Assembly (NCBI GenBank): GCA_030446715.1
Contig: JAUJMU010000002.1
Coordinates: 628,631 to 692,630, forward strand
Direction of reading: 5' to 3'
Origin: Cytophagales bacterium
Lineage (GTDB): Bacteria > Bacteroidota > Bacteroidia > Cytophagales > 172606-1
Length of the DNA: 64,000 nucleotides
The notes beneath the pieces are model-generated. The model made no database searches. It saw only the letters and a program-made list of their open reading frames with translations, and had not been told where the DNA came from. Positions 1-64,000 of this stretch are shown one piece after another (within the stretch, counting starts at the first letter, position 1; each line of letters opens with the position of its first letter). Both the position numbers and the translations under genes were made by a program.

Positions 1-1149
1 GATCATCATGTAAAAGTCCAACCAGTGTCCACCAATAATGGCACAGCAGACTATTTTCAGGAATATCATGTGTCTCTTTGCATCCCTTGTCATTAGAACC
101 AGAAAAGGAAAGGCAAAGTTTATAATAATGTTAAGAAAAAACACCGGACGGTATATTCCTCCGTAACCATTCAGTCTCTCCTCGAAGTAGATTGTTTCTT
201 CGGAAATGTTGGCGTACCAGATGAGCATAAACTGGGCAAACCATACGTAAGTCCAGAAGATACTGAAGGCAAACATAAACTTGCCAAGATCGTGTAAATG
301 ATTGGCGTTCACCATTTTCAGGTAGCCGGCTTGTTTCAGGTTGATCACTACCAGGGTGATTGCAGCCAGCCCGGCCACAAACCAGCTGGCAAACATATAC
401 CAGCCGAACATGGTACTGAACCAGTGGCTATCAATGGACATTACCCAGTCCCAGGCAGCGGTAACGGAAGTGATGGCAAAGAAGATCAGAAACACCACTG
501 AGGTTGTCATGCTCCGGTTGTAATTCCCCAGGCCCCCTTCAAGATCTTCGCGGAGTGATTGTCTGCGCAAAGCAAAGAAGCAACCGATCCAAAGTGCAAA
601 ATAAATGACCATCCGGATCAGGAAGAACGGCACATTCAGAAAACCGTGCTTGCCGGCAAGGATCTCATCGTATTGGGGACTGTTCTTGTCGTAGAGTTCG
701 TGGTGCGTCCAGTGGAACAGATCATGGTTGGCAATCAGAAATACGACCAGCATAATCACCGCTGTAACCGGCAGGAAGTACCCAAACGCCTGCGGTATCC
801 GGAGCAGAACCGAAGACCAGCCCGCCTGAGCGGCATACTGAATGGCAACAAAGAAAACGCCGATCACGGCAAGACCGGTGAAGTACACGTTGTTGAGCCA
901 AATGTTGGCCCACAGACGCGTGGTCCAGTGAAAGGCATGTTCGGGGACTGCATAGGCATTTTCGCCAATGGCCTGTCCCTGGTCTGCCGCGTCGTGGTGT
1001 ACACCTACACCGGCGGCAAGCAGGATGGCACCAAGGATAATCAGCAGAACCCCTGCGCCGATGGCAAGCAGGGCCCGGTTCCGCGTTTTTGTAAGAAAGA
1101 CGTACTGCTCGTCTACCGAGACAGGAGTATGATGATGATGTCCAGCCAT
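1..1149 (-). CDS. actF: Alternative complex III subunit ActF (quinone-binding membrane subunit), 3' end off the window
   Basis: ActF is one of the two large integral membrane subunits of alternative complex III, the quinol:cytochrome c (or HiPIP) oxidoreductase that replaces bc1 in many Bacteroidota. The reverse strand reads in one frame from an ATG at 1149 (protein starts MAGHHHHTPVSVDEQYVF) to the left edge, about 383 codons, without a stop. Several hydrophobic helices are visible, beginning with an alanine/leucine-rich segment near residue 30, and loop motifs such as FHWTTRLWANIWLNN and AITSVTAAWDWVMSIDSHWF fit this family. It is the last visible gene of the actABCDEF row, 37 bp after actE. 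The C-terminus is missing only because the window ends. The identification rests on motif content and operon position. Confidence 0.9.
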   Translation of the reverse strand, partial: MAGHHHHTPVSVDEQYVFLTKTRNRALLAIGAGVLLIILGAILLAAGVGVHHDAADQGQAIGENAYAVPEHAFHWTTRLWANIWLNNVYFTGLAVIGVFFVAIQYAAQAGWSSVLLRIPQAFGYFLPVTAVIMLVVFLIANHDLFHWTHHELYDKNSPQYDEILAGKHGFLNVPFFLIRMVIYFALWIGCFFALRRQSLREDLEGGLGNYNRSMTTSVVFLIFFAITSVTAAWDWVMSIDSHWFSTMFGWYMFASWFVAGLAAITLVVINLKQAGYLKMVNANHLHDLGKFMFAFSIFWTYVWFAQFMLIWYANISEETIYFEERLNGYGGIYRPVFFLNIIINFAFPFLVLMTRDAKRHMIFLKIVCCAIIGGHWLDFYMMI

Positions 1150-1186
1150 TGCCTGATTTTTACTATTCCAGGTGATTAGAATATCC

Positions 1187-1792
1187 TTATTGTTGTTGAA
1201 GTTGATGCACGAAGTGAACAATCTTCCAGCGGTCGGCCGGATTGATCTGGGTTCCGTGCGGCCACATGCGGCCTTTACCGTACGTAATCACGTGAAAGAT
1301 GTGCCCGCTGTTCATGGTCTTGTACTGACCGACGGAATAGTTGGGCACCCCTTTGTATACCTTACCTACCGGGCCGTCACCATTGCCATTTTCACCGTGG
1401 CACGGCTGGCAGTAACGGCTGTATAGTACCTGTCCCTCCTGCAGGGTAGCATCATTGAGCGGAACCGGATTTCTCAGCGTACGCTCAGCAACTTCAATAT
1501 CCTCCTTGCCAAGGTTATATACCATCAGATCGGTGACTGCCGAGTCGCCGGAGCCGAAGGTAGTCTGGTAGTTTCTGCGGGATATCGTCCCTCTGACGGG
1601 ATACCAGAGATTATTGCCCCATACATTGTAAGGATTCTTGGCATCAGCCCGCTGCTTGTAGGGCTCATACGCTTCTGAATAATACATGTCCGGAGCGTAT
1701 GCCGTACCGGTATCATCATAATTACGGCCGCAGGAACCGGAAAGCAGCACCGCAAGGAGACAAAAACATATAAAATAAAATGAGCGGATCAT
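1187..1792 (-). CDS. actE: Alternative complex III monoheme cytochrome c subunit ActE
   Basis: This is a 201-residue periplasmic, lipid-anchored cytochrome c subunit of alternative complex III that passes electrons out of the complex. The N-terminus has a hydrophobic signal ending in a lipobox (LLSGSC, Cys near residue 21), so it is probably a lipoprotein. One haem-binding motif CQPCH lies in the C-terminal half, followed by GENGNGDGPVGKVYKG, typical of class I cytochromes. A conserved MWPHG segment near the C-terminus may hold the distal Met ligand. It lies between actD (14 bp upstream) and actF (37 bp downstream), all on the minus strand, consistent with one transcript. Confidence 0.93.
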   Translation of the reverse strand: MIRSFYFICFCLLAVLLSGSCGRNYDDTGTAYAPDMYYSEAYEPYKQRADAKNPYNVWGNNLWYPVRGTISRRNYQTTFGSGDSAVTDLMVYNLGKEDIEVAERTLRNPVPLNDATLQEGQVLYSRYCQPCHGENGNGDGPVGKVYKGVPNYSVGQYKTMNSGHIFHVITYGKGRMWPHGTQINPADRWKIVHFVHQLQQQ

Positions 1793-1806
1793 GGATGTAC
1801 TCCTTT

Positions 1807-2346
1807 TTAAGATTCTATTTCTACTATTTTGGTATTCACTTCAATAGCCCCGCTGTTGCGCAGAATGGCCGTTATCTCGTCCTGGCTCAGTGAATTTTTA
1901 CTCAGATCAACCGCCATGATAAATTTGTCGTCGGTGCTGCGGCTGTCAAACAACAACGGCCTCTTTCCCGGATACAGGTTACTGACCGTCAGGAAAGTCC
2001 CTACCATTCCCAGGGCGGCCAGCAGTACGGTAAGCTCAAATGTTACCGGCACAAAGCTTGGCAGGGAAACGAAGTTCTTGCCCCCGATAATCATCGGCCA
2101 GTCGTATCCCAGCATCCAGATCTGCATGGTGAGGGCAAGGGTAGTGCCCGTTATGCCAAACACGAAGGCAGCCCGGGGCAGGCGTGACCGCTTATATCCC
2201 AGTTCCTCATCCAGACCGTGGATGGGGAACGGCGTGTATACCTCGTGGATGCGGACCCCGCCATGCCTGATTTTTGATACGGCGTTCAGTACCACGTCCT
2301 CGTCGTCAAACACGCCCACCAGAAACTTATTCTCGTTATGATTCAT
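1807..2346 (-). CDS. actD: Alternative complex III subunit ActD (DUF3341)
   Basis: This 179-residue protein matches the DUF3341 subunit of alternative complex III. The family has a cytoplasmic N-terminal domain and two transmembrane helices; here the hydrophobic stretches lie near residues 58-80 and 95-118. The N-terminus (KFLVGVFDDEDVVLNAVSKI followed by YTPFPIHGLDE) is characteristic: a ferredoxin-like fold with the conserved PFPIHG motif. The subunit has no cofactor and is thought to hold the complex together. The gene ends 14 bp before actE and begins 31 bp after the actC stop. Confidence 0.93.
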   Translation of the reverse strand: MNHNENKFLVGVFDDEDVVLNAVSKIRHGGVRIHEVYTPFPIHGLDEELGYKRSRLPRAAFVFGITGTTLALTMQIWMLGYDWPMIIGGKNFVSLPSFVPVTFELTVLLAALGMVGTFLTVSNLYPGKRPLLFDSRSTDDKFIMAVDLSKNSLSQDEITAILRNSGAIEVNTKIVEIES

Positions 2347-2377
2347 TTTTGCTTCGCAGATGTTTTACACGCTTGAT

Positions 2378-3812
2378 CTATTCTACATCCTTGTTATAGG
2401 CAGGACGTCCCTGCAACTCTGGTCTGGTGGCTGAACTCAGCTTCTGGTCTTTCACTTTCTCAGAGGTACCTTTCAGTACGGCCTTTACCTCAGCCATGTT
2501 GATTACCGGCAGAAACTTGGCAAACAGGAAGAACAGGGTGAAGAATATACCAAAGGTCAGAATGTAATCAGCAACATCAATGATGGTGGGGTAGAACATT
2601 ACCCAGCTCGAGGGCAGGTAATCGCGGTGTAGTGAAGTCACAATGATTACGAAACGTTCGAACCACATACCTATGTTCACCACAATGGAAAGAATGAAGG
2701 TAGCCACTACACTCTGGCGGATCTTCCTGATCCAGAAAAGCTGGGGAGAGATCACGTTACAGGTCATCATGGACCAGTATGCCCACCAGTAAGGGCCGGT
2801 CATCCGGTTGAAGAAGGCATAAGTTTCGTACTGAACCCCCGAGTACCACGCAATGAAGAATTCAGTAATGTAGGCAACGCCCACAATGGAGCCTGTCAGA
2901 ATAATTACCTTATTCATGGCTTCGATGTGCTCAATGGTGATGTATTCCTTCAGGTCAAACACCTCACGGGTAATCAGCATCAGCGTGAGTACCATCGCAA
3001 AGCCCGAGAAGATGGCACCTGCCACGAAATAAGGCGGGAAGATGGTGGTGTGCCAGCCCGGAATAACCGAAGTAGCAAAGTCAAAACTCACGATGGTATG
3101 TACTGAAAGTACGAGTGGCGTGGAAAGACCGGCAAGAATCAAACTTACGGCTTCGTAACGCTGCCACGTCTTGGCTGAGCCATCCCATCCGAAACTCAGG
3201 ATACCGTAGGCAATTTTGGAAACTTTTGTTCTTGGCCCGGTCCCGGATGGTGCCCAGATCAGGGATAAGACCGATGTACCAGAATACCAGTGAAACGGTC
3301 AGGTACGTACTGATGGCAAATACGTCCCACACCAGGGGCGAATTGAAGTTTACCCAGAGCGGACCATAGGTGTTGGGCAGGGGCAGCGCCCAGTAACCCA
3401 CCCACGTACGGCCCATGTGCAGCAGGATGAAAGTGCCGGCACAGAGAACGGCGAAGATGGTCATCGCCTCGGCAGCCCGGTTGATGGAGGTCCTCCATTT
3501 TTGACGGAACAGCAGAAGAATGGCGGAAATCAGGGTGCCGGCGTGGCCGATACCTACCCACCATACGAAGTTGGTAATATCCCAGGCCCAGCCTACTGTC
3601 TTGTTCAGACCCCACTCTCCGATGCCATACCAGAAAGTCCGGTAAGCACCGTACATGCCAATGCCTAATAACACCAGTGAGCATAGAAAAGCAATGCCCC
3701 ACAGTTTTGTCGGCTTACCTTCCACGTGGCGGGATATATCCTCAGTAACGTCAGCGTAGGTCTTGCCACCTAATATTAGTGGTTCTCTGACGGGTGAAAC
3801 AACGTGACTCAT
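2378..3812 (-). pseudogene. actC: Alternative complex III subunit ActC (NrfD/PsrC-type quinone-binding subunit), frameshifted as sequenced
   Basis: ActC is the NrfD/PsrC-like polytopic subunit that binds quinol. The start codon at 3812 opens a frame encoding the normal N-terminus (MSHVVSPVREPLILGGKTYA) and the first half of the helices. After ...RDRAKNK the frame becomes unrelated. The proper continuation ([20 protein letters not shown], then the second half ending at 2378) is in another frame. The switch lies at a four-base A run on the coding strand (plus-strand TTTT, 3224-3227), and removing one base restores a continuous protein of about 477 residues, the family's usual length. Both halves look fully conserved, so a sequencing or assembly error is at least as likely as real inactivation, because loss of actC would disable the complex encoded by its intact neighbours. 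Confidence 0.88.
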
Positions 3813-3840
3813 ATCGTTAAGGGATGGGTAAATAAATTGA

Positions 3841-6800
3841 TTAAGCCTTATTTCTGATTTTTGTCAGGTACGTAATCTGCGGTCTGACGTTGATCTCCTC
3901 CAGCACCCGGAAGCCACGGCCGTCATTCTCCTCGTTCCAGAGCTGGGCTACCCGGCTTTCCGTATCATTGAGGTCTCCGAATACAATTGCCTCGGTGGCA
4001 CAGGCCTGGGCGCAGGCCGTAATGATTTCGCCGTCACGGGGTCTTCTCCGTTCCTTCTTGGCGTTTAGTTTTCCTTCCTGAATCCGCTGCACGCAGAACG
4101 TACACTTTTCCATTACACCTCTTGACCGGACGGTTACATCCGGGTTCAGTACCATCTTGCCGAGGTCGTTGTTCATGTGGAAGTCGAACTTCTCATTGTT
4201 GTGGTACTTGAACCAGTTGAAGCGGCGTACTTTATAGGGGCAGTTGTTGGCGCAGTACCTCGTCCCGATGCAGCGGTTATAGGTCATCTGGTTGAGCCCC
4301 TCCGAACTATGAGAGGTTGCAATGACCGGACAAACGGTTTCGCAGGGCGCATTCTGACAGTGCTGGCACAGCATGGGCTGGAACACAACTTCCGGATTGG
4401 CGGAGGCTTCTTCCATATCCTGGTAGCCCACCGGCGTCCTTACTGTCGGGTCGGCGTCGCTGCTGTAATAGCGGTCAATGCGCAGCCAGTGCATTTCGCG
4501 GCGGTTGATCACTTCCTGGCGGCCGACTACGGGAACGTTGTTTTCCACGTTGCAGGCTACCACGCAGGCGCCGCAACCGGTGCAGGAGTTCATATCAATC
4601 ACCATTCCCCATGAGTGGTTCACGTACTGGTGACCGTCCCACATAGAGATGGCTGTCGGGTGTTTGGGACCTTCGGAGGTAGCGATTTTGGGCCTGAAAG
4701 CCCCGGCAGCGGGGTTCTTCACGTAATCGTTCAGATTGGCTTCCTGCACGATCGGCCGCGCCATAACGGTGTGGTGCGTCTGCACCTGAGCAATATTATG
4801 GGTTCCCTCAATCTTGGTGATTTTTACGCCGGGGACTACATAACTTGCGTAGCCGTTTACGACCGTAGCATAAGGAAAGGCATTTACGCCTACATTTTCA
4901 GCAGCTTTACCGGCTTTGGTGCGTCCGTACCCTACGGCGAGTCCCACTGTGCCTTCAGCCTGACCAGGCTGAATCAGAACCGGTACCTCAATAACGGGTT
5001 TCCCGTTTGCCTCCAGCCGCACTCTATCTCCCTGCACCAGTTCCATCTGGTTAGCCATCTTCTTGGGGACAGTAAGATAATTATCCCAGCAGGCTCTGGT
5101 GATCGGGTCCGGAAACTCCTGCAGATAAGGGTTATTGCCATGCTCACCATTACCGATGCCTATTTTTTCGTACAGGGCAAGTTCGGTGGCAGTAGAGTTA
5201 GCTTTATAGGTCCGGGCAATGGCTGTAGCAGCAGCATTTAAATCTACCGCAATCCCCTGACCACCACCGGTAGCCGAATTAAGCGGGGCGGCAGTCAGGG
5301 GACGCTCCCGGTTGGTTTCAGTGGCCTGAGTGGCAGTGGACTGCGCTCTTGCGGCCGCTGGTTCAAAAATCCCGTCGTGCAGGGTCTGGATCCAGAAGGA
5401 CTCGAATGCTCCGGCCCCGCCCGCCTGCGGAAACAGATTGGTTCGCCAGTAATCCTGCAGATAAGAGAAGTAATTGTTCTGCTTTCCTGCCCACACCAGC
5501 AGGCTTTCCTGAGCGTGCCGCGTAAGGAAAATCGGATTGATGGTCGGCTGAACTATGCTGAAATAACCTCTTCTGGGTTCAGCATCACCCCATGATTCCA
5601 AAAAGTTATGATCCGGACAAATATAGTCACACAGAGAAGATGTTTCGGTGAAACGATCCGCAAAGGAGATCTTCAGCCCTACCTTCTGCAGGCTCTGGCC
5701 AAAAGCGGCTCCCGCCGGATGTTCGTACACAGGATTTACGTTGTAGAAAATCACTGCCCCTACGCGGCCCTGTTGTACTTCCTGCACAAAGTTAGCCATG
5801 GCATTGTCATCGCCGGCTTTGAGCGTGGAATAGGCAGTAGTGTCAATGGTAGAACCATAAGCACCTACTATACGGTTGATCGCAGCGACTACCGCCTGAA
5901 CGTTTACGTCCTGCGAACCGCTGATGACCAGCGCCTGGCCTCTTGCAGCTACCAGATCCTTTGCCGCATTGTCGAGAAAGCTGGCATTGAAATCGGGAAC
6001 GCTGATGGCGGCGGCTCCGGCCAGTTTGGCTACGCGGTTATACAGGTTTGCAACCAAAAGGCCCTCCTGTGAAGGCTTTATGGGCGTGCGATAGTCAGCA
6101 TTAGCACCAGTCAGCGTGAGGTTGGTCTCATACTGATAGTGCCGCGACATTTCTTTCTTTTTCTTACCTACTTTACGCTGCTGGGCATACTGATAACTGT
6201 AGGTGGTACTGTTTGGCCAGCTTCCCAGAAAGTCAGCTCCGATGCCCACCACTACTTTTGCCTTGCTGAAATCATAAAAAGGCAGCACACCGTTATGAAC
6301 CCGCAGCAGGGCTGAGTAGGAAATTGCATCGTATACGACGTGCTGTGCACCGGGATACCGGGCAATAAAATCCCTGATGGCCGCTTTGGTTGTGGGGCTG
6401 ATGATTGTGGAAGTAACCAGCCGGATGGCTCCACCCTGAGAGGCTACCTGCTGCAGGCGGGCAGTTATTTCACTGTCAACCGTCTTCCAGTCAATGGGTT
6501 TGCTACCCTTACGGGGGCCGTTCAGACGGGTAGTATCGTAAAGCGAAAGGGGCGACGCCTGTGCCCGTACGCTGGTTCCGGTACGGGTGAGGCTGGACAG
6601 GTTATTGGGCTCAATCTTGATGGGACGGCCTTCGCGGGTCTCCACCAGGATGCTGTCGTACCCGCCGTCAGAATCAATGTAGCTGGACGCGTAATAGTTG
6701 GAAATGGTCGGTTCTATGTCTTCCGGCTTATTGATGTACGGAATGGCGTGCCTTACGGGCTGCTCACAGGCGGCCAGTGAGACAGCGGTAAGACTGAAAC

Positions 6801-6975
6801 CCATCATTTTCAGGAAATCCCGGCGTGAGGAGCCCGTTACGTCGCCGGGAGTTTCTGCATCTTTCGGGGTTGCTTCTTTGGGGGAAGGGAATTCGTTCTG
6901 CGCGTTCTTTACAAAATCCAGTTCGTTGGACAACTCCTCCAGTCCCTTCCAGTATATTTTATTATTCTCTTCCAT
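3841..6975 (-). CDS. actB: Alternative complex III iron-sulfur subunit ActB (molybdopterin-oxidoreductase-like, TAT signal)
   Basis: This 1044-residue periplasmic iron-sulfur subunit is the electron-wire core of alternative complex III. The N-terminal 45 residues are followed by a twin-arginine signal (SSRRDFLKMMGFSLTAVSLA). The body resembles a molybdopterin oxidoreductase large subunit; in the family this part binds no molybdenum cofactor. The C-terminal third is NrfC-like with ferredoxin clusters: CTGCGACVVAC, CQHCQNAPCETVCP, CIGTRYCANNCPYK, CTFCVQRIQ and CAQACATEAI, enough cysteines for three [4Fe-4S] clusters and one [3Fe-4S]. It lies 28 bp upstream of actC and 48 bp downstream of actA. 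Length and domain order match the fused ActB of Bacteroidota. Confidence 0.95.
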   Translation of the reverse strand: MEENNKIYWKGLEELSNELDFVKNAQNEFPSPKEATPKDAETPGDVTGSSRRDFLKMMGFSLTAVSLAACEQPVRHAIPYINKPEDIEPTISNYYASSYIDSDGGYDSILVETREGRPIKIEPNNLSSLTRTGTSVRAQASPLSLYDTTRLNGPRKGSKPIDWKTVDSEITARLQQVASQGGAIRLVTSTIISPTTKAAIRDFIARYPGAQHVVYDAISYSALLRVHNGVLPFYDFSKAKVVVGIGADFLGSWPNSTTYSYQYAQQRKVGKKKKEMSRHYQYETNLTLTGANADYRTPIKPSQEGLLVANLYNRVAKLAGAAAISVPDFNASFLDNAAKDLVAARGQALVISGSQDVNVQAVVAAINRIVGAYGSTIDTTAYSTLKAGDDNAMANFVQEVQQGRVGAVIFYNVNPVYEHPAGAAFGQSLQKVGLKISFADRFTETSSLCDYICPDHNFLESWGDAEPRRGYFSIVQPTINPIFLTRHAQESLLVWAGKQNNYFSYLQDYWRTNLFPQAGGAGAFESFWIQTLHDGIFEPAAARAQSTATQATETNRERPLTAAPLNSATGGGQGIAVDLNAAATAIARTYKANSTATELALYEKIGIGNGEHGNNPYLQEFPDPITRACWDNYLTVPKKMANQMELVQGDRVRLEANGKPVIEVPVLIQPGQAEGTVGLAVGYGRTKAGKAAENVGVNAFPYATVVNGYASYVVPGVKITKIEGTHNIAQVQTHHTVMARPIVQEANLNDYVKNPAAGAFRPKIATSEGPKHPTAISMWDGHQYVNHSWGMVIDMNSCTGCGACVVACNVENNVPVVGRQEVINRREMHWLRIDRYYSSDADPTVRTPVGYQDMEEASANPEVVFQPMLCQHCQNAPCETVCPVIATSHSSEGLNQMTYNRCIGTRYCANNCPYKVRRFNWFKYHNNEKFDFHMNNDLGKMVLNPDVTVRSRGVMEKCTFCVQRIQEGKLNAKKERRRPRDGEIITACAQACATEAIVFGDLNDTESRVAQLWNEENDGRGFRVLEEINVRPQITYLTKIRNKA

Positions 6976-7023
6976 ATATAGGATATGCGTTGAGCCTGTT
7001 GTTTTGTTTTTGATTGTTGGGAA

Positions 7024-8400
7024 TCAGTAGTGACACTTGGAACATTCGAGTCCACCGATATTGGCCACCCGCATAGGTTCTTTGCTTTCTTTACTGTGCA
7101 GGGCAACCAGTTTGTCGTAATAAGCATTGTCTTTGCCATTCACCTCCGTCTTGCGGTGGCAGTCTATACACCAGCCCATGGTCAGGGATGAGATGTGCTG
7201 TACGACCTCCATGTTCTGAATTTCACCGTGGCACGTCTGGCAGGGTACCTGGCCTACATTTACGTGCTGGGCGTGGTTGAAATACGCCAGATCGGGCAGG
7301 TTATGGACCCTCACCCATTCCACTGGTTTGTTCTGCTCAATGGCGGCGTAAATCTTCTGGATCTCAGGTGATGCCGTCTTGATCACCCCGTGGCAGTTCA
7401 TGCAGATATTCAGGGAAGGGATACTGGCTGTTTTACCTTTCGAAACGGTGGTATGGCAGTAGTTGCAGTCAATCTGGTATTGACCGGCGTGCAGTTTGTG
7501 CGAGTAGGCAATGGGCTGCTTGGGGGCGTAACCCTGCTGGATACCGATGCTCATCACCTGGTCGTTGGCTACCTTGCCGACCACGAGGGCGAATATGAGG
7601 GCAACGCCGCCCTTAAAGGCGCTGCTGCCGGCTATGGCTTTCCAGTTTACTTTTTGCTCCAGTACCTCACGGTCTTCCGGAGCAAGGTCTTTCTTATCGC
7701 TGAGGAACTTGCTGAGCAGGGATACGATCATGATCAGCACCAGCAGTACCAGCAGGAGTATGACCAGCAGAGCCACCAGGATAATGGTGAAGGAAGTCGA
7801 ACCGAGTCCGCCACCCGGTGCAACCGTTGTGCCGCTGCCGGAAGGCACCAGCTTTCCGTCAGTATCACCACCCGCAACGGTGTTGGCATTCTCGCCGGAG
7901 CCGGCCACGTCAATATAGGCCAGTACCGACTGAATCTCCTGATCCGTCAGATCCGGAAAAGCGGGCATCAGGTTTCCGTTGAATTTCTTCAGCAGATCAT
8001 TGGCGTACTGGTCGCCGCTCTCGACTACCTTCTGCGGGTTGTGAATCCAGTTGATCAGCCAGTCGCGCTGACGCCGTTCGTTGATTCCCTGAAGGCCCGG
8101 GCCTACGACCACTTCGTTGGTAACCGCGTGGCAGGCCGAGCAATAATTGTTAAAGATGGTTTTGCCCTGGCTTACCTGTGCCGGGTCCTGAGTCCGGGGC
8201 TGTGAGCCGCCGGCCGGCAGGTCGGAGGTACCATCCGTATCCACCACATCCGCCGGAAGAGTGGCTTCTGCATTATTCTCCTGGGCCTGGGCCGGTAACC
8301 AGGTTGCCAGCCCCAAAAGGCAGCAAAAAAGCATTATCCCCCAGCTTTTACAGGCATTTTTGCGGGCTAATGCAAAGAATTTATCCAATAGAGTATTCAT
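7024..8400 (-). CDS. actA: Alternative complex III multihaem cytochrome c subunit ActA, with an extra N-terminal monohaem domain
   Basis: ActA is the multihaem cytochrome of alternative complex III. I start it at the ATG at 8400 (MNTLLDKFFALARKN), because an upstream ATG in the same frame at 8430 overlaps the promoter. The 458-residue protein has a signal peptide (to about AQAQ, residue 40). A cytochrome c domain with CSACH follows, then two hydrophobic helices (about 205-235 and 255-275), and a C-terminal domain with five CXXCH motifs: CNYCH, CMNCH, CQTCH, CIDCH and CSKCH. That is six predicted haems, so the cytochrome c module is fused to the usual pentahaem core. It is the first gene of the act operon, about 20 bp behind the predicted transcription start. 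Confidence 0.93.
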   Translation of the reverse strand: MNTLLDKFFALARKNACKSWGIMLFCCLLGLATWLPAQAQENNAEATLPADVVDTDGTSDLPAGGSQPRTQDPAQVSQGKTIFNNYCSACHAVTNEVVVGPGLQGINERRQRDWLINWIHNPQKVVESGDQYANDLLKKFNGNLMPAFPDLTDQEIQSVLAYIDVAGSGENANTVAGGDTDGKLVPSGSGTTVAPGGGLGSTSFTIILVALLVILLLVLLVLIMIVSLLSKFLSDKKDLAPEDREVLEQKVNWKAIAGSSAFKGGVALIFALVVGKVANDQVMSIGIQQGYAPKQPIAYSHKLHAGQYQIDCNYCHTTVSKGKTASIPSLNICMNCHGVIKTASPEIQKIYAAIEQNKPVEWVRVHNLPDLAYFNHAQHVNVGQVPCQTCHGEIQNMEVVQHISSLTMGWCIDCHRKTEVNGKDNAYYDKLVALHSKESKEPMRVANIGGLECSKCHY

Positions 8401-8427
8401 TATGACTATAGGTTCTATAAGGCCCCG

Positions 8428-8459
8428 CAAATCTAGTGTCGGAATTTTATGCTACCAAA
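8428..8459 (-). promoter_or_regulatory. Bacteroidota-type promoter of the act operon
   Basis: Read on the minus strand, TTTG (plus 8456-8459) and TAGATTTG (plus 8428-8435) are separated by 20 bases. This matches the Bacteroidota sigma-A consensus TTTG-N19/20-TAnnTTTG at every defined position. The expected start is near 8421, leaving a leader of about 20 bases before the actA ATG at 8400. Confidence 0.7.
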
Positions 8460-8579
8460 TTGTACTTAATTACAAAATTGACCGCCTTTGTATACCTGAT
8501 GGATTATCACCTGAAAATATCTGAATGCCAACGCATTAACTTATTTAAAGGGGTACAATACAGCCAATTTAGAATGATT

Positions 8580-9137
8580 TTAAATAATGTTATTTTCTAA
8601 AAATCCTATTTTGTCTGTTGTATTTTCCTTAAAGCCGTCCGCAGTGGCAGGCAAGGCCGTGCACGGATGCAATTGGAGGTAAAGCAGATAAAATAAGATT
8701 CCGGTCCGGATTGTCCACAGGATTGTTCTCAGCCAGTTCACCCTTACAAGTGAATCAATTATTTCCTTGTTATACCCGCCGGCCGCCAGCTGGTTGTGCA
8801 GCGGAATGGCTATCAGAAAGGTAACTGCCCAGATCACCGGCACGCATCCGCAGGCAGCGTAGCTGATCCATTGCGCACCTCCCGGAAATGGCCTGATGAC
8901 CAGCCACCCGGCAAGCACCAGTTCAATGAGCATGGGTACCGCCACCACCTGCCCCGTATGGGTGTGCGCGGCGTGCCAGGCCAGGAAACGGGAAGCAGGC
9001 ACCTTCCGGAATATGGGGTAATGCACCACCTGAACAAACCAGATAAGGCCCGTCAGAAAAGCAGAAAGCACCAGATTAGCCGGCAGAATCAGGATCAGCA
9101 TCAGCAAAATGAAATAAATCACTCCAGATGGTAACAA
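8580..9137 (-). CDS. Uncharacterised four-helix membrane protein
   Basis: This 185-residue integral membrane protein has hydrophobic segments at about residues 5-35, 65-85, 90-115 and 145-165. Short polar motifs (VHYPIFRKVP, IPLHNQLAAGGY, LVRVNWLRTILWTIRTG) recur in DUF1772-like small membrane proteins; that family link is my recollection and weak. No cofactor-binding or catalytic motif is obvious. The polar C-terminal tail after LHPC may be non-conserved. It lies upstream of the act promoter on the same strand with a gap of about 120 bp, so it is probably transcribed independently. Function unknown. Confidence 0.7.
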   Translation of the reverse strand: MLPSGVIYFILLMLILILPANLVLSAFLTGLIWFVQVVHYPIFRKVPASRFLAWHAAHTHTGQVVAVPMLIELVLAGWLVIRPFPGGAQWISYAACGCVPVIWAVTFLIAIPLHNQLAAGGYNKEIIDSLVRVNWLRTILWTIRTGILFYLLYLQLHPCTALPATADGFKENTTDKIGFLENNII

Positions 9138-9296
9138 CCCTTACCGGAAAGTTGTTTTTTACGCAAGCTATAGTCCGGCAATCCGGCACTGCCTTAGACC
9201 AATAATTCTTACCTTGCCGGTCTGTATATCTGTTCAACCATTTCACCTCCAAACGGGTAAGATACCCGATCAGCAAACCAAAACCCATCACTGACA

Positions 9297-9734
9297 ATGA
9301 AAAGAAAAAGTACGGCCGTATGGAACGGCACCGGCCTTGAAGGCAAAGGAAGTCTGACCACGCAAAGCGGCGTTTTTCAAAACCAACCTTATTCTACCAG
9401 GCTCCGCTTCCAGAATGAAGATGGCAAGGCTGGTACCAATCCCGAAGAACTGCTTGGGGCAGCTCACGCGGGCTGTTTTACCATGGCACTGAGTTTCCAG
9501 CTGGACGGCGCTGGCTTTACCGCGGATGAACTGACCACGACTGCCACAGTTACCATCGAAAAAGAACCGGAAGGGAATGATTTTGTCATCAACGCCATCC
9601 ACCTGGACCTGAAGGGAAAGGTACCGGGTATCAGCCCCGAGAAGTTTCAGGAACTTGCGCAGGTTGCCAAGAAAAACTGCCCTGTATCCAAAGCAATCAA
9701 GGCCCCGGTTTCGATGGATGCGCAGTTGGTCTGA
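9297..9734 (+). CDS. OsmC/Ohr family peroxiredoxin
   Basis: This 145-residue protein of the OsmC family reduces organic hydroperoxides with a cysteine pair. The two redox cysteines are visible in their usual settings: AGCFTMALS (near residue 59) and KKNCPVSKAI (near residue 126). The start MKRKSTAVWNGTGLEGKG and the TNPEELLGAAHA segment before the first cysteine are typical of the OsmC branch. It is probably cytosolic. The gene is monocistronic, divergent from the membrane gene upstream, and is followed by a strong hairpin at 9765-9796. The peroxide substrate cannot be told from sequence. Confidence 0.93.
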   Translation: MKRKSTAVWNGTGLEGKGSLTTQSGVFQNQPYSTRLRFQNEDGKAGTNPEELLGAAHAGCFTMALSFQLDGAGFTADELTTTATVTIEKEPEGNDFVINAIHLDLKGKVPGISPEKFQELAQVAKKNCPVSKAIKAPVSMDAQLV

Positions 9735-9764
9735 AACCCCAAAAGCTGAATGTTTTTCGTAAGG

Positions 9765-9802
9765 ATTCCACTCCGCCGCCGTCCGGGGAGTGGAATTGTT
9801 TT
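9765..9802 (+). terminator. Rho-independent terminator of the osmC-like gene
   Basis: A perfect 10-bp stem (ATTCCACTCC at 9765-9774 with GGAGTGGAAT at 9787-9796) is followed by TGTTTTATT, just downstream of the OsmC stop codon. Confidence 0.75.
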
Positions 9803-9991
9803 ATTCAGGACCAGACTGACCGAGTCATTACGGCAAACAGGCAGATACCGCCCGGCGTTTTTTATTTATTTCGTAAAGTCCTGAAGCACAATTCACTAAA
9901 ACCGGCCAAACCTGACGCTTAACAATTTAATGACATTTATCCTTCTTGGTGTCATAAACTCATAGCGTATCTTGCGACAAATACTTCCCCG

Positions 9992-10654
9992 ATGAAAAAA
10001 GTTTGCACCATTGTTGGAGTTGGGCCGGGCGTAAGCCTGAGTGTTGCCCGCCGGTTTGCCCGTGAAGGGTTTACACTGGCACTGGTAGCCCGCCGGGCCG
10101 AAAAAATCCAGAACTTTGCCGATGAAATCGGGCAGGAAGGCAACGGCGCCTATGCTTTCTCCGCCGATGCTTCTGATTTTGACTCCCTGACCAAAGTGTT
10201 CCGGCAGATTCACCACCAGATCAATCCGACGGACGTACTGATCTACAATGTGGCGGTACCCCGCGAGAGAACTCCGTCGGTAATGGATGCCGAAAAAATG
10301 ATTCAGGACTTCCGGGTAAACGTTGCCGGTGCGCTGGTGGCGGCCCAGCAGGTTATTCCGCACATGAAATCGGAGAAGAGAGGCACCATTCTGCTGACCG
10401 GTGGCGGACTGGCCCTGCATCCTCATCCGAAATATTCCTCGCTGGCGGTCGGAAAGGCCGGCATCCGTAATCTGGCTTTCAGCCTTGCCGCCGAACTGGA
10501 ACCCGCCGGCATCCACGTGGCTACAGTTACCATTTCAGGTATCGTGCGGCCCGGCACGCCCTTTGACCCCGACAAAATTGCTGAGGTATACTGGCGGCTG
10601 CACGTGCAGTCACCGGGAAGCTTCCAGACGGAGATTGTTTTCAATGGTCAATAA
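9992..10654 (+). CDS. Short-chain dehydrogenase/reductase (SDR) family protein
   Basis: This 220-residue NAD(P)-dependent oxidoreductase of the SDR superfamily has a slightly altered N-terminal dinucleotide loop: IVGVGPGVSLSVARRFA in place of TGxxxGIG. ALVARRAEKI follows it, and an Asp motif (SADASDF) marks the adenine pocket. The central YNVAVPRE sits where NNAG is expected. The catalytic Ser/Tyr/Lys are less clear than in classical members: LLTGGGLALHPHPKYSSLAVGKAGIRNL gives Tyr-x-x-x-x-x-x-Lys rather than YxxxK, so this is a divergent or atypical SDR. It converges with the YdcF-like gene, with 14 bp between the stops. Substrate unknown. Confidence 0.8.
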   Translation: MKKVCTIVGVGPGVSLSVARRFAREGFTLALVARRAEKIQNFADEIGQEGNGAYAFSADASDFDSLTKVFRQIHHQINPTDVLIYNVAVPRERTPSVMDAEKMIQDFRVNVAGALVAAQQVIPHMKSEKRGTILLTGGGLALHPHPKYSSLAVGKAGIRNLAFSLAAELEPAGIHVATVTISGIVRPGTPFDPDKIAEVYWRLHVQSPGSFQTEIVFNGQ

Positions 10655-10668
10655 GCGGCAGCCCTGCA

Positions 10669-11433
10669 TCAGGCGTAGCCCATGATCCGGTACGTGACGT
10701 ACCCGATCCACTCGTGCCAGATGCCCGACCAGCGGCCCAGCGCACCCTCCGTAGGAAAAAACTGATTAGGCGTCAATTTCCTGCCGTGACTGTAGAAATC
10801 AGTGCTGTATAACGTTACGGGCACTCCGGCCTTGCGGAAGCACCCTTCGGAGCGGCGCATGTGAAACGCCGAGGTAACCAGCAGGTAAGACTTCCCCGGA
10901 AACTTTTCCTGCAGGACTTTAGCCGAAAAAAGGGCATTCTCGCGGGTGTTTCTCGACTTGTTCTCAATGGTAATGCAGTTGTCGGGTACACCGGCAATGC
11001 GCAGCACGGCGGCCAGTTCTTCGGATTCGCTCTCCTGACTTCCGACTACGTTGCCCGAGCCGCCGCTGATCAGAAAATGCTTCACCTTCCCGATTTTAAA
11101 GAGTTGCAGCGGGTGCAGCACCCGGTCGGCGCCGCGCACGAAATAGACCCGGTCACCGGGGCGGCGTTCGGTATCTGTAACACCGGTGAGCACCACCGCC
11201 ACATCGTAACTTCCGGCTAACTGCCGGATCGGCGTAGCCGGCACTTCCCACCAGCGGATGGCTTCATTGACCAGAAAATTATTGCCCAGCACGAAAAAAA
11301 GGACCAGAACAATTTTCAGAGCGGTCAGCCGGCGTTTTTCGGCTTTGGTCAGCACGGCGTAAAGCAAAAGGCCCACGATCCAGGTCATGGGCATCAGGAG
11401 GTAAAATGCCGTTTTGGAAAGAATAAAGAACAT
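10669..11433 (-). CDS. YdcF/ElyC family protein (DUF218)
   Basis: This 254-residue protein has two N-terminal transmembrane helices (about residues 5-25 and 38-55) followed by a DUF218 domain. Diagnostic segments are AVVLTGVTDTERRPGDRVYF, LISGGSGNVVGSQESESEEL and ENKSRNTRENALFSAKVL (the conserved SxNTxENA pattern), then LLVTSAFHMRRSEGCF. YdcF and ElyC relatives act in envelope or cell-wall carbon-lipid homeostasis, but the reaction is not settled for most members. The gene lies 54 bp downstream of pdxA on the same strand and may be co-transcribed. Confidence 0.85.
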   Translation of the reverse strand: MFFILSKTAFYLLMPMTWIVGLLLYAVLTKAEKRRLTALKIVLVLFFVLGNNFLVNEAIRWWEVPATPIRQLAGSYDVAVVLTGVTDTERRPGDRVYFVRGADRVLHPLQLFKIGKVKHFLISGGSGNVVGSQESESEELAAVLRIAGVPDNCITIENKSRNTRENALFSAKVLQEKFPGKSYLLVTSAFHMRRSEGCFRKAGVPVTLYSTDFYSHGRKLTPNQFFPTEGALGRWSGIWHEWIGYVTYRIMGYA

Positions 11434-11487
11434 GGCGCTGAACGGAATGGCTGAGGTACATTCCCTGGTTTCCGGGGCGAAAGATGA

Positions 11488-12522
11488 TTAATGGTGAGCC
11501 GGCTGCCGGACCAAACCCGCTTCTTCTTTCCGGTGGCGGACAATATCACAGGCCATAAACACGGCCGCCCGCATGGATGCTTCCGTTGCCTGATTTTTAC
11601 CGGCAATGTTATAAGCGGTACCGTGGTCGGGCGAAGTCCGCACGACGGAAAGACCGGCCGTGTAGTTTACCCCGTCGTCGAAAGCAAGCGTTTTAAAGGG
11701 AATGAGGCCCTGATCGTGGTACATGGCCAGCACGGCATCGTATTTTTTGTACTGGAGGGCACCGAAGAAGCCGTCTGAAGGATAAGGTCCGTATACGAGG
11801 TTTCCCTTGTGGCGCAATTCAGTGATGGCCGGTGCAATGATCTCCTTCTCTTCGCTGCCCAGCAGTCCGTCCTCGCCGGCGTGTGGGTTCAGCCCAAGCA
11901 CGGCAATCCGGGGCTTGCTGATTCCGAAGTCTGCCTTGAGGGATTTGATCAGGGCATTTGCCTTGCTGATGACTTTTTCCTTGGTGACCGCTGCCGGTAC
12001 GGCCGAAAGGGGAATGTGACCCGTGACCACGCCCACCCGCAGATCACCGCTTACCAGCAGCATCACAGTTTCCTGAGCTGAAAACTGGTGCGCGAAATAT
12101 TCGGTATGCCCCGGGTAGGGAAACTCTTCACTCTGAATGTTATGCTTGTTGATCGGGGCTGTGACGATGGCATCAATGGCCCCTTTTTTCAGGTCCTCAG
12201 TGGCCGTTTTCAAAGCCACAAAGGCGGCGCGGCCTGCCTCAGGCGTGACTTTGCCCGGCTGTATTTCCAGATTCTCCTCCCAGCAGTTGATCACGTTGGT
12301 TTTCTTGTGCACGATCTGGTCTATTGCCTTCACCGAATGCAGCGTCCACTCATCCAGATTCAGCAATTTGCGGTATTTGGACAAAACTTTTACCGAACCG
12401 TACAGAACAGGAGTACACATTTTCAGGATCTTACTGTCCGAAAGTGCTTTCAGGGTCACCTCCGGGCCAACGCCGTTGAAATCGCCCAGTGAAATGCCTA
12501 TGATGGGTTTATGTTCTGTCAT
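11488..12522 (-). CDS. pdxA: 4-Hydroxythreonine-4-phosphate dehydrogenase PdxA
   Basis: PdxA oxidises 4-phosphohydroxy-L-threonine with NAD in the deoxyxylulose-5-phosphate-dependent route to pyridoxal phosphate. The 344-residue protein has the family landmarks in order: GISLGDFNGVGPEV at the N-terminus, TAPINKHNIQSEEFPYPGHTEYFA in the middle (the GHTE motif supplies a metal-site His), LNPHAGEDGLLGSEE, and AMYHDQGLIPFK followed by RTSPDHGTAYNIAGK near the C-terminus. These provide the three metal-binding histidines. It starts at the ATG at 12522, about 100 bp after the stop of the upstream aminopeptidase on the same strand. The cytosolic assignment is from the family. Confidence 0.96.
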   Translation of the reverse strand: MTEHKPIIGISLGDFNGVGPEVTLKALSDSKILKMCTPVLYGSVKVLSKYRKLLNLDEWTLHSVKAIDQIVHKKTNVINCWEENLEIQPGKVTPEAGRAAFVALKTATEDLKKGAIDAIVTAPINKHNIQSEEFPYPGHTEYFAHQFSAQETVMLLVSGDLRVGVVTGHIPLSAVPAAVTKEKVISKANALIKSLKADFGISKPRIAVLGLNPHAGEDGLLGSEEKEIIAPAITELRHKGNLVYGPYPSDGFFGALQYKKYDAVLAMYHDQGLIPFKTLAFDDGVNYTAGLSVVRTSPDHGTAYNIAGKNQATEASMRAAVFMACDIVRHRKEEAGLVRQPAHH

Positions 12523-12619
12523 ACAGGGTTTACGTCAATTCGTAAAACTACCAATATTTATGCATCCCGCCGGTTCTTCCCGGAGAGCGGGTGCAGGCAG
12601 GTTTTGCGGGAAACTTATT

Positions 12620-14068
12620 TTATCCCTTTACTTCCCGGCTGCCGCATTTTTCCTTCAGGAAGTGATACAGCAGCCTCACCCCGATGCCCGTACCGTGCCT
12701 GCCCCGGTAGCTGTCGGAGCCGGAGAGGAAAGCGCCGCCGGCAATGTCGAGGTGCAGCCACGGAAACTCCACGAAGTGCTCCAGAAATTTACCGGCCGTG
12801 ATGGCACCGGCTTCGGCACCGCCGATGTTTTTGATGTCGGCAACGGCCGATTCGATATAGCTGTCGTACTCTTCCCAGAGCGGAAACTCCACCAGCCGCT
12901 CGTGTACGGAATAGCCGCTCTTCTCCAGCGCCTCCTTTTCTTCGCGGGGGGCCGTACCCATGTACACGATGCCTTCCTTGCCAATGGCCCGGGCGGCGGC
13001 ACCGGTCAGCGTCGCCAGGTCAATCACCAGGGCCGGGTCGTATTTGGTGGCATAACACAGGGCATCCGCCAGAATCAGGCGGCCCTCGGCATCGGTGTTG
13101 AGTACTTCCACGGTTTTGCCGCTGTACATGGTAATCACATCACCGGGGGTAATGGCGTTGCCGTCGGGCCGGTTCTCAGTGGCCGGAATGAGTCCGACTA
13201 CGTGAACGGGCAGGCGGCTTTTGGCAACAGCGTAAATGGCCCCGGCAACCGCGGCGGCTCCGGCCATGTCGCACTTCATCTCGTCCATGGAGTTAGGCGT
13301 CGGCTTGAGGCTCAGGCCACCGGTGTCGTATACAACGCCCTTGCCGATCAACACGTAAGGCCGGGCATTGACTGCATTTTCGGGCTTATATTCCAGGATC
13401 GAAAAGGTAGGCGGATTGGGTGCACCGAGGTTTACGGCCAGCAGGCCGCCCATTTTCAGGCTCCTGATCTTTGCTTTGCCCAGCACTTCTACTTTAAAAC
13501 CCGCTTTTTTGCCAAGCTCAACGAATTCTTTACCCAGTTGCTCGGCAGTGAGGTAAATCACCGGCTCGTTGACCAGGTTGCGGGCCAGAAAAGTACCTTC
13601 CAGCACCTGCGCCAGTTCTGTCACTGAAGTCTCGGTCAGCCCTTTGCCCTGCAGGTGAACCGCTTCCAGCTTGCCGGCTTTCTTCTCTGACTTGTATTTC
13701 TGAAAGCTGTAACTGCTCAGGGTCAGCCCCTCAGCCAGCGCAATAAGCTCTTCCGAACCACTGAGGTCCGAAACAATCTGCAACTCCCGCACGGGGAGTT
13801 TCTTGATCATCCCCTGCAACTCGTGGCCCGTTTTCCGGAGGGCCTCCAGCCGGGAGTAGCCCTTTTTCTTCTCGTCGGGCACGATAAAGAACAGCTGGCG
13901 GTCGTACTGGTTGATGTGCGTCAGTTTACTGCCCTCTTCCATCTGCCCCCGCAGAAAGGCCATTTCCCGTTCATTGCAGAAGGAAGCTGCCGCTTCGGGT
14001 CGACTGAGCAGCAGCACAGTGTCTCTTCTGGAATCGGTGACCTGAGTATAACTTATTTGCGGAACCAT
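12620..14068 (-). CDS. Leucyl aminopeptidase family (M17) protein
   Basis: This 482-residue M17 cytosolic aminopeptidase removes N-terminal residues using two metal ions. The C-terminal catalytic half is well conserved: LIGKGVVYDTGGLSLKP gives the Lys and first metal ligands, KCDMAGAAAV gives an Asp ligand, and NTDAEGRLILADAL is the hallmark motif with the Asp/Glu ligands and the catalytic Arg. The N-terminal half (about 1-150) is divergent, as usual in this family. The C-terminus GRHGTGIGVRLLYHFLKEK agrees with Bacteroidota members. It is divergent from rsmA across 173 bp. Confidence 0.94.
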   Translation of the reverse strand: MVPQISYTQVTDSRRDTVLLLSRPEAAASFCNEREMAFLRGQMEEGSKLTHINQYDRQLFFIVPDEKKKGYSRLEALRKTGHELQGMIKKLPVRELQIVSDLSGSEELIALAEGLTLSSYSFQKYKSEKKAGKLEAVHLQGKGLTETSVTELAQVLEGTFLARNLVNEPVIYLTAEQLGKEFVELGKKAGFKVEVLGKAKIRSLKMGGLLAVNLGAPNPPTFSILEYKPENAVNARPYVLIGKGVVYDTGGLSLKPTPNSMDEMKCDMAGAAAVAGAIYAVAKSRLPVHVVGLIPATENRPDGNAITPGDVITMYSGKTVEVLNTDAEGRLILADALCYATKYDPALVIDLATLTGAAARAIGKEGIVYMGTAPREEKEALEKSGYSVHERLVEFPLWEEYDSYIESAVADIKNIGGAEAGAITAGKFLEHFVEFPWLHLDIAGGAFLSGSDSYRGRHGTGIGVRLLYHFLKEKCGSREVKG

Positions 14069-14241
14069 AAGATCAGTTTTATCCGTAAGATCGTTTTAAC
14101 CTAACTTTATCGCGCAAGTTAAAGTAAGTTTATGAGTTAGGGAGTTAATGAGTTAATGTGTGCCTGAGTTAAACCCGGTTCTGCCCAAACAAAACGCACC
14201 CCCAACTCTCAAACCCTTAAACCCCTAAACTCACTCTCCCC

Positions 14242-15024
14242 ATGTACGTACGTCCCAAGAAGCACCTCGGCCAGCATTTCCTGAAGGACAAAAGCATTGC
14301 GGCGCGGATTGTGGAATTGCTGTCGGGACACGGCGGCTACCGGTACGTACTGGAACTCGGCCCCGGCACGGGGGTGCTGACGGAATTTCTGGTGCAGCGG
14401 GAGGAGCATGAGCTTTTTCTGATCGAAGTAGACAAGGAATCCATTGTGTATCTCAAGGGGCATTACCCGGCACTGAAGGAAAAAATCATTGAGGGTGATT
14501 TTCTGAAGCTTTCCCTCGACTCGCTCCTCAACCAGCCTTTTGCGCTGATCGGCAACTTTCCCTACAACATTTCGTCCCAGATTTTTTTCAAAGTGCTGGA
14601 TTACCGCGATCAGGTGCCCGAAATTGTGTGCATGCTACAGAAGGAAGTAGCGCAGCGGATTGCCTCACCACCGGGCAACCGCGATTATGGCATTCTGAGT
14701 GTGCTGTTGCAGGCGTACTTTGACATTGAATACAAATTCTCAGTGCCGCCCAACGTGTTCCAGCCACCGCCCAAGGTGCAGTCGGGCGTAATCCGGCTCC
14801 GGCGCAACAACGTAGCGAAACTGGACTGCAACGAAGTTTTATTCAGGCAGATCGTGAAAGCGGGCTTCAACCAGCGGCGTAAAATGCTGAGAAATGCGTT
14901 GAAGCCGCTTGATCCGCCGCCGGAACTGATCGAAGATTCCATCCTGGACAAGCGGGCCGAGCAGCTTTCCGTAGCGGATTTTGTTTCCCTGACGCAGAGA
15001 ATGGAGGCAGGCAGAAACGGGTAG
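14242..15024 (+). CDS. rsmA: 16S rRNA (adenine1518/1519-N6)-dimethyltransferase RsmA (KsgA)
   Basis: RsmA dimethylates two adjacent adenines in the 3' hairpin of 16S rRNA during small-subunit maturation, using S-adenosylmethionine. The 260-residue protein opens with PKKHLGQHFLKD, followed by the SAM loop LELGPGTGVLTEFL. The catalytic N6-adenine motif NFPYNISSQIFF (NLPY type) is present, and the C-terminal small domain includes FNQRRKMLRNAL. Start, length and all motifs are standard, and the gene looks intact. It is transcribed alone, divergent from the aminopeptidase; the upstream spacer is rich in GAGTTA-type short repeats. Confidence 0.97.
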   Translation: MYVRPKKHLGQHFLKDKSIAARIVELLSGHGGYRYVLELGPGTGVLTEFLVQREEHELFLIEVDKESIVYLKGHYPALKEKIIEGDFLKLSLDSLLNQPFALIGNFPYNISSQIFFKVLDYRDQVPEIVCMLQKEVAQRIASPPGNRDYGILSVLLQAYFDIEYKFSVPPNVFQPPPKVQSGVIRLRRNNVAKLDCNEVLFRQIVKAGFNQRRKMLRNALKPLDPPPELIEDSILDKRAEQLSVADFVSLTQRMEAGRNG

Positions 15025-15100
15025 CTGCTCTTTTGTTGTATTCAGTACCTTGCTGACCGTCAATTACTTATCTTCCGGACAATTAATAACTAAAAACTGC

Positions 15101-17078
15101 TTATCTGTTCGCCACCGTAATCCCCGGCCAGTCGCCGGTGCGGAAGGGCACTGCCGGCAAGCCTTCCTTGTTGTAAATATTTCCGTCGGGGTTGTTGCTC
15201 CAGCCGTACCGGACCGCCACCGGATTCTTTACCTGGTCGCTGTACAGAATCAGGTCGTTGCCGTCCTGATAACCTTTGGCCCAGACAAACTTCTTGTCGG
15301 TGCCGGCCACGGCAAAGCCGCGGACGTAGCCGTATTTGTCCCGTACCACCAGTCCGGAGCCGGTATTGGCAAACTTCACCCGCACCTTGTTGCCCTCGGT
15401 GGTCATTGACGCGTAGGTGGGGCCGGAGTGTACAGCATCTTTTTCACCATAGGCTACCTTCCGGGTGGCCATGGCCAGCCGCAGGCCCACGTCCTGCTTG
15501 TTACGGGGGTGGATATCGCCGGGGTCGCTGATGTCAATAGTAACGGCCATGCCGGTGTTGGGCAGGGCAAGCGTCATGGTCTGCGCCTCGCGGAGTTCAG
15601 CCCATCCGTAGTCGGCCGGCTGGTCCTTATCTTTCATGTAATTGGCCAGTTGCACGAACAGGAACGGAAAATCATAGCCCCAGCGGCTCCGCCAGTCCCT
15701 GATCATGACCGGGAACAGCGTACGGTACTGGCAGGCCCGGCCGGCATTGCTTTCGCCCTGGTACCAGATGACACCTTTGATGGCGTAAGGGATCAGGGGC
15801 GCAATCATGGCATTGTACAAAGTAGCAGGTGCATTCATTCTGCAAGGCCGTGGCAAAAGGGGCTTTGGGCATCTTTGTAACGTCCAGCGCCGCCTGATAG
15901 GCCTAGCTTCCGGCCAGCGAAACGTTTTTGCCGCCCATGGTGGCGTAGAGTTCCTTTTCGTCTCCGCAGATACCGCCGCTGCCGCCGGTATCCACCACCC
16001 GCACGGCAATCACGTTGCGGCCTGCTTTCACCAGTTCGCCGGGCACAGTATACACCCGCAGCACGTTGTAGTCGGTAGTACTGCCTACTTTACGGCCGTT
16101 AAAGAAGGTACTGTCTGTGTCGTCGATGGAGGCAAGGTGCAGGGTAATGGGCTTGCCCGACGCGTCTGCCGGTACCTGGAGCTCTTTCCGGAGCCAAACT
16201 ATCCCATCGTAGTCCGGCAAAACGTTTTTATCTTCCCACAGGCTGGGGAGCTGCATCTTTTTCCACGCCGATGCATCAAAATCAGCATCCGCCCACGTTT
16301 TGCCACCAGTCATATAGCCGCGGTCCCTGTCCCCTACTGACTTTAGCCAGGCTTCCCGCTTCAGGTTGTATTCAGTGATCTGTTTGGTCAGGTCTGATTT
16401 GTCATTTCCCATTTCGGCCACCTGCTTGCCGAATTCCGGGAAGGCTTTCAGGGCTGGTCCGCTGGTCCAGGCTTCGGCCGGGGTGCCGCCCCACTCAGAG
16501 GTAATCAGGCCAATGGGCACTTTGTAACGCTGGTGCAGGTCACGGGCAAAAAAGTAAGCCACTGCTGAAAAACCACCGGCCGTCTGAGGACTGCACACTT
16601 TCCATCCGTCGCTTTCCATCTCCGTCAGTGGCCGGAAAGCTACGGCGTTGTTCACATCTATCAGCCGGATCTGCGGAAAGTCAGCGTTGGCAATCTCCTG
16701 CTTGAAATTATTAACGTTGGAGGAAAGCCGCCATTCCATATTCGACTGGCCGGAAGCCAGCCATACTTCCCCAACCAGAATGTCTTTGATCTGAATCGTA
16801 TTTTTTCCCTGGATGGTCATCTGGTACGGGCCACCAGCCGGCACCGGTGAGAGGGTAACCGTCCATTTGCCATCCTTGCCTGCTTTGGCGGAAAGTTTTT
16901 GTCCCTGAAAAGATACCGTCACTTTTTCGCCGGGAGCAGCCCAGCCCCAGAGTGGCAGCCGGGTATTCTGTTGCAACACCATATTGTCGCCTACCAGTTT
17001 GGGCAGGCGGACGTCGGCCAGCAGAGAGCCGTTGATCTGCCAGAACAGCAGAACCAGTGCAAAAAAACCTTTTTTCAT
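15101..17078 (-). pseudogene. Sialate O-acetylesterase-like SGNH hydrolase, broken by a stop and a frameshift
   Basis: The gene encoded a secreted SGNH hydrolase (signal MKKGFFALVLLFWQINGSLL) of the sialate O-acetylesterase type. The nucleophile block is ASGQSNMEWRL, the second block is GVIWYQGESNAGR, and the Asp/His block is ISDPGDIHPRNKQD near the C-terminus. From the ATG at 17078 the frame runs 391 codons and then meets TAG (minus-strand codon at 15903-15905) where a tryptophan TGG is plausible, since homologous sequence continues in the same frame (AYQAALDVTKMPKAPFATAL). A second lesion near 15832-15841 shifts the frame; the rest (NAMIAPLIPYAIKG onward) is in another frame. Without the lesions it would be about 655 residues. 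Two independent lesions favour a real pseudogene, though sequencing error cannot be excluded. Confidence 0.85.
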
Positions 17079-17673
17079 GTGGATTGGGAGAGTAGAAGAA
17101 CCTATTCCGGAAATATAGAATTTTTTGCTTTTGCCGCCAATCGTTTCCCTTACATCAGTTGCCCCGTGCCCGCAGATTATGCCGATGATCTCCCGGGCTG
17201 CTACAAAGCGGTCAAACCCAAATCAGGACTTTCCACGCGCCTTGCCACGGAGACAATTGTTCGCATTTCCGCCGAAACCTTAGGTGTCTGACTTCCAACC
17301 CTTTTTTTAAATTTTTTTACGGGCGGCTTTGGGCAATTTCGGGAAAGGGTTTGCCATACGGGACAAACCGGGAAGTATGAAAAGTTTGCGGCACAGGGAT
17401 TCGGGAAGACAAGCAGCACGCGGGACGTTCCGGACCCTACGCCCCTGCATAGTGACCGGCGCTTACCTTTCCCCGGAGGGAGGACAGCGTAAGAAAAGCA
17501 GACAAAGGCAATAATCCGGCGGAGCAGTGACACACATATCAGTTCTGTCTGGTGCGTCACAGATTGGCAGATAAAATTCGCTTACCAACCCTCCCGGAGT
17601 TAAAATCTGAAAGGTTTGTCCCAAAGAAAAATAAACACTTTATAAATAGTCGAGGCATAATTATCCAACCAGC
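17079..17673. other. 595-bp intergenic region without a recognisable gene
   Basis: No convincing coding region or RNA was found between the divergent esterase remnant and the PorP/SprF gene. A segment at about 17200-17310 (with AAACCTTAGGTGTCTGACTT) has the look of a dispersed repeat, but no second copy lies in this window. A poly-T/poly-A stretch lies at about 17302-17318. Confidence 0.4.
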
Positions 17674-19278
17674 ATGAAAAGAATTATCTACCTGATCTCA
17701 CTCCTGTTGCCGGTATGGGCGACTGCCCAGCAGCTTCCGGTGAACAGTCACTTTTTTGTGAACCCCTACTTTGTAAACCCGTCTTACGCAGGAGTCAGCG
17801 GCCAGACGGAGGTATTCGTCACGCACCGGCAAAACATGGAAATGCCGCGCAGTGCACCCGTTACCACTTCGCTGACCATGCACCTGCCTACCCGCGGAAA
17901 AGTTGCCTTCGGCGTCAACCTGAGTGACCACGTATACAATTTACTGGGCACAGCTACCAACATGGTTACGGTGGGCTATGCTTTGCCCCTGGGAGAAAAT
18001 CACTTCCTGCGGGCTGGCATATCGGCAGGTTTCAGTAAATATACCGTAGACCGCAACCGGCTGGAAAGCGATGCCGACTGGGAGCGGATCAGTTCTTTTA
18101 ATAACAAATCTTCTCTGGATGCCCAGTTCGGTATCAGTTATCAGCTGAAGGGCTTGACGCTGGGTGTCAGCGCCCCTACCCTGCTCAACAAGCGGCTGGT
18201 GAACGTCAATCCTGATGATGCCCTGGATTTCACCCGGATCAGTTATTACAACCTGAACGGGGGCTATCACCTGAAAATGTCCGAAAGTTTTGCCGTAGCC
18301 CCGCAGGTGCAGTACCGCTACTCGACGCAGTTCCCGTCGCAGTATCAGGCAATGGGCACCTTGTATTTCCGCAACATATGGGCAGGCGGCGGCTACCGCC
18401 AGAATGCCGGCCCGGTGGCAGCAGCCGGAGTAAAGATCAAGAACACCCTGAGCGTAGGTTACGCCTACGAACCAGCTGCAAGGGCAGCGACTACTATCGG
18501 TGGAACCCATGAAGTAATGCTGAGCCTGAGCTTCGGCCAGAAAAAGGATAAGCAGACAGCCGAAGAGAAAGGGAAGCAAGCAGAGAAGAGAGCCGAAGAA
18601 AAGGCCGCAAAGGAAAAAGCTGAAAACTCAGCCAAAGCCAAAGAAGCGGCAAAAAAGTTGGCAAAAAAGGAAAAAGCCGCGGATAAGGCCGGTCAGGAAA
18701 AGAGCCGGAAGAAGGAAAGAGCCGAAAAGGACAAAGCGAAGAAAGACAGTAGCAAACAGAAAGCAGCTGAGGCGAAGCAGGCCAAAGCAGCCAGAGAAAA
18801 GGCGAAGAAGGACAAAGCCAAAGAGGCCAGAAAAGTCAAGGCGGAACGTAAGTCTGAATCAAAAGCGCCGGTGGCCAAACCTGCCAGACCAGCGGCTCCG
18901 GTGAAGGAACAGCAGCCTGCCCCGGTGGTAGAAAAGCCGGCTGAGGAAGAAGTGAAACCGGCCGCTCCGGAAACGCAGCCCGTAGCGAAGCCAAAAGAAG
19001 AAGAGCGCATCGAGGAGCAGAAGCGGAGCCATCCGCTGGAGCTGAAGAAAGGCAACTATGTGGTAGTCGGCAGCTTCAACGTGTTTGATAACGCCGTGCG
19101 CTTCACTCATGCAGTTTACAAACGCGGCATGCGCAGCGATTACCGGTACAGCTCCAAAACAATGCGGTACTACGTATATGTGTACCAGTCAGAGGATGTA
19201 GACGCGGCCCGCGCCGAACGCGACCGGATACGGCAACTGACGGGCATCAGCGATGCCTGGGTACTGATCGTGGAGTAA
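17674..19278 (+). CDS. PorP/SprF family type IX secretion protein with a lysine-rich linker and C-terminal SPOR-like domain
   Basis: This 534-residue protein starts with a signal peptide (to about TAQQL, residue 20). Residues 20-290 form a PorP/SprF-type outer-membrane beta-barrel, with the family opening FFVNPYFVNPSYAGVSGQ and MTTSLTMHLP-like early strands. PorP/SprF proteins work with the type IX secretion system and gliding apparatus. Residues about 290-395 are an extremely Lys/Ala/Glu-rich, probably helical linker (EKAAKEKAENSAKAKEAAKK is typical). A proline-rich stretch follows, then a C-terminal domain from about residue 455 (GNYVVVGSFNVFDNAVRFTH to WVLIVE) resembling SPOR, which binds denuded peptidoglycan glycan. 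A protein tying the barrel to the cell wall is an inference. It is monocistronic. Confidence 0.88.
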   Translation: MKRIIYLISLLLPVWATAQQLPVNSHFFVNPYFVNPSYAGVSGQTEVFVTHRQNMEMPRSAPVTTSLTMHLPTRGKVAFGVNLSDHVYNLLGTATNMVTVGYALPLGENHFLRAGISAGFSKYTVDRNRLESDADWERISSFNNKSSLDAQFGISYQLKGLTLGVSAPTLLNKRLVNVNPDDALDFTRISYYNLNGGYHLKMSESFAVAPQVQYRYSTQFPSQYQAMGTLYFRNIWAGGGYRQNAGPVAAAGVKIKNTLSVGYAYEPAARAATTIGGTHEVMLSLSFGQKKDKQTAEEKGKQAEKRAEEKAAKEKAENSAKAKEAAKKLAKKEKAADKAGQEKSRKKERAEKDKAKKDSSKQKAAEAKQAKAAREKAKKDKAKEARKVKAERKSESKAPVAKPARPAAPVKEQQPAPVVEKPAEEEVKPAAPETQPVAKPKEEERIEEQKRSHPLELKKGNYVVVGSFNVFDNAVRFTHAVYKRGMRSDYRYSSKTMRYYVYVYQSEDVDAARAERDRIRQLTGISDAWVLIVE

Positions 19279-19313
19279 GCGTACCAGTCTGAATCAATAC
19301 CTGCCATTCCCGG

Positions 19314-19871
19314 TCAGTCGCTAAGCTGGCCGGGAATGTTTTTTTGCGGGTTTGTCTCCGCCACGAATTGTTTGATAACGGGCAGCAGTTGCGGAAGCAG
19401 GTTTTCGATGTAGTTCTGTTCGTGCTGGGTCCAGCGGCGCGGGTGCCCAAACTGGCAGGGCTGCAGGATTCCCCACAACTGACCCTCTTCTGTAATGTGG
19501 GCATGGATCAGGGCCCGGTGACCAAAAATGCGGTTCTCAAAAGTTTTATTCAGCACATCCGGCGGGGCATTCTCCACATCTTCCACAAAAACGGATGGTT
19601 CGGTAGCCAGTGCAGCCGCGAAAAGCGGGTCTTCGCCGGGAAGGTCGGTGGTATCCTCCTGCCACTCCGGCTGGGTTACATCCGGAATGGTGGCAAATCT
19701 GCGCCAGCAAAAGGCAATACGGCCCCTCCCGGCTGCAGGGTCACGAACGTATAAAAAGCAGCGATCCGCCCGCAGGGTTTCCCCCACCTGACGGACAGCC
19801 TCATTCAGTGTTTCCTGGGGCGAGTCATTTTCCGGAAGGAAAGCCTCCGGCATTGCGGTCTGTTTTTCCAT
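19314..19871 (-). CDS. GAF domain protein
   Basis: This 185-residue soluble protein is essentially one GAF domain: an N-terminal helix (ETLNEAVRQVGETLRADRCFLYVRD), a central sheet, and RALIHAHITEEGQLWGILQPCQFGHPRRWTQHEQNYIENLLPQL, which reads as the closing GAF strands and helix. The WTQHEQNYIE pattern is like the phytochrome and cyanobacteriochrome GAF class, but the chromophore-type Cys-His pair is not obvious. There is no output domain, so it may act as a small-molecule sensor through a partner. It converges with the PorP/SprF gene (35-bp gap). Confidence 0.75.
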   Translation of the reverse strand: MEKQTAMPEAFLPENDSPQETLNEAVRQVGETLRADRCFLYVRDPAAGRGRIAFCWRRFATIPDVTQPEWQEDTTDLPGEDPLFAAALATEPSVFVEDVENAPPDVLNKTFENRIFGHRALIHAHITEEGQLWGILQPCQFGHPRRWTQHEQNYIENLLPQLLPVIKQFVAETNPQKNIPGQLSD

Positions 19872-19993
19872 AAAGGCAAAGTCTGTATCTGTATTGTTTA
19901 TCCAACGGATAGCGGCGAACCGGGTTATCTTCTTTTTCGCAAATGGTCAAATGGCTGGCGGAATCGGTCAAGCAAAGGTGGACGGCTGCGTTT

Positions 19994-20001
19994 TAGCTTT
20001 G
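19994..20001 (+). promoter_or_regulatory. Putative -7 element for the DUF4260 gene
   Basis: TAGCTTTG matches TAnnTTTG and lies 27 bp before the ATG at 20029, which supports that start over the upstream in-frame ATG at 19894. No good TTTG was found at the -33 position. Confidence 0.35.
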
Positions 20002-20028
20002 TATGGTTCAACTAACCCAATCAGAGAG

Positions 20029-20427
20029 ATGAAAAGGACCCTGAAGCTCGAAGAAGCCGCTGCCCTTGCCGCAACCATTTTTGCCTTTGCCCAACTTGAT
20101 TATGCGTGGTGGGTGTACGCCGCCCTGTTTTTCCTGCCTGACCTCGGCATGTTGGGCTACCTGAAAAATCCCCGTGCAGGGGCAGTGATATACAATTTGT
20201 TTCACCACAAGGGAATTGCCCTTTTGACCGGGCTCTGCGGATTCTACCTGCACATTTCCGAACTCACGCTGACGGGAATCATTCTGTTTGGCCACGCTTC
20301 CTTTGACCGGATGCTGGGCTACGGACTCAAATACGCCGATAGTTTCCACAACACGCACCTGGGGAAGCTGAAGGATGAGGGCATGCGGAAAAGTGCTTCG
20401 CCGGGCCTTGCGGGAGTAGCGGTCTGA
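20029..20427 (+). CDS. DUF4260 family small membrane protein
   Basis: This 132-residue membrane protein of the DUF4260 family has unknown function. Diagnostic segments are YAALFFLPDLGMLGYLKNPRAG, YNLFHHKGIALL and FGHASFDRMLGYGLKY. Three or four helices are predicted at about residues 10-45, 60-80 and 85-100. I start at the ATG at 20029 (MKRTLKLEEAA), which has an upstream GAGAG and a -7 element. The longer reading frame from 19894 adds 45 residues of non-conserved sequence. A long inverted repeat follows the gene. Confidence 0.82.
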   Translation: MKRTLKLEEAAALAATIFAFAQLDYAWWVYAALFFLPDLGMLGYLKNPRAGAVIYNLFHHKGIALLTGLCGFYLHISELTLTGIILFGHASFDRMLGYGLKYADSFHNTHLGKLKDEGMRKSASPGLAGVAV

Positions 20428-20533
20428 CCGGAGGAAGAAATAGTCAGGCCTTTCCCGAAAGAGAATATTGTTGTACTGGTCCAGGCGTCCACACCTGGAT
20501 CACCTGCCCCGGAGCCAGCTGAAGCGGTTATTT

Positions 20534-20624
20534 GTCAGAATCAGGATTTGCGGGATGAGCAGGATGAAAGGATTTCAGGATCATATCCTGCTTATCTTTC
20601 AATCCCGTAAATCCTGATTCTGAC
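20534..20624. repeat. Long inverted repeat between converging genes
   Basis: A 23-bp arm beginning GTCAGAATCAGGATTT (20534-20556) is mirrored at 20602-20624 with one mismatch, and an inner pair AGCAGGAT/ATCCTGCT adds to the structure. The core GTCAGAATCAGGATTT resembles a dispersed palindromic element known from many bacterial genomes. It may serve as a bidirectional terminator for the DUF4260 gene and the araC-like gene. Confidence 0.65.
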
Positions 20625-20674
20625 TTCTGCCCTAGCGTCAGCCGGAGCGGTACTTTGAGAAAGTCCTGGATAGC

Positions 20675-21712
20675 TCAGAACGCGGCAGAACCGCTTTGCG
20701 TGCCGGATGCATTCTGCCTGCGAAAAGCCTGGGGGGTGCTGCCGGTCCATTTCCTGAACGTACGGGAGAAAACAGCCGGTTCCGAAAAGCCGAGCAGGTA
20801 AGCAATGTCTGTGATGCTCAGGTTGGGCTCCTTCAGGTGACTGATGGCGGTTTCTTTCCGGACCTCGTCCAGCAACTGCCGGTAGGTGACATTTTCCTCC
20901 TTCAGCCGCAATTGAATGCTGCGCTCACTCATGGCGAGGCTCCGGGCAATGGATGGAAGACCGGGCTCTTCCCCTTTCAGGCTGCGGTAAATTTCCTGCC
21001 GGACGCGGTAACTCAGCGTGTTGCTGCCTTTCAGCTTCTGCAAATATTCCCGGGCGTGTTTTTCAAACACCGGAAAAAGCGCCGGGTTGGCATTGAGCAC
21101 CGGCAGACGCAGCATCTCCTGCCGGAATACGATGCCGGTAAAGGCGCTGCGGAAGTGCAGCTGACTGGTGCCAAAAACCCGACCGTATTCCTCCCTGTCA
21201 CCCGGCAGCGGATAGGCAAAGTGGATTGCCTCCGCAGAAAAAGCACCTCCCGTCAGGCTGCCCATCATGCTCCGGTACACCGACATTTCGGAGTCAAGGG
21301 CGTACGACGACTCCACAATTTCTTCGTCTGTAACCTGTAGTTTCAGCAGACAGCCTTCAGAGTGTTTTTCAGGGGTGGTACGCACTCCTTCGCAGGCAAT
21401 GTCCTGGTAATGACACAGCTTTTCCAGCACCTCCCCCAGCGTGGGGCAGTGCATGAGCAGATACGCCAGCATGCCCATCGCGTACAGGTTTACGGACTGT
21501 CCCAGGTACAGCGGCAAATGCGGGTTCCCGGTCAATCCGATGGCAAGCCGCCATAGTTCCTGCACTTTCCGGGTGGGCAGCCGGGCATCGGGGTCGCCCA
21601 GCAAACGGCTGTCCACTTCCAGCTGGCGGCACAGCTCCTCCGGACGAAGTCCGTACTGACCCGCCAGGTGCAGAATCAGGTTGAAAGAGGCAACAGAAAG
21701 GGTGTTTTGCAT
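20675..21712 (-). CDS. AraC family transcriptional regulator with Arabinose_bd-type N-terminal domain
   Basis: This 345-residue cytosolic regulator starts at the ATG at 21712 (MQNTLSVASFNLILHLAGQY). Residues 1-200 match the N-terminal effector domain found in OruR/ArgR-type AraC proteins (LRPEELCRQLEVDSRLLGDP, PHLPLYLGQSVNLYAMGMLA). The C-terminal 100 residues are the two-helix-turn-helix DNA-binding domain: LPSIARSLAMSERSIQLRLK and LSITDIAYLLGFSEPAVFSR followed by TFRKWTGSTPQAFR. The domain usually senses small organic ligands. The target is unknown; the divergent DUF922 gene across 273 bp is the nearest candidate. An upstream in-frame ATG at 21784 gives 24 low-complexity residues and is not preferred. 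Confidence 0.9.
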   Translation of the reverse strand: MQNTLSVASFNLILHLAGQYGLRPEELCRQLEVDSRLLGDPDARLPTRKVQELWRLAIGLTGNPHLPLYLGQSVNLYAMGMLAYLLMHCPTLGEVLEKLCHYQDIACEGVRTTPEKHSEGCLLKLQVTDEEIVESSYALDSEMSVYRSMMGSLTGGAFSAEAIHFAYPLPGDREEYGRVFGTSQLHFRSAFTGIVFRQEMLRLPVLNANPALFPVFEKHAREYLQKLKGSNTLSYRVRQEIYRSLKGEEPGLPSIARSLAMSERSIQLRLKEENVTYRQLLDEVRKETAISHLKEPNLSITDIAYLLGFSEPAVFSRTFRKWTGSTPQAFRRQNASGTQSGSAAF

Positions 21713-21985
21713 AGCGGCCACAGAAATGCTTCCGCTAATTTGGGAAGCGGCCGCCGCAATGACAACCGGTCCGCCTCCGGCCATCGTCTTTTTTGGTTAT
21801 TGAAACGGCAAAAACCGGAACCCTTACCGGCAGCGGAGTGTTTTCCCAGCAACGCGGTTTGCCAAGGCAGGGCACTGATTCTGAATGAGTAAGGAGCGCC
21901 GGACCGGTTGCCTGCTTTGTTTATACGTGCCAGTAAAATGATTCATCTGCATAGAACCAATTGTCACCGGACCTTTACCCCGAAG

Positions 21986-23107
21986 ATGGTCCATACAGCC
22001 CTTTCCGCAGGAAAAAGAGGGGCGATATTTTTTATATTACTGCTATGCCCCTTTGTCGCAACAGCCCAATCTTCCGCTGCTTCGGAGTTTATTGTCCTGC
22101 AAACGGCCAGATTACCCTTTACCCCAAAAGAGTTTTACGTGGCCGAAATCGCGGATGCACGCAAAGACCGGAAAGCGGTGGCGTACCTGCTGACTCCGGC
22201 CCAAAACCCGGCCGCGCCCGACGTGGTCCGGCCGGTAGACCTGCAGGGAGGTACTTTGCCCGCCATCCGCCAGTTTGTCAGCAACAGTTTGCCCAGAAAC
22301 CCCAGGCTGCGTCCGGTCTTGATCCGGTTAAACGAATGCCGCATTACCGAAACACCCGGAACGGGCAGCACCATCAACGGAGAAGTGACCCTGGCCATGT
22401 CTATTCACCACAAGCGGGGCAGCGATACAGTCCACCTTGTTAATTACCGGGGCGGCATCCGCTACGCCCGGTCGGCAAACCAGACGGTAACCGTAGAACA
22501 GGCGCTGCGCCAGTCGCTGGTGAGGTCGCTGCAGTACCTTAACCACTGGATGGAACGCGAAGCGGGTGCCAACGAAAAGCTGGCCCGGGGCGTGAAAGTC
22601 ACCTTCACTGACTATACCTTTAATGAGCAGGCAGATACTGTTTTTTATTCTTCTGACCGTCCCCTCACGTGGGCAGATTTCCGAGACCGGCCAGGGACCA
22701 GCAAGTACGCGGCTGCGGTTTTTCCCAGCTTTGCGCAGGATGGAAAACGGGAAATCCGGAACGGAATTATCCACGTGCAGCTGGTCATGAAGGTGTACGT
22801 GCTGAAGGATGCCTCATGGGTAAAGGAGGGGGCCCGCGATGAGTACGCCCTCAACCACGAACAGCGGCACTTTGACATCGTGAAGCTGGTAGCCGAACGG
22901 TTCAAGCGGAAAGTGCTTGCGGATACCTTCACGGTGGAAGACTACGACGGCCAGATCGGGTACCTGTTCCTTGAATCGTACCGAGAAATGAACCGGCTGC
23001 AGGACCAGTACGACGAAGAAACAAGCCACAGCCTCAACCGGGATGCCCAGGAGCACTGGAACCGCCGCATTGATTCGGAACTCCGTTCTTATCTGGCCAA
23101 AGAGTGA
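21986..23107 (+). CDS. Secreted DUF922-type putative zinc protease
   Basis: This exported protein of about 373 residues has a signal peptide (MVHTALSAGKRGAIFFILLLC to about VATAQ). Residues about 210-330 carry the DUF922 signature: the motif LTWADFRDRPG opens the domain, and HEQRHFDIVKLVAER contains the HExxH-type metal-binding motif, giving a predicted metallopeptidase active site. The N-terminal part (about 30-200) is an unrecognised beta-rich domain. I choose the ATG at 21986 because the signal peptide then begins at a natural distance. An ATG at 21938 and a TTG at 21908 are alternatives. It is divergent from the araC-like gene; substrate unknown. Confidence 0.78.
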   Translation: MVHTALSAGKRGAIFFILLLCPFVATAQSSAASEFIVLQTARLPFTPKEFYVAEIADARKDRKAVAYLLTPAQNPAAPDVVRPVDLQGGTLPAIRQFVSNSLPRNPRLRPVLIRLNECRITETPGTGSTINGEVTLAMSIHHKRGSDTVHLVNYRGGIRYARSANQTVTVEQALRQSLVRSLQYLNHWMEREAGANEKLARGVKVTFTDYTFNEQADTVFYSSDRPLTWADFRDRPGTSKYAAAVFPSFAQDGKREIRNGIIHVQLVMKVYVLKDASWVKEGARDEYALNHEQRHFDIVKLVAERFKRKVLADTFTVEDYDGQIGYLFLESYREMNRLQDQYDEETSHSLNRDAQEHWNRRIDSELRSYLAKE

Positions 23108-23215
23108 TAAGGAGGGTCTGAGTAGTTGTTGGTTATTGGTTGTTGGTTGTTCGTTATCAGTTGAGGGGTGGTCATAAAAAGACATGGATAACCAATAACC
23201 ACTTTAATGATCAAT

Positions 23216-24526
23216 TCACTTCTGACCTCCCTTAGCCAGTTGGGCAAACAGCCATTCGTCCATTTTCTCGTTTTGCTCCGGGTAAGTCCAATGGCCCGTC
23301 TCGGGCACAATAAATAGTTCCTTGGGTGCCTTGATTACATTGTAAACCGCGTGCATGGAGGTCGGCGGGCAGGTTTCGTCATTAAATCCCCATGAGTAAA
23401 AGCCCGGTACTTTTAACTGCCGGGCAAAGTTTACCACATCATAGTAGTAGGAAGTCTCGATTTTTTCCGGCTTCCGGTGCGAAACCTGGCTGGTTTCGGC
23501 AAACATGTGCGGCCAGCCGCCGGCGCGTCCCTGCAGATAACCCGTCAGGTCACTCAAAGCGGGGTAAAACGCCCCCAGGTACTTGATCCGCGGATCGAGG
23601 GCGGCAGCTACTATGGACAGGGCGCCACCCTGACTGCCACCCGTTACGGCAAGCCGTTCTCTATCAAACTGAGGCAGGCTGTGGATAAAATCAACGGCTC
23701 TCACGCAGCCCAGGTACACCCGTTTGTAGTAGTACAGATCGCGGTTGTCGAGGTTAAGGGTAGGATAACCGGCCAGTCCTCCGGCCGAGAGATTATCGTA
23801 CACTTCCTTTTCCATCGTGACCGGTATGCCGTGAATCCCGATCTGGAAGGTAATGGCGCCCTTTTCGGCCCGGTACACGTCGCCGGCGTACGGACGGATG
23901 CCGGCGCCGGGCACCTGCAGCAGCGCCGGATATTTACCTTCCTTCTTAGGTACGCACAGAATGCCGTAAAGCCGGGAGTTTTTAAAACTCCCGATGTTCA
24001 CGTGGTATACATTTACTTTTCCGGTACACTTTTCGGGCATCAGCGTCATCCGGGCGTCCAGCGGCGTTTTGGCCAGTTCGGCCCTGGCGCCGTTCCAGAA
24101 CTCCAGAAAGTCGCCGGGCAGTTTGGCTGCCGGCTGAATGTCTTCCGGGCCGAAGGCAGCCGTGCCTATTCCCTTATACTCCTTACCGCCTGACTTCACG
24201 TACACCTCGCACCGCAGGAAACCCGCCGTTTTCATGGTTCCGCCGTCCACTGTGGCCCGGCCGCCATCCAGCTTCAGGGGCCCCTGCCCTGCCGGCTTCA
24301 TTTTCTCGGGCATCACGGCGTACCGCACTTCTGCCTCCGGAACCGGTGCGCCGGACTGGGTAACGGAAACCAGAAACTTCACTTTTTCGCCGTATTTGTA
24401 AGCCCAGTCCGGATGGTCAGGCGTAACGGAAATTTTAATAAACTTCTCAGCAGGCTGACTCAGGGCAATCAGAACCGTATTGATCCAGAAAATAGCCAGT
24501 ACCGGCAGGCGTTTGGGGAGTTGCAT
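23216..24526 (-). CDS. Secreted acetyl-xylan esterase/cephalosporin-C deacetylase-like alpha/beta-hydrolase
   Basis: This 436-residue periplasmic or secreted carbohydrate esterase starts at the ATG at 24526 (MQLPKRLPVLAIFWINTVLI, signal peptide). Residues about 25-125 form an immunoglobulin-like domain (HPDWAYKYGEKVKFLVSV). An AXE1-type alpha/beta-hydrolase follows, with nucleophile serine in TGGSQGGALSIVAAAL, acid in SWGFNDETCPPTSMH, and catalytic histidine in VPETGHWTYPEQ. These enzymes remove acetyl groups from xylan or oligosaccharides. The neighbouring oxidoreductase genes on the same strand fit sugar metabolism. It is separated from them by a 419-bp gap holding a small inverted-repeat element. 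Confidence 0.9.
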   Translation of the reverse strand: MQLPKRLPVLAIFWINTVLIALSQPAEKFIKISVTPDHPDWAYKYGEKVKFLVSVTQSGAPVPEAEVRYAVMPEKMKPAGQGPLKLDGGRATVDGGTMKTAGFLRCEVYVKSGGKEYKGIGTAAFGPEDIQPAAKLPGDFLEFWNGARAELAKTPLDARMTLMPEKCTGKVNVYHVNIGSFKNSRLYGILCVPKKEGKYPALLQVPGAGIRPYAGDVYRAEKGAITFQIGIHGIPVTMEKEVYDNLSAGGLAGYPTLNLDNRDLYYYKRVYLGCVRAVDFIHSLPQFDRERLAVTGGSQGGALSIVAAALDPRIKYLGAFYPALSDLTGYLQGRAGGWPHMFAETSQVSHRKPEKIETSYYYDVVNFARQLKVPGFYSWGFNDETCPPTSMHAVYNVIKAPKELFIVPETGHWTYPEQNEKMDEWLFAQLAKGGQK

Positions 24527-24653
24527 AGGAGGGGTTGAGGGTTGGGAGCTGATTCGGAACAATGAACAACCAGCAACTATCAATCAGCACTACTTAATGT
24601 ATTGTAAACCAAGTTTCTATATATTTAATATTTAAATGCCTCCCCACCGCACT

Positions 24654-24770
24654 GTCATTCCCGGAGGGAACCGCAGTCCGGCGGAGCCACCCCGAAGAAG
24701 CAGTGAAGCTGATCTTGGTAGTGCAAGGCGGAGTTTACCCAAAACCACCAGGATTCCCTGCGGGAATGAC
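24654..24770. repeat. 117-bp inverted-repeat element (REP/MITE-like)
   Basis: GTCATTCCCGGAGGGAA (24654-24670) pairs with TTCCCTGCGGGAATGAC (24754-24770), 16 of 17 positions complementary. The interior has no plausible coding sequence. The GTCATTCCCG ends resemble widespread small repeats in bacterial intergenic DNA. It lies in the 419-bp spacer between the oxidoreductase and the esterase; the rest of the spacer shows nothing recognisable. Confidence 0.65.
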
Positions 24771-24945
24771 AATAAGGAGAGATGGCACAAAAGTATTAAC
24801 CTGCTTCCTGAACAGTGTAATTAAGTCCCCGGGCAGAATCAGGTATAAGTTCTGAATTTTGAAGAATAGTATACTTCCGGTTGTGTCTCACAACCGGCTT
24901 CACCGGAAGCGTTTTGAGAAAGTCCTGAATTTAAAATTTGCACAG

Positions 24946-26352
24946 CTACTTGTTCAGTGAAATCTGCGGCGGGCTTTTCCTGGCCATCTGCAAAGCTTTG
25001 GTCGTGGTGTAGTACTTGGCCAGCATATTGGGCACCTCCCATGCCGGCAGTTTCCCGGCCTCATGGTATTTGAGGAACCGCTCCATTACCTCGGCAAAAT
25101 GTGCCTCGTGGCCATTGCGGTAAGTAGCAGGAATGATGACCTGCCATTCTTTTGCGCCTTTTTTCAGTTCCACGCCGGGATATCTGGCTTTTACCTGCTC
25201 AAAGGCCTGCGTCAGGGCCTTCTCCCATGCGGCGTCGCTTTTTGCGGCTTTGATGTACAGTTCGGGCACGTATTTTTCCGGGGCTCCCTGCCGGATTTCG
25301 AGGTTTGACCGGGTGCCCTTCATCACGGAAAAGTGCGTATCGCCGGCTCCTTCGGGAGCTTTGTAGTTCCAGATCACGGAAACCCGTGCGTGTACACCCT
25401 TCAGCCTATAATTGATTTCTCCGTTGGAAAAAACATTCAGCACCGTGTCCTGCACAACATCCTTCTTCAGGTAATCAGGAAACCGGCTCATTTGGGTAAT
25501 GGTATTGAATTCGGAACGGGTCATCCGGGTAGGCCAGCGGCGGGCATTGAGGATTTCCACGTCCTGCTGATAATCAATTGCCTGATCCGGAAAACATTCC
25601 CACTGCACAAGGTCCACCAGGTGCGTGGTTACGTCCACCACGCCTTCTCCCTGCTGGGCCACATCCATAAACCAGGCGGGCCGCTTCAGCGGACTGCCGG
25701 ACACGTATTTGTAAAAATGGTGTACACTTTCTTTGGTCACGGCCGGGTCTTTGGCTGTACCTTTCTGCAATTCGCCGAATATTTCGGGGATCTGCGACAA
25801 CTCCTTCTGGAGCATGGTGGTAATCTCCGACCGCTCCGTCATGATATCGTACAGGAGCACATTTTTCTGCCCGGCCGTGGCAAATGCGGCTTTTAACTGC
25901 TCAAATCCGGCGGAGTCGATGCACATGGGCTTGTCGGCCAGCACGTGCAGTCCGGCCTCCACAGCCTTCCGGATGTATTCAGTCTTTTTCTGATTGTTGC
26001 CGGCAATGACTACCACGTTGCCCTGCTTCTGCTCAATCATCTTGTCCAGATAATCAGGACCGGTATACACCTGCTGGCTCCAGCGGGTCGGGTTTTCGGA
26101 GCGGGCATTGAAACCCTCAATGCGCTTGAGGTGGTCCTGCACATCGGAACCCTCCGGCGCGTAAACGTGGATGGTACTGTCTACCCGGCCGTACATGGAT
26201 TTCTGCACCAGGGCCGCGTGAAAATGGCCGGGGTCAAGGGTAATGATCTGCACCGGTTTGCGGGCCACATGGGTAGACTTTTCGGGTGATGAACAGGCGG
26301 CAAGCAGCCCGGATAATAAGGCAGCACCAACAGTTATTCGGAACGTGTCCAT
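24946..26352 (-). CDS. Gfo/Idh/MocA family oxidoreductase, lipoprotein
   Basis: This 468-residue NAD(P)-dependent sugar oxidoreductase is exported as a lipoprotein (lipobox LLAACSS, Cys near residue 20). The Rossmann part is atypical: IITLDPGHFHAALVQKSMYG replaces the usual GxGxxG, while VVIAGNNQKKTEYIRKAVEAGLHVLADKP provides the conserved EKP-like (here DKP) motif. The C-terminal half (from about 235, DVTTHLVDLVQWECFPDQ) fits the family's substrate domain. Proteins with this organisation occur beside polysaccharide-use genes in Bacteroidota. The gene lies 35 bp downstream of another Gfo/Idh/MocA gene, so the two are probably an operon. Substrate unknown. Confidence 0.9.
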   Translation of the reverse strand: MDTFRITVGAALLSGLLAACSSPEKSTHVARKPVQIITLDPGHFHAALVQKSMYGRVDSTIHVYAPEGSDVQDHLKRIEGFNARSENPTRWSQQVYTGPDYLDKMIEQKQGNVVVIAGNNQKKTEYIRKAVEAGLHVLADKPMCIDSAGFEQLKAAFATAGQKNVLLYDIMTERSEITTMLQKELSQIPEIFGELQKGTAKDPAVTKESVHHFYKYVSGSPLKRPAWFMDVAQQGEGVVDVTTHLVDLVQWECFPDQAIDYQQDVEILNARRWPTRMTRSEFNTITQMSRFPDYLKKDVVQDTVLNVFSNGEINYRLKGVHARVSVIWNYKAPEGAGDTHFSVMKGTRSNLEIRQGAPEKYVPELYIKAAKSDAAWEKALTQAFEQVKARYPGVELKKGAKEWQVIIPATYRNGHEAHFAEVMERFLKYHEAGKLPAWEVPNMLAKYYTTTKALQMARKSPPQISLNK

Positions 26353-26387
26353 AAAAAGGGGTAAGTATTTGATATTTGATATTTGAT

Positions 26388-27788
26388 CTACCGGCTCACC
26401 GCCAGCTGATAGGGAGCCCGCATGGGCCGCGAAAGCATTTTGTTCGCCTCCCCGTCATTTTTAAATTGCTCCTTTTCCGGGTCCCAGTACACTTTCCGCT
26501 TCAGTTTCATGGCAATGTGGTGCACCAGGCAGGCTGAGCACGACCGGTGGGCAATTTCTACGTTGGTAACCGCCGGCTTGCGGCTCCGGATGCTGTCGAG
26601 CCAGTTGCCGTGCTGCTCGGGGCTTTCGTAGAGGTGAATTTCACCGGTACCGATTACCGACGACAGAATTTTCGGATCGCTGGCGTTCAGCACTTTGCTG
26701 TTGGCCGCCACGGCAGTCGGGTCACTGGCGGTCACGCCACCCCCGCGGGTCACGAAAATCCAGCCCTCGGTGCCTTCAAACTTTACGCCGTTCGGCAATT
26801 CGTTGGAAACGATCATCTTCACGCCGTTGGCGTACAGAGCTTCCGTCTGGAACTTTCCGTGAACGTTCCACAGGCCACTGGCCGGAAACTCAGCCCAGCC
26901 CGATACCTCCAGCGGGCCGGTGTACTCGGTGTCCATGGCCCAGTGGGCAATGTCAATGTGATGAGAGCCCCACCCGGTGATCATGCCGGCGCCGAACTGT
27001 TCGCAGCGCAACCAGCCCGGCCGGCTGTAATCGGCCTGCGGATGCACCCGCTTTTCGGTGTAGTAAACCTCCGGGGTGGAGCCGAGCCACATATTGTAAT
27101 TCAGGTTTTTGGGAACGGGCATCTCCGGTTCATCTTCTCCGGAAGGGTCGCCGGGTAAGCCAACATAAACAGCTTTCACCTGACCGATGCGGCCGTTACG
27201 CACCAGTTCGCATGCCCTTTTGAACTGCGGCCACGGATTTACCGAACGCTGCTGGCTGCCGATCTGAAAAATCCGGTCGGTTTTCCGGAGGGCATCACTC
27301 AGCATCCGGCCTTCGGCAATGGTAAGCGAGGTCGGTTTCTGCATATAAATATCCTTACCGGCCCGGGCGGCGTGAATCGCCGGCAGGGCGTGCCAGTGGT
27401 CAGGCGTGCTGATTACCACTGCATCAATGTCCTTGTCGCCCAAGAGTTCGTGGTAATTTTCGTAAGTCTTTACGCCTTTGAATTTTTTGGTTTTCTTGTC
27501 TGTATAGTATTTCTCCACCAGCTGTTTTGCGTCCTGCACCCGCCGGCTGTCCAGGTCACAGACGGCCACGATCTGGGCGTGGTCGTACTTCCAGATCTCC
27601 GGCATATCGTGTTCGCGGGAAATGCGGCCCGTACCAATGGCACCGACATTGATCCGGTTGCTGGGGGCGTTGGGTCCAAACACCGACGCCGGCACGATGG
27701 TAGGCACAAAAATGGTGGAAGCCACTGCGGCAGTGGACTTTTTCAGAAAATCGCGGCGACTGCTGCCGGTGGTATGAGTATTTTCCAT
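26388..27788 (-). CDS. Gfo/Idh/MocA family oxidoreductase with twin-arginine signal
   Basis: This 466-residue oxidoreductase is exported by the TAT route: SSRRDFLKKSTAAVASTIFV is a clear twin-arginine signal. The NAD(P) domain begins INVGAIGTGRISREHDMPEI and includes AVVISTPDHWHALPAIHAARAGKDIYMQKP, with the QKP variant of the conserved EKP motif. The C-terminal substrate domain contains GWGSHHIDIAHWAMDTEYTG. Such proteins act on sugars or inositols, and TAT export means the NAD(P) cofactor is inserted before secretion. It is the first gene of a two-gene unit with the lipoprotein homologue 35 bp downstream. Confidence 0.92.
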   Translation of the reverse strand: MENTHTTGSSRRDFLKKSTAAVASTIFVPTIVPASVFGPNAPSNRINVGAIGTGRISREHDMPEIWKYDHAQIVAVCDLDSRRVQDAKQLVEKYYTDKKTKKFKGVKTYENYHELLGDKDIDAVVISTPDHWHALPAIHAARAGKDIYMQKPTSLTIAEGRMLSDALRKTDRIFQIGSQQRSVNPWPQFKRACELVRNGRIGQVKAVYVGLPGDPSGEDEPEMPVPKNLNYNMWLGSTPEVYYTEKRVHPQADYSRPGWLRCEQFGAGMITGWGSHHIDIAHWAMDTEYTGPLEVSGWAEFPASGLWNVHGKFQTEALYANGVKMIVSNELPNGVKFEGTEGWIFVTRGGGVTASDPTAVAANSKVLNASDPKILSSVIGTGEIHLYESPEQHGNWLDSIRSRKPAVTNVEIAHRSCSACLVHHIAMKLKRKVYWDPEKEQFKNDGEANKMLSRPMRAPYQLAVSR

Positions 27789-27857
27789 CTTAAAGGAGTT
27801 TAATGATCAGCGGAAACTATGATCTGAATAAAGGTAAACAGCTGCACAATTTTTATT

Positions 27858-27924
27858 TTTGCCACCAGGACACAAAGGTTCACTGCCGTCTTTACTTTGT
27901 GTTTTCCTGGTGACTTTGTGGCAA
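27858..27924. repeat. Imperfect inverted repeat in a 750-bp gene-poor spacer
   Basis: TTGCCACCAGGACACAAAG is mirrored, with small insertions, by CTTTGTGTTTTCCTGGTGAC and CTTTGTGGCAA. CACAAAG-type repeats are common intergenic elements in Bacteroidota. The spacer from 27789 to about 28540 has no other recognisable feature. Confidence 0.45.
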
Positions 27925-28540
27925 TCTATGTACCGTCGTAGCCCACTGCAATCCTAAAGTATAAACTTTCCTTATTTTACTCATACTTTTTTTATAAAAT
28001 ACCGGATCAATGGCTTGTTGGTCAGCAGTTGGGTGCTGCATCTGCCCGATAAACTGATGAGGGCAAACGCCAGAACTTTTGAAACTCCGCACGCATCAGC
28101 CGGAGATGCAGAACTGCCCGTAACGGGCCTTAAAATGCACAAAAACAATCTGTTCCCGAAAAACAAAAAATTTTTTATGTAATGCTTCCAGTCTTCCTCA
28201 TGCCGGGCTGGCCGGAGGAAAAATAAGGGCTCACACCAAAGAGAGGGTCTTAAAGACGCGCTGCCCGGCAGTGTGTGGCCCCATTGCCGGTGCATCCGGT
28301 GGCGCTGATTTGCGGGGATGATTCCCCTGCCGGTTAAACTGGATTTGATATGCGAATAAATTTCACTTTTTTGTGTCCCGGAAAAGAGACTACTCCATCC
28401 GTCAAAGTAGTTCTGAAGCCGTGAGTCCACTGAAAATACGGGTAAATTTATTGAACGGGTGCCTGCTGAAAAGAGTAAATCCGCAATCCTTCAGAGAAAC
28501 TTGCCCGCAAAGGGTAACATGCTCATGGTTATTACCAGGT

Positions 28541-29552
28541 ACTTTTACCCGCTACGAAAACAATCCGGCCAATCCCCGCAGTCTGCGGAACAACCAGATC
28601 TGGGGCATCCGGGAAGACGACCACGGACTTCTGTGGATTGCCACCAGCAGCGGACTCGATAAATACGACAAACGGACGGGCATTTTTCAGCACATTGACA
28701 AGCTGCCCGGCATTGCCGGAGCCGCCGGTCATAAATTGTATCCGCTGTCCTACATTGCCGTTGACCCCGGCGGCCGGCGGGCCGGAACCGTTGCTGCTGA
28801 TCGTGGAGGACAACGGGGAAGTGCGCCGGTACATCTGCGAAAGTTTCCGCGGATACTGCCGGGTTCTGGAGGCAACCCACGGGCTTGAAGGCTTGCGGAA
28901 AGCCGTGGAGACCGTGCCTGACCTGGTCATCAGCGACCTGATGATGCCAGAAATGGATGGCCTTGAACTATGCCGCCACCTCAAAACCGACGAACGGACC
29001 AGCCATATCCCGGTGATTCTGCTCACGGCCCGTGCCTCCGTAGAAAGCAAACCCGACGGCCTCGAAACGAGAGCTGACGATTATGTAACCAAACCCTTTT
29101 ATCCGCAGGAACTGCGGGCCAGAGTCCGTAACCTGATTGAGGGGCGTAAAAACATGAGGCTGCGTTTCGGGCGGAAAGTAAAGTTGCAGCCTAAGGATAT
29201 TTCCATTACTTCGGCTGATGAAAAATTTCTTCAAAATGCCATTTCCGTAGTAGAAAAGCATATTTCCGATGCTGACTTTACAGCAGAAGCCATGGAAACC
29301 GGTATGGCTATGAGCAAAATGCAGTTGTACCGCAAGCTGAAGGCCCTTACCGATCAGTCGCCCGGCGAATTTGTGCGTACGCTGCGTCTGAAGAGGGCAG
29401 CCTCCCTGATCAGTCAGCGGAGCGGCAATATCTCAGAAATAGCCTATGAAGTCGGGTTTAATAACCTGTCTTACTTTGCCAGGTGTTTCAAAGAATTGTT
29501 TGGTGTCACGCCGTCTGAGTACGCCGGCTCTGCCAGAGACCCGGTGAGCTGA
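28541..29552 (+). pseudogene. Hybrid two-component (HTCS) regulator remnant: propeller fragment joined to receiver-AraC tail
   Basis: HTCS proteins fuse a periplasmic two-component beta-propeller, a YYY domain, a helix, a histidine kinase, a receiver and an AraC DNA-binding domain, and sense polysaccharide breakdown products. Here 28541-28702 encodes a fragment of the first propeller blades (FTRYENNPANPRSLRNNQIW, then GLLWIATSSGLDKYDKRTG). From about 28788, in another frame, comes the receiver (LLLIVEDNGEVRRY with phospho-acceptor Asp in LVISDLMMPEMDG) and a complete AraC domain (MQLYRKLKALTDQSPGEF, NISEIAYEVGFNNLSYFARC) to the stop at 29552. The rest of the propeller, the YYY domain, the membrane helix and the whole kinase are missing, a deletion of probably well over 2 kb. 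The tail might survive as a response regulator but has no evident start. Confidence 0.8.
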
Positions 29553-29977
29553 CTAAACCGCCGGCTTTCATCCGGGTGAAAAAGTAACCACTTCTGCACC
29601 CGCTGCCGGAAGACAAAAAGTAATATCCGGGACTTGTTATCCGCATTTCGTTTTCAGGCCAGCAGGGAGAAACCGCATATTACGCAAAGCCTGCCTTTTG
29701 GAGGACACGTCTGCCAGCCTGCAACACCACAACCGGGAGAAAAGGTAAGGGCAAAAAAGCTAAAACCCATTGAATTAATCCATTAGCTTTTCTCTGATCA
29801 GCTTCCGGGGCTCCTGCCTCCCTTCCGTGTCCTGCCTTTCTGTACCAGTATCTGTTCATGTAAGTTTACCCCTTTTTAACGGGACGGCTGCTTGCCCTGG
29901 TTGGCTAGCTTTGTGCTTACCAAAGTAACAGCTTTAAAGGCTGCTTTTCTACTGCTGATAGCACCACAAGCCTCCTG
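29553..29977. other. 425-bp spacer with a weak hairpin
   Basis: Nothing coding is seen here. AAAAGCTAA (29755-29763) and TTAGCTTTT (29783-29791) form a nine-base stem followed by few T residues, a possible terminator. Confidence 0.35.
29906..29913 (+). promoter_or_regulatory. Putative -7 element upstream of the ABC transporter
   Basis: TAGCTTTG fits TAnnTTTG and lies 64 bp before the ATG at 29978. No clear TTTG occurs at the expected -33 distance, so this is a half-site only. Confidence 0.35.
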
Positions 29978-31810
29978 ATGAACAATCCCTATCTTTCGAT
30001 GCTCGCCACTGCCTGGCGTTATGCCCGGCATGAGCGAAAACGTTACATTTTGATTTACAGCATGTTTGTGCTGGCCAATCTAACCGCGGCGGCGCATCCG
30101 CTGTTGTACGGGTATTTTGTGGACAGCCTGCAGCGGGATGGTTCCAACGTGCTTTCCTATGCCTGGGTCTACGGGCTTGGTTACCTCGGCCTGCGGGTCG
30201 TGGAGTGGTGCTTTCACGGACCTGCCCGCGTAATGGAGCGGAAGCTGGCTTTCAACGTCAGCCGCAATTTTCTGGACGAACTTTACCACAAGGTATTGCA
30301 CCTTCCCATGAAGTGGCATCAGGATAATCATACCGGCGCCACCATCAGCCGGATGCAGAAGGCGTACGGGGCTCTCAAATCGTTCTTTCAGAATGGATTT
30401 GCCTACCTGCACGCGCTGTTCAAGTTTATCTTTTCCTTTGCGGCCATGCTGTATTTTGCGCCGGTGTTCGGTCTGATCGGTGTGCTGCTCGGCTTTCTGA
30501 CTGTGTGGGTGATCTTCAAATTTGATAAGCCCTACATCAAATCACTGAAAGAAGTTAATGAACGCGACCACAAGGTATATTCTACCCTGTTTGACAGCCT
30601 TTCCAACATCGTGACGGTGATCACCCTCCGGCTGGAAAAGCGCATGGAAACCAGCTTTATGAATAAGGTAATGGACGTGTTTCCGGCTTTCCGGCGCAAT
30701 GTCACCATCAACGAGTGGAAATGGTTTACGGCGCAGATGCTCATTGCCCTGATCTACGCCATCATTGTAGTCGGTTACGTATACCAGAACTACGTACCCG
30801 GCGAAACCTTTTACATGGGCGGCCTGATCATACTGCTGGGTTACGTCAGCCAGTTTACCAGCGTGTTCAATGACATTGCCGCCCAGTACACCCAGATCAC
30901 GCAGTTCAATACCGACGTGCAGACGGCTCATAAAATTGCGGAAGCCTACGACCAGGAACATCGCCCGGAGGCCACCGGCAATCTTCCGGCTGAATGGCAG
31001 AGCCTGAGCATTTCCAACCTGAATTTTATCCGGCCCGACAACGGACCAGGGCAGAAGCGGTTCAATGGCCTGCGCGACCTGCACATGCGGGTTCAGCGTG
31101 GTCAGCGCATTGCCCTGATCGGGGAAAGCGGCAGCGGTAAAAGCACGCTGCTCTCTCTGCTCAGAGGCCTGTACGTGCCGCAGGAGGGTGTGCAGGTATG
31201 CGTGGATGATGACCTCTCCGTTGATTTTGAAAGCATCCGCAACACAGTGACTCTTTTTCCGCAGGAACCCGAAATCTTCGAAAATACGCTCCTCTACAAC
31301 ATCACCCTTGGCCTGCCTTTCAGCGAAGAGGAAGTAATGCAGGTGTGTGAGGTAGCACAGTTTACCGACATCATACGGCAATTGCCCGACGGGCTGGATA
31401 CCGTTATTCAGGAGAAAGGTGCCAACTTCTCCGGCGGACAGCGGCAACGCCTTGCCCTTGCCCGTGGTATACTTGCTGCCCGGAGCAGCAGCATCATTCT
31501 CATGGACGAGCCCACCAGCAGCGTAGACCCCAAGACAGAAATGCAGTTGTACAACAAGCTTTTCAAAGCATTCACTGGTAAGGCCATTATTTCTTCGCTG
31601 CACCGCCTTCACCTGCTCAGTCAGTTTGACTACATCTACATTCTCCAGAATGGAAGAGTGATTGAAGAAGGAACCTTCGAGATACTGCGCTACAACAGCG
31701 AAACCTTTCAGGAAATGTGGCGTCACCAGCAGCAGGAACGGACCGACAGTACTGCCCCCGGTCAGGCGACTGCTGAAATCCCGCCTCAGTTGGTCCAGCC
31801 ACTAAGCTGA
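29978..31810 (+). CDS. ABC transporter, fused permease and ATPase (exporter type)
   Basis: This 610-residue half-transporter of the type IV exporter family probably acts as a homodimer in the inner membrane. The N-terminal 310 residues hold the membrane domain with about six helices (first around 25-45, last around 285-310). The ATPase domain has the Walker A motif GESGSGKSTLLSLLRG, Q-loop (TLFPQEPEIFENTLLYNITL), signature FSGGQRQRLALARG, Walker B ILMDEPTSSVD (acidic Glu present) and an H-loop (SSLHRLHLL). The substrate is not predictable; exporters of this type move lipids, peptides or drugs. It is transcribed alone, and it converges with the stand-alone receiver gene across 180 bp. Confidence 0.92.
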   Translation: MNNPYLSMLATAWRYARHERKRYILIYSMFVLANLTAAAHPLLYGYFVDSLQRDGSNVLSYAWVYGLGYLGLRVVEWCFHGPARVMERKLAFNVSRNFLDELYHKVLHLPMKWHQDNHTGATISRMQKAYGALKSFFQNGFAYLHALFKFIFSFAAMLYFAPVFGLIGVLLGFLTVWVIFKFDKPYIKSLKEVNERDHKVYSTLFDSLSNIVTVITLRLEKRMETSFMNKVMDVFPAFRRNVTINEWKWFTAQMLIALIYAIIVVGYVYQNYVPGETFYMGGLIILLGYVSQFTSVFNDIAAQYTQITQFNTDVQTAHKIAEAYDQEHRPEATGNLPAEWQSLSISNLNFIRPDNGPGQKRFNGLRDLHMRVQRGQRIALIGESGSGKSTLLSLLRGLYVPQEGVQVCVDDDLSVDFESIRNTVTLFPQEPEIFENTLLYNITLGLPFSEEEVMQVCEVAQFTDIIRQLPDGLDTVIQEKGANFSGGQRQRLALARGILAARSSSIILMDEPTSSVDPKTEMQLYNKLFKAFTGKAIISSLHRLHLLSQFDYIYILQNGRVIEEGTFEILRYNSETFQEMWRHQQQERTDSTAPGQATAEIPPQLVQPLS

Positions 31811-31932
31811 TCATTGCAGGTTTGGGGAAATACAAGGCCGTAGCTGCGGGTAGTTGTACTCCGCACCTGCGGCCTTCCCCTTTTACCGGGACAGATCCGG
31901 ATGTGCCCCTGGCCGGGTACAGCCGGAAGCAC

Positions 31933-31963
31933 AAAAAAAGACTCCGGTTAAACGGGAGTCTTA
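31933..31963 (-). terminator. Terminator of the stand-alone receiver gene
   Basis: On the minus strand AAGACTCC and GGAGTCTT form a stem (plus 31938-31945 and 31955-31962), with a run of seven T residues following at the 3' side, about 30 bp beyond the stop at 31991. Confidence 0.7.
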
Positions 31964-31990
31964 TGCATCATTGAGAGAAGGCAGTACCTG

Positions 31991-32458
31991 TCAGGAGAGG
32001 AGGCTCTGCCGCAGGTGGAACTCAAGTTGCCGGTTGGTTTTCTCCAGACTCTGAACTTTATTCTTCTCTTCCCTGCGGGTACTGTACAGTTCATAAGCTT
32101 TTCCGATCACCTCCCGCATATTAGCATCATCCCATGGCTTACTCAGGTACTGAAATATTTGTCCTTTGTTCACTGCATCAATCACGGCTCCAATATCCGA
32201 GTAACCAGTCAGCAGAATCCTTGTCGGATCCGGAAATAACGGAATGATAGATGACAAGAACTCTACACCAGTTGTTTCAGGCATCCGCTGGTCGGTGATG
32301 ATGACATGAATTTCCTGTTCATGTAATATCTTAAGTCCTTCATTGGCAGAAGAAGCTACAAATACGTTATAATCCAGCCGGAAATTAGCTTTAAATACAT
32401 AGAGATTGTGTAACTCATCATCCACGTAGAGCACATTTATACGATTTTGGGATTCCAT
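31991..32458 (-). CDS. Stand-alone receiver-domain response regulator
   Basis: This 155-residue protein is one CheY-like receiver followed by a short helical tail (REEKNKVQSLEKTNRQLEFH). The phospho-acceptor is the Asp of VIITDQRMPETTGVEF, the acidic pair is YVDDE, and the signalling Thr is in LLTGYSD with the conserved Lys in YLSKPWDD. The receiver is of the RpfG-related type (DPTRILLTGYSDIGAVIDAV). It is clearly paralogous to the receiver of the kinase at 36905-38044, sharing MP-TGV-F, DP-RILLT-Y-D and NKGQIF-YL-KPW. There is no output domain, so it probably works by protein-protein contacts. It diverges from the ThiF-like operon across 231 bp containing a 20-bp palindrome. Confidence 0.9.
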   Translation of the reverse strand: MESQNRINVLYVDDELHNLYVFKANFRLDYNVFVASSANEGLKILHEQEIHVIITDQRMPETTGVEFLSSIIPLFPDPTRILLTGYSDIGAVIDAVNKGQIFQYLSKPWDDANMREVIGKAYELYSTRREEKNKVQSLEKTNRQLEFHLRQSLLS

Positions 32459-32574
32459 ATATATAGCTTTGAAGAGTTTATTTATTCAGAGTAAGGTAAA
32501 TTTCATAACATGATTGCATAATTTCTTACATACATTTAATTGAGTAACAAATTATCCAATTTAGACATCTCCCT

Positions 32575-32594
32575 GATTGTTAATATTAACAATC
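32575..32594. promoter_or_regulatory. 20-bp perfect palindrome, candidate operator
   Basis: GATTGTTAATATTAACAATC is a perfect palindrome in the spacer between the divergent receiver gene and the ThiF-like operon, 96 bp before the 32690 start codon. A TATTTTTG (32606-32613) that fits the -7 consensus sits just downstream, without a good -33 partner, so the palindrome would overlap or flank a promoter. Confidence 0.5.
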
Positions 32595-32689
32595 GAAAAC
32601 ATTATTATTTTTGGGAGAAACCATAAGGTAAATATAGTGGCTTTCAGGCTCCCCCAAACACATCATATTTTGCCCAAATATTACTGTAC

Positions 32690-33811
32690 ATGGCATTGAC
32701 TCATATTCTACAAAAAGGCAGCAGCCATGTGAATAGTCTCAACAGCGGGTACCTTCCGGTCTTTTTCCGCATTGAAAGCCATACAGATCATCAGGCGCTT
32801 CAAAAACTCATGGAAAGCAATCCGGCCATCTCGGTATATGATGGCATTGAGGGACAGTTGGCGGAACTGGTGAAGGCTGCCAACCCTACCCGGCGCTTAT
32901 CTGCCGGAGAATTGACGGATGCTGTTAAAAAGCACCTCAGCGGAGTACAGTCTGAAGAATATGGAGTGTGGGTTTATTATCCATGGTCTGGCCGGCTTGT
33001 ACATATACTCGATGAAAAGGAGTTTATAGAATTGAGAACCAGCAGAAACCTTTATAAAATTACACGGGAAGAAAGGGAAATTCTGTCGAAGCAGAAAATA
33101 GGGGTAATCGGGTTGTCTGTCGGACAGTCCATTGCAGTTACCATGGCAATGGAGCGGACTTTTGGCGAAATTCGTCTGGCTGACTTTGACACCCTCGAAT
33201 TAACCAACATGAACCGGATCCGGACGGGCCTTCATAACCTGGGCGTTTCGAAGGTGGTGCTGGCCGCGAGAGAAATTGCCGAAATTGATCCTTTTCTGAA
33301 GGTTGTATGTTTTACAGAAGGCATCACGGAGGAGAACATAAATGATTTTTTGCTTAAGGATGGCAAACTGAATATTCTGATTGATGAATGCGACAGCATT
33401 GATGTAAAGATATACGCCCGGGTCCGGGCAAAGGAACATCGGATTCCGGTGGTGATGGATACAAGTGACAGGGGTATGGTAGATATTGAGCGCTTTGATC
33501 TGGAGCCTGAGCGGCCCCTGCTTCATGGTTTGATCGGAAATATTGAAAATGTTGATTTCAGTAACCTCACCGATGCTGAAAAAATACCTTACCTCGGTGC
33601 AATGGTAGGCCTGGATACACTTTCTCTACGGATGAAGTCATCATTGTCTGAAGTGGGTAAAACAATCAGAACATGGCCCCAGCTTGCCTCTTCTGTAGCA
33701 TTGGGCGGCGCTTTGGGCACCGATGTTTGTCGCAGAATTGCTCTTAACCTGTTTAGGGAATCGGGCCGTTATTATGTCGATCTGGATGAAATTATTGACA
33801 ATAAAAACTAA
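32690..33811 (+). CDS. ThiF/E1-like adenylyltransferase (Rv1355c-type)
   Basis: This 373-residue protein has a central E1/ThiF-type adenylation domain. Residues about 130-330 show the dinucleotide loop IGVIGLSVGQSIAVTMAM (an altered GxGxxG), the Asp-Asn-Arg block LADFDTLELTNMNRIRTGL, and GVSKVVLAAREIAEIDPFLK with the conserved Lys. IDECDSIDVKIYARVRAKEHRIPVV corresponds to the second Asp region. E1-like enzymes activate a carboxylate by adenylation; the best-named relatives are Rv1355c-family proteins, usually fused to nitroreductase-like domains absent here. The N-terminal 120 residues (ISVYDGIEGQLAELVKAANP) are unassigned. It is the first gene of a four-gene row, 115 bp before the acyltransferase-like gene. 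The acceptor and product are unknown. Confidence 0.78.
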   Translation: MALTHILQKGSSHVNSLNSGYLPVFFRIESHTDHQALQKLMESNPAISVYDGIEGQLAELVKAANPTRRLSAGELTDAVKKHLSGVQSEEYGVWVYYPWSGRLVHILDEKEFIELRTSRNLYKITREEREILSKQKIGVIGLSVGQSIAVTMAMERTFGEIRLADFDTLELTNMNRIRTGLHNLGVSKVVLAAREIAEIDPFLKVVCFTEGITEENINDFLLKDGKLNILIDECDSIDVKIYARVRAKEHRIPVVMDTSDRGMVDIERFDLEPERPLLHGLIGNIENVDFSNLTDAEKIPYLGAMVGLDTLSLRMKSSLSEVGKTIRTWPQLASSVALGGALGTDVCRRIALNLFRESGRYYVDLDEIIDNKN

Positions 33812-33926
33812 CTACTTTTTACCCTCTGTTTTCAACTTGTTATCCAATCTCAAATAGTACAATAAACCTCCTAACAAACATTTTATAACCTTGTGAATCG
33901 TACAATTTTTTTAAATTTCCCTTCAA

Positions 33927-34703
33927 ATGTTAAAAATACGTGCATTCCGGGCTGTAGATGAACCTGAAACCTGCGAAAAGTATATCGAAGGACACTCAAA
34001 GCTTCTCAAGATTTATTTTGGCATTACTCCGATCACAAGCTCTAAAGTTGAATGGGCCACCAATCCTGCTTCTTATGTAATTATAGCAGAATCACCGGAC
34101 GGTGAAAAAGTTTACGGAGGAGCAAGAATACAAGTGGCCGGAGGCTGCTATCCACTTCCCATTGAAGATGCCATCGGGAAAATGGATTTAAATGTATATG
34201 AGATGGTCAGCGAGTGCAGCAAGACTGGTTCTGGGGAATTATGCGGTTTGTGGAACTCGCGTGAAGTTGCCGGATTAGGATTGGGAAGTATTTTTTTGGG
34301 AAGAGTTGGTGTTGCCATTGCAGCGCAGCTTCAGTTAACTTCTTTGTTTGCCCTCTGCGCTCCGTATACCGTGGACAACTGCATGAGGATAGGTTTTACA
34401 GTTGAGCACTCTTTAGGAAGTGACGGCATGTTTTACTACCCTCACGAAAACTTTGTAGCTACAGCCCTGGTGCTTGACGATGTAAACAAGTTGCAGAATG
34501 CTAATCCGCCAGACCGGGAGGCTATCCTGGAGCTTAGAGAAAAGCCAAGGCAAAAGAAAACCGAAAGTGGCAAGAGGAGAAATTTTGAGATTGAATATGA
34601 TTTAAAATTATCAAGCTTCCATTACAGCGATTCTGAATTTTTACTGATCAATAGTTCCAGGAAGATATACAATTCATTGATGCGTCCAGAGTTGAAGCAT
34701 TGA
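33927..34703 (+). CDS. GNAT-fold acyltransferase, autoinducer-synthase/N-acyl-amino-acid-synthase-like
   Basis: This 258-residue protein has the layout of GNAT acyltransferases: an N-terminal half (MLKIRAFRAVDEPETCEKYI), a beta-hairpin with YVIIAESPDGEKVYGGARIQ, then YEMVSECSKTGSGELCGLWNSREVAGLGLG. In the last segment the conserved acidic/aromatic strand leads into the R-x-x-G-x-G/A-type pyrophosphate loop for CoA or acyl carrier protein. LTSLFALCAPYTVDNCMRIGF is the next helix-strand unit. The length and early arrangement recall acyl-homoserine-lactone and N-acyl-amino-acid synthases rather than small acetyltransferases; this is a similarity judgment, not a search. It lies between the E1-like gene and the sensor kinase (26 bp), so it may make the ligand sensed downstream. 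Confidence 0.6.
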   Translation: MLKIRAFRAVDEPETCEKYIEGHSKLLKIYFGITPITSSKVEWATNPASYVIIAESPDGEKVYGGARIQVAGGCYPLPIEDAIGKMDLNVYEMVSECSKTGSGELCGLWNSREVAGLGLGSIFLGRVGVAIAAQLQLTSLFALCAPYTVDNCMRIGFTVEHSLGSDGMFYYPHENFVATALVLDDVNKLQNANPPDREAILELREKPRQKKTESGKRRNFEIEYDLKLSSFHYSDSEFLLINSSRKIYNSLMRPELKH

Positions 34704-34729
34704 ATTTCTTCAATTCATAGTCAGGTTAT

Positions 34730-36889
34730 ATGAAAGGATTGCTTTTTAAAATTACTCTGATCATTTTAATTGGTCAAACAAGTCATTCGGCCAAGGCCAC
34801 CGTCGTTTTTTCCGATCCGGCACAATTGACTTATATTGGGAGTAACATTGGTATTCTTGAGGATAAAACGGGTAATTTATCCCTGGAGCAAGTTTTATCC
34901 TCGCCAGAAAAATTTAAATCAAGCAGTCAACAGGTACCTAACCTCGGAATCACACCTTATACTTATTGGGTAAAAATAATTATTCAAAACAAGAGTCAAT
35001 TATCTCCACTCCTGCTTGAGCTTGCCTATCCCACAATTGATGAAGTCACCTTTTATAGTCAATCTGCCGATGGTGGGTACGAGGCAACCCTGATGGCTGA
35101 ATATTTACATTTCTCTGAGAGAAAGTACCAGCATCAGAACTATATCTTTGCCTTACCTATTCAAAGTAATCAGACAAAAACAGTTTTCCTCCGAATCAGG
35201 AGCGGCGAACAGATTCAACTGCCGATCAAGCTGGGCTCACCACAGAAAATTTTTGAGAAAAACATCAGGGAGGAACTAATTTCAGGACTTTACTTCGGAA
35301 TAATAATGGTTATGTTTTTGTATAACCTGTTTCTGTTTTTCATTATTCGTGACCGCCTCTATCTTTATTATGTTTCCTATATTCTATTTGTGGGTTTAAC
35401 CCAGGCCTGCCTGCAGGGTTATACTTTTAAATACCTCTGGCCTGATTTTCCATGGCTGGCTATCCAAAGTACTTATCTGATTCCTATCTGTAGTGGCTGG
35501 GCTGTTGCGTTCTTCTTCAGACGTTTTCTTCAGTCCCCAAAATACATTCCAAGGCTGAACAAAGGGTTAAATATATTTATTATTGTTTATGCTATCTGTG
35601 GTCTGCTCAGCATTTTGCAATATTATAACCTGAGCCAGGAACTGCTTCAGTTCAATGCCATGCTAGGCTCTCTTTACATTTTGTATGCAGCGATTGTAAT
35701 TGCCAGAAAAGGTTACAGACCAGCCAAGGTTTTTTTGCTGGCATGGTCTATATTTCTGGCGGGTATATGCATATTTGTTTTAAGAAATTTTGATATTCTT
35801 CCTTACAACACTTTCACCTATTATATTCTGCAGATTGGCTCGGCGATCGAAGTTGTACTCCTTTCTTTTGCCCTAGCAGACCGCATCAATGCGCTGAAAA
35901 GAGAGAAAGAAGCGTCACAGGCTCAGGCACTGGAGATTTTGAAGGAAAATGAGCGGATTATCCGGGAGCAAAACGCCAGCCTGGATACCCGGGTAAAAGA
36001 AAGAACGCTGGAGTTGCAGGAATCAAACCGGGAGCTCAACACCACACTGCGCCGCCTGAAGGAAGCGCAGGCGCAACTGGTAAATGCCGAAAAAATGGCT
36101 TCCGTGGGTCAGCTTACGGCCGGTATTGCCCACGAAATCAATAATCCGATTAACTTTGTAAGCGCGGCAATGAAGCCGCTCCGGAGAAATATCGGGTACT
36201 TCCTTGAAATACTCAATAATTATGATCAGGCGGCAGCCCGGCCGGAAGTAAAAGACTCCTTTGGCGCAATCGAAGCCCTCAAGAAAAAATACGATATAGA
36301 GTACTGCAAGGAAGAGATAACCACCATTCTGCAGGGAATTGAAGACGGTGCATTCCGGACAACCGAAATTGTAAGGGGATTGCGTAATTTCTCGCGTCTG
36401 GATGAAGCTGAACTCAAACTTGCCAATGTGAATACAGGGCTTGATTCAACTATTATCTTGCTGCAGGGCAACCTCAACGGACGAATCAGGTTACACAAGG
36501 ATTACGGAGATATCCCGGAGATTGAGTGTTATGCCGGCAAGCTGAATCAGGTGTTCATGAACATACTTACCAACAGCATTCATGCGGTAAAAGCCAGGAA
36601 TCTGCCGCCTGGTGAAGGCAGCATTACCATCCAAACCCGGGACCGGGAGAATGAGCTGGTGATCAGTTTTCAGGATAATGGTATAGGCATGTCCGAAGCA
36701 GTAAAGAATAAAATGTTTGACCCGTTTTTTACAACCAAAGACGTAGGAGAAGGTACCGGTCTCGGGATGTCTATTGTTTTCAGCATCGTCCAGATGCATG
36801 AGGGGTCTATTTCAGTAGATTCACAGGAAGGAGCAGGAACCCGGATTACCCTTACCATTCCGAAGGCCTGTGCGGCGGTTGAAAAATGA
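34730..36889 (+). CDS. 7TMR-DISM sensor histidine kinase
   Basis: This 719-residue membrane kinase has a signal peptide (about 1-23) and a periplasmic 7TMR-DISM extracellular domain (about 40-165: YTYWVKIIIQNKSQLSPLLL, PLLLELAYPTIDEVTFYSQS). Seven membrane helices follow (about 188-390), then a coiled coil (395-450) with LDTRVKERTLELQESNRELN. The dimerisation/phospho-acceptor helix has His in GQLTAGIAHEINNPINF (about residue 467), and an HATPase_c domain has N-box NQVFMNILTNSIHAV, G1 FQDNGIGMS and G2 GEGTGLGMSIVFSI. The DISM domain may bind carbohydrate-like or other small ligands. It is followed after 15 bp by a receiver-kinase gene, its likely phosphorelay partner. Base composition is AT-richer than the flanking genes. 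Confidence 0.9.
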   Translation: MKGLLFKITLIILIGQTSHSAKATVVFSDPAQLTYIGSNIGILEDKTGNLSLEQVLSSPEKFKSSSQQVPNLGITPYTYWVKIIIQNKSQLSPLLLELAYPTIDEVTFYSQSADGGYEATLMAEYLHFSERKYQHQNYIFALPIQSNQTKTVFLRIRSGEQIQLPIKLGSPQKIFEKNIREELISGLYFGIIMVMFLYNLFLFFIIRDRLYLYYVSYILFVGLTQACLQGYTFKYLWPDFPWLAIQSTYLIPICSGWAVAFFFRRFLQSPKYIPRLNKGLNIFIIVYAICGLLSILQYYNLSQELLQFNAMLGSLYILYAAIVIARKGYRPAKVFLLAWSIFLAGICIFVLRNFDILPYNTFTYYILQIGSAIEVVLLSFALADRINALKREKEASQAQALEILKENERIIREQNASLDTRVKERTLELQESNRELNTTLRRLKEAQAQLVNAEKMASVGQLTAGIAHEINNPINFVSAAMKPLRRNIGYFLEILNNYDQAAARPEVKDSFGAIEALKKKYDIEYCKEEITTILQGIEDGAFRTTEIVRGLRNFSRLDEAELKLANVNTGLDSTIILLQGNLNGRIRLHKDYGDIPEIECYAGKLNQVFMNILTNSIHAVKARNLPPGEGSITIQTRDRENELVISFQDNGIGMSEAVKNKMFDPFFTTKDVGEGTGLGMSIVFSIVQMHEGSISVDSQEGAGTRITLTIPKACAAVEK

Positions 36890-36904
36890 TTTCGCAGAAA
36901 CTTT

Positions 36905-38044
36905 ATGGCTGAGGAACAAATACGTGTTTTATACATTGATGATGAAGTCCAGAATCTGAATTTATTCAAGGCATGCTTCCGTCATGACTTTCATATCTTT
37001 CTGGCAAAGTCCGCCGGTGAGGGTGTTGCCCACCTTGAGCAGCAGGATATCCACGTAATTGTTTCTGACCAGAAAATGCCCGGTATCACGGGAGTGCAGT
37101 TTTTTGAATCTATTCTGGAAAAATACCCTGACCCGGTGCGCATACTGCTGACCGCCTACACCGATGCAGAGGCATTGATTGATGCAATCAACAAAGGACA
37201 GATTTTTCGTTACCTGCGCAAGCCCTGGGAGGAAGAAGACCTCCGGATGACTATCCGCAGCGCCTTCCAGAGCTTCAGTATCAATCGCAAACTGCTGGAG
37301 CAGAACGCTGAACTGCAGAAGAGAAATGATGAACTGAATCGGTTTGTGTACAGTGCCTCCCATGACCTGAAAGCACCGCTTGGGTCCATTCAGGGGATTC
37401 TGGACCTGTCCAAAATGGAAGGAGAAGAAGACAATGCAGCGCAGTACCTGTTACTGATCGAAAAAAGCGTGAAGCAACTGGAAGCCTTCATCCATAATAT
37501 TATTCAGTACTACAAGAATACTCAGTTAAAGGAGCAGATTGATCAGATCGACTTCCAGAAAATGGTGGCCGAAATTCTGGAAAGCTATAAATACTACCAG
37601 TTTACTCCTCTCATCGACTTCCGGATAGAAATTTTGCAGGAGGAGCCATTCTTTGGTGATACCTTCCGGATCCGTACAATTCTGAACAACCTTCTTTCCA
37701 ACGCCATCAAGTATCAGCGTAAGGATGAACCAGATAAATACGTGATAATCTCTGTTAAGACCTCCCCCGAAGAGGTATTGATCAGAGTAGAAGACAACGG
37801 AATTGGTATTCCCGCTGAGCACCTGAACCAGATTTACAATATGTTTTTCAGGGCAACTTCGGAAAACAGTGGCTCTGGAATGGGCCTGTACATCCTCAAC
37901 GAAGCTCTTTCCAAAATCAGTGGCAAGATAAAGGTCAGCTCCCATCTTGGTGCAGGCACTACTTTTGAGCTGATACTACCTAACAGGTCAGAGCAAGCGT
38001 ACTCCCAGAACGAGTCGGTATCAAACACTCCTGAAAGGAGATAA
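36905..38044 (+). CDS. Receiver-histidine kinase (REC-HisKA-HATPase)
   Basis: This 379-residue soluble protein starts with a receiver (residues 6-125: VLYIDDEVQNLNLF, phospho-Asp in VIVSDQKMPGITGVQF, Thr in LLTAYTDAEALID, Lys in YLRKPWEEE). A coiled-coil linker follows (LEQNAELQKRNDELNRF), then a kinase core with His in SASHDLKAPLGSIQGILD (about residue 154) and an HATPase_c domain (LNNLLSNAIKYQRK, VEDNGIGIPAEHLNQIYNMF, GSGMGLYILNEAL). There is no membrane helix. The receiver is a close paralogue of the stand-alone regulator at 31991-32458. It is translated right after the sensor kinase (15-bp gap) and may receive phosphate from it through its own Asp. Confidence 0.9.
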   Translation: MAEEQIRVLYIDDEVQNLNLFKACFRHDFHIFLAKSAGEGVAHLEQQDIHVIVSDQKMPGITGVQFFESILEKYPDPVRILLTAYTDAEALIDAINKGQIFRYLRKPWEEEDLRMTIRSAFQSFSINRKLLEQNAELQKRNDELNRFVYSASHDLKAPLGSIQGILDLSKMEGEEDNAAQYLLLIEKSVKQLEAFIHNIIQYYKNTQLKEQIDQIDFQKMVAEILESYKYYQFTPLIDFRIEILQEEPFFGDTFRIRTILNNLLSNAIKYQRKDEPDKYVIISVKTSPEEVLIRVEDNGIGIPAEHLNQIYNMFFRATSENSGSGMGLYILNEALSKISGKIKVSSHLGAGTTFELILPNRSEQAYSQNESVSNTPERR

Positions 38045-38253
38045 CAGAACAGAAACCATCGACTGGATACGGCCTGAAGTAGCTGGCTTCCCCAACCTGT
38101 ATTCGGTCTGCTGGTTGAAATCAGCAATTTTTTCGTCTCTGCTACCCGACTCGGAATTGTTACACTCTGGTCTTTGTCCGGCGTTTTGTGCGTTGATCCT
38201 CAACACCTGGTTAACCAGACAAAGGCAGTTCACATTCCCTCATATCCTTAAAC

Positions 38254-38462
38254 TAACGTGAACTATGGATCAGAACAGATGATTATCGGTGAATTATAGG
38301 TTTGCTCAATTCCCATGTACGGCTAAAATCCGGTACAAACCAGCATTATAGTCTTGTTAAGCGAAACGCTTGTTATCAAAGCGTTGCAACTTCAAGCAAC
38401 CTGATTATGTAAGCTGTTGATTTTCAGAACCAAAAGTATCAGTTAATCCATAGTTCACGTTA
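38254..38462. mobile_element. 209-bp non-coding element with 17-bp terminal inverted repeats (MITE-like)
   Basis: TAACGTGAACTATGGAT (38254-38270) and ATCCATAGTTCACGTTA (38446-38462) are perfect inverted repeats around AT-rich, non-coding sequence. The ends resemble those of the IS982-family remnant at 43842-44749 (shared core ACGTGA-[AG]-[CT]-TAT), suggesting a non-autonomous derivative mobilised by that type of transposase. Flanking target duplication is not obvious. The rest of the spacer (38045-39044) holds only the small open reading frame described next. Confidence 0.6.
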
Positions 38463-38523
38463 AACTATATTCTGGTTCAGGAACCTGGCTTGTCAACGCA
38501 TTGCGCAGGCAGCGTCAATGGCC

Positions 38524-38712
38524 TTAATTATAATTCAGGTGCTTTATAATCTGATTTCTTAACTCGTTGAGCCGGTCAACTTCCCAGGGCTGAAAAGTAA
38601 ACCGTCCCTTCAGGCGATCCTGCAACTTGCGGGTGTGCAGCCGGCTTCGACCTCCATACAGCTGGCTGGCAATATACTCAAGATCAATATAAGGATTGTT
38701 AAGCCAGTTCAT
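38524..38712 (-). CDS. Small conserved-looking hypothetical protein, 62 residues
   Basis: MNWLNNPYIDLEYIASQLYG opens a 62-residue basic, predominantly helical protein ending KHLNYN. Residue composition and the LNELRNQIIKHL tail look like a genuine small protein rather than chance. I do not recognise a family; no signal peptide or membrane helix is seen. It lies beside the MITE-like element and upstream of nothing on its strand. It could also be a spurious reading frame. Confidence 0.45.
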   Translation of the reverse strand: MNWLNNPYIDLEYIASQLYGGRSRLHTRKLQDRLKGRFTFQPWEVDRLNELRNQIIKHLNYN

Positions 38713-39044
38713 AACACTTAATTGCCTTTTGTTTTGCGTATCGGAACAAAAAATATACCACCTTCATATTCTCCCAGAATCAGGGCTTTTAAGTAATAAA
38801 ACGTAACATCTGAGAACAGTGATGTACGGAATCGAACAAAATATTGTCCGAAATTGAAAACTATGATTTATATCAGTAACGATTGTCTTCCGGGCAGGCA
38901 AACAAACCCATCTGAGAATGACAGCACCTGCTGATGCCAAAAAATTGCCGGCAGCCGCGGTCATTGACTTTACGTTTAAACTGTGCCTGATATTGGGTAA
39001 CTTCAGAGACCAGTAGTCAGAAGTGCGTCAGAAAGTACGATCGT

Positions 39045-42000
39045 ATGGACATAAACCGCAAAATTTACCTGAAAATCGCCGCAGCTTCACTTTCCCTGCT
39101 TGCATTTTTGCTGCTGGCTCCGCTGCTGCTTGTTGTGCTGTATCAGGACCAGATCAAAGCAGCAGTGAAGTCTGCTTTTGCGGCTAACTCAGATCAGGTA
39201 CTGGATGACTTCAGTGTATCGCTTTCCATATTGCAGCATTTCCCGTACGCGACTTTTACCTTCCGCAACATTTTAATCCATGACACCAGCCGGCACCAAA
39301 AAACCGAAGTATTCGCCGCCAGCCGGGTAAAGCTGAAAGCCGACCTGACCAGCCTGCTTCAGAAGAAAGTAGTGGTAAGAGGGCTGATCATTGAAGGCAG
39401 CCGGTTGTACCACGGGGTAGATGCAACTGGTAACCAGAAGACCCTAAGGTTCAGGGATGTGGCCGGTAACAACGAAAAAAACTTCTCGGTGCAGATCCCT
39501 ACGGTCACCATCAGGGACATGCGACTCAAGGTCGAAAACCACTTCAAGGGCAATGGTATCAGCCTCAGAGTAAAAGGTGCCGATCTGAAGTTAAATTCAC
39601 AAGAAGGTATATTATCCGTTACGGGTCCTGTAACAGGTACAATAGGCCACATTGAAAGCAGAAAAGTGGTTCTTTTCAGGAACAAGCCCTTTGCCGCTGA
39701 TGCCAGCTATTCTTACCAGGTTAAGGCCCGGACCGGCAGATTAGACAGCATAAGCGTCAGCATGCCGGGGGCGCAGCTGATGATTACCGGGCAACACACC
39801 GGTATTCCGGACCGCAAAGGCGCCATGATTGACATTATCTGCTCCGGCTATCTGCCTACTGCCCAAGTACTGAGGGAATTATTGCCTGTTAAGTTTCAAT
39901 CTTTTTTTGACAGCGCTGATTTCCGCAGCAGTACCCGGTTCCGGTACCAGCTGTCCGGGGAAATGACGCCAACGGTAAGGCCACGCAATCATTTGACTTT
40001 CAACGTTAAAAACAGCCGGGTCACCTGGCCGGAGACGAGTGTTGAGCTGCGGGATCTGGCTATCAGTGGCGTGTTTGACAACGGCGAGGGTCATTCACCG
40101 CTAACCAGTTCACTGACCATCCATAAAGTGACGGCCCGCACCGGGAAAGGCTCCCTCCAGGGCCAGCTTCGCCTCACCAATTTCAAATATCCGCATATTG
40201 AAGGCAGCCTGACCGGAAACTTCAACCTGAAGGAATGGGCTACCATCCTGCGCCTTCCCGGTGCCTCCGGATACGGCGGCGAGGCCCGGGTGAAACTAAA
40301 GGTGAAAGGCCCGGTCCACCGGCTGCAGGACAAGTACCTGAATGAGCAGCTGGTGTGGGAAGGCGACTTGCAACTGCAGCAGGCTGCTGTCCAGTCTGGC
40401 AAATTTCCGGTTACCTGCACCGATCTCAACGGGGCAGTTCGTTTTGCCAGTAAAATGCTCTATCTCGAAAAACTTACGGGTAAGGCAGGCGGTTATCCGT
40501 TCCGGGCAGAAGCCACGGTGCAGCATCTGCTCCCTTACTGGTTTGGCCTGAGTGAGACGATTGCCCTGAACGCTGATATACAATCGGAGGGTGCCGATGC
40601 AAAATGGTTCGCTCCTGCCGATACGACCATTGGCCCCAAAAATGCTTTTATCCTTCCGGAATACCTGCAGATGCAGGCGCAGATCAGGTGCAGCCGCATA
40701 TTGCTGCCAGGTGATACGCTGCACAATCTGTCAGTACTCCTCCAAAGCGACCGGGAGCAGATCAGGCTTTCTGACCTTGCTTTTAATGCCCTTACCGGCA
40801 CCGTACAAGGATCAGTTTCAATGCCCAATAACCGGCATCAGACGGATGATGCGCAGGTACAGTTAACTGCCCGGCTGAGGGAACTGGACCTTCAGAAACC
40901 TTTTTTTTCCTCAGCATCGGGCCCCGGCAAAGAGGCGGCAAGCGATTTCAGAAATTTAGTACTCTCGAAGAAAAGCAAAATTGCTCTATTTGTCGGTTCA
41001 GTAAACCTGCCCGGAGAGGAAAATCTGAAAGACTTTGTTCTCCACCTGCAAAAAACGAATCAGCGGCTGGAACTGACCAGCCTGCAGTGCCAGACCACAT
41101 CCGGGGGCAGGATTACCGGCGGCGGGGAAGGAATTTACCGGGAGGGGCAGCTGCTTGGGCCAAAACTGAACCTTGCCTTTGCCTATGAACGCCTGAACCT
41201 GCAAAATCTCATCGGGCTTTTTACGGTGATCAGCCAGCAGAAACGCCAGTTGGGGGCACGGACCGGCACCACTGCCGCCAGCCGGAGCAAAGCTCCTGCT
41301 GATTATCAGATCAACCTCAATGTAACAGCCGGTCAGTTATTTTACGAAGCCCTGAGTGGCCATCAATTTTACCTGAAGGGTGCTTTGCACGACGATGAAG
41401 TGCAGCTGCACTACGTTACCATGCAGGCCTTTGGCGGCAAATTTACATCGAAGGGCAACCTGGAACTGCAACGCGGTGCCTCTGGCTATCCGCTGCAATT
41501 GCGCAGTCAGCTTCAGGATATGGACCTGAAACAGGTATTTGCGGCAGTAGACATGCTGGGGTTGGATGTGCTGAACAGCCGCAATGTAAGTGGTCAGGCA
41601 GATTGCTTCGTATTTGTCCGGACTGCGCTGGACCAGAAATTTCTGCCGGGTATGGACCGGACAGTGATGTATACACAGGCGGCTATCCGGAATATGGAAC
41701 TGATTGAAGTAGAAGCAATTGAGAAGGCGCTTCATTTTATCCGGGAGAAAAAGACCAGCCATCTCTACTTTGAAGATGTAGCCATTAAGTTTATGCTGCA
41801 CAACAACCGCTTTATTCTGCCCGGTTCTCACATGAACAGCAACCTCAGTCACCTGTACCTTGCGGGAACTTATGCCCTTGAGAAAGAAGCAGAACTGTAC
41901 TTTGATATTGCCGTGCTTGATGTCCTGTTTGGTAACAATAAGCGGCGGGTAGAAAAGCTGCAGAACAATCAGGAATTACCCAAACCGCGGATGGTGCGTC

Positions 42001-42167
42001 ACCTTGCCCTTCTGCGTGAAAAGGGTCAATACCGCCTGAAGCTGTACAACAAGCAGGATAATCAGGATGCCAGGAAACTGATGGAGAATGAATTTACAAG
42101 GACACTAAACAATCAGAAAATTGACACAGCCTTTATTGCACTTCCTGCCCTTTGGGATAAATTGTAG
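39045..42167 (+). CDS. AsmA family envelope protein
   Basis: This 1040-residue protein has a single N-terminal membrane anchor (residues about 8-35) and a long, beta-rich periplasmic chain. The AsmA-type N-terminal domain is marked by LSILQHFPYATFTFRNILIHD, and the C-terminal AsmA_2-like repeats by GASGYPLQLRSQLQDMDLKQ and LNSRNVSGQADCFVFVRTAL. AsmA-like proteins form groove-shaped bridges thought to carry lipids between envelope membranes. It has no operon partner: the spacer downstream holds a terminator serving the converging TerB-like gene. Composition is typical of the genome. Confidence 0.88.
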   Translation: MDINRKIYLKIAAASLSLLAFLLLAPLLLVVLYQDQIKAAVKSAFAANSDQVLDDFSVSLSILQHFPYATFTFRNILIHDTSRHQKTEVFAASRVKLKADLTSLLQKKVVVRGLIIEGSRLYHGVDATGNQKTLRFRDVAGNNEKNFSVQIPTVTIRDMRLKVENHFKGNGISLRVKGADLKLNSQEGILSVTGPVTGTIGHIESRKVVLFRNKPFAADASYSYQVKARTGRLDSISVSMPGAQLMITGQHTGIPDRKGAMIDIICSGYLPTAQVLRELLPVKFQSFFDSADFRSSTRFRYQLSGEMTPTVRPRNHLTFNVKNSRVTWPETSVELRDLAISGVFDNGEGHSPLTSSLTIHKVTARTGKGSLQGQLRLTNFKYPHIEGSLTGNFNLKEWATILRLPGASGYGGEARVKLKVKGPVHRLQDKYLNEQLVWEGDLQLQQAAVQSGKFPVTCTDLNGAVRFASKMLYLEKLTGKAGGYPFRAEATVQHLLPYWFGLSETIALNADIQSEGADAKWFAPADTTIGPKNAFILPEYLQMQAQIRCSRILLPGDTLHNLSVLLQSDREQIRLSDLAFNALTGTVQGSVSMPNNRHQTDDAQVQLTARLRELDLQKPFFSSASGPGKEAASDFRNLVLSKKSKIALFVGSVNLPGEENLKDFVLHLQKTNQRLELTSLQCQTTSGGRITGGGEGIYREGQLLGPKLNLAFAYERLNLQNLIGLFTVISQQKRQLGARTGTTAASRSKAPADYQINLNVTAGQLFYEALSGHQFYLKGALHDDEVQLHYVTMQAFGGKFTSKGNLELQRGASGYPLQLRSQLQDMDLKQVFAAVDMLGLDVLNSRNVSGQADCFVFVRTALDQKFLPGMDRTVMYTQAAIRNMELIEVEAIEKALHFIREKKTSHLYFEDVAIKFMLHNNRFILPGSHMNSNLSHLYLAGTYALEKEAELYFDIAVLDVLFGNNKRRVEKLQNNQELPKPRMVRHLALLREKGQYRLKLYNKQDNQDARKLMENEFTRTLNNQKIDTAFIALPALWDKL

Positions 42168-42345
42168 AGCCGGGGAGTGGGTGTCCGGTCAGCGCAAAGG
42201 GTCCGCACAGCTTCCGGAATGGGTTGAGTGGTTGTTGGATAGTAGTTATTCTTTGTTCCGACGGTACTGATTTGTCCGTGTTCATAATACTGATTAGCGG
42301 ATGCTTTCGCTCATGCACTCATCTTTCACTACCGGATCAAAACAA

Positions 42346-42369
42346 AGGCGCAGCCTGATGGCTGCGCCT
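42346..42369 (-). terminator. Terminator of the TerB-like gene
   Basis: AGGCGCAGCC (42346-42355) pairs with GGCTGCGCCT (42360-42369). On the minus strand the stem is followed by TTGTTTTG, 26 bp after the stop codon. It can also stop transcription from the AsmA side. Confidence 0.75.
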
Positions 42370-42394
42370 CTGCCGGTTGCCATTATATTTCGCT

Positions 42395-43177
42395 TCAGAA
42401 TCCGAATCCGCCGCCACGCCGGGAGCCGCCCCCAAGCAAGCCGCCCAGGAGGCCACCCATGCCCCGGTAGCCTCTGCCGCCACTCAGGACATCAAACATA
42501 CCCCCCATGCCGCCCATGCCGCGGTTACGCATGCCTCCACCCAGTACGCTGGAAAGCAGGCCGCCCATGACCATACCGCCAAGGCCACCGCCTCCCATCA
42601 TGCCGCCTCTGCGACGCCGGCCACCGATCATACGGCTGAGCAGAAGCGGAGCCATGATGCCGATCATGCCTTTCATCAGGGAACTGCCGTTGATGCCTGA
42701 TTGACGGAACTTATCCCCGAATCCGGATGACTGCATAAAATTCTGGCTGGTCACGTCTTGTCCCTGCTGCTGGGCCTGCCCGGCCTGATCCACAAACTGA
42801 TTAATGGTAGAGTACTGAGTGGCGTCAATGTTCAGGTAAGAAGCCATTTCCTGGACCATATTCTGCTCTTCAGCCGTGTACTTTCCGTCAGATTTGGCAA
42901 AAGCTATCAAATCAGTAATCAGCGAGTAACGCAGTTCGCTGCCCTTCAGGATATCTAAGCTTTCCTGCAATTGCCCATTAGCAGGATCATTTGCAGCCTG
43001 TAACACAGCCTGTTCCTGATCTTCAGTCAGTTCGGCGCTTTCGGCCATTGCCTGCAGAAACTCCAACTCTTCGTCCGTAGCCTGACGATCGGCGGTGGCT
43101 ATACTGGCAATGGCACCTAAATATGCCCCTTTTTCGCGGGTAGAATACCCCGCCAGTAACTGTTCGTTTGATTCCAT
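42395..43177 (-). CDS. TerB family protein with glycine-rich tail
   Basis: This 260-residue protein starts at the ATG at 43177 (MESNEQLLAGYSTREKGAYL); a longer in-frame start at 43279 adds a lysine-rich stretch overlapping the sulfatase remnant and is not preferred. Residues 1-140 form a TerB-like helical domain with paired acidic loops (ASIATADRQATDEELEFLQA and AFAKSDGKYTAEEQNMVQEM), typical of metal-binding TerB domains. After a Q-rich linker the C-terminus (about 170-260) is extremely rich in Gly, Met and Arg (GGMMGGGGLGGMVMGGLLSS and similar), presumably disordered or membrane-associating. Tellurite resistance is the family label only; the real function is unknown. Confidence 0.82.
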   Translation of the reverse strand: MESNEQLLAGYSTREKGAYLGAIASIATADRQATDEELEFLQAMAESAELTEDQEQAVLQAANDPANGQLQESLDILKGSELRYSLITDLIAFAKSDGKYTAEEQNMVQEMASYLNIDATQYSTINQFVDQAGQAQQQGQDVTSQNFMQSSGFGDKFRQSGINGSSLMKGMIGIMAPLLLSRMIGGRRRRGGMMGGGGLGGMVMGGLLSSVLGGGMRNRGMGGMGGMFDVLSGGRGYRGMGGLLGGLLGGGSRRGGGFGF

Positions 43178-43275
43178 GATTAGTTTGAGGTGGTTTATTA
43201 TACTTGCCCTTAACGTACCCACCCTTCTTTTGTTAGCGCCTGCCGGAGAGGATAATTTATTTGACTTCTTATGCT

Positions 43276-43815
43276 TCATCTCAGATCAAACTCTTTCCAA
43301 TACGTACCCTTATACCGGTGATCTCCCCGCTTATGCGGAATCTGCAGGCCTCCTGTTGATTCCAGCCGGGTGAGCAGGTGTTCCGGCAGGTGCCCGAGGT
43401 GCCATTTCCCGATACAGGCAGTCCGGTAGCCCTTGCCTTTCAGAAGCTCGGGCAATGTTTCTTCGGCCGGGTTCAGGCCGATGGCATAGAGGTTCCCGGT
43501 CCATTCAGGCCCTCCTGGACCAACTACTGGCATTCCTGCGCGTTGCGGGTAGCACCGTCAGTAGCGCCGCCCGTGAAGGAGAACAGTTGGACATGGCATA
43601 AAAATCGGTGAATCTCATTCCCTCCGCCGCCAACCGGTCAATGTGGTGGTGGCGATGTTCTTTGCTCCGAAACTTCCCACATCCGCGTAACCAAGGTCAT
43701 CGGCGAGGATGATTACAATGTTGGGCCGGCCGGTTCGGGCCTTGTTTTCCGAAAATCCGGATAGCAGGCCGAAGAGGAGCAGGACAAAAAAATGCCGGAT
43801 GCAATACGTTCCCAT
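43276..43815 (-). pseudogene. Sulfatase remnant (5' portion, frameshifted and truncated)
   Basis: The reverse strand encodes the beginning of a type I sulfatase. There is a signal peptide (MGTYCIRHFFVLLLFGLLSG), the metal motif [20 protein letters not shown] and, in another frame, [20 protein letters not shown] followed by the active-site motif [11 protein letters not shown] with the cysteine that becomes formylglycine. It continues through [20 protein letters not shown] and then runs into an unrecognised tail ([19 protein letters not shown]) and a stop. The frame changes near 43645-43655. About two thirds of the normal protein is missing. Sulfatases desulfate algal or host glycans; this copy is dead. 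Confidence 0.8.
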
Positions 43816-43841
43816 ATTATATCATTGTGAGTTACAATCTA

Positions 43842-44749
43842 ACGTGAGTTATCGAGGTAATTAATTGATAGAGAAACACTTAAAGCAAGAAGTCCAATAA
43901 TTACAAAGAGTAGTTTAAGGAATTGTCACAAAACCAAGAAACTACTACAATGAGATGGACAGCTTAAAGTTAGTTGAAATCTTCATTGCCTGCGATGACA
44001 AAACCCGAGCACTTATGCAAGAGAACAGCCGCCGAAACAAAGACAGATGAGCGATAGTGAAATGATGAGCATCCTGATCTTTTACCATCATTCGGGCTTC
44101 AAGTGCTTCAAGTACTACTATGAACAGATCTATGCGCAGCTATTGTCTCCCGGCTTTGTGGCTCAGATACCAAGAAATGAACGCAGCTTTCCTTTCGGCT
44201 TGTCGTTTAGCCGCCACTACGGAGGAACACCATGTTGATTCTACCCCTGGGTCGTAGAAAACAGAGCAACAAGACCTTTAAAAAACCTGGCCAGAACCGG
44301 TAAAAATGCTTCAAACTTCATGCGGTCATTAACCAAAAAGGGCAATTAGTCGTCTTCCGCATCACCGGCTAATGTAGCCGATAACAACCATGATCTGCTC
44401 GAAAAAGCTTACTCAAAAACTCAAAGGCTTTCTCTACGGAGACAAAGGGTATCTGCCTGGCCCTCAGGGAAAGAGGACTGGAAATCGTTACCGAAAAACA
44501 ATGTGCAAGCAATCACTTACAAGAAAACTACTATCTCTCCCATCGCGGACTGATTGAAACCGTATTTGACTGTCTCAAAAATCTGTGATCACTCCCGGCA
44601 CCGAGCCCTTGAACTTTTTATCAACCTCTGGTCGGCGCTTATTGCCTATACCTTCTTTGATCAGACCCCTTCCATTACCCCTTTCAAAGAACGTATTGCC
44701 CAATCCTGCGAAATTGTAGTTATCTAAGAACCTACTATATAACTCACGT
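43842..44749 (+). mobile_element. Decayed IS982-family insertion sequence
   Basis: Inverted ends ACGTGAGTTAT (43842-43852) and ATAACTCACGT (44739-44749) bound about 908 bp. On the plus strand, scattered over all three frames, are pieces of an IS982-type DDE transposase: MSDSEMMSILIFYHHSGFKC, HVDSTP (first catalytic Asp), LKGFLYGDKGYLPGP (second Asp), then NYYLSHRGLIETVFDCLKN (Glu) and HSRHRALELFINLWSALIAY. At least three frameshifts or stops make it inactive. It sits precisely between the 5' fragments of the sulfatase and the rhamnosidase. Confidence 0.85.
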
Positions 44750-44759
44750 AATATAATTA

Positions 44760-45445
44760 CAAGAAGTTGCTGATCAAGCTGCAAAATCACTTTTTTTTCC
44801 AGCCCCGCGGATACTGTGCAGCATCTATTTTGTCTCCCGGCCCAGCCACGCAGCAGGTATTGAAGCTGATTGGTCCGAAACGAAAGGGAGTAAATGCCTC
44901 ATTGCGTATCACCCGCCACGACTGATCTGTATTGGCTGCCTCCTCTGCTTCTGAGTTGCCCTGTAGCAGAAAACCCGTTTTATAAGTCATCTGTGACAGG
45001 GTGATGTGTTCACCGTAGTTCCAGACCACGGCCAGTACGTTGTTGCCGGATTGCAGAAAGGGTGCAAGGTCTACTGTTTCATCCGCCAGTGCTGGACGTC
45101 ACCCCGGGCGGGGCCACGGCACACAAATTTTCCGTTCACAAATAGCTGATACCGGTTGTCGGCGGTCAGGTGCACTACGAAGTGGTCAGGCTTCGCGGGC
45201 AGTTTCAGCGTTTTCGGGAAGTGATAAACTCCGTAATCTTTCAGGTTCGTCTCTGGCGGGGCGATCCATGCAGCAGACCAGCCCTCTTTGAGCAGTTTCG
45301 GGTCTATAGGTGGATTTTCGACCTGTGCCGGGGCAAACCGTGAACTCAGTAGCAAAAGACCGGTCAGGAAGACCGCCAGCGGACGGGTGTTGGCGGAAAA
45401 AATGTAAAACGAAACAATATCATGCTGATTCAGGGTTGCCGGCAC
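44760..45445 (-). pseudogene. GH78 alpha-L-rhamnosidase remnant (5' portion)
   Basis: The minus strand encodes the N-terminal carbohydrate-binding part of a GH78 rhamnosidase. There is a signal peptide (AVFLTGLLLLSSRFAPAQ), then EGWSAAWIAPPETNLKDYGV and HFVVHLTADNRYQLFVNGKF followed by VCRGPARGDVQHWR. One base appears lost near 45085-45090, because the continuation VDLAPFLQSGNNVLAVVWNY lies in the next frame (to YPRGWKKK at about 44787). After an A run at about 44790 the sequence ends at the insertion element; the catalytic domain is absent. The start is uncertain (a GTG at 45445 is possible). With the sulfatase it implies former use of a sulfated rhamnose polysaccharide. Confidence 0.75.
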
Positions 45446-45882
45446 ACTACCGGGGTAAATGAAGGTACCAAATTAATCCTATAGCTCCGTGTAATGATCC
45501 TGTGGTATCCTGACCGGCAGTGCGACCAGTAAAATTAACTTCGGAGACATAAAATATTTCAAACAGGAGGAAATAGCTGTTTTTTATGTACCCTCTTGAG
45601 GCTGGAGTGACATTTTCTACTTCCCGGCTTTCGTCAGGAAATGGCAAAATCTGAAGGTCTTCTTACCCTTCAAAAAAGCCGAAAATTGACCAAAGGGGCC
45701 ATTCTGGTAATCAAAACGAAGATTAACCCGGACAGCGCATTCATTACCGGCCAACATGTGCACAAAAGGCCATGTAAGGTTTTTTGTGTTGGTGCGGTGT
45801 TTACCTCACCCCAGCCGGTTGTATATATGGTTGTAACGGGTGTAAGATTAGCACCTGAAAACGAAAAAAAAGAGCAACTGAC
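45446..45882. other. 437-bp spacer with no recognisable feature
   Basis: The interval between the rhamnosidase remnant and the T9SS cargo gene contains an 81-codon open frame (45641-45886) with no family resemblance and no other structure. I see no convincing promoter. Confidence 0.35.
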
Positions 45883-47634
45883 ATGAAAAAGTCATTCCAA
45901 ATCTTCGCAGCAGCCCTTCTTCTGGCGGGCATATCTTTTGACGCCCGGGCGCAGAACACCTACTACTGGAGAGGACAGACAGGAGGCAGCTGGAGCACGC
46001 TCTCCAACTGGACGATGGTTACGCCCGGAAACGCTCCGCTGGCTGCTGTTCCTGTTTCCCTGCCCACGGCCAATGATGATGTTATCTTCGACGAATTATC
46101 CTTTAGTTCAAATGGCAGGACGGTGACAGTTGACGTTCCGGCATCGGCCGGAAACCTGAACTTTTCAGCCATCACCAGAACGGTAACCTTCACGGTCAAC
46201 CAACCCCTCACGATTGCCGGTTCGCTGACGCTGAACACAAATATTACTGCAGTTGGACGGGCTGCCGGCAACACCACCGGCGCAATCCGGTTCACTTCAG
46301 CCGCACCAGCCACCATCTTCTCGGCCGGCAGGGAATACGATGTGCCAGTCATCTTTGACGGCCCGGGCGGCCGCTGGACGCTTCAGGATAACATGACTGC
46401 AGGAATGAATGTTCAGTTTGTGAGCGGCCACGTGGTGGCACTGCCGCTGGCACCTGTCGCTGATACCCGGCCTTCTATTGATCCGATCCTGAAAGACGCT
46501 AATGTTCTGCCTTTCACCCCCCGGTTCGGCTTTACCACTCCGGTAACTTCAGTTACTGCCAGCAGTGCCAGCCACGTGATCGGATACGTGCAGATTGTAA
46601 ACGCCAACAATACAGTTGTCAATCTGACCCTCCCAACCGGTGACGGACAGTTTTACCGTCCGATAATTGTCAACTCGGTTTCCAACGGCGGAGGTAACAC
46701 GCCAACCAACATTGTGGCGCGCTACTACAACAATGTGCCTGCTTCGATCACTCCGGCTCTTTCCACCACCATTGATCCCGTCCTTGGCAGCACCCTCAAC
46801 AGCGTAAGTGACAAGGAATACTGGTACGTAGGCAGGGAAGGCGGCGCTGCCAGCCCCCGGTTTACGCTTGACTACAACAATACCAATCCGGCACTGCCTC
46901 CTAATTACTACAGAATTGACAAATACGAAGGCATAACCATTGCTGGTCTGCACAGCAATAAAAACGCCTGGGCTGATATGGGTGCCTCTCCTTCTATGCC
47001 TCCCAATACGCTGGTGTCGATGAATGGCGCAGCTGGCTCCAACTACGGATGGTTCACCATCGGCAGAAGAGGCCCCTCTCCCCTGCCCGTGCACCTGATC
47101 TCCTTCACGGCCCGCCTCCAGCAGCAAAACGTGCAGCTGGGCTGGCAGAGCTCAGCCGAGGAAAACACCTCCCATTTTGAAGTGGAAAGAAGCGCTGACG
47201 GCAAAGACTTCACGGTTCTTGCCACGGTAAATGCGCAGGGCAACTCCTCTTCGGTGATCTCCTACTCAGCTTCTGATATGAGCCCCCTTCCAGGAACTTC
47301 CTACTACCGGCTGAAAATGGTGGATCTGGACCAGACCTTCTCTTTCTCCAAGACCGTAGCCGTCAGTGCCGCCTCGGCCGGCCTGCAGGTAAAGGCTTAC
47401 CCCAATCCCTCCAAAGGCAGCTCGGTGCACCTCTCGGAGAGCACCGGAGCGAAGCTCAGGCTGATGGGAATAACCGATATGTCAGGCAGAACAATCCCCT
47501 GCCAGACCAATAATGCCGGTGCCGGCGGACTCTGCCTCTCCTTTACCTCCGGCCTTGCTCCCGGCTTCTACCTTGCCACCCTCGCTTCGGCTGATAACGG
47601 CCAGCCGGTCAGAGTCAAATTCACCGTCCAGTAG
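45883..47634 (+). CDS. Secreted protein with T9SS type A sorting domain
   Basis: This 583-residue exported protein has a signal peptide (MKKSFQIFAAALLLAGISFD to about RAQ) and a C-terminal type A sorting domain (about 505-583) recognised by the type IX secretion system: VKAYPNPSKGSSVHLSESTG, then GITDMSGRTI and LAPGFYLATL. Before it lies a fibronectin-like segment (SSAEENTSHFEVERSADGKD, PGTSYYRLKMVDLDQTFSFS). The N-terminal half (YYWRGQTGGSWSTLSNWTMV, NDDVIFDELSFSSNGRTVTV) resembles repetitive beta-helix or adhesin-type surface proteins. No enzyme motif is seen, so the role is probably adhesion or surface structure. It is followed by a 16-bp tandem duplication and a strong terminator. Confidence 0.88.
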   Translation: MKKSFQIFAAALLLAGISFDARAQNTYYWRGQTGGSWSTLSNWTMVTPGNAPLAAVPVSLPTANDDVIFDELSFSSNGRTVTVDVPASAGNLNFSAITRTVTFTVNQPLTIAGSLTLNTNITAVGRAAGNTTGAIRFTSAAPATIFSAGREYDVPVIFDGPGGRWTLQDNMTAGMNVQFVSGHVVALPLAPVADTRPSIDPILKDANVLPFTPRFGFTTPVTSVTASSASHVIGYVQIVNANNTVVNLTLPTGDGQFYRPIIVNSVSNGGGNTPTNIVARYYNNVPASITPALSTTIDPVLGSTLNSVSDKEYWYVGREGGAASPRFTLDYNNTNPALPPNYYRIDKYEGITIAGLHSNKNAWADMGASPSMPPNTLVSMNGAAGSNYGWFTIGRRGPSPLPVHLISFTARLQQQNVQLGWQSSAEENTSHFEVERSADGKDFTVLATVNAQGNSSSVISYSASDMSPLPGTSYYRLKMVDLDQTFSFSKTVAVSAASAGLQVKAYPNPSKGSSVHLSESTGAKLRLMGITDMSGRTIPCQTNNAGAGGLCLSFTSGLAPGFYLATLASADNGQPVRVKFTVQ

Positions 47635-47655
47635 TCATACCGTCCAGTAGTCATA
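47624..47655. repeat. 16-bp tandem duplication overlapping the stop codon
   Basis: CCGTCCAGTAGTCATA occurs twice in direct succession (47624-47639 and 47640-47655). The first copy contains the last codons and TAG of the T9SS cargo gene; the second copy is 3' of it. It looks like a recent slippage product. Confidence 0.7.
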
Positions 47656-47660
47656 CAGTT

Positions 47661-47710
47661 ACAAAACATTCCCAGCCCCTGCTTTCCGGTAGGGGCTGGG
47701 AATGTTTTGT
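47661..47710 (+). terminator. Strong terminator after the T9SS cargo gene
   Basis: A 22-bp perfect stem starts ACAAAACATTCCCAGC and closes with TAGGGGCTGGG AATGTTTTGT, with a six-base loop. The structure is flanked by A-rich and T-rich arms, so it can act in both directions. Confidence 0.8.
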
Positions 47711-47847
47711 AGAACTTATGCCATCAGATCCCGCCCCGCTTTCTCTGGAAGTATTGTCCGGCCCCCGCCTACCCTCATTCTCAGGAGGTAAAAGCTGCGA
47801 TTCAGCGTGCCGAACTTTGTAAGTTGACATTTCATAACCACCAGCCT

Positions 47848-48369
47848 ATGCCCGCTCTCCGATCCGTTCTCCTGATTGAAGAAAGCCCGCTTCCTGCATT
47901 TTTCGCTGATAGAAGATATCAACCTGACGGAAGAACTCTTTATGGCCGCCAATGGCCGTGACGTCTGGCCTTGTTTGAGAAAAAGACAAAGGCCGGAACT
48001 CCGCCGGAGATTGTGCTGCCGGATCTGAAAATGGGTAGTGCTACAAATAGGGTGCTGCTCCAAGTTCAAAACCACCCTTAATACCACATTGAACCAAGTT
48101 TTCAAATTCAGGTAGCACCCTATTTGTAGCACTACCTGAAAATGCCAGTGATGGACGGGTTCGACTTTCTGGAATATTATCAGCAGAAAGGCTACCACCA
48201 CAAATACCCGACAATAACCGGTGTGCTGACTACATCCAGCGACCCCCGGGATATCCGGCAACTACAGCAGATTAGCATTGCCCTCTACATTCCCAAGCCG
48301 CTCATTCTGGATGACCTGAAGCGGCTGACCGAATTGTTTCATGGTAGAAATGCCCGGCTCGAAATATGA
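47848..48369 (+). pseudogene. Response-regulator receiver gene, disrupted by frameshifts and a MITE
   Basis: A single-domain receiver is recognisable in three frames. From the ATG at 47848 one frame encodes MPALRSVLLIEESPLPAFFA. A second frame encodes EDINLTEELFMAANGRDVW. A third gives LFEKKTKAGTPPEIVLPDLKMP, whose Asp would be the phospho-acceptor, interrupted at 48033 by a 103-bp element and resuming at VMDGFDFLEYYQQKGYHHKY with the signalling residues TTSSDPRD and IPKPLILDD, to the stop at 48367-48369. Excision of the element with one copy of its 8-bp target duplication restores LPDLKMPVMDG in frame, so the element inserted into a once-intact reading frame. The gene is dead in this sequence. 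Confidence 0.85.
48034..48136. mobile_element. 103-bp MITE with 8-bp target-site duplication
   Basis: Inverted ends of 23 bp (GGTAGTGCTACAAATAGGGT plus GCT) bound a 103-bp non-coding segment. TGAAAATG flanks both ends (48026-48033 and 48137-48144), a perfect 8-bp duplication. No transposase is encoded. IS1595-type transposases make 8-bp duplications, which makes that family the best guess for the driver. Confidence 0.9.
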
Positions 48370-48499
48370 CCTGTCTTTGGGTGCTTAACCCAAAGCGTTG
48401 TCAGGCTCTGGTCATTTAAAATTTATAATCTGAAATTTAAAATTCGCCGTCACGCAGTAATAGCCTTGTTTGTATTTGAAAGTCAACGGGTTGTTTAAT

Positions 48500-48629
48500 A
48501 ACCACCCCCGGCCCCTCCTTCAAAAGGAAGGAGTCTGCACCACCTTTTCCGGATACAGGGAAAATTTCCTCCAAGTTCCTTCCTTCAGGAATTCCGGAAG
48601 AACCGGCCGCCAACGGGACAGGGGTGGTG
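48500..48629. repeat. Intergenic inverted-repeat element (ACCACCCC type)
   Basis: AACCACCCCC with adjacent CTCCTTC/GAAGGAG hairpin (48516-48533) and GGGGTGGT at 48621-48628 give a loose inverted structure. CACCCCNGGCCCCTCCTT-type sequence is a repetitive intergenic class in Bacteroidota. No coding content is evident in 48370-48708. Confidence 0.45.
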
Positions 48630-48708
48630 CTCTCTTCCTAAGAATAATTTACTCATTCTCAAAAGCAAACAAGTCTGCCATTCTCCTGAACAAACGGTTT
48701 GGAGGCAT

Positions 48709-49666
48709 CTATCCTACGGTTAAATAGCCTGCCACCAACAGCTTAATCTCCGGTCTCCGGTCTCCCGTCTCCATCTTCTCCCTTGTGTACTGCACAATTG
48801 CTCCGTATTCGTCCGGATGGAACCACCGGATCTCCGGATCTTTGGCAAACCACGTCAGCTGTCGTTTGGCGTAGCGGCGGGAGTTGCGTTTCAGCAGGCG
48901 CACCATTTCGGCGTAATCGTACGCACCATCCAGGTAATCAAATACTTCCGGGTAACCGACTGTCTGCAGGGCGTTGTGCTTGCGGTAAGGCAGGAGACTG
49001 CGGACCTCCTCCACCAGTCCGGCGGCCAGCATCTGGTCCATCCGGTGGTCAATCCGCCGGTAAAGTTCTTCACGGCTGCGGGTCAGGCCGATTTTAACCG
49101 TCCGGAAAGGCCTTTCGGCTTTGCGTCCCTGCCGGAATGCTGAATACGGCCGGCCGGTGGAAAGGCAAACTTCGAGTGCCCGGATGACCCGCTGGGATTT
49201 GCCCGGTCTACGGTGCCGGCGTAGAGAGGGTCCAGCCGGTCAAGCTGTCCGAGCAGAGGGCAAGGCCTTCTTCCACAAAAGTATGGTTGAGCCGGGAGCG
49301 GATTTCCGGATCGGCGGGCGGCATTTCGTCCATGCCTTCGGTGACTACCTTAAGGTAAAGTCCCGAGCCGCCGGTCAGAATGGCCACGTCAGTCCGGCCG
49401 AATACTTCCTCCAGTTTGCGGAGGGCATCCTGTTCGTAGGTGCCGGCGTTGTAGTCATCCGCAATGCTGTGTGAATCAATAAAATGGTGCAGTATTCCCT
49501 GCTGCTCTGCCGGGGCAGGTTTGGCCGTACCGATGTTCAGCTCCCGGAAAAACTGCCGGGAGTCGGCGGAAATGATTTCAGCCCCGAAATGCCGGGCCAG
49601 CTTCACGCAAAGTTCGGTTTTGCCCACAGCCGTGGGCCCGGCCACTACCAGTACGGAACAGTTCAT
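48709..49666 (-). pseudogene. miaA: tRNA dimethylallyltransferase MiaA, two one-base frameshifts as sequenced
   Basis: MiaA transfers a dimethylallyl group to A37 of tRNAs that read UNN codons. The N-terminus from the ATG at 49666 (MNCSVLVVAGPTAVGKTELC, a P-loop kinase motif) continues with IISADSRQFFRELNIGTAKP and AILTGGSGLYLKVV. Two losses of one base from C runs (plus-strand GGG at 49258-49260 and at 49194-49196) shift the frame twice. Corrected sequence reads [20 protein letters not shown], then [17 protein letters not shown]. The C-terminus ([20 protein letters not shown], then [14 protein letters not shown] and [11 protein letters not shown]) is normal. A corrected protein would be about 320 residues. 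Two clean homopolymer deletions in an otherwise conserved gene look more like sequencing error than decay. Confidence 0.88.
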
Positions 49667-49786
49667 GTCAGAGAGGAAATGTGAAAGCAAATCTTTGCAT
49701 AAAAAGTGGTAAATTTATAGTAGCATGGCCTTCTCCCGGGTTTATTGTCTTACAAACCCGGAAGCCGGATGCTGTTATTTTCAGAT

Positions 49787-52700
49787 ATGAACCCACTTGC
49801 CAAAAAACCAAAACAGGAACTGATCGGTGAGATTGAAGACCTGCGCCAGAAGCTGGCAGAGTATGAAAAACTGCTCAAACCCAATTACGCCGAACTGCCG
49901 CGCGAAGATCCTGCATCTTTCCGGGCCACGCCCAGCTACGGCCAGCTATTCCGGCAACCCATCCGTCTGCAGGATGTGGAACTCAATTACCAGAGCATAT
50001 TCAATACCAGCAACGATTCCATTTTTATTTTTGACCGGTCAGGGCTGATTCTGGACGCCAACCAGAGGGCACTGCACTTTTACCAGTACCGCAAGGAAGA
50101 CCTGGTGGGCCGTCCGGCCGACGCTTTCTGCGAACAGAACGGCTTTCCGTTTGAGCGGCTCCTGCTGCTGCTCGACCGCACCTGGAAAGGCGAAGATCCC
50201 ATGTTTGAATGGGAAGGCACCTCCCCGCGCGGCATTTACATCTGTCAGGAAGTCATTCTCAAGAAGGCCATGTATCTTGGCCGCGAGGCCATCATCTACT
50301 ACGGCCGCGACATTTCGGAACGGAAAAGAGCCCAGAAGACGCTGGAAGAAAGCGAGTCCAAGTTCCGCATTCTGGCCGACCACGCCCCGGTACTGCTGCG
50401 CATCACCAACGCCGACAATAAATTTTACTACTTCAGCAAGCAGTGGCTCCAGTTTACGGGCAGCACCCTGAAGAAGGAGCAGGAAGACGGCTGGCTCAAA
50501 AGTATTCATCCCGAAGACCGCGGTCCGATGGAGGAAGAACTGAAATCCGCTTTTGCCAAACGAAAAAACTTTGAGGTAAACTACCGGCTCCACCACCGGC
50601 AGGGCCATTACTGCTGGATTCACGAAATCGGTACGCCCTACTCCGACGCCGACGGGCAGTTTAAAGGCTACATCACCTCCGCCATCGACATTACCGAACG
50701 GAAAGCGGCCGAAGAAGCCCGCCACCAGGAAGCCATCCTGCGCGACGCTGAAGAACGCTTCCAGAAAACCCTGGAGCAGGTCAATCTGGTGGGGTTCCGG
50801 ATTGAAAAGGACGAGACCGTTTCATTCTGCAATGATTTTCTGCTCAAGGTCACCGGCTGGACCCGGGAAGAAGTGATCGGCAGCAATTTCTTTGATCTGT
50901 TTGTTGCTCCGGAAGAACGGGAAATCCGGCGGCAGGAATTTTATCAGGCGCTACAGAACGCCGGCTTCTTTGATTATTCGGAGCGGAGCCTGCTCGGCAA
51001 AGACGGCCAGCCCCGCTACATCCAGTTCAGTTCAGTGGTGCTCAGTTCCACCAAAGGAGCCATTACGGCCATTACCCGCATCGGTGAAGATGTGACCGAA
51101 AAGAAAAAGGTAAATATGGCGCTGGCCCGCACCCACGCCCAGTTGCAGGACCTTTTCGACAACGCCAACGACCTGATCCAGATCATCTCCCTCAACGGTG
51201 ACCTGCTGTTTGTGAACCGCGCCTGGAAGGAAAAGCTTGGCTACGACGGTGACGAAATCGAAAAACTGAATCTCCGCGACATTATTCATCCGGACCATAC
51301 CCGCTCCACGCTGCGTAAGTTCAGGAAGATCCTGAAGGGCGAAAAGCTCTTCAAGTTCCAGACCGTATTTGTGAGCAAGGACGGCAAAAACATCTATCTG
51401 GCGGGCAGTGTCAGTTGCCGGTACGAAAACGGCCGGCCCACCGCTTTCCGCTGCATCCTGTACGACACCACCGACCGCATCCGGGCCGAAAAAGCGCAGA
51501 ATCTCTATTACAGCATCGCCAGCCTCACGACCAAGAGCGACAACCTGGGTACGCTGTACCAGAACATCCACAAGGAACTGAGCAAGGTGATAGAGGTGAA
51601 AAACTTTTACATCACCCTTTATAATTCCGAGAAAAATTACCTCTACTTTCCCTACTACGTAGATGAGGACTTTGACGGGGAAGTACGCCTTACGCAGCGG
51701 CGGGTGGGGCGCGGCCTCACCGAATACGCCATGTTCTATAACAAGCCGCTGTTTCTGCACGAAGAACAGATCATTCAGCTGGCCGCCGAACACAACCTTG
51801 AACTGTACGGTGCTATTCCGAAAGTATGGCTGGGCGTACCGCTGAAAATCGAAAACCGGATCACCGGTATCATTGCCGTGAAGTGCTACCGCAGCCGCAC
51901 CACCTACAGCATCCGCGACCTCGAACTGCTAGACTTTATTTCGGGGCAGATTGCCCTTGCCATTGAGCGAAAGCAGAATGAGGAGAAACTGCACAAGCAG
52001 ACGGCCCGGCTCAACGCCATTTTTGAGAGCGGCACCCACCTGATGTGGTCCGTGAACCGGAAAATGCTGCTTACCTCCTTCAACCAGAACTACTCAGAAT
52101 CTATTGAGCAGCAGTACGGTATCCGGCCGGTCACCAACGTGAACATGGACCGGGTACGGACGGAGTTCATGAAAGACCCGAAGTTTGCCGACTGGGAGCC
52201 CCGTTACGCTTCCGCCTTTATGGGCCGCCCCCAGTACTTCGAGACGCTGATCATGGATCAGTCTGGCCGTAAAATCTGGCGGGAGGTGTACCTGAACCCC
52301 ATTCTGTCCAAGGACGGCAGCATTGAGGAAGTTTCAGCCATTGCCCACGACATCACCGAGAAGAAACAATCGGAGATCGCCCTGATTGAGAGTGAACGCA
52401 AATTCCGGGACATTTTCGAGTCATTTCAGGACATTTACTACCGCTCCGACCTGAAGGGCCACATCATCATGATCAGCCCGTCGGCCTACGAAATGAGTGG
52501 CTACCAGCCTTCCGAAATCATCGGACGCCGCATCACGGAGCTTTCGAAGGTCGGGGAAAACGGCCAGAAAGTATTCAAGGAACTGCTGGAAAACGGAGTA
52601 GTGAAAAACTTTGAAGTTCCCTTCCGGACCAAAGACGGCGCTGAAGTGCAGTTTATCCTCAACATCCGCCTCATTTACGGCGACAACGGCCAGCCGGTAG

Positions 52701-54391
52701 CCATCGAAGGCGTGGCCCGCGATATCACCGGACTGAAAAAATCAGCCGAAGAACTGCTCAAAGCCAAGGAAGTAGCCGAAAAGTCGCTGAAAGTGAAGGA
52801 ACGCTTCCTTGCCAACATGAGCCATGAAATCCGGACGCCGATGAATGGCATCATCGGCATGATTGACCTGATCAGCGACACGCCGCTGCTGCCTAAACAG
52901 AAGGAATACGTAAGCACGATCAAGAAGTCTTCGGAAACCCTGCTGCACATTCTCAACGACATTCTGGATCTGTCGAAGATCGAGGCCGGCAAGATGGAAC
53001 TGCACAAGGCACCCATGTCGCTGGAAGTAACCATCGAAAAACTGTATGCGCTGTTTTCGCAGCAGGCCGGTGCCAAGCGTAACCAGCTGGTATACGACAT
53101 TGATCCGGAAGTGCCCCAGTTCATCATTGCCGATGAAACGCGGCTGCTGCAGATTTTCTCGAACCTGACCGCCAATGCCATCAAGTTCACGGAAAACGGC
53201 AGCATTACCATTCACGTTTCGCTGGCCGAAAGCCGGGGCAAGCTGAAAAAGATCCGGGTAGAAGTACGCGATACCGGCATCGGGATTTCGGAGGATAATC
53301 TGGCCCTGCTCTTCAATAGTTTCACGCAGGTCGACAGCTCCTCTTCCAAGACCTACGCCGGCACCGGACTGGGACTTTCCATTTCCAAAGAACTCTCCCG
53401 TCTGATGAACGGCGACATCGGTGTCTGGTCAAGGCCCGAAGAAGGCAGCACCTTCTGGTTCACGTTTGAGGCCAAAGAAACCACGATCAGTCCGCTGCAG
53501 CTGCACCCGGAGGAGGGAAATTTCCGCGAAGGCAGTCACTTTGGCGACCTGAGTCCGTTTATCCTGCTCACCGACGACAACCCGGTGAACCAGAAGGTGG
53601 CCAGTGAAATTCTGCTGAAGGCCGGCTGCAGGCTCGAACTTGCTTCCAATGGCTTCGAAGCCATTGAACGGGTCCGTGATACCTACTCCGATCCCGGCCG
53701 GCAGAAATACGACCTTATTTTCATGGACATTCAGATGCCCGATATGGACGGCGTATCGGCTACCCGGCAGATCCGGGAGCTGGGCCTGCCGCACCTGCCG
53801 CCCATTATCGCCATGACGGCCTATTCCATGCGCGAAGACCGAGAGCGGTTTCTCAACGAAGGCATGGATGATTATATTTCAAAGCCCATCCGGGCGCATT
53901 TGCTCATCCAGAAGGTGAAAGACTGCTTTAGACCGGAGCAGTCGCGGCGGGTGGCCGTGCCACCAGTTGAAATCATTGCCCAAAACGGCAATGGCACCAA
54001 CGGGCACGACGACCACCACGGGCTGCAGGTGATCAACATGGAAATTGTGGAGCAACTGAAAAAATACGGCGGCGACGAGATGGTGGAAAGCTCATTCAAT
54101 GACTTTGAGGCCGAAGCAACCGAGCAGATAGACGCCTGCATCGAGTCAGCCAAAAATAAAGATTACAATAAAATTTTAAGTAATTTGCACACATTGAAGG
54201 GCAACGCCGGCACCCTGGGCATTGAGAAAGTAGCCGAATGGGCGCGGCTAACCGAACATAAACTCAAGAATAATAACCTGGCCGACCTCCCTGCCGACCT
54301 CGGTCATCTGCAAAGAGAATTGTACGAATTTCAGAATAGTTACCGTAAACTAATAACCACCTTTAAATGGCTGCACCTAAAAAAGTGTTGA
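49787..54391 (+). CDS. Hybrid histidine kinase with six PAS domains, GAF, receiver and Hpt
   Basis: This roughly 1534-residue cytosolic hybrid kinase starts at the ATG at 49787 (MNPLAKKPKQELIGEIEDLR); an in-frame TTG at 49745 would add 14 residues. Domains in order: coiled N-terminus; PAS at about 68, 192, 323 and 453 (IFNTSNDSIFIFDRSG, LADHAPVLLRITNADNKF, NLVGFRIEKDETVSF, LFDNANDLIQIISLNGDL); GAF about 575-728; PAS at 741 and 873; HisKA with His in ANMSHEIRTPMNGIIG (about 1010); HATPase_c (NLTANAIKFTENGS); a receiver (about 1258-1378) with Asp in FMDIQMPDMDG; and an Hpt domain with His in LHTLKGNAGTLG (about 1467). There are no membrane helices, so it senses internal signals. The following response-regulator gene overlaps by 25 nucleotides. 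Confidence 0.93.
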   Translation: MNPLAKKPKQELIGEIEDLRQKLAEYEKLLKPNYAELPREDPASFRATPSYGQLFRQPIRLQDVELNYQSIFNTSNDSIFIFDRSGLILDANQRALHFYQYRKEDLVGRPADAFCEQNGFPFERLLLLLDRTWKGEDPMFEWEGTSPRGIYICQEVILKKAMYLGREAIIYYGRDISERKRAQKTLEESESKFRILADHAPVLLRITNADNKFYYFSKQWLQFTGSTLKKEQEDGWLKSIHPEDRGPMEEELKSAFAKRKNFEVNYRLHHRQGHYCWIHEIGTPYSDADGQFKGYITSAIDITERKAAEEARHQEAILRDAEERFQKTLEQVNLVGFRIEKDETVSFCNDFLLKVTGWTREEVIGSNFFDLFVAPEEREIRRQEFYQALQNAGFFDYSERSLLGKDGQPRYIQFSSVVLSSTKGAITAITRIGEDVTEKKKVNMALARTHAQLQDLFDNANDLIQIISLNGDLLFVNRAWKEKLGYDGDEIEKLNLRDIIHPDHTRSTLRKFRKILKGEKLFKFQTVFVSKDGKNIYLAGSVSCRYENGRPTAFRCILYDTTDRIRAEKAQNLYYSIASLTTKSDNLGTLYQNIHKELSKVIEVKNFYITLYNSEKNYLYFPYYVDEDFDGEVRLTQRRVGRGLTEYAMFYNKPLFLHEEQIIQLAAEHNLELYGAIPKVWLGVPLKIENRITGIIAVKCYRSRTTYSIRDLELLDFISGQIALAIERKQNEEKLHKQTARLNAIFESGTHLMWSVNRKMLLTSFNQNYSESIEQQYGIRPVTNVNMDRVRTEFMKDPKFADWEPRYASAFMGRPQYFETLIMDQSGRKIWREVYLNPILSKDGSIEEVSAIAHDITEKKQSEIALIESERKFRDIFESFQDIYYRSDLKGHIIMISPSAYEMSGYQPSEIIGRRITELSKVGENGQKVFKELLENGVVKNFEVPFRTKDGAEVQFILNIRLIYGDNGQPVAIEGVARDITGLKKSAEELLKAKEVAEKSLKVKERFLANMSHEIRTPMNGIIGMIDLISDTPLLPKQKEYVSTIKKSSETLLHILNDILDLSKIEAGKMELHKAPMSLEVTIEKLYALFSQQAGAKRNQLVYDIDPEVPQFIIADETRLLQIFSNLTANAIKFTENGSITIHVSLAESRGKLKKIRVEVRDTGIGISEDNLALLFNSFTQVDSSSSKTYAGTGLGLSISKELSRLMNGDIGVWSRPEEGSTFWFTFEAKETTISPLQLHPEEGNFREGSHFGDLSPFILLTDDNPVNQKVASEILLKAGCRLELASNGFEAIERVRDTYSDPGRQKYDLIFMDIQMPDMDGVSATRQIRELGLPHLPPIIAMTAYSMREDRERFLNEGMDDYISKPIRAHLLIQKVKDCFRPEQSRRVAVPPVEIIAQNGNGTNGHDDHHGLQVINMEIVEQLKKYGGDEMVESSFNDFEAEATEQIDACIESAKNKDYNKILSNLHTLKGNAGTLGIEKVAEWARLTEHKLKNNNLADLPADLGHLQRELYEFQNSYRKLITTFKWLHLKKC

Positions 54392-54750
54392 TTGCTGAAG
54401 ATAGTTCTGTTATTCAAAATCTGACCAAAAAAATCCTTCAGTTCCAGAACTTCGAGATATCTTCCGTGAAAAACGGAGAGCAGGTACTGCAGGCGCTGGA
54501 AAAGGAACCATTCGATATTATTCTGCTGGACATCAACATGCCCGTAATGGACGGAATGGAATGTGCCAGACAGGTCCGGTCACTGCCTGATCCGGCAAAG
54601 GCCGGAATTCCGATTGTGGCCATCACCGGCAACGCCCGCAACTATTCGATGGAAGATTTTAAATCCGTTGGCATCGACGAGTACCTGCAGAAGCCCCTCA
54701 ATTTTGACAACCTGGTTGACGTGGTCAAAAAGCTTACCGGTACCGTCTGA
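54367..54750 (+). CDS. Single-domain response regulator, overlapping the hybrid kinase gene
   Basis: This 127-residue receiver has an acidic triad (LIAEDSS), phospho-Asp in ILLDINMPVMDGMECA, Thr in IVAITGNARNY and Lys in YLQKPLNFD. It has no output domain. Its start overlaps the last 25 nucleotides of the kinase-Hpt gene, giving translational coupling, so it is the obvious final recipient of the phosphorelay His-Asp-His-Asp. The sequence is intact. Confidence 0.92.
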   Translation: MAAPKKVLIAEDSSVIQNLTKKILQFQNFEISSVKNGEQVLQALEKEPFDIILLDINMPVMDGMECARQVRSLPDPAKAGIPIVAITGNARNYSMEDFKSVGIDEYLQKPLNFDNLVDVVKKLTGTV

Positions 54751-54770
54751 CCTCATTAAAGGCAATCCGA

Positions 54771-54835
54771 GTGATCAGCACCCGGGAGAAAAGGCGTTAA
54801 ATCCTTTCTCTTTCGCTCTCCTGATCACTTTTTTT
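54771..54835 (+). terminator. Terminator after the response regulator
   Basis: GTGATCAG (54771-54778) and CTGATCAC (54821-54828) form a stem with inner pairs (GGAGAAAAGG and CCTTTCTCTT), followed by seven T residues, immediately before the next start codon at 54840. Confidence 0.7.
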
Positions 54836-54839
54836 ATGT

Positions 54840-55112
54840 ATGAAAAACACGCCTCATTTTCTTTCGCGACTGGAAGACATCTTCGCCGAGTCAGACTACA
54901 TGCTCCGGTATGAAAAGGGCAACTTCAAAGCCGGGTGGTGTCTGCTCAGAAATACCAAAGTAGTGGTGGTGAATAAATACTTCACGACCGAAGGAAAAAT
55001 CAACTGCCTGACTGAGATTTTGCGGACCATCCCACTGGATACCGATGGTCTGGCAGACCGGAGCCGCAAGCTCTACCAGGAAGTCACCGGAAAAGTAACC
55101 GTAACCGGTTGA
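54840..55112 (+). CDS. Conserved hypothetical protein, 90 residues
   Basis: This 90-residue soluble protein starts MKNTPHFLSRLEDIFAESDY and contains the segments LRYEKGNFKAGWCLLRNTKVVVVNKYF and LTEILRTIPLDTDGL, which look like a mixed alpha/beta fold seen in small Bacteroidota proteins that I recognise only as conserved. The terminator directly upstream suggests its own or read-through expression. It lies 48 bp before the metallo-beta-lactamase-fold gene and may form an operon with it. Function unknown. Confidence 0.7.
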   Translation: MKNTPHFLSRLEDIFAESDYMLRYEKGNFKAGWCLLRNTKVVVVNKYFTTEGKINCLTEILRTIPLDTDGLADRSRKLYQEVTGKVTVTG

Positions 55113-55160
55113 CGGGCCGGGCAGGCATCCGAACCCCTTACCTACTGAACGAAACTTTGC

Positions 55161-55922
55161 ATGATCGTTACCTTTCTCGGCACAGGCACCTCACAGGGAG
55201 TACCCGTTATTGCGTGTGACTGCGAGGTATGCCGGTCTCTTGACTTCCGCGATAAGCGTTTACGCGTGTCGGTTCACCTACAGATTGGCAGCAAGAGCCT
55301 GATTGTTGACTCCGGGCCCGACTTCCGGCAGCAGGTGCTGCGCGAACGGATCAAGACGCTGGACGCGCTTCTGTTCACCCACGAACACAAGGACCATACG
55401 GCCGGCATGGATGACATCCGGGCCTTCAACTTCCGGCAGGGCAAGGCAATGCCCCTGTTTGCCCGCCCAACGGTAATCGAACAGCTCAAGCAGGAATTTG
55501 CCTACATTTTCACCGAGCATCATTACCCGGGCATTCCCCGGGTAGAGCTCAACCCCATCAGCAACAGTGCCTTCTACTTTGAAGATATTAAAGTGATTCC
55601 GGTTGAGGTGCTGCATTACCGCCTGCCGGTATATGGTTTCCGGATCGGCGATTTTACTTATATCACTGATGCCAATTTTATTGCCGAGGAAGAGCTGGAA
55701 AAAGTCAGGGGCTCCCGGGTAATCGTGCTGAACGCCCTCCGTCAGGAGTCGCATATTTCTCATTTTACCCTCCGGCAGGCCCTGGACCTGATTGACCGGC
55801 TGCAACCCGAACAAGCTTATCTTACGCACATCAGTCACCAGATGGGCCGTCATGCCGAAGTAGATAAGCTACTCCCACCCAACGTGCATTTGGCTTACGA
55901 TGGGCTGAAAATTGAGATTTGA
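55161..55922 (+). CDS. Metallo-beta-lactamase-fold hydrolase (PhnP/YcbJ-like)
   Basis: This 253-residue protein of the metallo-beta-lactamase fold has the metal motif LFTHEHKDHTAGMDD (HxHxDH) in the expected place. The start MIVTFLGTGTSQGVPVIACD with paired cysteines CDCEVC, and the later IVDSGPDFRQQVL, YITDANFIAEEELE and LTHISHQMGRHAEVD, identify the PhnP-like branch. Members are phosphodiesterases or phosphotriesterase-type hydrolases on cyclic nucleotides or phosphonate-cycle intermediates; which applies here is unclear. It is followed by a hairpin terminator at 55998-56030. Confidence 0.88.
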   Translation: MIVTFLGTGTSQGVPVIACDCEVCRSLDFRDKRLRVSVHLQIGSKSLIVDSGPDFRQQVLRERIKTLDALLFTHEHKDHTAGMDDIRAFNFRQGKAMPLFARPTVIEQLKQEFAYIFTEHHYPGIPRVELNPISNSAFYFEDIKVIPVEVLHYRLPVYGFRIGDFTYITDANFIAEEELEKVRGSRVIVLNALRQESHISHFTLRQALDLIDRLQPEQAYLTHISHQMGRHAEVDKLLPPNVHLAYDGLKIEI

Positions 55923-55997
55923 GCAGGAATGGATACCTGTTGGTCGCCAAAACGGAAGCCGCCCACTGAAAAAGATTATTACCAGGCAATTATCTGC

Positions 55998-56034
55998 AAG
56001 CTACCTGACTGGCAATCAATCAGGTAGCTTTTTT
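55998..56034 (+). terminator. Terminator after the MBL-fold gene
   Basis: AAGCTACCTGA (55998-56008) and TCAGGTAGCTT (56020-56030) form an 11-bp perfect stem followed by TTTTATT, 76 bp after the stop codon. Confidence 0.8.
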
Positions 56035-56163
56035 ATTGCGGCAGCTACGCTCTCAATCAGACACGTGTAGGTTAGGAAGCAGAATGCTTATTTACAATGG
56101 AGTTGAAAACCGCTTAATTCGCTTACTCTTTTTTATAATAATTTCTTCCAAATATTGAATATT

Positions 56164-56487
56164 ATGGCTATACAGAAACAAATTTGCTCATTGGCCGAAA
56201 TAGCCCGCAAGTGTCTTTCTGATCTCAAATCCGTAAAGGGAGGTGAGTTTGACATGATCAGGTGGATGAGTTATATGTCTTTTGAGTCCAAGATCACGGA
56301 AGTAGAAAGAGCTCTTGAATCCTATAACGCCAAGCTGCAGGAAGCCGAAAATGCGCGTCGGGTTTTTGAAAACAAACAAACTGAGCTGGAAGAACTGGCC
56401 CGTCAGTTTCTGCCGGCAGCTGATCCGGCTCAGACCCCCACCCTGGCTGCTGAGACGGTAAAGCCCCAGTTGCAAAAAGTCAGGTAG
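56164..56487 (+). CDS. Small coiled-coil protein, hypothetical
   Basis: I take the ATG at 56164 (MAIQKQICSLAEIARKCLSD); a TTG start at 56155 would add three residues. The 107-residue protein is strongly helical, with heptad-like segments (VERALESYNAKLQEAENARR, VFENKQTELEELARQF), and ends in a proline/threonine-rich tail. There is no signal peptide. A strong terminator lies 28 bp after the stop. I do not recognise a family, so it is a genuine unknown. Confidence 0.6.
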   Translation: MAIQKQICSLAEIARKCLSDLKSVKGGEFDMIRWMSYMSFESKITEVERALESYNAKLQEAENARRVFENKQTELEELARQFLPAADPAQTPTLAAETVKPQLQKVR

Positions 56488-56514
56488 CCTCTTCCGGCTG
56501 CCATTCAGTTCTTC

Positions 56515-56563
56515 CCCCAAACAGAGAGGCTGCCCGACCATCGGGCAGCCTCTCTGTTTGGGG
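56515..56563. terminator. Bidirectional hairpin terminator
   Basis: CCCCAAACAGAGAGGCTGCC (56515 on) and its complement GGCAGCCTCTCTGTTTGGGG close to 56563 form a stem over 20 bp with a short loop, between the coiled-coil gene and the converging small gene at 56611. Confidence 0.8.
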
Positions 56564-56610
56564 TTAAGGGTGCAGATTTCTCTCCTGCACGGGTGTATTC
56601 ACCGGGCTGC

Positions 56611-56835
56611 TCACATGGGATCGGCACGCTGGATCAGCCGGATCAGCAGTTCATGCTGGTCGCCGTCCTCATCGACAAGCGTAAACAGCACGGAAGGGTT
56701 ATCCAGCTGGCTGTCCACTTCCACACCAGTGATCTGGTAGCCGGTAGCTTTCTCCTGTATCTGGTCTTTCAGGCCGGAAATGATTTTGGCAAATTCCACT
56801 TCTATTGCACTCGGGTTGTACTGGGTTGTTTTCAT
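56611..56835 (-). CDS. Small conserved protein, 74 residues
   Basis: This 74-residue acidic protein starts at the ATG at 56835 (MKTTQYNPSAIEVEFAKIIS). A longer in-frame reading starts at 57054 but overlaps the lipoprotein gene and has no sensible upstream sequence. GVEVDSQLDNPSVLFTLVDEDGDQHELL is a compact beta pattern. No signal or motif is recognised. It follows the BamE-like lipoprotein gene on the same strand after 113 bp. Function unknown. Confidence 0.65.
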   Translation of the reverse strand: MKTTQYNPSAIEVEFAKIISGLKDQIQEKATGYQITGVEVDSQLDNPSVLFTLVDEDGDQHELLIRLIQRADPM

Positions 56836-56948
56836 ACCTGTGTATTCGGATTTGGCCGGTAATCTTATCGGAGTACGGGCAGTGCCTACTCCGGGCAATA
56901 TATATTTATCCCCGCATCTCTCCAACGGCGGAGCTTTTTTCTCAGAAG

Positions 56949-57368
56949 TCATTCGGGCCGGCCCGTATTGTACAGCACCTCCGTAACCAGGCCAATGGCG
57001 CTGAACCGGAGCACAACCGTCCGGGCACGTGATGCTTCCGACTTCCCCTGGCATTGAGAACCCGGCTCCATGAAATAAATGTAAAACTTCTGGTTCCGCT
57101 GATAGAGCCGCTGAAAATCAGGCTTACCGAGAAGGTTGATTACCTGAGCCTGCGTGGAGCCCTTCAGCTCCAACCGGATTTTATCAAACTGCCCGCGCAG
57201 TTGCTGCCGCTTGCCCCCGCAGCCGAGGCGGTCATTTTTCCATACGCCGGAATTAAATTCAGCGAATTTGCCGGCAGACTGGCAGCCACTCAGGAGGGCG
57301 GCCAGCAATGTCGCCACTAGCGGCAACCCGATACGGAATCTGCAGGAACTACGCGAGGCTATTTTCAT
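56949..57368 (-). CDS. SmpA/BamE-like lipoprotein
   Basis: This 139-residue lipoprotein starts at the ATG at 57368 (MKIASRSSCRFRIGLPLVAT) with a lipobox LLSGCQ. The mature part contains the BamE-like signature STQAQVINLLGKPDFQRLY and aromatic strands (FYIYFMEPG), ending in VVLRFSAIGLVTEVLYN. BamE-type proteins take part in outer-membrane protein assembly, but many relatives have other roles. Extending upstream to 57500 would overlap the TPR gene, so this start is preferred. It lies 22 bp downstream of the TPR lipoprotein gene and is probably co-transcribed with it. Confidence 0.75.
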   Translation of the reverse strand: MKIASRSSCRFRIGLPLVATLLAALLSGCQSAGKFAEFNSGVWKNDRLGCGGKRQQLRGQFDKIRLELKGSTQAQVINLLGKPDFQRLYQRNQKFYIYFMEPGSQCQGKSEASRARTVVLRFSAIGLVTEVLYNTGRPE

Positions 57369-57390
57369 GTCCGGGTCTGATCGTACTGGG

Positions 57391-58134
57391 TTAATTCTGC
57401 TCCTGACAATAGGTGCGGATGGCATCTTTGGCTTCCGGGTACCCGAACCGGTCAGCCTGCTGCAGGCTTGCGCACCCCTGCTGAAGTTCTTTTGTGACAA
57501 TCTGAGCCATGCCCAGGCTATAAAATCCCTTGGCGTACCGACCGTTTATCTGTACGCTTTGCCGGAAATCGGCAATGGCACCGGCAAAATCAGTGAGGCG
57601 CACCTTCACGGTACCCCGGTTGTAGTAATAATCAGGATTACGCGGATTGAGCAGAATTGCCTTGTCAAAATCCTGCAGGGCCTCCCTGAACTGATTGCTT
57701 TCAAAATGCACGTAGCCCCGGTCGAAATACAGGTCGGCCGAATCGGGTTGCAGACGGATGGCTTCTGTATAGTCTTTTACCGCCCCCGGCAAGTCCCGCT
57801 GGGCGGTTCTGGCCCTTGCCCGGTTATAGTAAGGTTTGTAAAAATCGGGGCGCAGTTCAATGGCGCGGTTGTAGTCGAGTTGGGCATCTTTGTACTGCTT
57901 CAGTTCAAAATGCGCGACGCCACGGGCATTCAGGGCCTCTGCATTAGCTGCATCTTTTTCAACCGCCTTGTCCAGAAACTCCAGTGCCTCCGAAAACTTC
58001 CCTTCCCGCATCAGGTGCCGGCCTCTTTCCAGAAATGCTTCCGAAGATTGCGAACAGGCCGCCAGCAGGCAGACCAGTAAAAGATATTTATAACCAGAAG
58101 ATGAAAAAGGGATAACTGTTTTTATGGCCCGCAT
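57391..58134 (-). CDS. Tetratricopeptide-repeat lipoprotein
   Basis: This 247-residue exported protein starts at the ATG at 58134 (MRAIKTVIPFSSSGYKYLLL) with a lipobox LLAACS. The body is a row of about five to six TPR units (EGKFSEALEFLDKAVEKDAA, QYKDAQLDYNRAIELRPDFY, QFREALQDFDKAILLNPRNP), a scaffold for protein-protein contacts. The C-terminus is Cys/Gly rich (LQQGCASLQQADRFGY). It starts a few bases after the TrpF-like gene stop (58140), so both probably share a transcript with the following BamE-like gene. Confidence 0.88.
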   Translation of the reverse strand: MRAIKTVIPFSSSGYKYLLLVCLLAACSQSSEAFLERGRHLMREGKFSEALEFLDKAVEKDAANAEALNARGVAHFELKQYKDAQLDYNRAIELRPDFYKPYYNRARARTAQRDLPGAVKDYTEAIRLQPDSADLYFDRGYVHFESNQFREALQDFDKAILLNPRNPDYYYNRGTVKVRLTDFAGAIADFRQSVQINGRYAKGFYSLGMAQIVTKELQQGCASLQQADRFGYPEAKDAIRTYCQEQN

Positions 58135-58139
58135 ATGCA

Positions 58140-58763
58140 TTAATCTGTGTCTTCAAGTGCTTCCAGTACGTCAGCCAGTGCCCCAAAGTCTTTGTAGCCC
58201 GGCCGTATTTCTTCGCTTCCTTTCAGGGCAACCCCTTTGGCTCCGGTCTGCTCCAGAACATCGCCGGCCGTACCAGGTTCTATTCCAAAACCAAGCAGAA
58301 CCGGATATTGTTCGGCAATTTCCCGGATTGCACTGAGGGTGCTGCCGGTCATGCTTTCGTCTTCTGCCTCCAGCAGAAACCAGGATACATGAGGCGCAAC
58401 CGGGCCGTAGACGGCAAAAAACTGACTGGCGGAACCAATCTCCGGCCAGTCGACCCGGCAGATCAGTGGCAACTGGTAGTGCAGTAGTCCTTGCCAGTCC
58501 GAAGTGTGACTCACCTGCAGCCAGTCCAGCTGGTAGTTATGCAGCAACTGCGTCAGGTTCACGCTGTCGGCGTCGGCAATTTCGCCCACAAATTGTACCC
58601 CGGCTACCCATCCGGCAATGGCCTGGTACGCTTCGGGCCGGACGTACCCGGATAGAGCCTCATCCACGGGAAAACCCAGCAGGTCTACACCCATTCCGGC
58701 GCAATAGCGGGCATCACTTAAATTGGTAATGTTGCCCACCTTCACAAAACATTTGAGCGGCAT
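58140..58763 (-). CDS. Phosphoribosylanthranilate-isomerase-like protein (TrpF fold, atypical active site)
   Basis: This 207-residue protein starts at the ATG at 58763 (MPLKCFVKVGNITNLSDARY) with the TrpF-type TIM-barrel opening. True TrpF enzymes begin KICG, with a catalytic Cys. Here the equivalent is KVGN, so the general-base cysteine is missing, and the LLDT phosphate/Asp region appears as FLLEAEDE. The C-terminal GFGIEPGTAGDVLEQTGAKG, then VALKGSEEIRPGYKD resembles the phosphate-binding end of the family. No other trp genes are nearby. It may be a non-catalytic or refunctioned paralogue. It is followed by the TPR lipoprotein gene. Confidence 0.7.
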   Translation of the reverse strand: MPLKCFVKVGNITNLSDARYCAGMGVDLLGFPVDEALSGYVRPEAYQAIAGWVAGVQFVGEIADADSVNLTQLLHNYQLDWLQVSHTSDWQGLLHYQLPLICRVDWPEIGSASQFFAVYGPVAPHVSWFLLEAEDESMTGSTLSAIREIAEQYPVLLGFGIEPGTAGDVLEQTGAKGVALKGSEEIRPGYKDFGALADVLEALEDTD

Positions 58764-58970
58764 GTATAAGGAGTTGAATAGTGGTTGGTGCAGCCATATT
58801 TCAGGCTGAGGGCCGCAAGTCAGGAGATTTTGGGCGGGTTGTACCGAAACAGGTGCACTGCCCAAAAAGCCTGTCCAAAAACCATTGGACGAAACAGTCT
58901 AACGGAGCAAACTGACCCGGTCCGGAAGGCAACTGCTGTTGGCTATCTCCTGAACGGAAAGATGGCGGAT

Positions 58971-60194
58971 CTAACGATTACCGGCAGCGTCTACCACACC
59001 GGGCACCCCCTTAATGGCAATCTTGTTTCCGGTATCGGCGGCGCGGTAAATGGCTTCCAGAATGGCCACGTCGCGCAGTCCCATTTCACCCGGGACGGGC
59101 GTTTTGCGGTCGTTGAGGATGCAGCTGGCGAAGTCGTCCATCTGACGGGCTTGCTGTTGTACGTTGGAGATATCCATCCTGCCGCTGCTGGTCCTGCCCT
59201 GAATACCACCGTACCCATAGGCTGGCTCCAGTTCAAACCATCCTTTGGTGGCCTCAGCTCTGAGCCGGCTCTTATTCTCGGCATAACTGGTCTGGCAATC
59301 GGCTGCCGTTCCATCGCGGAATTGCATCTGCCAGCTGATTCCCTGCTCTACTTCATTAAATCTCTTCTTATCCGTGACGGGATGGTATTGGGCGGTAACG
59401 GAAACCGGTATTTGTCCCTTGGTATAAATGACCCCCTGCACGCAGTAAATGCCCATATCCATCAGCGGACCCCCACCGGAAAGTTGCCGGTCTACCCGCC
59501 ACGAATCCGAATCTCCCATCCGGAAACCGTTTTCGGTTTTGATCACCTTTACGGGTCCGTATACTTCCTTCTGGCCCAGCCGCATCATTTCGAGGTGGTG
59601 CGGCTCGAAGTGCAGCCGGTAGCCGATGGAAAGTTTCTTACCGGCTTTTTCGCAGGCATCAATGATGGCCTGACAGTCTTTTACGGTGGTGGCCATCGGC
59701 TTTTCGCAGATGACGTGTTTGCCGGCCTGCGCCGCCCGGACGGCGTATTCGGCGTGCATGGCATTGGGCAACACTACGTACACAATATCTATATCGGGAT
59801 TGTCACTGATCTGATTGAAGTTAAGGTAATTGTAAACATTCTTATCCGGGATATTGTACTTCCGCTTCCAGTCATCCACTTTCTCCGGAGAGCCCGTTAC
59901 GATGCCGGAGAGGCGGCAGTTTTTGGTTTCCTGCAAGGCCGGAGCCAGCTGGCCGGTGCTGTATCTGCCCAGCCCCACCAGGGCAATGCCCAGCTTCTTC
60001 CCACCCTGAAAAAGAGAGGCTGTAGCTGCTCCCGGTGACGACTGGTCGTCGGGCTGCCAGTAGGCCTGCGGCCGGGCCGCACCCGGCAGGGCAAGCGCCG
60101 CGCCGCCGATACTCATTGACAGGTCACGCATGAAGGTACGGCGGTTGTAGCCGCGGGCAAACTGTTGCAACAGTTCTTTGTCATTACGATTCAT
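58971..60194 (-). CDS. Gfo/Idh/MocA family oxidoreductase, TAT-exported
   Basis: This 407-residue exported NAD(P)-dependent oxidoreductase related to glucose-fructose oxidoreductase has a twin-arginine signal (YNRRTFMRDLSMSIGGAALA). The Rossmann core is LGIALVGLGRYSTGQLAPAL, and the EKP motif occurs in AGKHVICEKPMATTVKDCQA. The YRLHFEPHHLEMMRLGQKEV segment and GGGPLMDMGIYCVQGVIY belong to the substrate domain. The enzyme would act on sugar aldehydes or ketoses in the periplasm. It is monocistronic and lies downstream of a terminator serving the small membrane protein gene. Confidence 0.92.
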   Translation of the reverse strand: MNRNDKELLQQFARGYNRRTFMRDLSMSIGGAALALPGAARPQAYWQPDDQSSPGAATASLFQGGKKLGIALVGLGRYSTGQLAPALQETKNCRLSGIVTGSPEKVDDWKRKYNIPDKNVYNYLNFNQISDNPDIDIVYVVLPNAMHAEYAVRAAQAGKHVICEKPMATTVKDCQAIIDACEKAGKKLSIGYRLHFEPHHLEMMRLGQKEVYGPVKVIKTENGFRMGDSDSWRVDRQLSGGGPLMDMGIYCVQGVIYTKGQIPVSVTAQYHPVTDKKRFNEVEQGISWQMQFRDGTAADCQTSYAENKSRLRAEATKGWFELEPAYGYGGIQGRTSSGRMDISNVQQQARQMDDFASCILNDRKTPVPGEMGLRDVAILEAIYRAADTGNKIAIKGVPGVVDAAGNR

Positions 60195-60289
60195 AGCAGA
60201 AGGAAATTAGCTACCGGAAGGGATGAGGATATATTTCCCTTTACCAGTTTGCAAAAGAAAGTTACAGCCAGAAGAAAAATCAAAGCAAA

Positions 60290-60319
60290 AAGCCTTGTTT
60301 CCTGAACGAAACAAGGCTT
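60290..60319 (-). terminator. Terminator of the small membrane protein gene
   Basis: AAGCCTTGTTTC (60290-60301) and GAAACAAGGCTT (60308-60319) are perfect complements. On the minus strand the stem is followed by TTTGCTTTGATTTTTC, 25 bp after the 60344 stop. Confidence 0.8.
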
Positions 60320-60343
60320 CACAAGCGGAATTTGTACCTTTAT

Positions 60344-60676
60344 TCAGAAAATAGAATCGAGGATCCAGCCTACTACCGCCAGCACGATGCTGAAAAACAG
60401 GGCCGGCAGGAATCCGGCTACATCAAATCCACCGATAAAATAATCGGCGATGTAGATAATGATAACGTTGAGCACCAGGTAAAAGAGACCCAGCGTCAGG
60501 ATGGTGATGGGCAGCGTGAGAATCACCAGGATAGGTTTCACGAAGGTGTTGAGTATCCCCAGCACCAGTGCCACAATAAGTGCCGTCAGGATTCCGTCTA
60601 CCCCTACCCCCGGTATCAGATAGGCGCTGATGATCACCGCCAGCGCATTGACCAGTAGTTTAACAAGAAATCCCAT
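60344..60676 (-). CDS. Phage-holin-family (DUF4.. type) small membrane protein
   Basis: This 110-residue integral membrane protein is almost wholly hydrophobic, with four predicted helices (about 3-20, 28-55, 58-80, 88-108). It matches the widespread 'phage holin family IV'-like membrane protein of Bacteroidota and Proteobacteria (MGFLVKLLVNALAVIISAYL, then VALVLGILNTFVKPILVILT). Despite the label these are chromosomal proteins, not known lysis holins, and function is unclear. It has its own terminator and lies downstream of hisIE across a spacer holding the heptamer repeat. Confidence 0.8.
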   Translation of the reverse strand: MGFLVKLLVNALAVIISAYLIPGVGVDGILTALIVALVLGILNTFVKPILVILTLPITILTLGLFYLVLNVIIIYIADYFIGGFDVAGFLPALFFSIVLAVVGWILDSIF

Positions 60677-60780
60677 TGTTGATTCAGGTTTAGAGGTTCT
60701 GCTTGAGAAAAATATAATAAACTCCCGTACGAAAAATCAGACAACTGGTTGCCGTGCGGACGGAATGCAGCATTTAAAGT

Positions 60781-60836
60781 GGTTATTGGTTATTGGTTAT
60801 TGGTTATTGGTTATTGGTTATTGGTTATTGGTTATT
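60781..60836. repeat. Tandem array of eight GGTTATT heptamers
   Basis: Eight perfect copies of GGTTATT (56 bp) lie in the 200-bp spacer between hisIE and the holin-like gene. A related copy (TTAAAGTGGTTATTGGTTAT, 60774-60793) is found inverted at 23188-23207, and degenerate units occur at about 23127-23155. Copy number is likely to vary between strains. Confidence 0.9.
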
Positions 60837-60876
60837 TGAAAAAGACACGGCTTGCAGTAATTCAAAACTTAAAATT

Positions 60877-61470
60877 TTACCGGTGCCTGTCCTGCAGCAC
60901 GGCGATGACTTCATCGAGGTCAACGTTTTTCTGTTCGAGCAGCACCAGATAGTGAAAAAGCAGATCAGCCGCTTCGTTTTTGAATAATTCGTCGTTATTG
61001 TCTTTTGCCTCAATCACCAGTTCGACTGCCTCCTCGCCCACCTTCTGCGCCACCTTGTTGATGCCTTTGGCAAACAGCGAGGCCGTGTACGACTTTTCGG
61101 TCGGATTCTGCCGCCGGCTGCGGATCACCTCTTTCAGATGGTCCAGAAAAGCTGCCTTACCGCTGTTTTTTTCGTCAAAGCAGGTGTCGGCTCCCGTATG
61201 GCAGACCGGCCCCACCGGATCGGCCTTGATCAGCAGCGTATCCCCGTCGCAATCTATGCGCATATCTTTCACCCTCAGAAAATTACCCGACGTTTCTCCT
61301 TTCGTCCAGAGCCGGTTTCTGGTCCGGCTGAAGAAGGTAACGGTACCTTCGGCCCTTGTTTTTTCGTAGGCTTCGGCGTTCATGTAGCCCAGCATCAGCA
61401 CTTTGCCGGTGGCGGCGTCCTGCACGATGGCCGGAATCAGTCCATTGGTTTTCTGGAAGTCAAGTTGCAT
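60877..61470 (-). CDS. hisIE: HisIE: phosphoribosyl-AMP cyclohydrolase / phosphoribosyl-ATP diphosphatase
   Basis: This 197-residue bifunctional enzyme carries out steps two and three of histidine synthesis. The N-terminal cyclohydrolase (1-105) has the zinc/metal motifs WTKGETSGNF and CDGDTLLIKADPVGPVCHTG followed by DTCF. The C-terminal diphosphatase (110-197) has helices with EAVELVIEAKDNNDELFKNE, then AADLLFHYLVLL, typical of the MazG-like fold. It follows hisF by 51 bp and ends the his row. Length and motif content are normal, so it looks intact. Confidence 0.96.
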   Translation of the reverse strand: MQLDFQKTNGLIPAIVQDAATGKVLMLGYMNAEAYEKTRAEGTVTFFSRTRNRLWTKGETSGNFLRVKDMRIDCDGDTLLIKADPVGPVCHTGADTCFDEKNSGKAAFLDHLKEVIRSRRQNPTEKSYTASLFAKGINKVAQKVGEEAVELVIEAKDNNDELFKNEAADLLFHYLVLLEQKNVDLDEVIAVLQDRHR

Positions 61471-61521
61471 GCGGATAGGGGTAAATTATTTTGTCAAAAC
61501 TACCGGCGGTGGGCCCAGGCA

Positions 61522-62277
61522 TCAAACCCGGACCGTAACGCCCTGCTCCTTCAGAAAGGTCTTCAGGCTGGGAATCGGTATTTCCCTGAAGTGAAAAATA
61601 CTGGCGGCAAGGGCAGCATCGGCTTTTCCGGCCGTGAAAACCTCCTCAAAATGCGCCATGTTTCCCGCACCGCCGGAAGCAATAACGGGAATTGCCGCCC
61701 GTTCGGAGATATACCTGGTCACCTCCAGCGCAAAGCCATTTTTGGTACCATCCGTGTCCATTGAGGTGAGCAGGATCTCGCCGGCCCCGCGGTGTTCGAC
61801 TTCTCGGGCCCACGGAATGGTCCGCTTTCCGGTGGGGGTGCGGCCACCGTGGGTGTGCACGATGTGTTCGCCGTTCAGGTAGCGCGTATCAATGGCGACT
61901 ACAATGCACTGGCTCCCGAATTCCTGCGCCAGCTGGTCTATCAGCGCCGGGTTACGCACGGCGGCGGAGTTGATGGAGATTTTGTCAGCACCGGCATTGA
62001 GCAGCGCCGATACATCCGCCACCGAACCAATGCCGCCGCCCACGGTGAAGGGAATATTGATGGCATGGGCCACCCGCCGCACGAGTTCCAGCAGGGTCCC
62101 GCGGTTTTCGACGGTAGCCGTAATATCCAGGAACACCAGTTCGTCGGCACCCTCCTCAGCGTAGCGGCGGGCCAGTTCTACCGGGTCGCCGGCATGGCGG
62201 AGGTTTTCAAAGTTAATGCCCTTTACCGTTTTGCCGTCTTTGATGTCAAGGCAGGGTATAATCCGTTTGGTCAGCAC
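61522..62277 (-). CDS. hisF: HisF, imidazole glycerol phosphate synthase cyclase subunit
   Basis: HisF joins the ammonia from HisH to PRFAR, producing imidazole glycerol phosphate and AICAR. I start at GTG 62277 (read [20 protein letters not shown]), the conserved family N-terminus. An open frame to 62490 would overlap the GNAT gene and is non-conserved. The 251-residue TIM barrel shows CLDIKDG (first catalytic Asp), [50 protein letters not shown] (second Asp) and [17 protein letters not shown]. It lies 38 bp downstream of the GNAT gene. Confidence 0.95.
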
Positions 62278-62315
62278 AATAGGGTCGTTTAGAGTGGCAG
62301 AAACAGAAGAAACGT

Positions 62316-62774
62316 TTACGTATCCTGCGGCTGGTATGGGTTGGGCCGGACCTTCTCCATAAATATTTCCGGTTTGGCGAGGGGTTTGAATCCCGACTTT
62401 TCGTAGAGGAAATGGGCATCGCGGGTACCCAGCATCCAGCGGCGAAGCCCCTGCAGTTCGGGCAGGCCGGTAATGCACGCCATCAGCCACTTGGCCAGGC
62501 CCCTGCCCCGGTACTCCTCCACAATAAATACATCGGCGATGTAGCCCATAGTGGCAAAATCACTGATCAACCGGGCAAAGCCAATCTGCTTGCCCTGGTG
62601 ATATACACCGAAGCAAAAAGAGCCCTCTACGGAAAGCCGCACGGTTTCTTCCGGGATGTGCCTTGCCCAGTAGGATTGGCTGGAAAGGTAGTGGTGAATT
62701 ACACCGATGTCCAGCTTGGTTTTATCCGTACTGATCAAAAACGCTCCGTTGGTGAACTGCTTGATTGTATTCAT
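62316..62774 (-). CDS. GNAT family N-acetyltransferase inserted in the his operon
   Basis: This 152-residue acetyltransferase has the GNAT A-motif [20 protein letters not shown] (R-x-x-G-x-A for acetyl-CoA) and upstream strands ([35 protein letters not shown]). The C-terminus ([20 protein letters not shown]) is the usual final strand-helix unit. It lies between hisA (27 bp) and hisF (38 bp), on the same strand and tightly packed, so it is co-transcribed with histidine genes although no role in the pathway is known. The substrate (amine, amino acid or protein) is unknown. Confidence 0.85.
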
Positions 62775-62801
62775 TTTCTGGTGCCAGGACTGGGACTTTG
62801 G

Positions 62802-63521
62802 TCAGGCAAACTTCTGCAAATCCTCCAGAGAGATTTTCCCTTCGTAAATGGCTTTCCCCACAATCACGCCGTAAAGATTCATCTCGTCCAGCTTATAAAT
62901 ATCATCGAGATTGCTTACGCCACCGCTGGCAATTACGTGCAGTGCAGGCAACCGGCTCCCAATTTCCCGGTACAAATCAAAAGATGGTCCCTGCAGCAGC
63001 CCGTCTTTGGCTACATCGGTGCTGATGGTGTATTTTACCCCTTTTTCGCTGAATTCTTCCAGAAAGTCGTAGATCCAGATCTGACTGGTTTCTTCCCAGC
63101 CACTTACAGCGATTTTCTCATTCCGGGCATCAGCGCCCAGAATGATTTTATCGGCTCCAAACTTTTTCAGCCAGTCTTCAAACAGATCGGGCTGCTTTAC
63201 GGCAACGCTGCCGCCGGTGACCTGAGCGGCTCCGCAGTCGAAAGCAATGCGGATGTCTTCGTCCGACTGGATGCCGCCGCCAAAATCAATGTGTAGTTTG
63301 GTCTGGCTTGCAATTTTCTCCAGCACGTTGTAATTGACTACCCGTTTCTGGCGGGCTCCGTCAAGGTCCACCACGTGGAGCCTTTTCAGACCGGCATCTT
63401 CGTAGGCTTTTGCCACATCCGCCGGATGGCCTTTGTATTCCTTTTTCTGCGCGAAATCACCTTGCGTCAGCCGGACACACTTGCCTTCAATGATATCAAT
63501 GGCGGGAATGATCTGAATCAT
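62802..63521 (-). CDS. hisA: HisA, phosphoribosylformimino-AICAR isomerase
   Basis: HisA isomerises ProFAR to PRFAR in histidine synthesis. I start at the ATG at 63521 (MIQIIPAIDIIEGKCVRLTQ), the conserved TIM-barrel opening with the first catalytic Asp in PAIDI. A longer frame from 63704 runs through the tRNA gene. The 239-residue protein shows LHIDFGGGIQSDEDIRIAF (phosphate loop), KIILGADARNEKIAVSGW, YTISTDVAKDGLLQGPSFD (second Asp) and HVIASGGVSNLDDIYKL. It is the first gene of the his row, with the tRNA-Asp gene in the opposite direction upstream. Confidence 0.96.
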   Translation of the reverse strand: MIQIIPAIDIIEGKCVRLTQGDFAQKKEYKGHPADVAKAYEDAGLKRLHVVDLDGARQKRVVNYNVLEKIASQTKLHIDFGGGIQSDEDIRIAFDCGAAQVTGGSVAVKQPDLFEDWLKKFGADKIILGADARNEKIAVSGWEETSQIWIYDFLEEFSEKGVKYTISTDVAKDGLLQGPSFDLYREIGSRLPALHVIASGGVSNLDDIYKLDEMNLYGVIVGKAIYEGKISLEDLQKFA

Positions 63522-63574
63522 GTTGTGAGCGGAATGGGCCGACAAAGTTGCATAAAAAATTTGCCAGCCTTCCA

Positions 63575-63604
63575 TTGCGGAATAGAAAAAATGCCATAGT
63601 TTTG
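63575..63604 (+). promoter_or_regulatory. Bacteroidota-type promoter of tRNA-Asp
   Basis: TTG (63575-63577), 19 bases, then TAGTTTTG (63597-63604) agree with the -33/-7 consensus. The expected start near 63611 leaves a leader of about 22 bases before the tRNA. Confidence 0.65.
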
Positions 63605-63632
63605 CACACGCTTTCAGCAAAAAGCAATGCCC

Positions 63633-63706
63633 GGTGTGGTAGTTCAGTCGGTTAGAATGCCGCCCTGTCACGGCGGAGGTCGCGGGTTCGAGTCCCGTCC
63701 GCACCG
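63633..63706 (+). tRNA. tRNA-Asp (anticodon GTC)
   Basis: A complete cloverleaf: acceptor stem GGTGTGG/CCGCACC, a D arm with GTTCAGTCGGTTAGAAT, an anticodon arm GCCGCCCTGTCACGGCGG with GTC in the loop, and a T arm with CGCGGGTTCGAGTCCCG. The discriminator base is G, and CCA is not encoded. A consensus promoter upstream and a terminator downstream make it a single-gene unit, divergent from the his row. Confidence 0.97.
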
Positions 63707-63713
63707 CTTAAGA

Positions 63714-63755
63714 TAAAAAAAGGTCCTGATTGTTGAAATCAGGGCCTTTTTTTAT
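63714..63755 (+). terminator. Terminator of tRNA-Asp
   Basis: AAAAAAGGTCCTGATT and AATCAGGGCCTTTTTTT flank a short loop (63715-63753), giving a long A/T-flanked stem right behind the tRNA. The rest of the window, to 64000, shows no recognised gene. Confidence 0.8.
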
Positions 63756-64000
63756 TTATTCTTCCAGAACCCGGGTTTTCTGCATTTTCGGGCTGATTCC
63801 GCACTTTTTGTTTTTCCCGCCTTCAATTTCTGCCGGTTTGTTTATCCCTGAATTCCTCGCAAAAAGCAGATACCAGAGGCTGTCCGGTGCGAGTGTGTAT
63901 AGACAGTAGTATTATCTATTAGACTTGTTAGTGGTTGGGAATGAGGGAGAAGCTGGATTGGAAGTTCCAAAGGCCAGCACATACCCCTACTATTGTATCC

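Follow-up and report, generated by a model that had tools for sequence, protein, structure and literature searches.

A candidate oxazolone-type signal circuit in Bacteroidota

Why would a bacterium encode two enzymes of the kinds that build N-acyl oxazolones directly beside a membrane-bound sensor kinase, and could the kinase be the receptor for what these enzymes make? This question is raised by a group of five neighboring genes in a Cytophagales bacterium (Bacteroidota; GenBank assembly GCA_030446715.1, contig JAUJMU010000002.1), where we analyzed a window of 64,000 nucleotides (positions 628,631 to 692,630, forward strand). A sequence-only reading of this window had proposed that an E1/ThiF-like enzyme and a LuxI-like acyltransferase may make or modify a secreted acyl or amide molecule that is sensed by the adjacent kinase, and had named the acyltransferase assignment as its weak link. 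We confirmed the arrangement, in which a stand-alone receiver gene faces 4 genes on the other strand that are separated by gaps of 115, 26, and 15 bp:

31991 to 32458, minus strand: stand-alone receiver protein (155 aa), divergent from the operon
32690 to 33811, plus strand: ThiF/E1-like cyclase (373 aa), corresponding to the cyclase half of TrzS/Rv1355c without the flavin oxidase half
33927 to 34703, plus strand: N-acyltransferase (NAT; 258 aa) of predicted LuxI/FeeM fold, a probable N-acyl amino acid synthase
34730 to 36889, plus strand: 7TMR-DISM histidine kinase (719 aa)
34841 to 35236, plus strand: periplasmic DISMED2 domain of this kinase (aa 38-169)
35270 to 35884, plus strand: seven-helix membrane domain of this kinase (aa 181-385)
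36905 to 38044, plus strand: receiver-histidine kinase (379 aa)

We first asked which families the five proteins belong to. The stand-alone receiver matches Pfam Response_reg (E 1.9e-17), and its receiver residues Asp56, Thr84, and Lys107 are invariant in 112 aligned relatives. The kinase carries 7TMR-DISMED2, 7TMR-DISM_7TM (E 2.4e-59), HisKA, and HATPase domains, of which only HisKA (24.5 bits) falls just under its cut-off of 26.9. Its AlphaFold model shows the membrane helices and matches the periplasmic domain of RetS (E 8.3e-7), and His468 is invariant in 134 aligned sequences. The receiver-kinase combines Response_reg, HisKA, and HATPase domains with Asp55 of the receiver and His153 equally invariant in 134 aligned sequences. 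The ThiF-like protein matches Pfam ThiF (1.5e-17) and, over residues 17-371, the NCBIfam "Rv1355c family" NF005901 with 485.9 bits against a cut-off of 476, but only at profile positions 7-341 of 722. It shows 40-45% identity to actinobacterial Rv1355c/ThiF relatives (42 and 40% to Rv1355c-family proteins of Rhodococcus and Mycolicibacterium, respectively) and shares their adenylation-site residues, although the equivalence of TrzS residue D217 to D235 is uncertain. The nucleotide-site residues G138, G141, G145, D165, N173, N175, R176, K188, and D235 are invariant in 134 aligned sequences. An E1 fold could also point to ubiquitin-like conjugation with a protein tag, but this is very unlikely: PADLOC E1-E2 matches are weak (best E 3.5e-7) compared to the far stronger match to the Rv1355c family, and no E2, tag, or JAB-like domain was found in the five genes or the two flanking genes scanned.

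The acyltransferase was indeed a weak link at the level of sequence, since it has no curated family match above cut-off in Pfam or NCBIfam and no sequence match in the PDB. However, its AlphaFold model (pLDDT 86) matches FeeM and acyl-homoserine-lactone synthases best (FeeM VIA, Z 16.6 over 176 residues; TofI, 15.9; LasI, 15.5), which is the same fold class reported for TyzA (PMC10404671), and W43, R67, and E104 are invariant in 134 aligned sequences. The assignment made by the sequence-only reading is therefore upheld by predicted fold. By contrast, the locus does not resemble LuxI/LuxR quorum sensing beyond this fold: Pfam lists (E up to 1) show neither a LuxI-family synthase nor a LuxR-type receptor among the five proteins, and a ring-closing ATP-dependent enzyme and a kinase are found instead.

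Together, the two enzymes are of the types known from N-acyl oxazolone synthesis by TrzAS and TyzACB (PMC12856293, PMC10404671) as well as OxzAB (de Rond 2021, as cited in those papers), that is, N-acylation of an amino acid followed by ATP-dependent ring closure. The sequence-only reading knew of no described system with this content, but the enzyme pair is in fact described, and it is the signaling half of the locus for which we found no report in literature searches that did not cover most subscription papers and are thus no proof of novelty. No such kinase is mentioned in the parts of the two papers that we consulted, although the trzAS locus lies near cyclic-di-GMP genes. By sequence, the match of NAT to the protein beside Rv1355c in Rhodococcus is only E 0.031 (22% over 140 aa), and the Streptomyces GNAT beside a ThiF gives none. 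Furthermore, the window lacks the third enzyme of these pathways, a flavin-dependent oxidase (desaturase; FDO) that most Bacteroidota relatives carry fused to ThiF, after the cyclase as in Rv1355c-family proteins. No homologue of the relatives' oxidase was detected at E 0.001 in 20 of 20 genomes with the short form, including the window's own genome, while 3 of 3 fused controls gave a signal.

We then asked whether the genes stay together, and found the arrangement to be far beyond chance. Of 97 neighborhoods of the order (not including the window's own locus), 9 were set aside as cut by contig ends; 67 of the remaining 88 hold all five genes and 8 more hold four, while 10 have ThiF without the module's NAT or kinase. 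A receiver is labeled at the divergent upstream place in 79 of the 97. Among the best 80 of at least 527 relatives, a sample that leans to close ones and from which 21 were set aside as cut, 56 of 59 full-length named loci carry NAT and the DISM kinase, some in shuffled order. A search outside the order gave 7 matches, one of which matches only the FDO half and was not counted; the other 6 of 6 ThiF loci keep NAT and kinase although gene order is shuffled. Only the ThiF, NAT, and receiver/kinase clusters reach seven or eight of the nine bacterial families sampled (with the window counted as a locus), whereas every other cluster of at least three loci stays within three. No exporter or DNA-binding output gene could be tied to the unit: the ABC transporter upstream (29978-31810) did not fall into any of the largest shared clusters or any that spans two bacterial families. 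A 20-bp palindrome between the receiver and ThiF genes is absent from the same region of the two nearest relatives.

Notably, NAT goes with DISM receptors even without ThiF, as 7 of 7 strong NATs (over 200 bits) outside ThiF loci lie within one gene of a DISM protein, in the three receptors scanned with a SpoIIE output instead of a kinase. No DISM neighbor was seen for the weak NATs under 200 bits (loci L258, L259, L260, and L261). The association is not absolute: three loci, one of them fragmentary, carry NAT and ThiF without a DISM gene though the contig goes on, and 12 of 20 stretches fetched around DISM matches outside ThiF loci show no NAT, though most of these stretches are only 4-5 kb. 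In addition, receiver-only loci show that the kinase can be kept without the enzymes. Small ORFs of 117-146 aa that stand between receiver and kinase in these loci are alike only at their first residues, have no convincing match, and were taken as spurious.

Operon linkage alone would look the same if the kinase answered an unrelated outside cue, such as stress or membrane state, and merely switched on production of an oxazolone or N-acyl amino-acid lipid. Published oxazolones are linked to stress and their role is open (PMC12856293), and DISM receptors probably sense varied cues. We compared how the parts of the locus vary with each other, noting that correlations of pairwise distances are descriptive because pairs are not independent. 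Over 111 loci left after dereplication of 134, the 7TM part of the kinase co-varies with NAT (r 0.66) and the cyclase (0.60) more than with its own kinase half (0.37), whereas the kinase half co-varies with the receiver and kinase parts of the receiver-kinase (0.84 and 0.83) and also tracks NAT and cyclase to a degree (0.53, 0.54). With four flanking genes as species control (26 of these loci), the values are 0.92 for 7TM-NAT and 0.01 for 7TM-kinase. Outside that family, 228 pairs with kinase identity of at least 0.80 gave 0.89 for NAT-7TM and 0.59 for kinase-7TM.

The best new evidence comes from one genus in which NAT and the sensor half of the kinase are exchanged between species as one block with sharp edges, while ThiF-FDO, kinase half, and regulators stay put. 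Two sister species (loci L081 and L082) with 0.74-0.96 DNA identity along about 10 kb fall to 0.49-0.64 over NAT plus the sensor half only. NAT type and sensor type agree in all 20 dereplicated species of this genus, and types A and B change at least 6 times on a tree of flanking genes. This typing used 31 loci of one family after dropping two near-duplicates, and one cut locus of the same genus was not used. In the other gene order, FDO and the sensor half are exchanged together (r 0.94). By alignment, the equivalent of the first cassette can be placed in the window, though no exchange was seen in this genome itself:

33927 to 35854, plus strand: stretch equivalent to the cassette exchanged between species in relatives (NAT and kinase aa 1 to about 375)

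This pattern speaks against the regulated-biosynthesis view, which we consider unlikely, because the sensor half is exchanged with NAT or FDO and not with its own kinase half, and because receptor genes kept without the enzymes have nothing to regulate at the locus. It resembles pherotype cassettes such as comQXP and agr, where synthesis gene and sensor half likewise appear to vary together while the kinase half is conserved; those are Gram-positive systems with peptide signals, and here an acyltransferase or flavin oxidase takes the place of the peptide genes. Circuits such as CqsA/CqsS and RpfF/RpfC/RpfG would similarly pair the synthase of a small lipophilic signal with a multi-pass sensor kinase encoded beside it, but with other synthase families and another sensor fold, and no HD-GYP output gene is found in our locus.

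Importantly, the co-exchanged enzyme is the one encoded next to the sensor in both gene orders, so that linkage of adjacent DNA could produce part of the pattern: the sensor half alone might diversify quickly and carry neighboring enzyme DNA along in recombination tracts without any functional match. Where NAT is not adjacent to the kinase, NAT-sensor co-variation given kinase, cyclase, and receiver-kinase is only 0.18 (permutation p 0.084; 13 loci, tree distances), which is inconclusive; by raw identity it is 0.81 in 15 loci, below the 0.94 of FDO and sensor. Pairs with similar NAT but different sensor exist there, e.g., loci L251 and L223 (NAT 0.80, 7TM 0.41). The presence or absence of FDO has no general effect on the sensor (mean residual 0.004 over 172 pairs), although the comparison of L251 and L151 against L223 looked suggestive. 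Conversely, the edges of the exchanged blocks lie at the NAT start and inside TM7, and at the cyclase/FDO border, not at random. Among 192 pairs with kinase identity of at least 0.80, none has the same NAT type and a different sensor type, and the NAT-DISM linkage also holds in clusters with another tailoring enzyme and another output. An adjacent-DNA artifact is not excluded but seems improbable to us.

Block exchange would also fit pairs of weapon and sensor, in which the product is an antimicrobial or membrane-active lipid used against rivals and the kinase measures it to set self-protection. N-acyl tyrosine relatives have antimicrobial activity (PMC12856293), but no further gene family, and so no protection gene either, recurs with the unit in more than three of the nine bacterial families, although those clusters were not annotated. 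We regard this alternative as no more likely than the artifact.

Taken together, the most likely explanation, to which we assign a probability of about 0.68, is that the locus is a self-contained chemical-signaling circuit. The acyltransferase would join an acyl group from acyl-CoA or acyl carrier protein to an amino acid, and the ThiF-like enzyme would activate the carboxylate with ATP and close the N-acyl amino acid to a 5-membered oxazolone. In most relatives, the fused flavin oxidase would also desaturate it; this step is missing in the genome studied here, so the end product would be a saturated oxazolone or the N-acyl amino acid itself. We infer that the lipophilic product leaves the cell or partitions into the membrane, although in published work tryptazolones stay mostly inside cells and the acyl-tryptophans outside (PMC12856293), and that it is recognized by the periplasmic/7TM half of the adjacent DISM kinase, which would pass phosphate to or through the receiver-kinase and the stand-alone receiver. 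The proposal of the sequence-only reading is thus supported by comparison, not proof: the genes are syntenic in relatives, and the known chemistry of the two enzyme families is what the idea needs rather than an unrelated one.

A broader view, which we consider about as likely as not, is that Bacteroidota carry a widespread pheromone system in which exchangeable pairs of a biosynthesis enzyme (N-acyltransferase or flavin oxidase) and a receptor half create species- or strain-specific N-acyl amino-acid/oxazolone dialects. The signal would be read by the periplasmic domain and helices 1-6 of a GPCR-like seven-helix receptor fused to a common kinase, with some lineages keeping the receiver only and related clusters pairing the same acyltransferase family with an FAD oxidase and DISM receptors ending in a SpoIIE phosphatase. 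The authors who described the tryptazolones call the physiological role of oxazolones a major unresolved question and suspect signaling (PMC12856293), and such a system would give oxazolones their missing function. The locus supplies a candidate receptor beside the enzymes in many genera with cultured strains, including Chitinophaga, Pedobacter, and Mucilaginibacter. It would also give a phylum for which no acyl-signal circuit is known to us a circuit of its own, with natural sister species whose one sharply divergent stretch over about 10 kb is the enzyme-sensor block.

We first verified the gene arrangement that the sequence-only reading had described, four consecutive genes facing a stand-alone receiver gene, and found it to be present exactly as described, with gaps of 115, 26, and 15 bp between the four genes. 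Pfam and NCBIfam assign the products as follows:

31991-32458, divergent from the other four genes: receiver protein
from 32690, + strand: ThiF protein
from 33927, + strand: no curated family match and no PDB sequence match (acyltransferase, NAT, by fold only)
from 34730, + strand: 7TMR-DISM kinase
from 36905, + strand: receiver-kinase

The window lies in an unnamed 6.4-Mb draft genome, and two genomes of the same genus correspond, by contig number or length, to metagenome-assembled Cytophagales. A perfect 20-bp palindrome, GATTGTTAATATTAACAATC, is found at 32575-32594 between the receiver and ThiF genes; its core occurs once in the window, but it is absent from the same intergenic region of the two nearest relatives.

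The ThiF protein passes the curated cut-off of NF005901, the "Rv1355c family" (485.9 against 476 bits), but only with the first half of that profile, and it is 42 and 40% identical to the Rv1355c-family proteins of Rhodococcus and Mycolicibacterium plasmids. The partner of Rv1355c, Rv1356c, is TrzA, an amino-acid N-acyltransferase (PMC12856293), and TyzA of the sister pathway resembles FeeM and BjaI in fold (PMC10404671). We modeled the window's acyltransferase on an alignment of 25 sequences (pLDDT 86) and obtained as best matches RpaI, FeeM, and BjaI by Foldseek and FeeM (Z 16.6, rmsd 2.7, 176 residues), TofI (15.9), and LasI (15.5) by VIA-align. Other GNAT enzymes follow closely (15.4 and below), so that the predicted fold points to, but does not prove, an N-acyl amino-acid synthase, and the sequence link to the protein beside Rv1355c in Rhodococcus is marginal (E 0.031). 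The nucleotide-site residues of the cyclase as well as W43, R67, and E104 of the acyltransferase are invariant in 134 aligned sequences. The ThiF and acyltransferase frames are interrupted by stops in the draft genome of one close relative (locus L041), which may reflect draft error or decay.

Most relatives have ThiF fused to the flavin oxidase (FDO), with about 740-800 aa for the fused protein, while the window and many others have the short form. No homologue of that oxidase was found at E 0.001 anywhere in 20 of 20 short-form genomes, including the window's own genome, whereas 3 of 3 fused controls were detected. On a tree of 161 cyclase domains, 158 of them with a clear state, the two states change at least 10 times, against a mean of 47 for shuffled labels, so the unit occurs with and without the desaturase. 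For the window, we infer that the product is a saturated oxazolone or the open N-acyl amino acid. Because the oxidase as a defining feature is absent, we do not view the window locus as a full member of the oxazolone clusters, though it should work like one up to ring closure.

ThiF relatives occur in 86 of 390 genomes of the order and in 24 of 129 genera. Of 97 neighborhoods analyzed, 88 were long enough, and of these 67 hold all 5 genes, 8 hold four, 3 have ThiF and NAT only, and 10 have ThiF without these partners. Unsupervised clustering of 1276 genes gave three clusters that reach seven or eight of the nine bacterial families sampled: ThiF, NAT, and the receiver/kinase proteins together. 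Every other cluster of at least three loci stays within three families, for instance a PorX-like block in one family and a 129-aa gene about 6.2 kb downstream, which scores weakly as a receiver, in three. An ABC transporter with fused membrane and ATPase domains directly upstream (29978-31810) could be an exporter but is not in any shared gene cluster of the neighborhoods that spans two families. In named genomes (Chitinophaga, Pedobacter, Mucilaginibacter, Daejeonella, Parapedobacter, and others; the best 80 of at least 527 relatives), 56 of 59 full-length loci carry NAT and the DISM kinase. In a sample of 395 genomes of the phylum, 7 matches lay outside the order; one is an oxidase half only, and the other 6 of 6 keep NAT and kinase, with NAT before ThiF in four and after it in two. 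Staying together through changes of gene order argues for a functional unit. Variations include two DISM kinases in tandem after NAT in one locus (L045:9989-14475), with part of a further relative just downstream where the receiver-kinase would be expected. In addition, genomes of one genus (one contig matches a Dyadobacter record by length) have a second ThiF locus with a different FeeM-like acyltransferase just upstream and no kinase of this kind (L049, L054, L055, L056, L062, L063, L066, L069, L070, and L079).

The ACYLTRANSFERASE follows the receptor. A profile search for NAT in 380 genomes of the order found 7 strong places (over 200 bits) outside ThiF loci, and all 7 lie within one gene of a DISM protein. 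In these related clusters (L158, L262-L267), an FAD_binding_4 oxidase accompanies NAT in the six that were scanned with Pfam (L158, L160, L162, L164, L266, and L267; the NAT of L162 is cut by the contig end, and this locus is not among the 7), and the same oxidase was found by BLAST in L262 and L264 (60 and 73%). In the three receptors of these clusters that were scanned (L159, L160, and L163; clusters L159/L266, L160/L265, and L163/L267), the output is a SpoIIE phosphatase instead of a kinase, while in L158 it is the kinase. Within the 97 ThiF neighborhoods, 81 of 86 with NAT have a DISM gene; of the other five, two end at the contig edge and three (L057, L064, and the fragmentary L136) lack it. 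The reverse does not hold, because of 20 stretches analyzed around DISM matches outside ThiF loci, 8 have a NAT and 12, mostly only 4-5 kb long, do not. Weak NAT matches below 200 bits showed no DISM neighbor; one of the loci recovered in the NAT search contains a 616-aa open frame, cut by the contig end, with three acyltransferase stretches in a row (L258:5593-7442).

We next compared how the different parts of the unit vary together. Over 111 dereplicated loci, tree distances fall into two blocks: The sensor 7TM part correlates with NAT (0.66) and cyclase (0.60) but with its own kinase half only at 0.37, while the kinase half correlates with the receiver and kinase parts of the receiver-kinase at 0.84 and 0.83 (and with NAT at 0.53 and cyclase at 0.54). 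The partial correlation is 0.42 for 7TM-NAT (half-samples 0.26 to 0.54) and -0.03 for 7TM-kinase, and the pattern holds within clusters. In one family, with four flanking genes as control for species history (26 loci), residual correlations are 0.92 for 7TM-NAT, 0.76 for 7TM-cyclase, 0.01 for 7TM-kinase, and 0.75 for kinase-receiver.

The cause is visible in one genus of that family with 20 dereplicated species, which share one kinase cluster but carry one of three NAT types (9, 10, and 1 species), and the sensor types agree with the NAT types in all 20. Over pairs of the family with kinase identity 0.82-0.95 (78 same-type, 73 different-type), identity is about 0.80 against 0.45 in NAT and 0.30-0.84 against 0.11-0.41 in kinase residues 1-360 but differs by 0.06 or less in the receiver, ThiF-FDO, the kinase half beyond residue 400, and the receiver-kinase. 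Among 192 pairs with kinase identity of 0.80 or more, 76 agree in both, 98 differ in both, 0 have the same NAT and a different sensor, and 18 fall below the NAT threshold with a similar sensor. Types A and B change at least 6 times on a tree of flanking genes, about as often as shuffled labels (mean 6.6), so they are scattered over species. Two sister species (loci L081 and L082) show 0.74-0.96 DNA identity along the locus and its flanks except in a 1.8-kb stretch (0.49-0.64) that begins at the NAT start and ends in helix 7 of the receptor, which in window terms is 33927 to about 35854. Outside this family, the contrast is milder but present (228 pairs with kinase identity of at least 0.80; NAT-7TM 0.89, kinase-7TM 0.59).

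In loci ordered NAT-ThiF-FDO-kinase, the exchanged block is different: FDO correlates with 7TM at 0.94 and with DISMED2 at 0.95 but with its own cyclase half at 0.76 and with the kinase half at 0.49 (15 loci), and the comparison of two of these loci, L223 against L250, shows edges at the cyclase/FDO border and after the 7TM region. A product-defining enzyme is thus exchanged with the sensor in both orders, but it is always the adjacent one; this is the main weakness, because linkage and function cannot be fully separated by sequence. NAT tracks the sensor less well in this gene order (0.81 by raw identity in the same 15 loci; 0.18, p 0.084, after correction in 13 loci), and pairs with similar NAT and different sensor occur.

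In four genomes of one genus, the receiver, kinase, and receiver-kinase stand beside the same upstream genes as in their family, but ThiF and NAT are missing (L268-L271), as expected for a signal made by others or for a receptor with another use. The modeled sensor (34730-35929; pLDDT 90) has a periplasmic domain like RetS (E 8.3e-7) and a seven-helix part that weakly resembles human Wntless (E about 4e-4) and GPCRs, perhaps only through a shared arrangement. That the 7TM part tracks the acyltransferase more closely than the periplasmic domain does (0.66 against 0.42) would fit a lipophilic ligand in the membrane part, but this is speculation since the periplasmic domain is also the more diverged.

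While the enzyme chemistry is known, we found no paper in the open full-text literature searched that we could recognize as linking these enzymes to a DISM kinase. The trzAS authors note nearby cyclic-di-GMP genes and call the role unresolved (PMC12856293), and an Rv1355c-family gene on a Rhodococcus plasmid (L275:2820-6968) similarly has a GGDEF gene nearby. The stieleriacine paper discusses ThiF and nitroreductase clusters, but the terms "histidine kinase" and "two-component" do not occur in its main text (PMC12479983). We view the locus as a candidate synthase plus sensor-kinase circuit with pherotype-like exchange that would use oxazolone-type chemistry, for which comQXP, agr, CqsA/CqsS, and RpfF/RpfC may serve as points of comparison.
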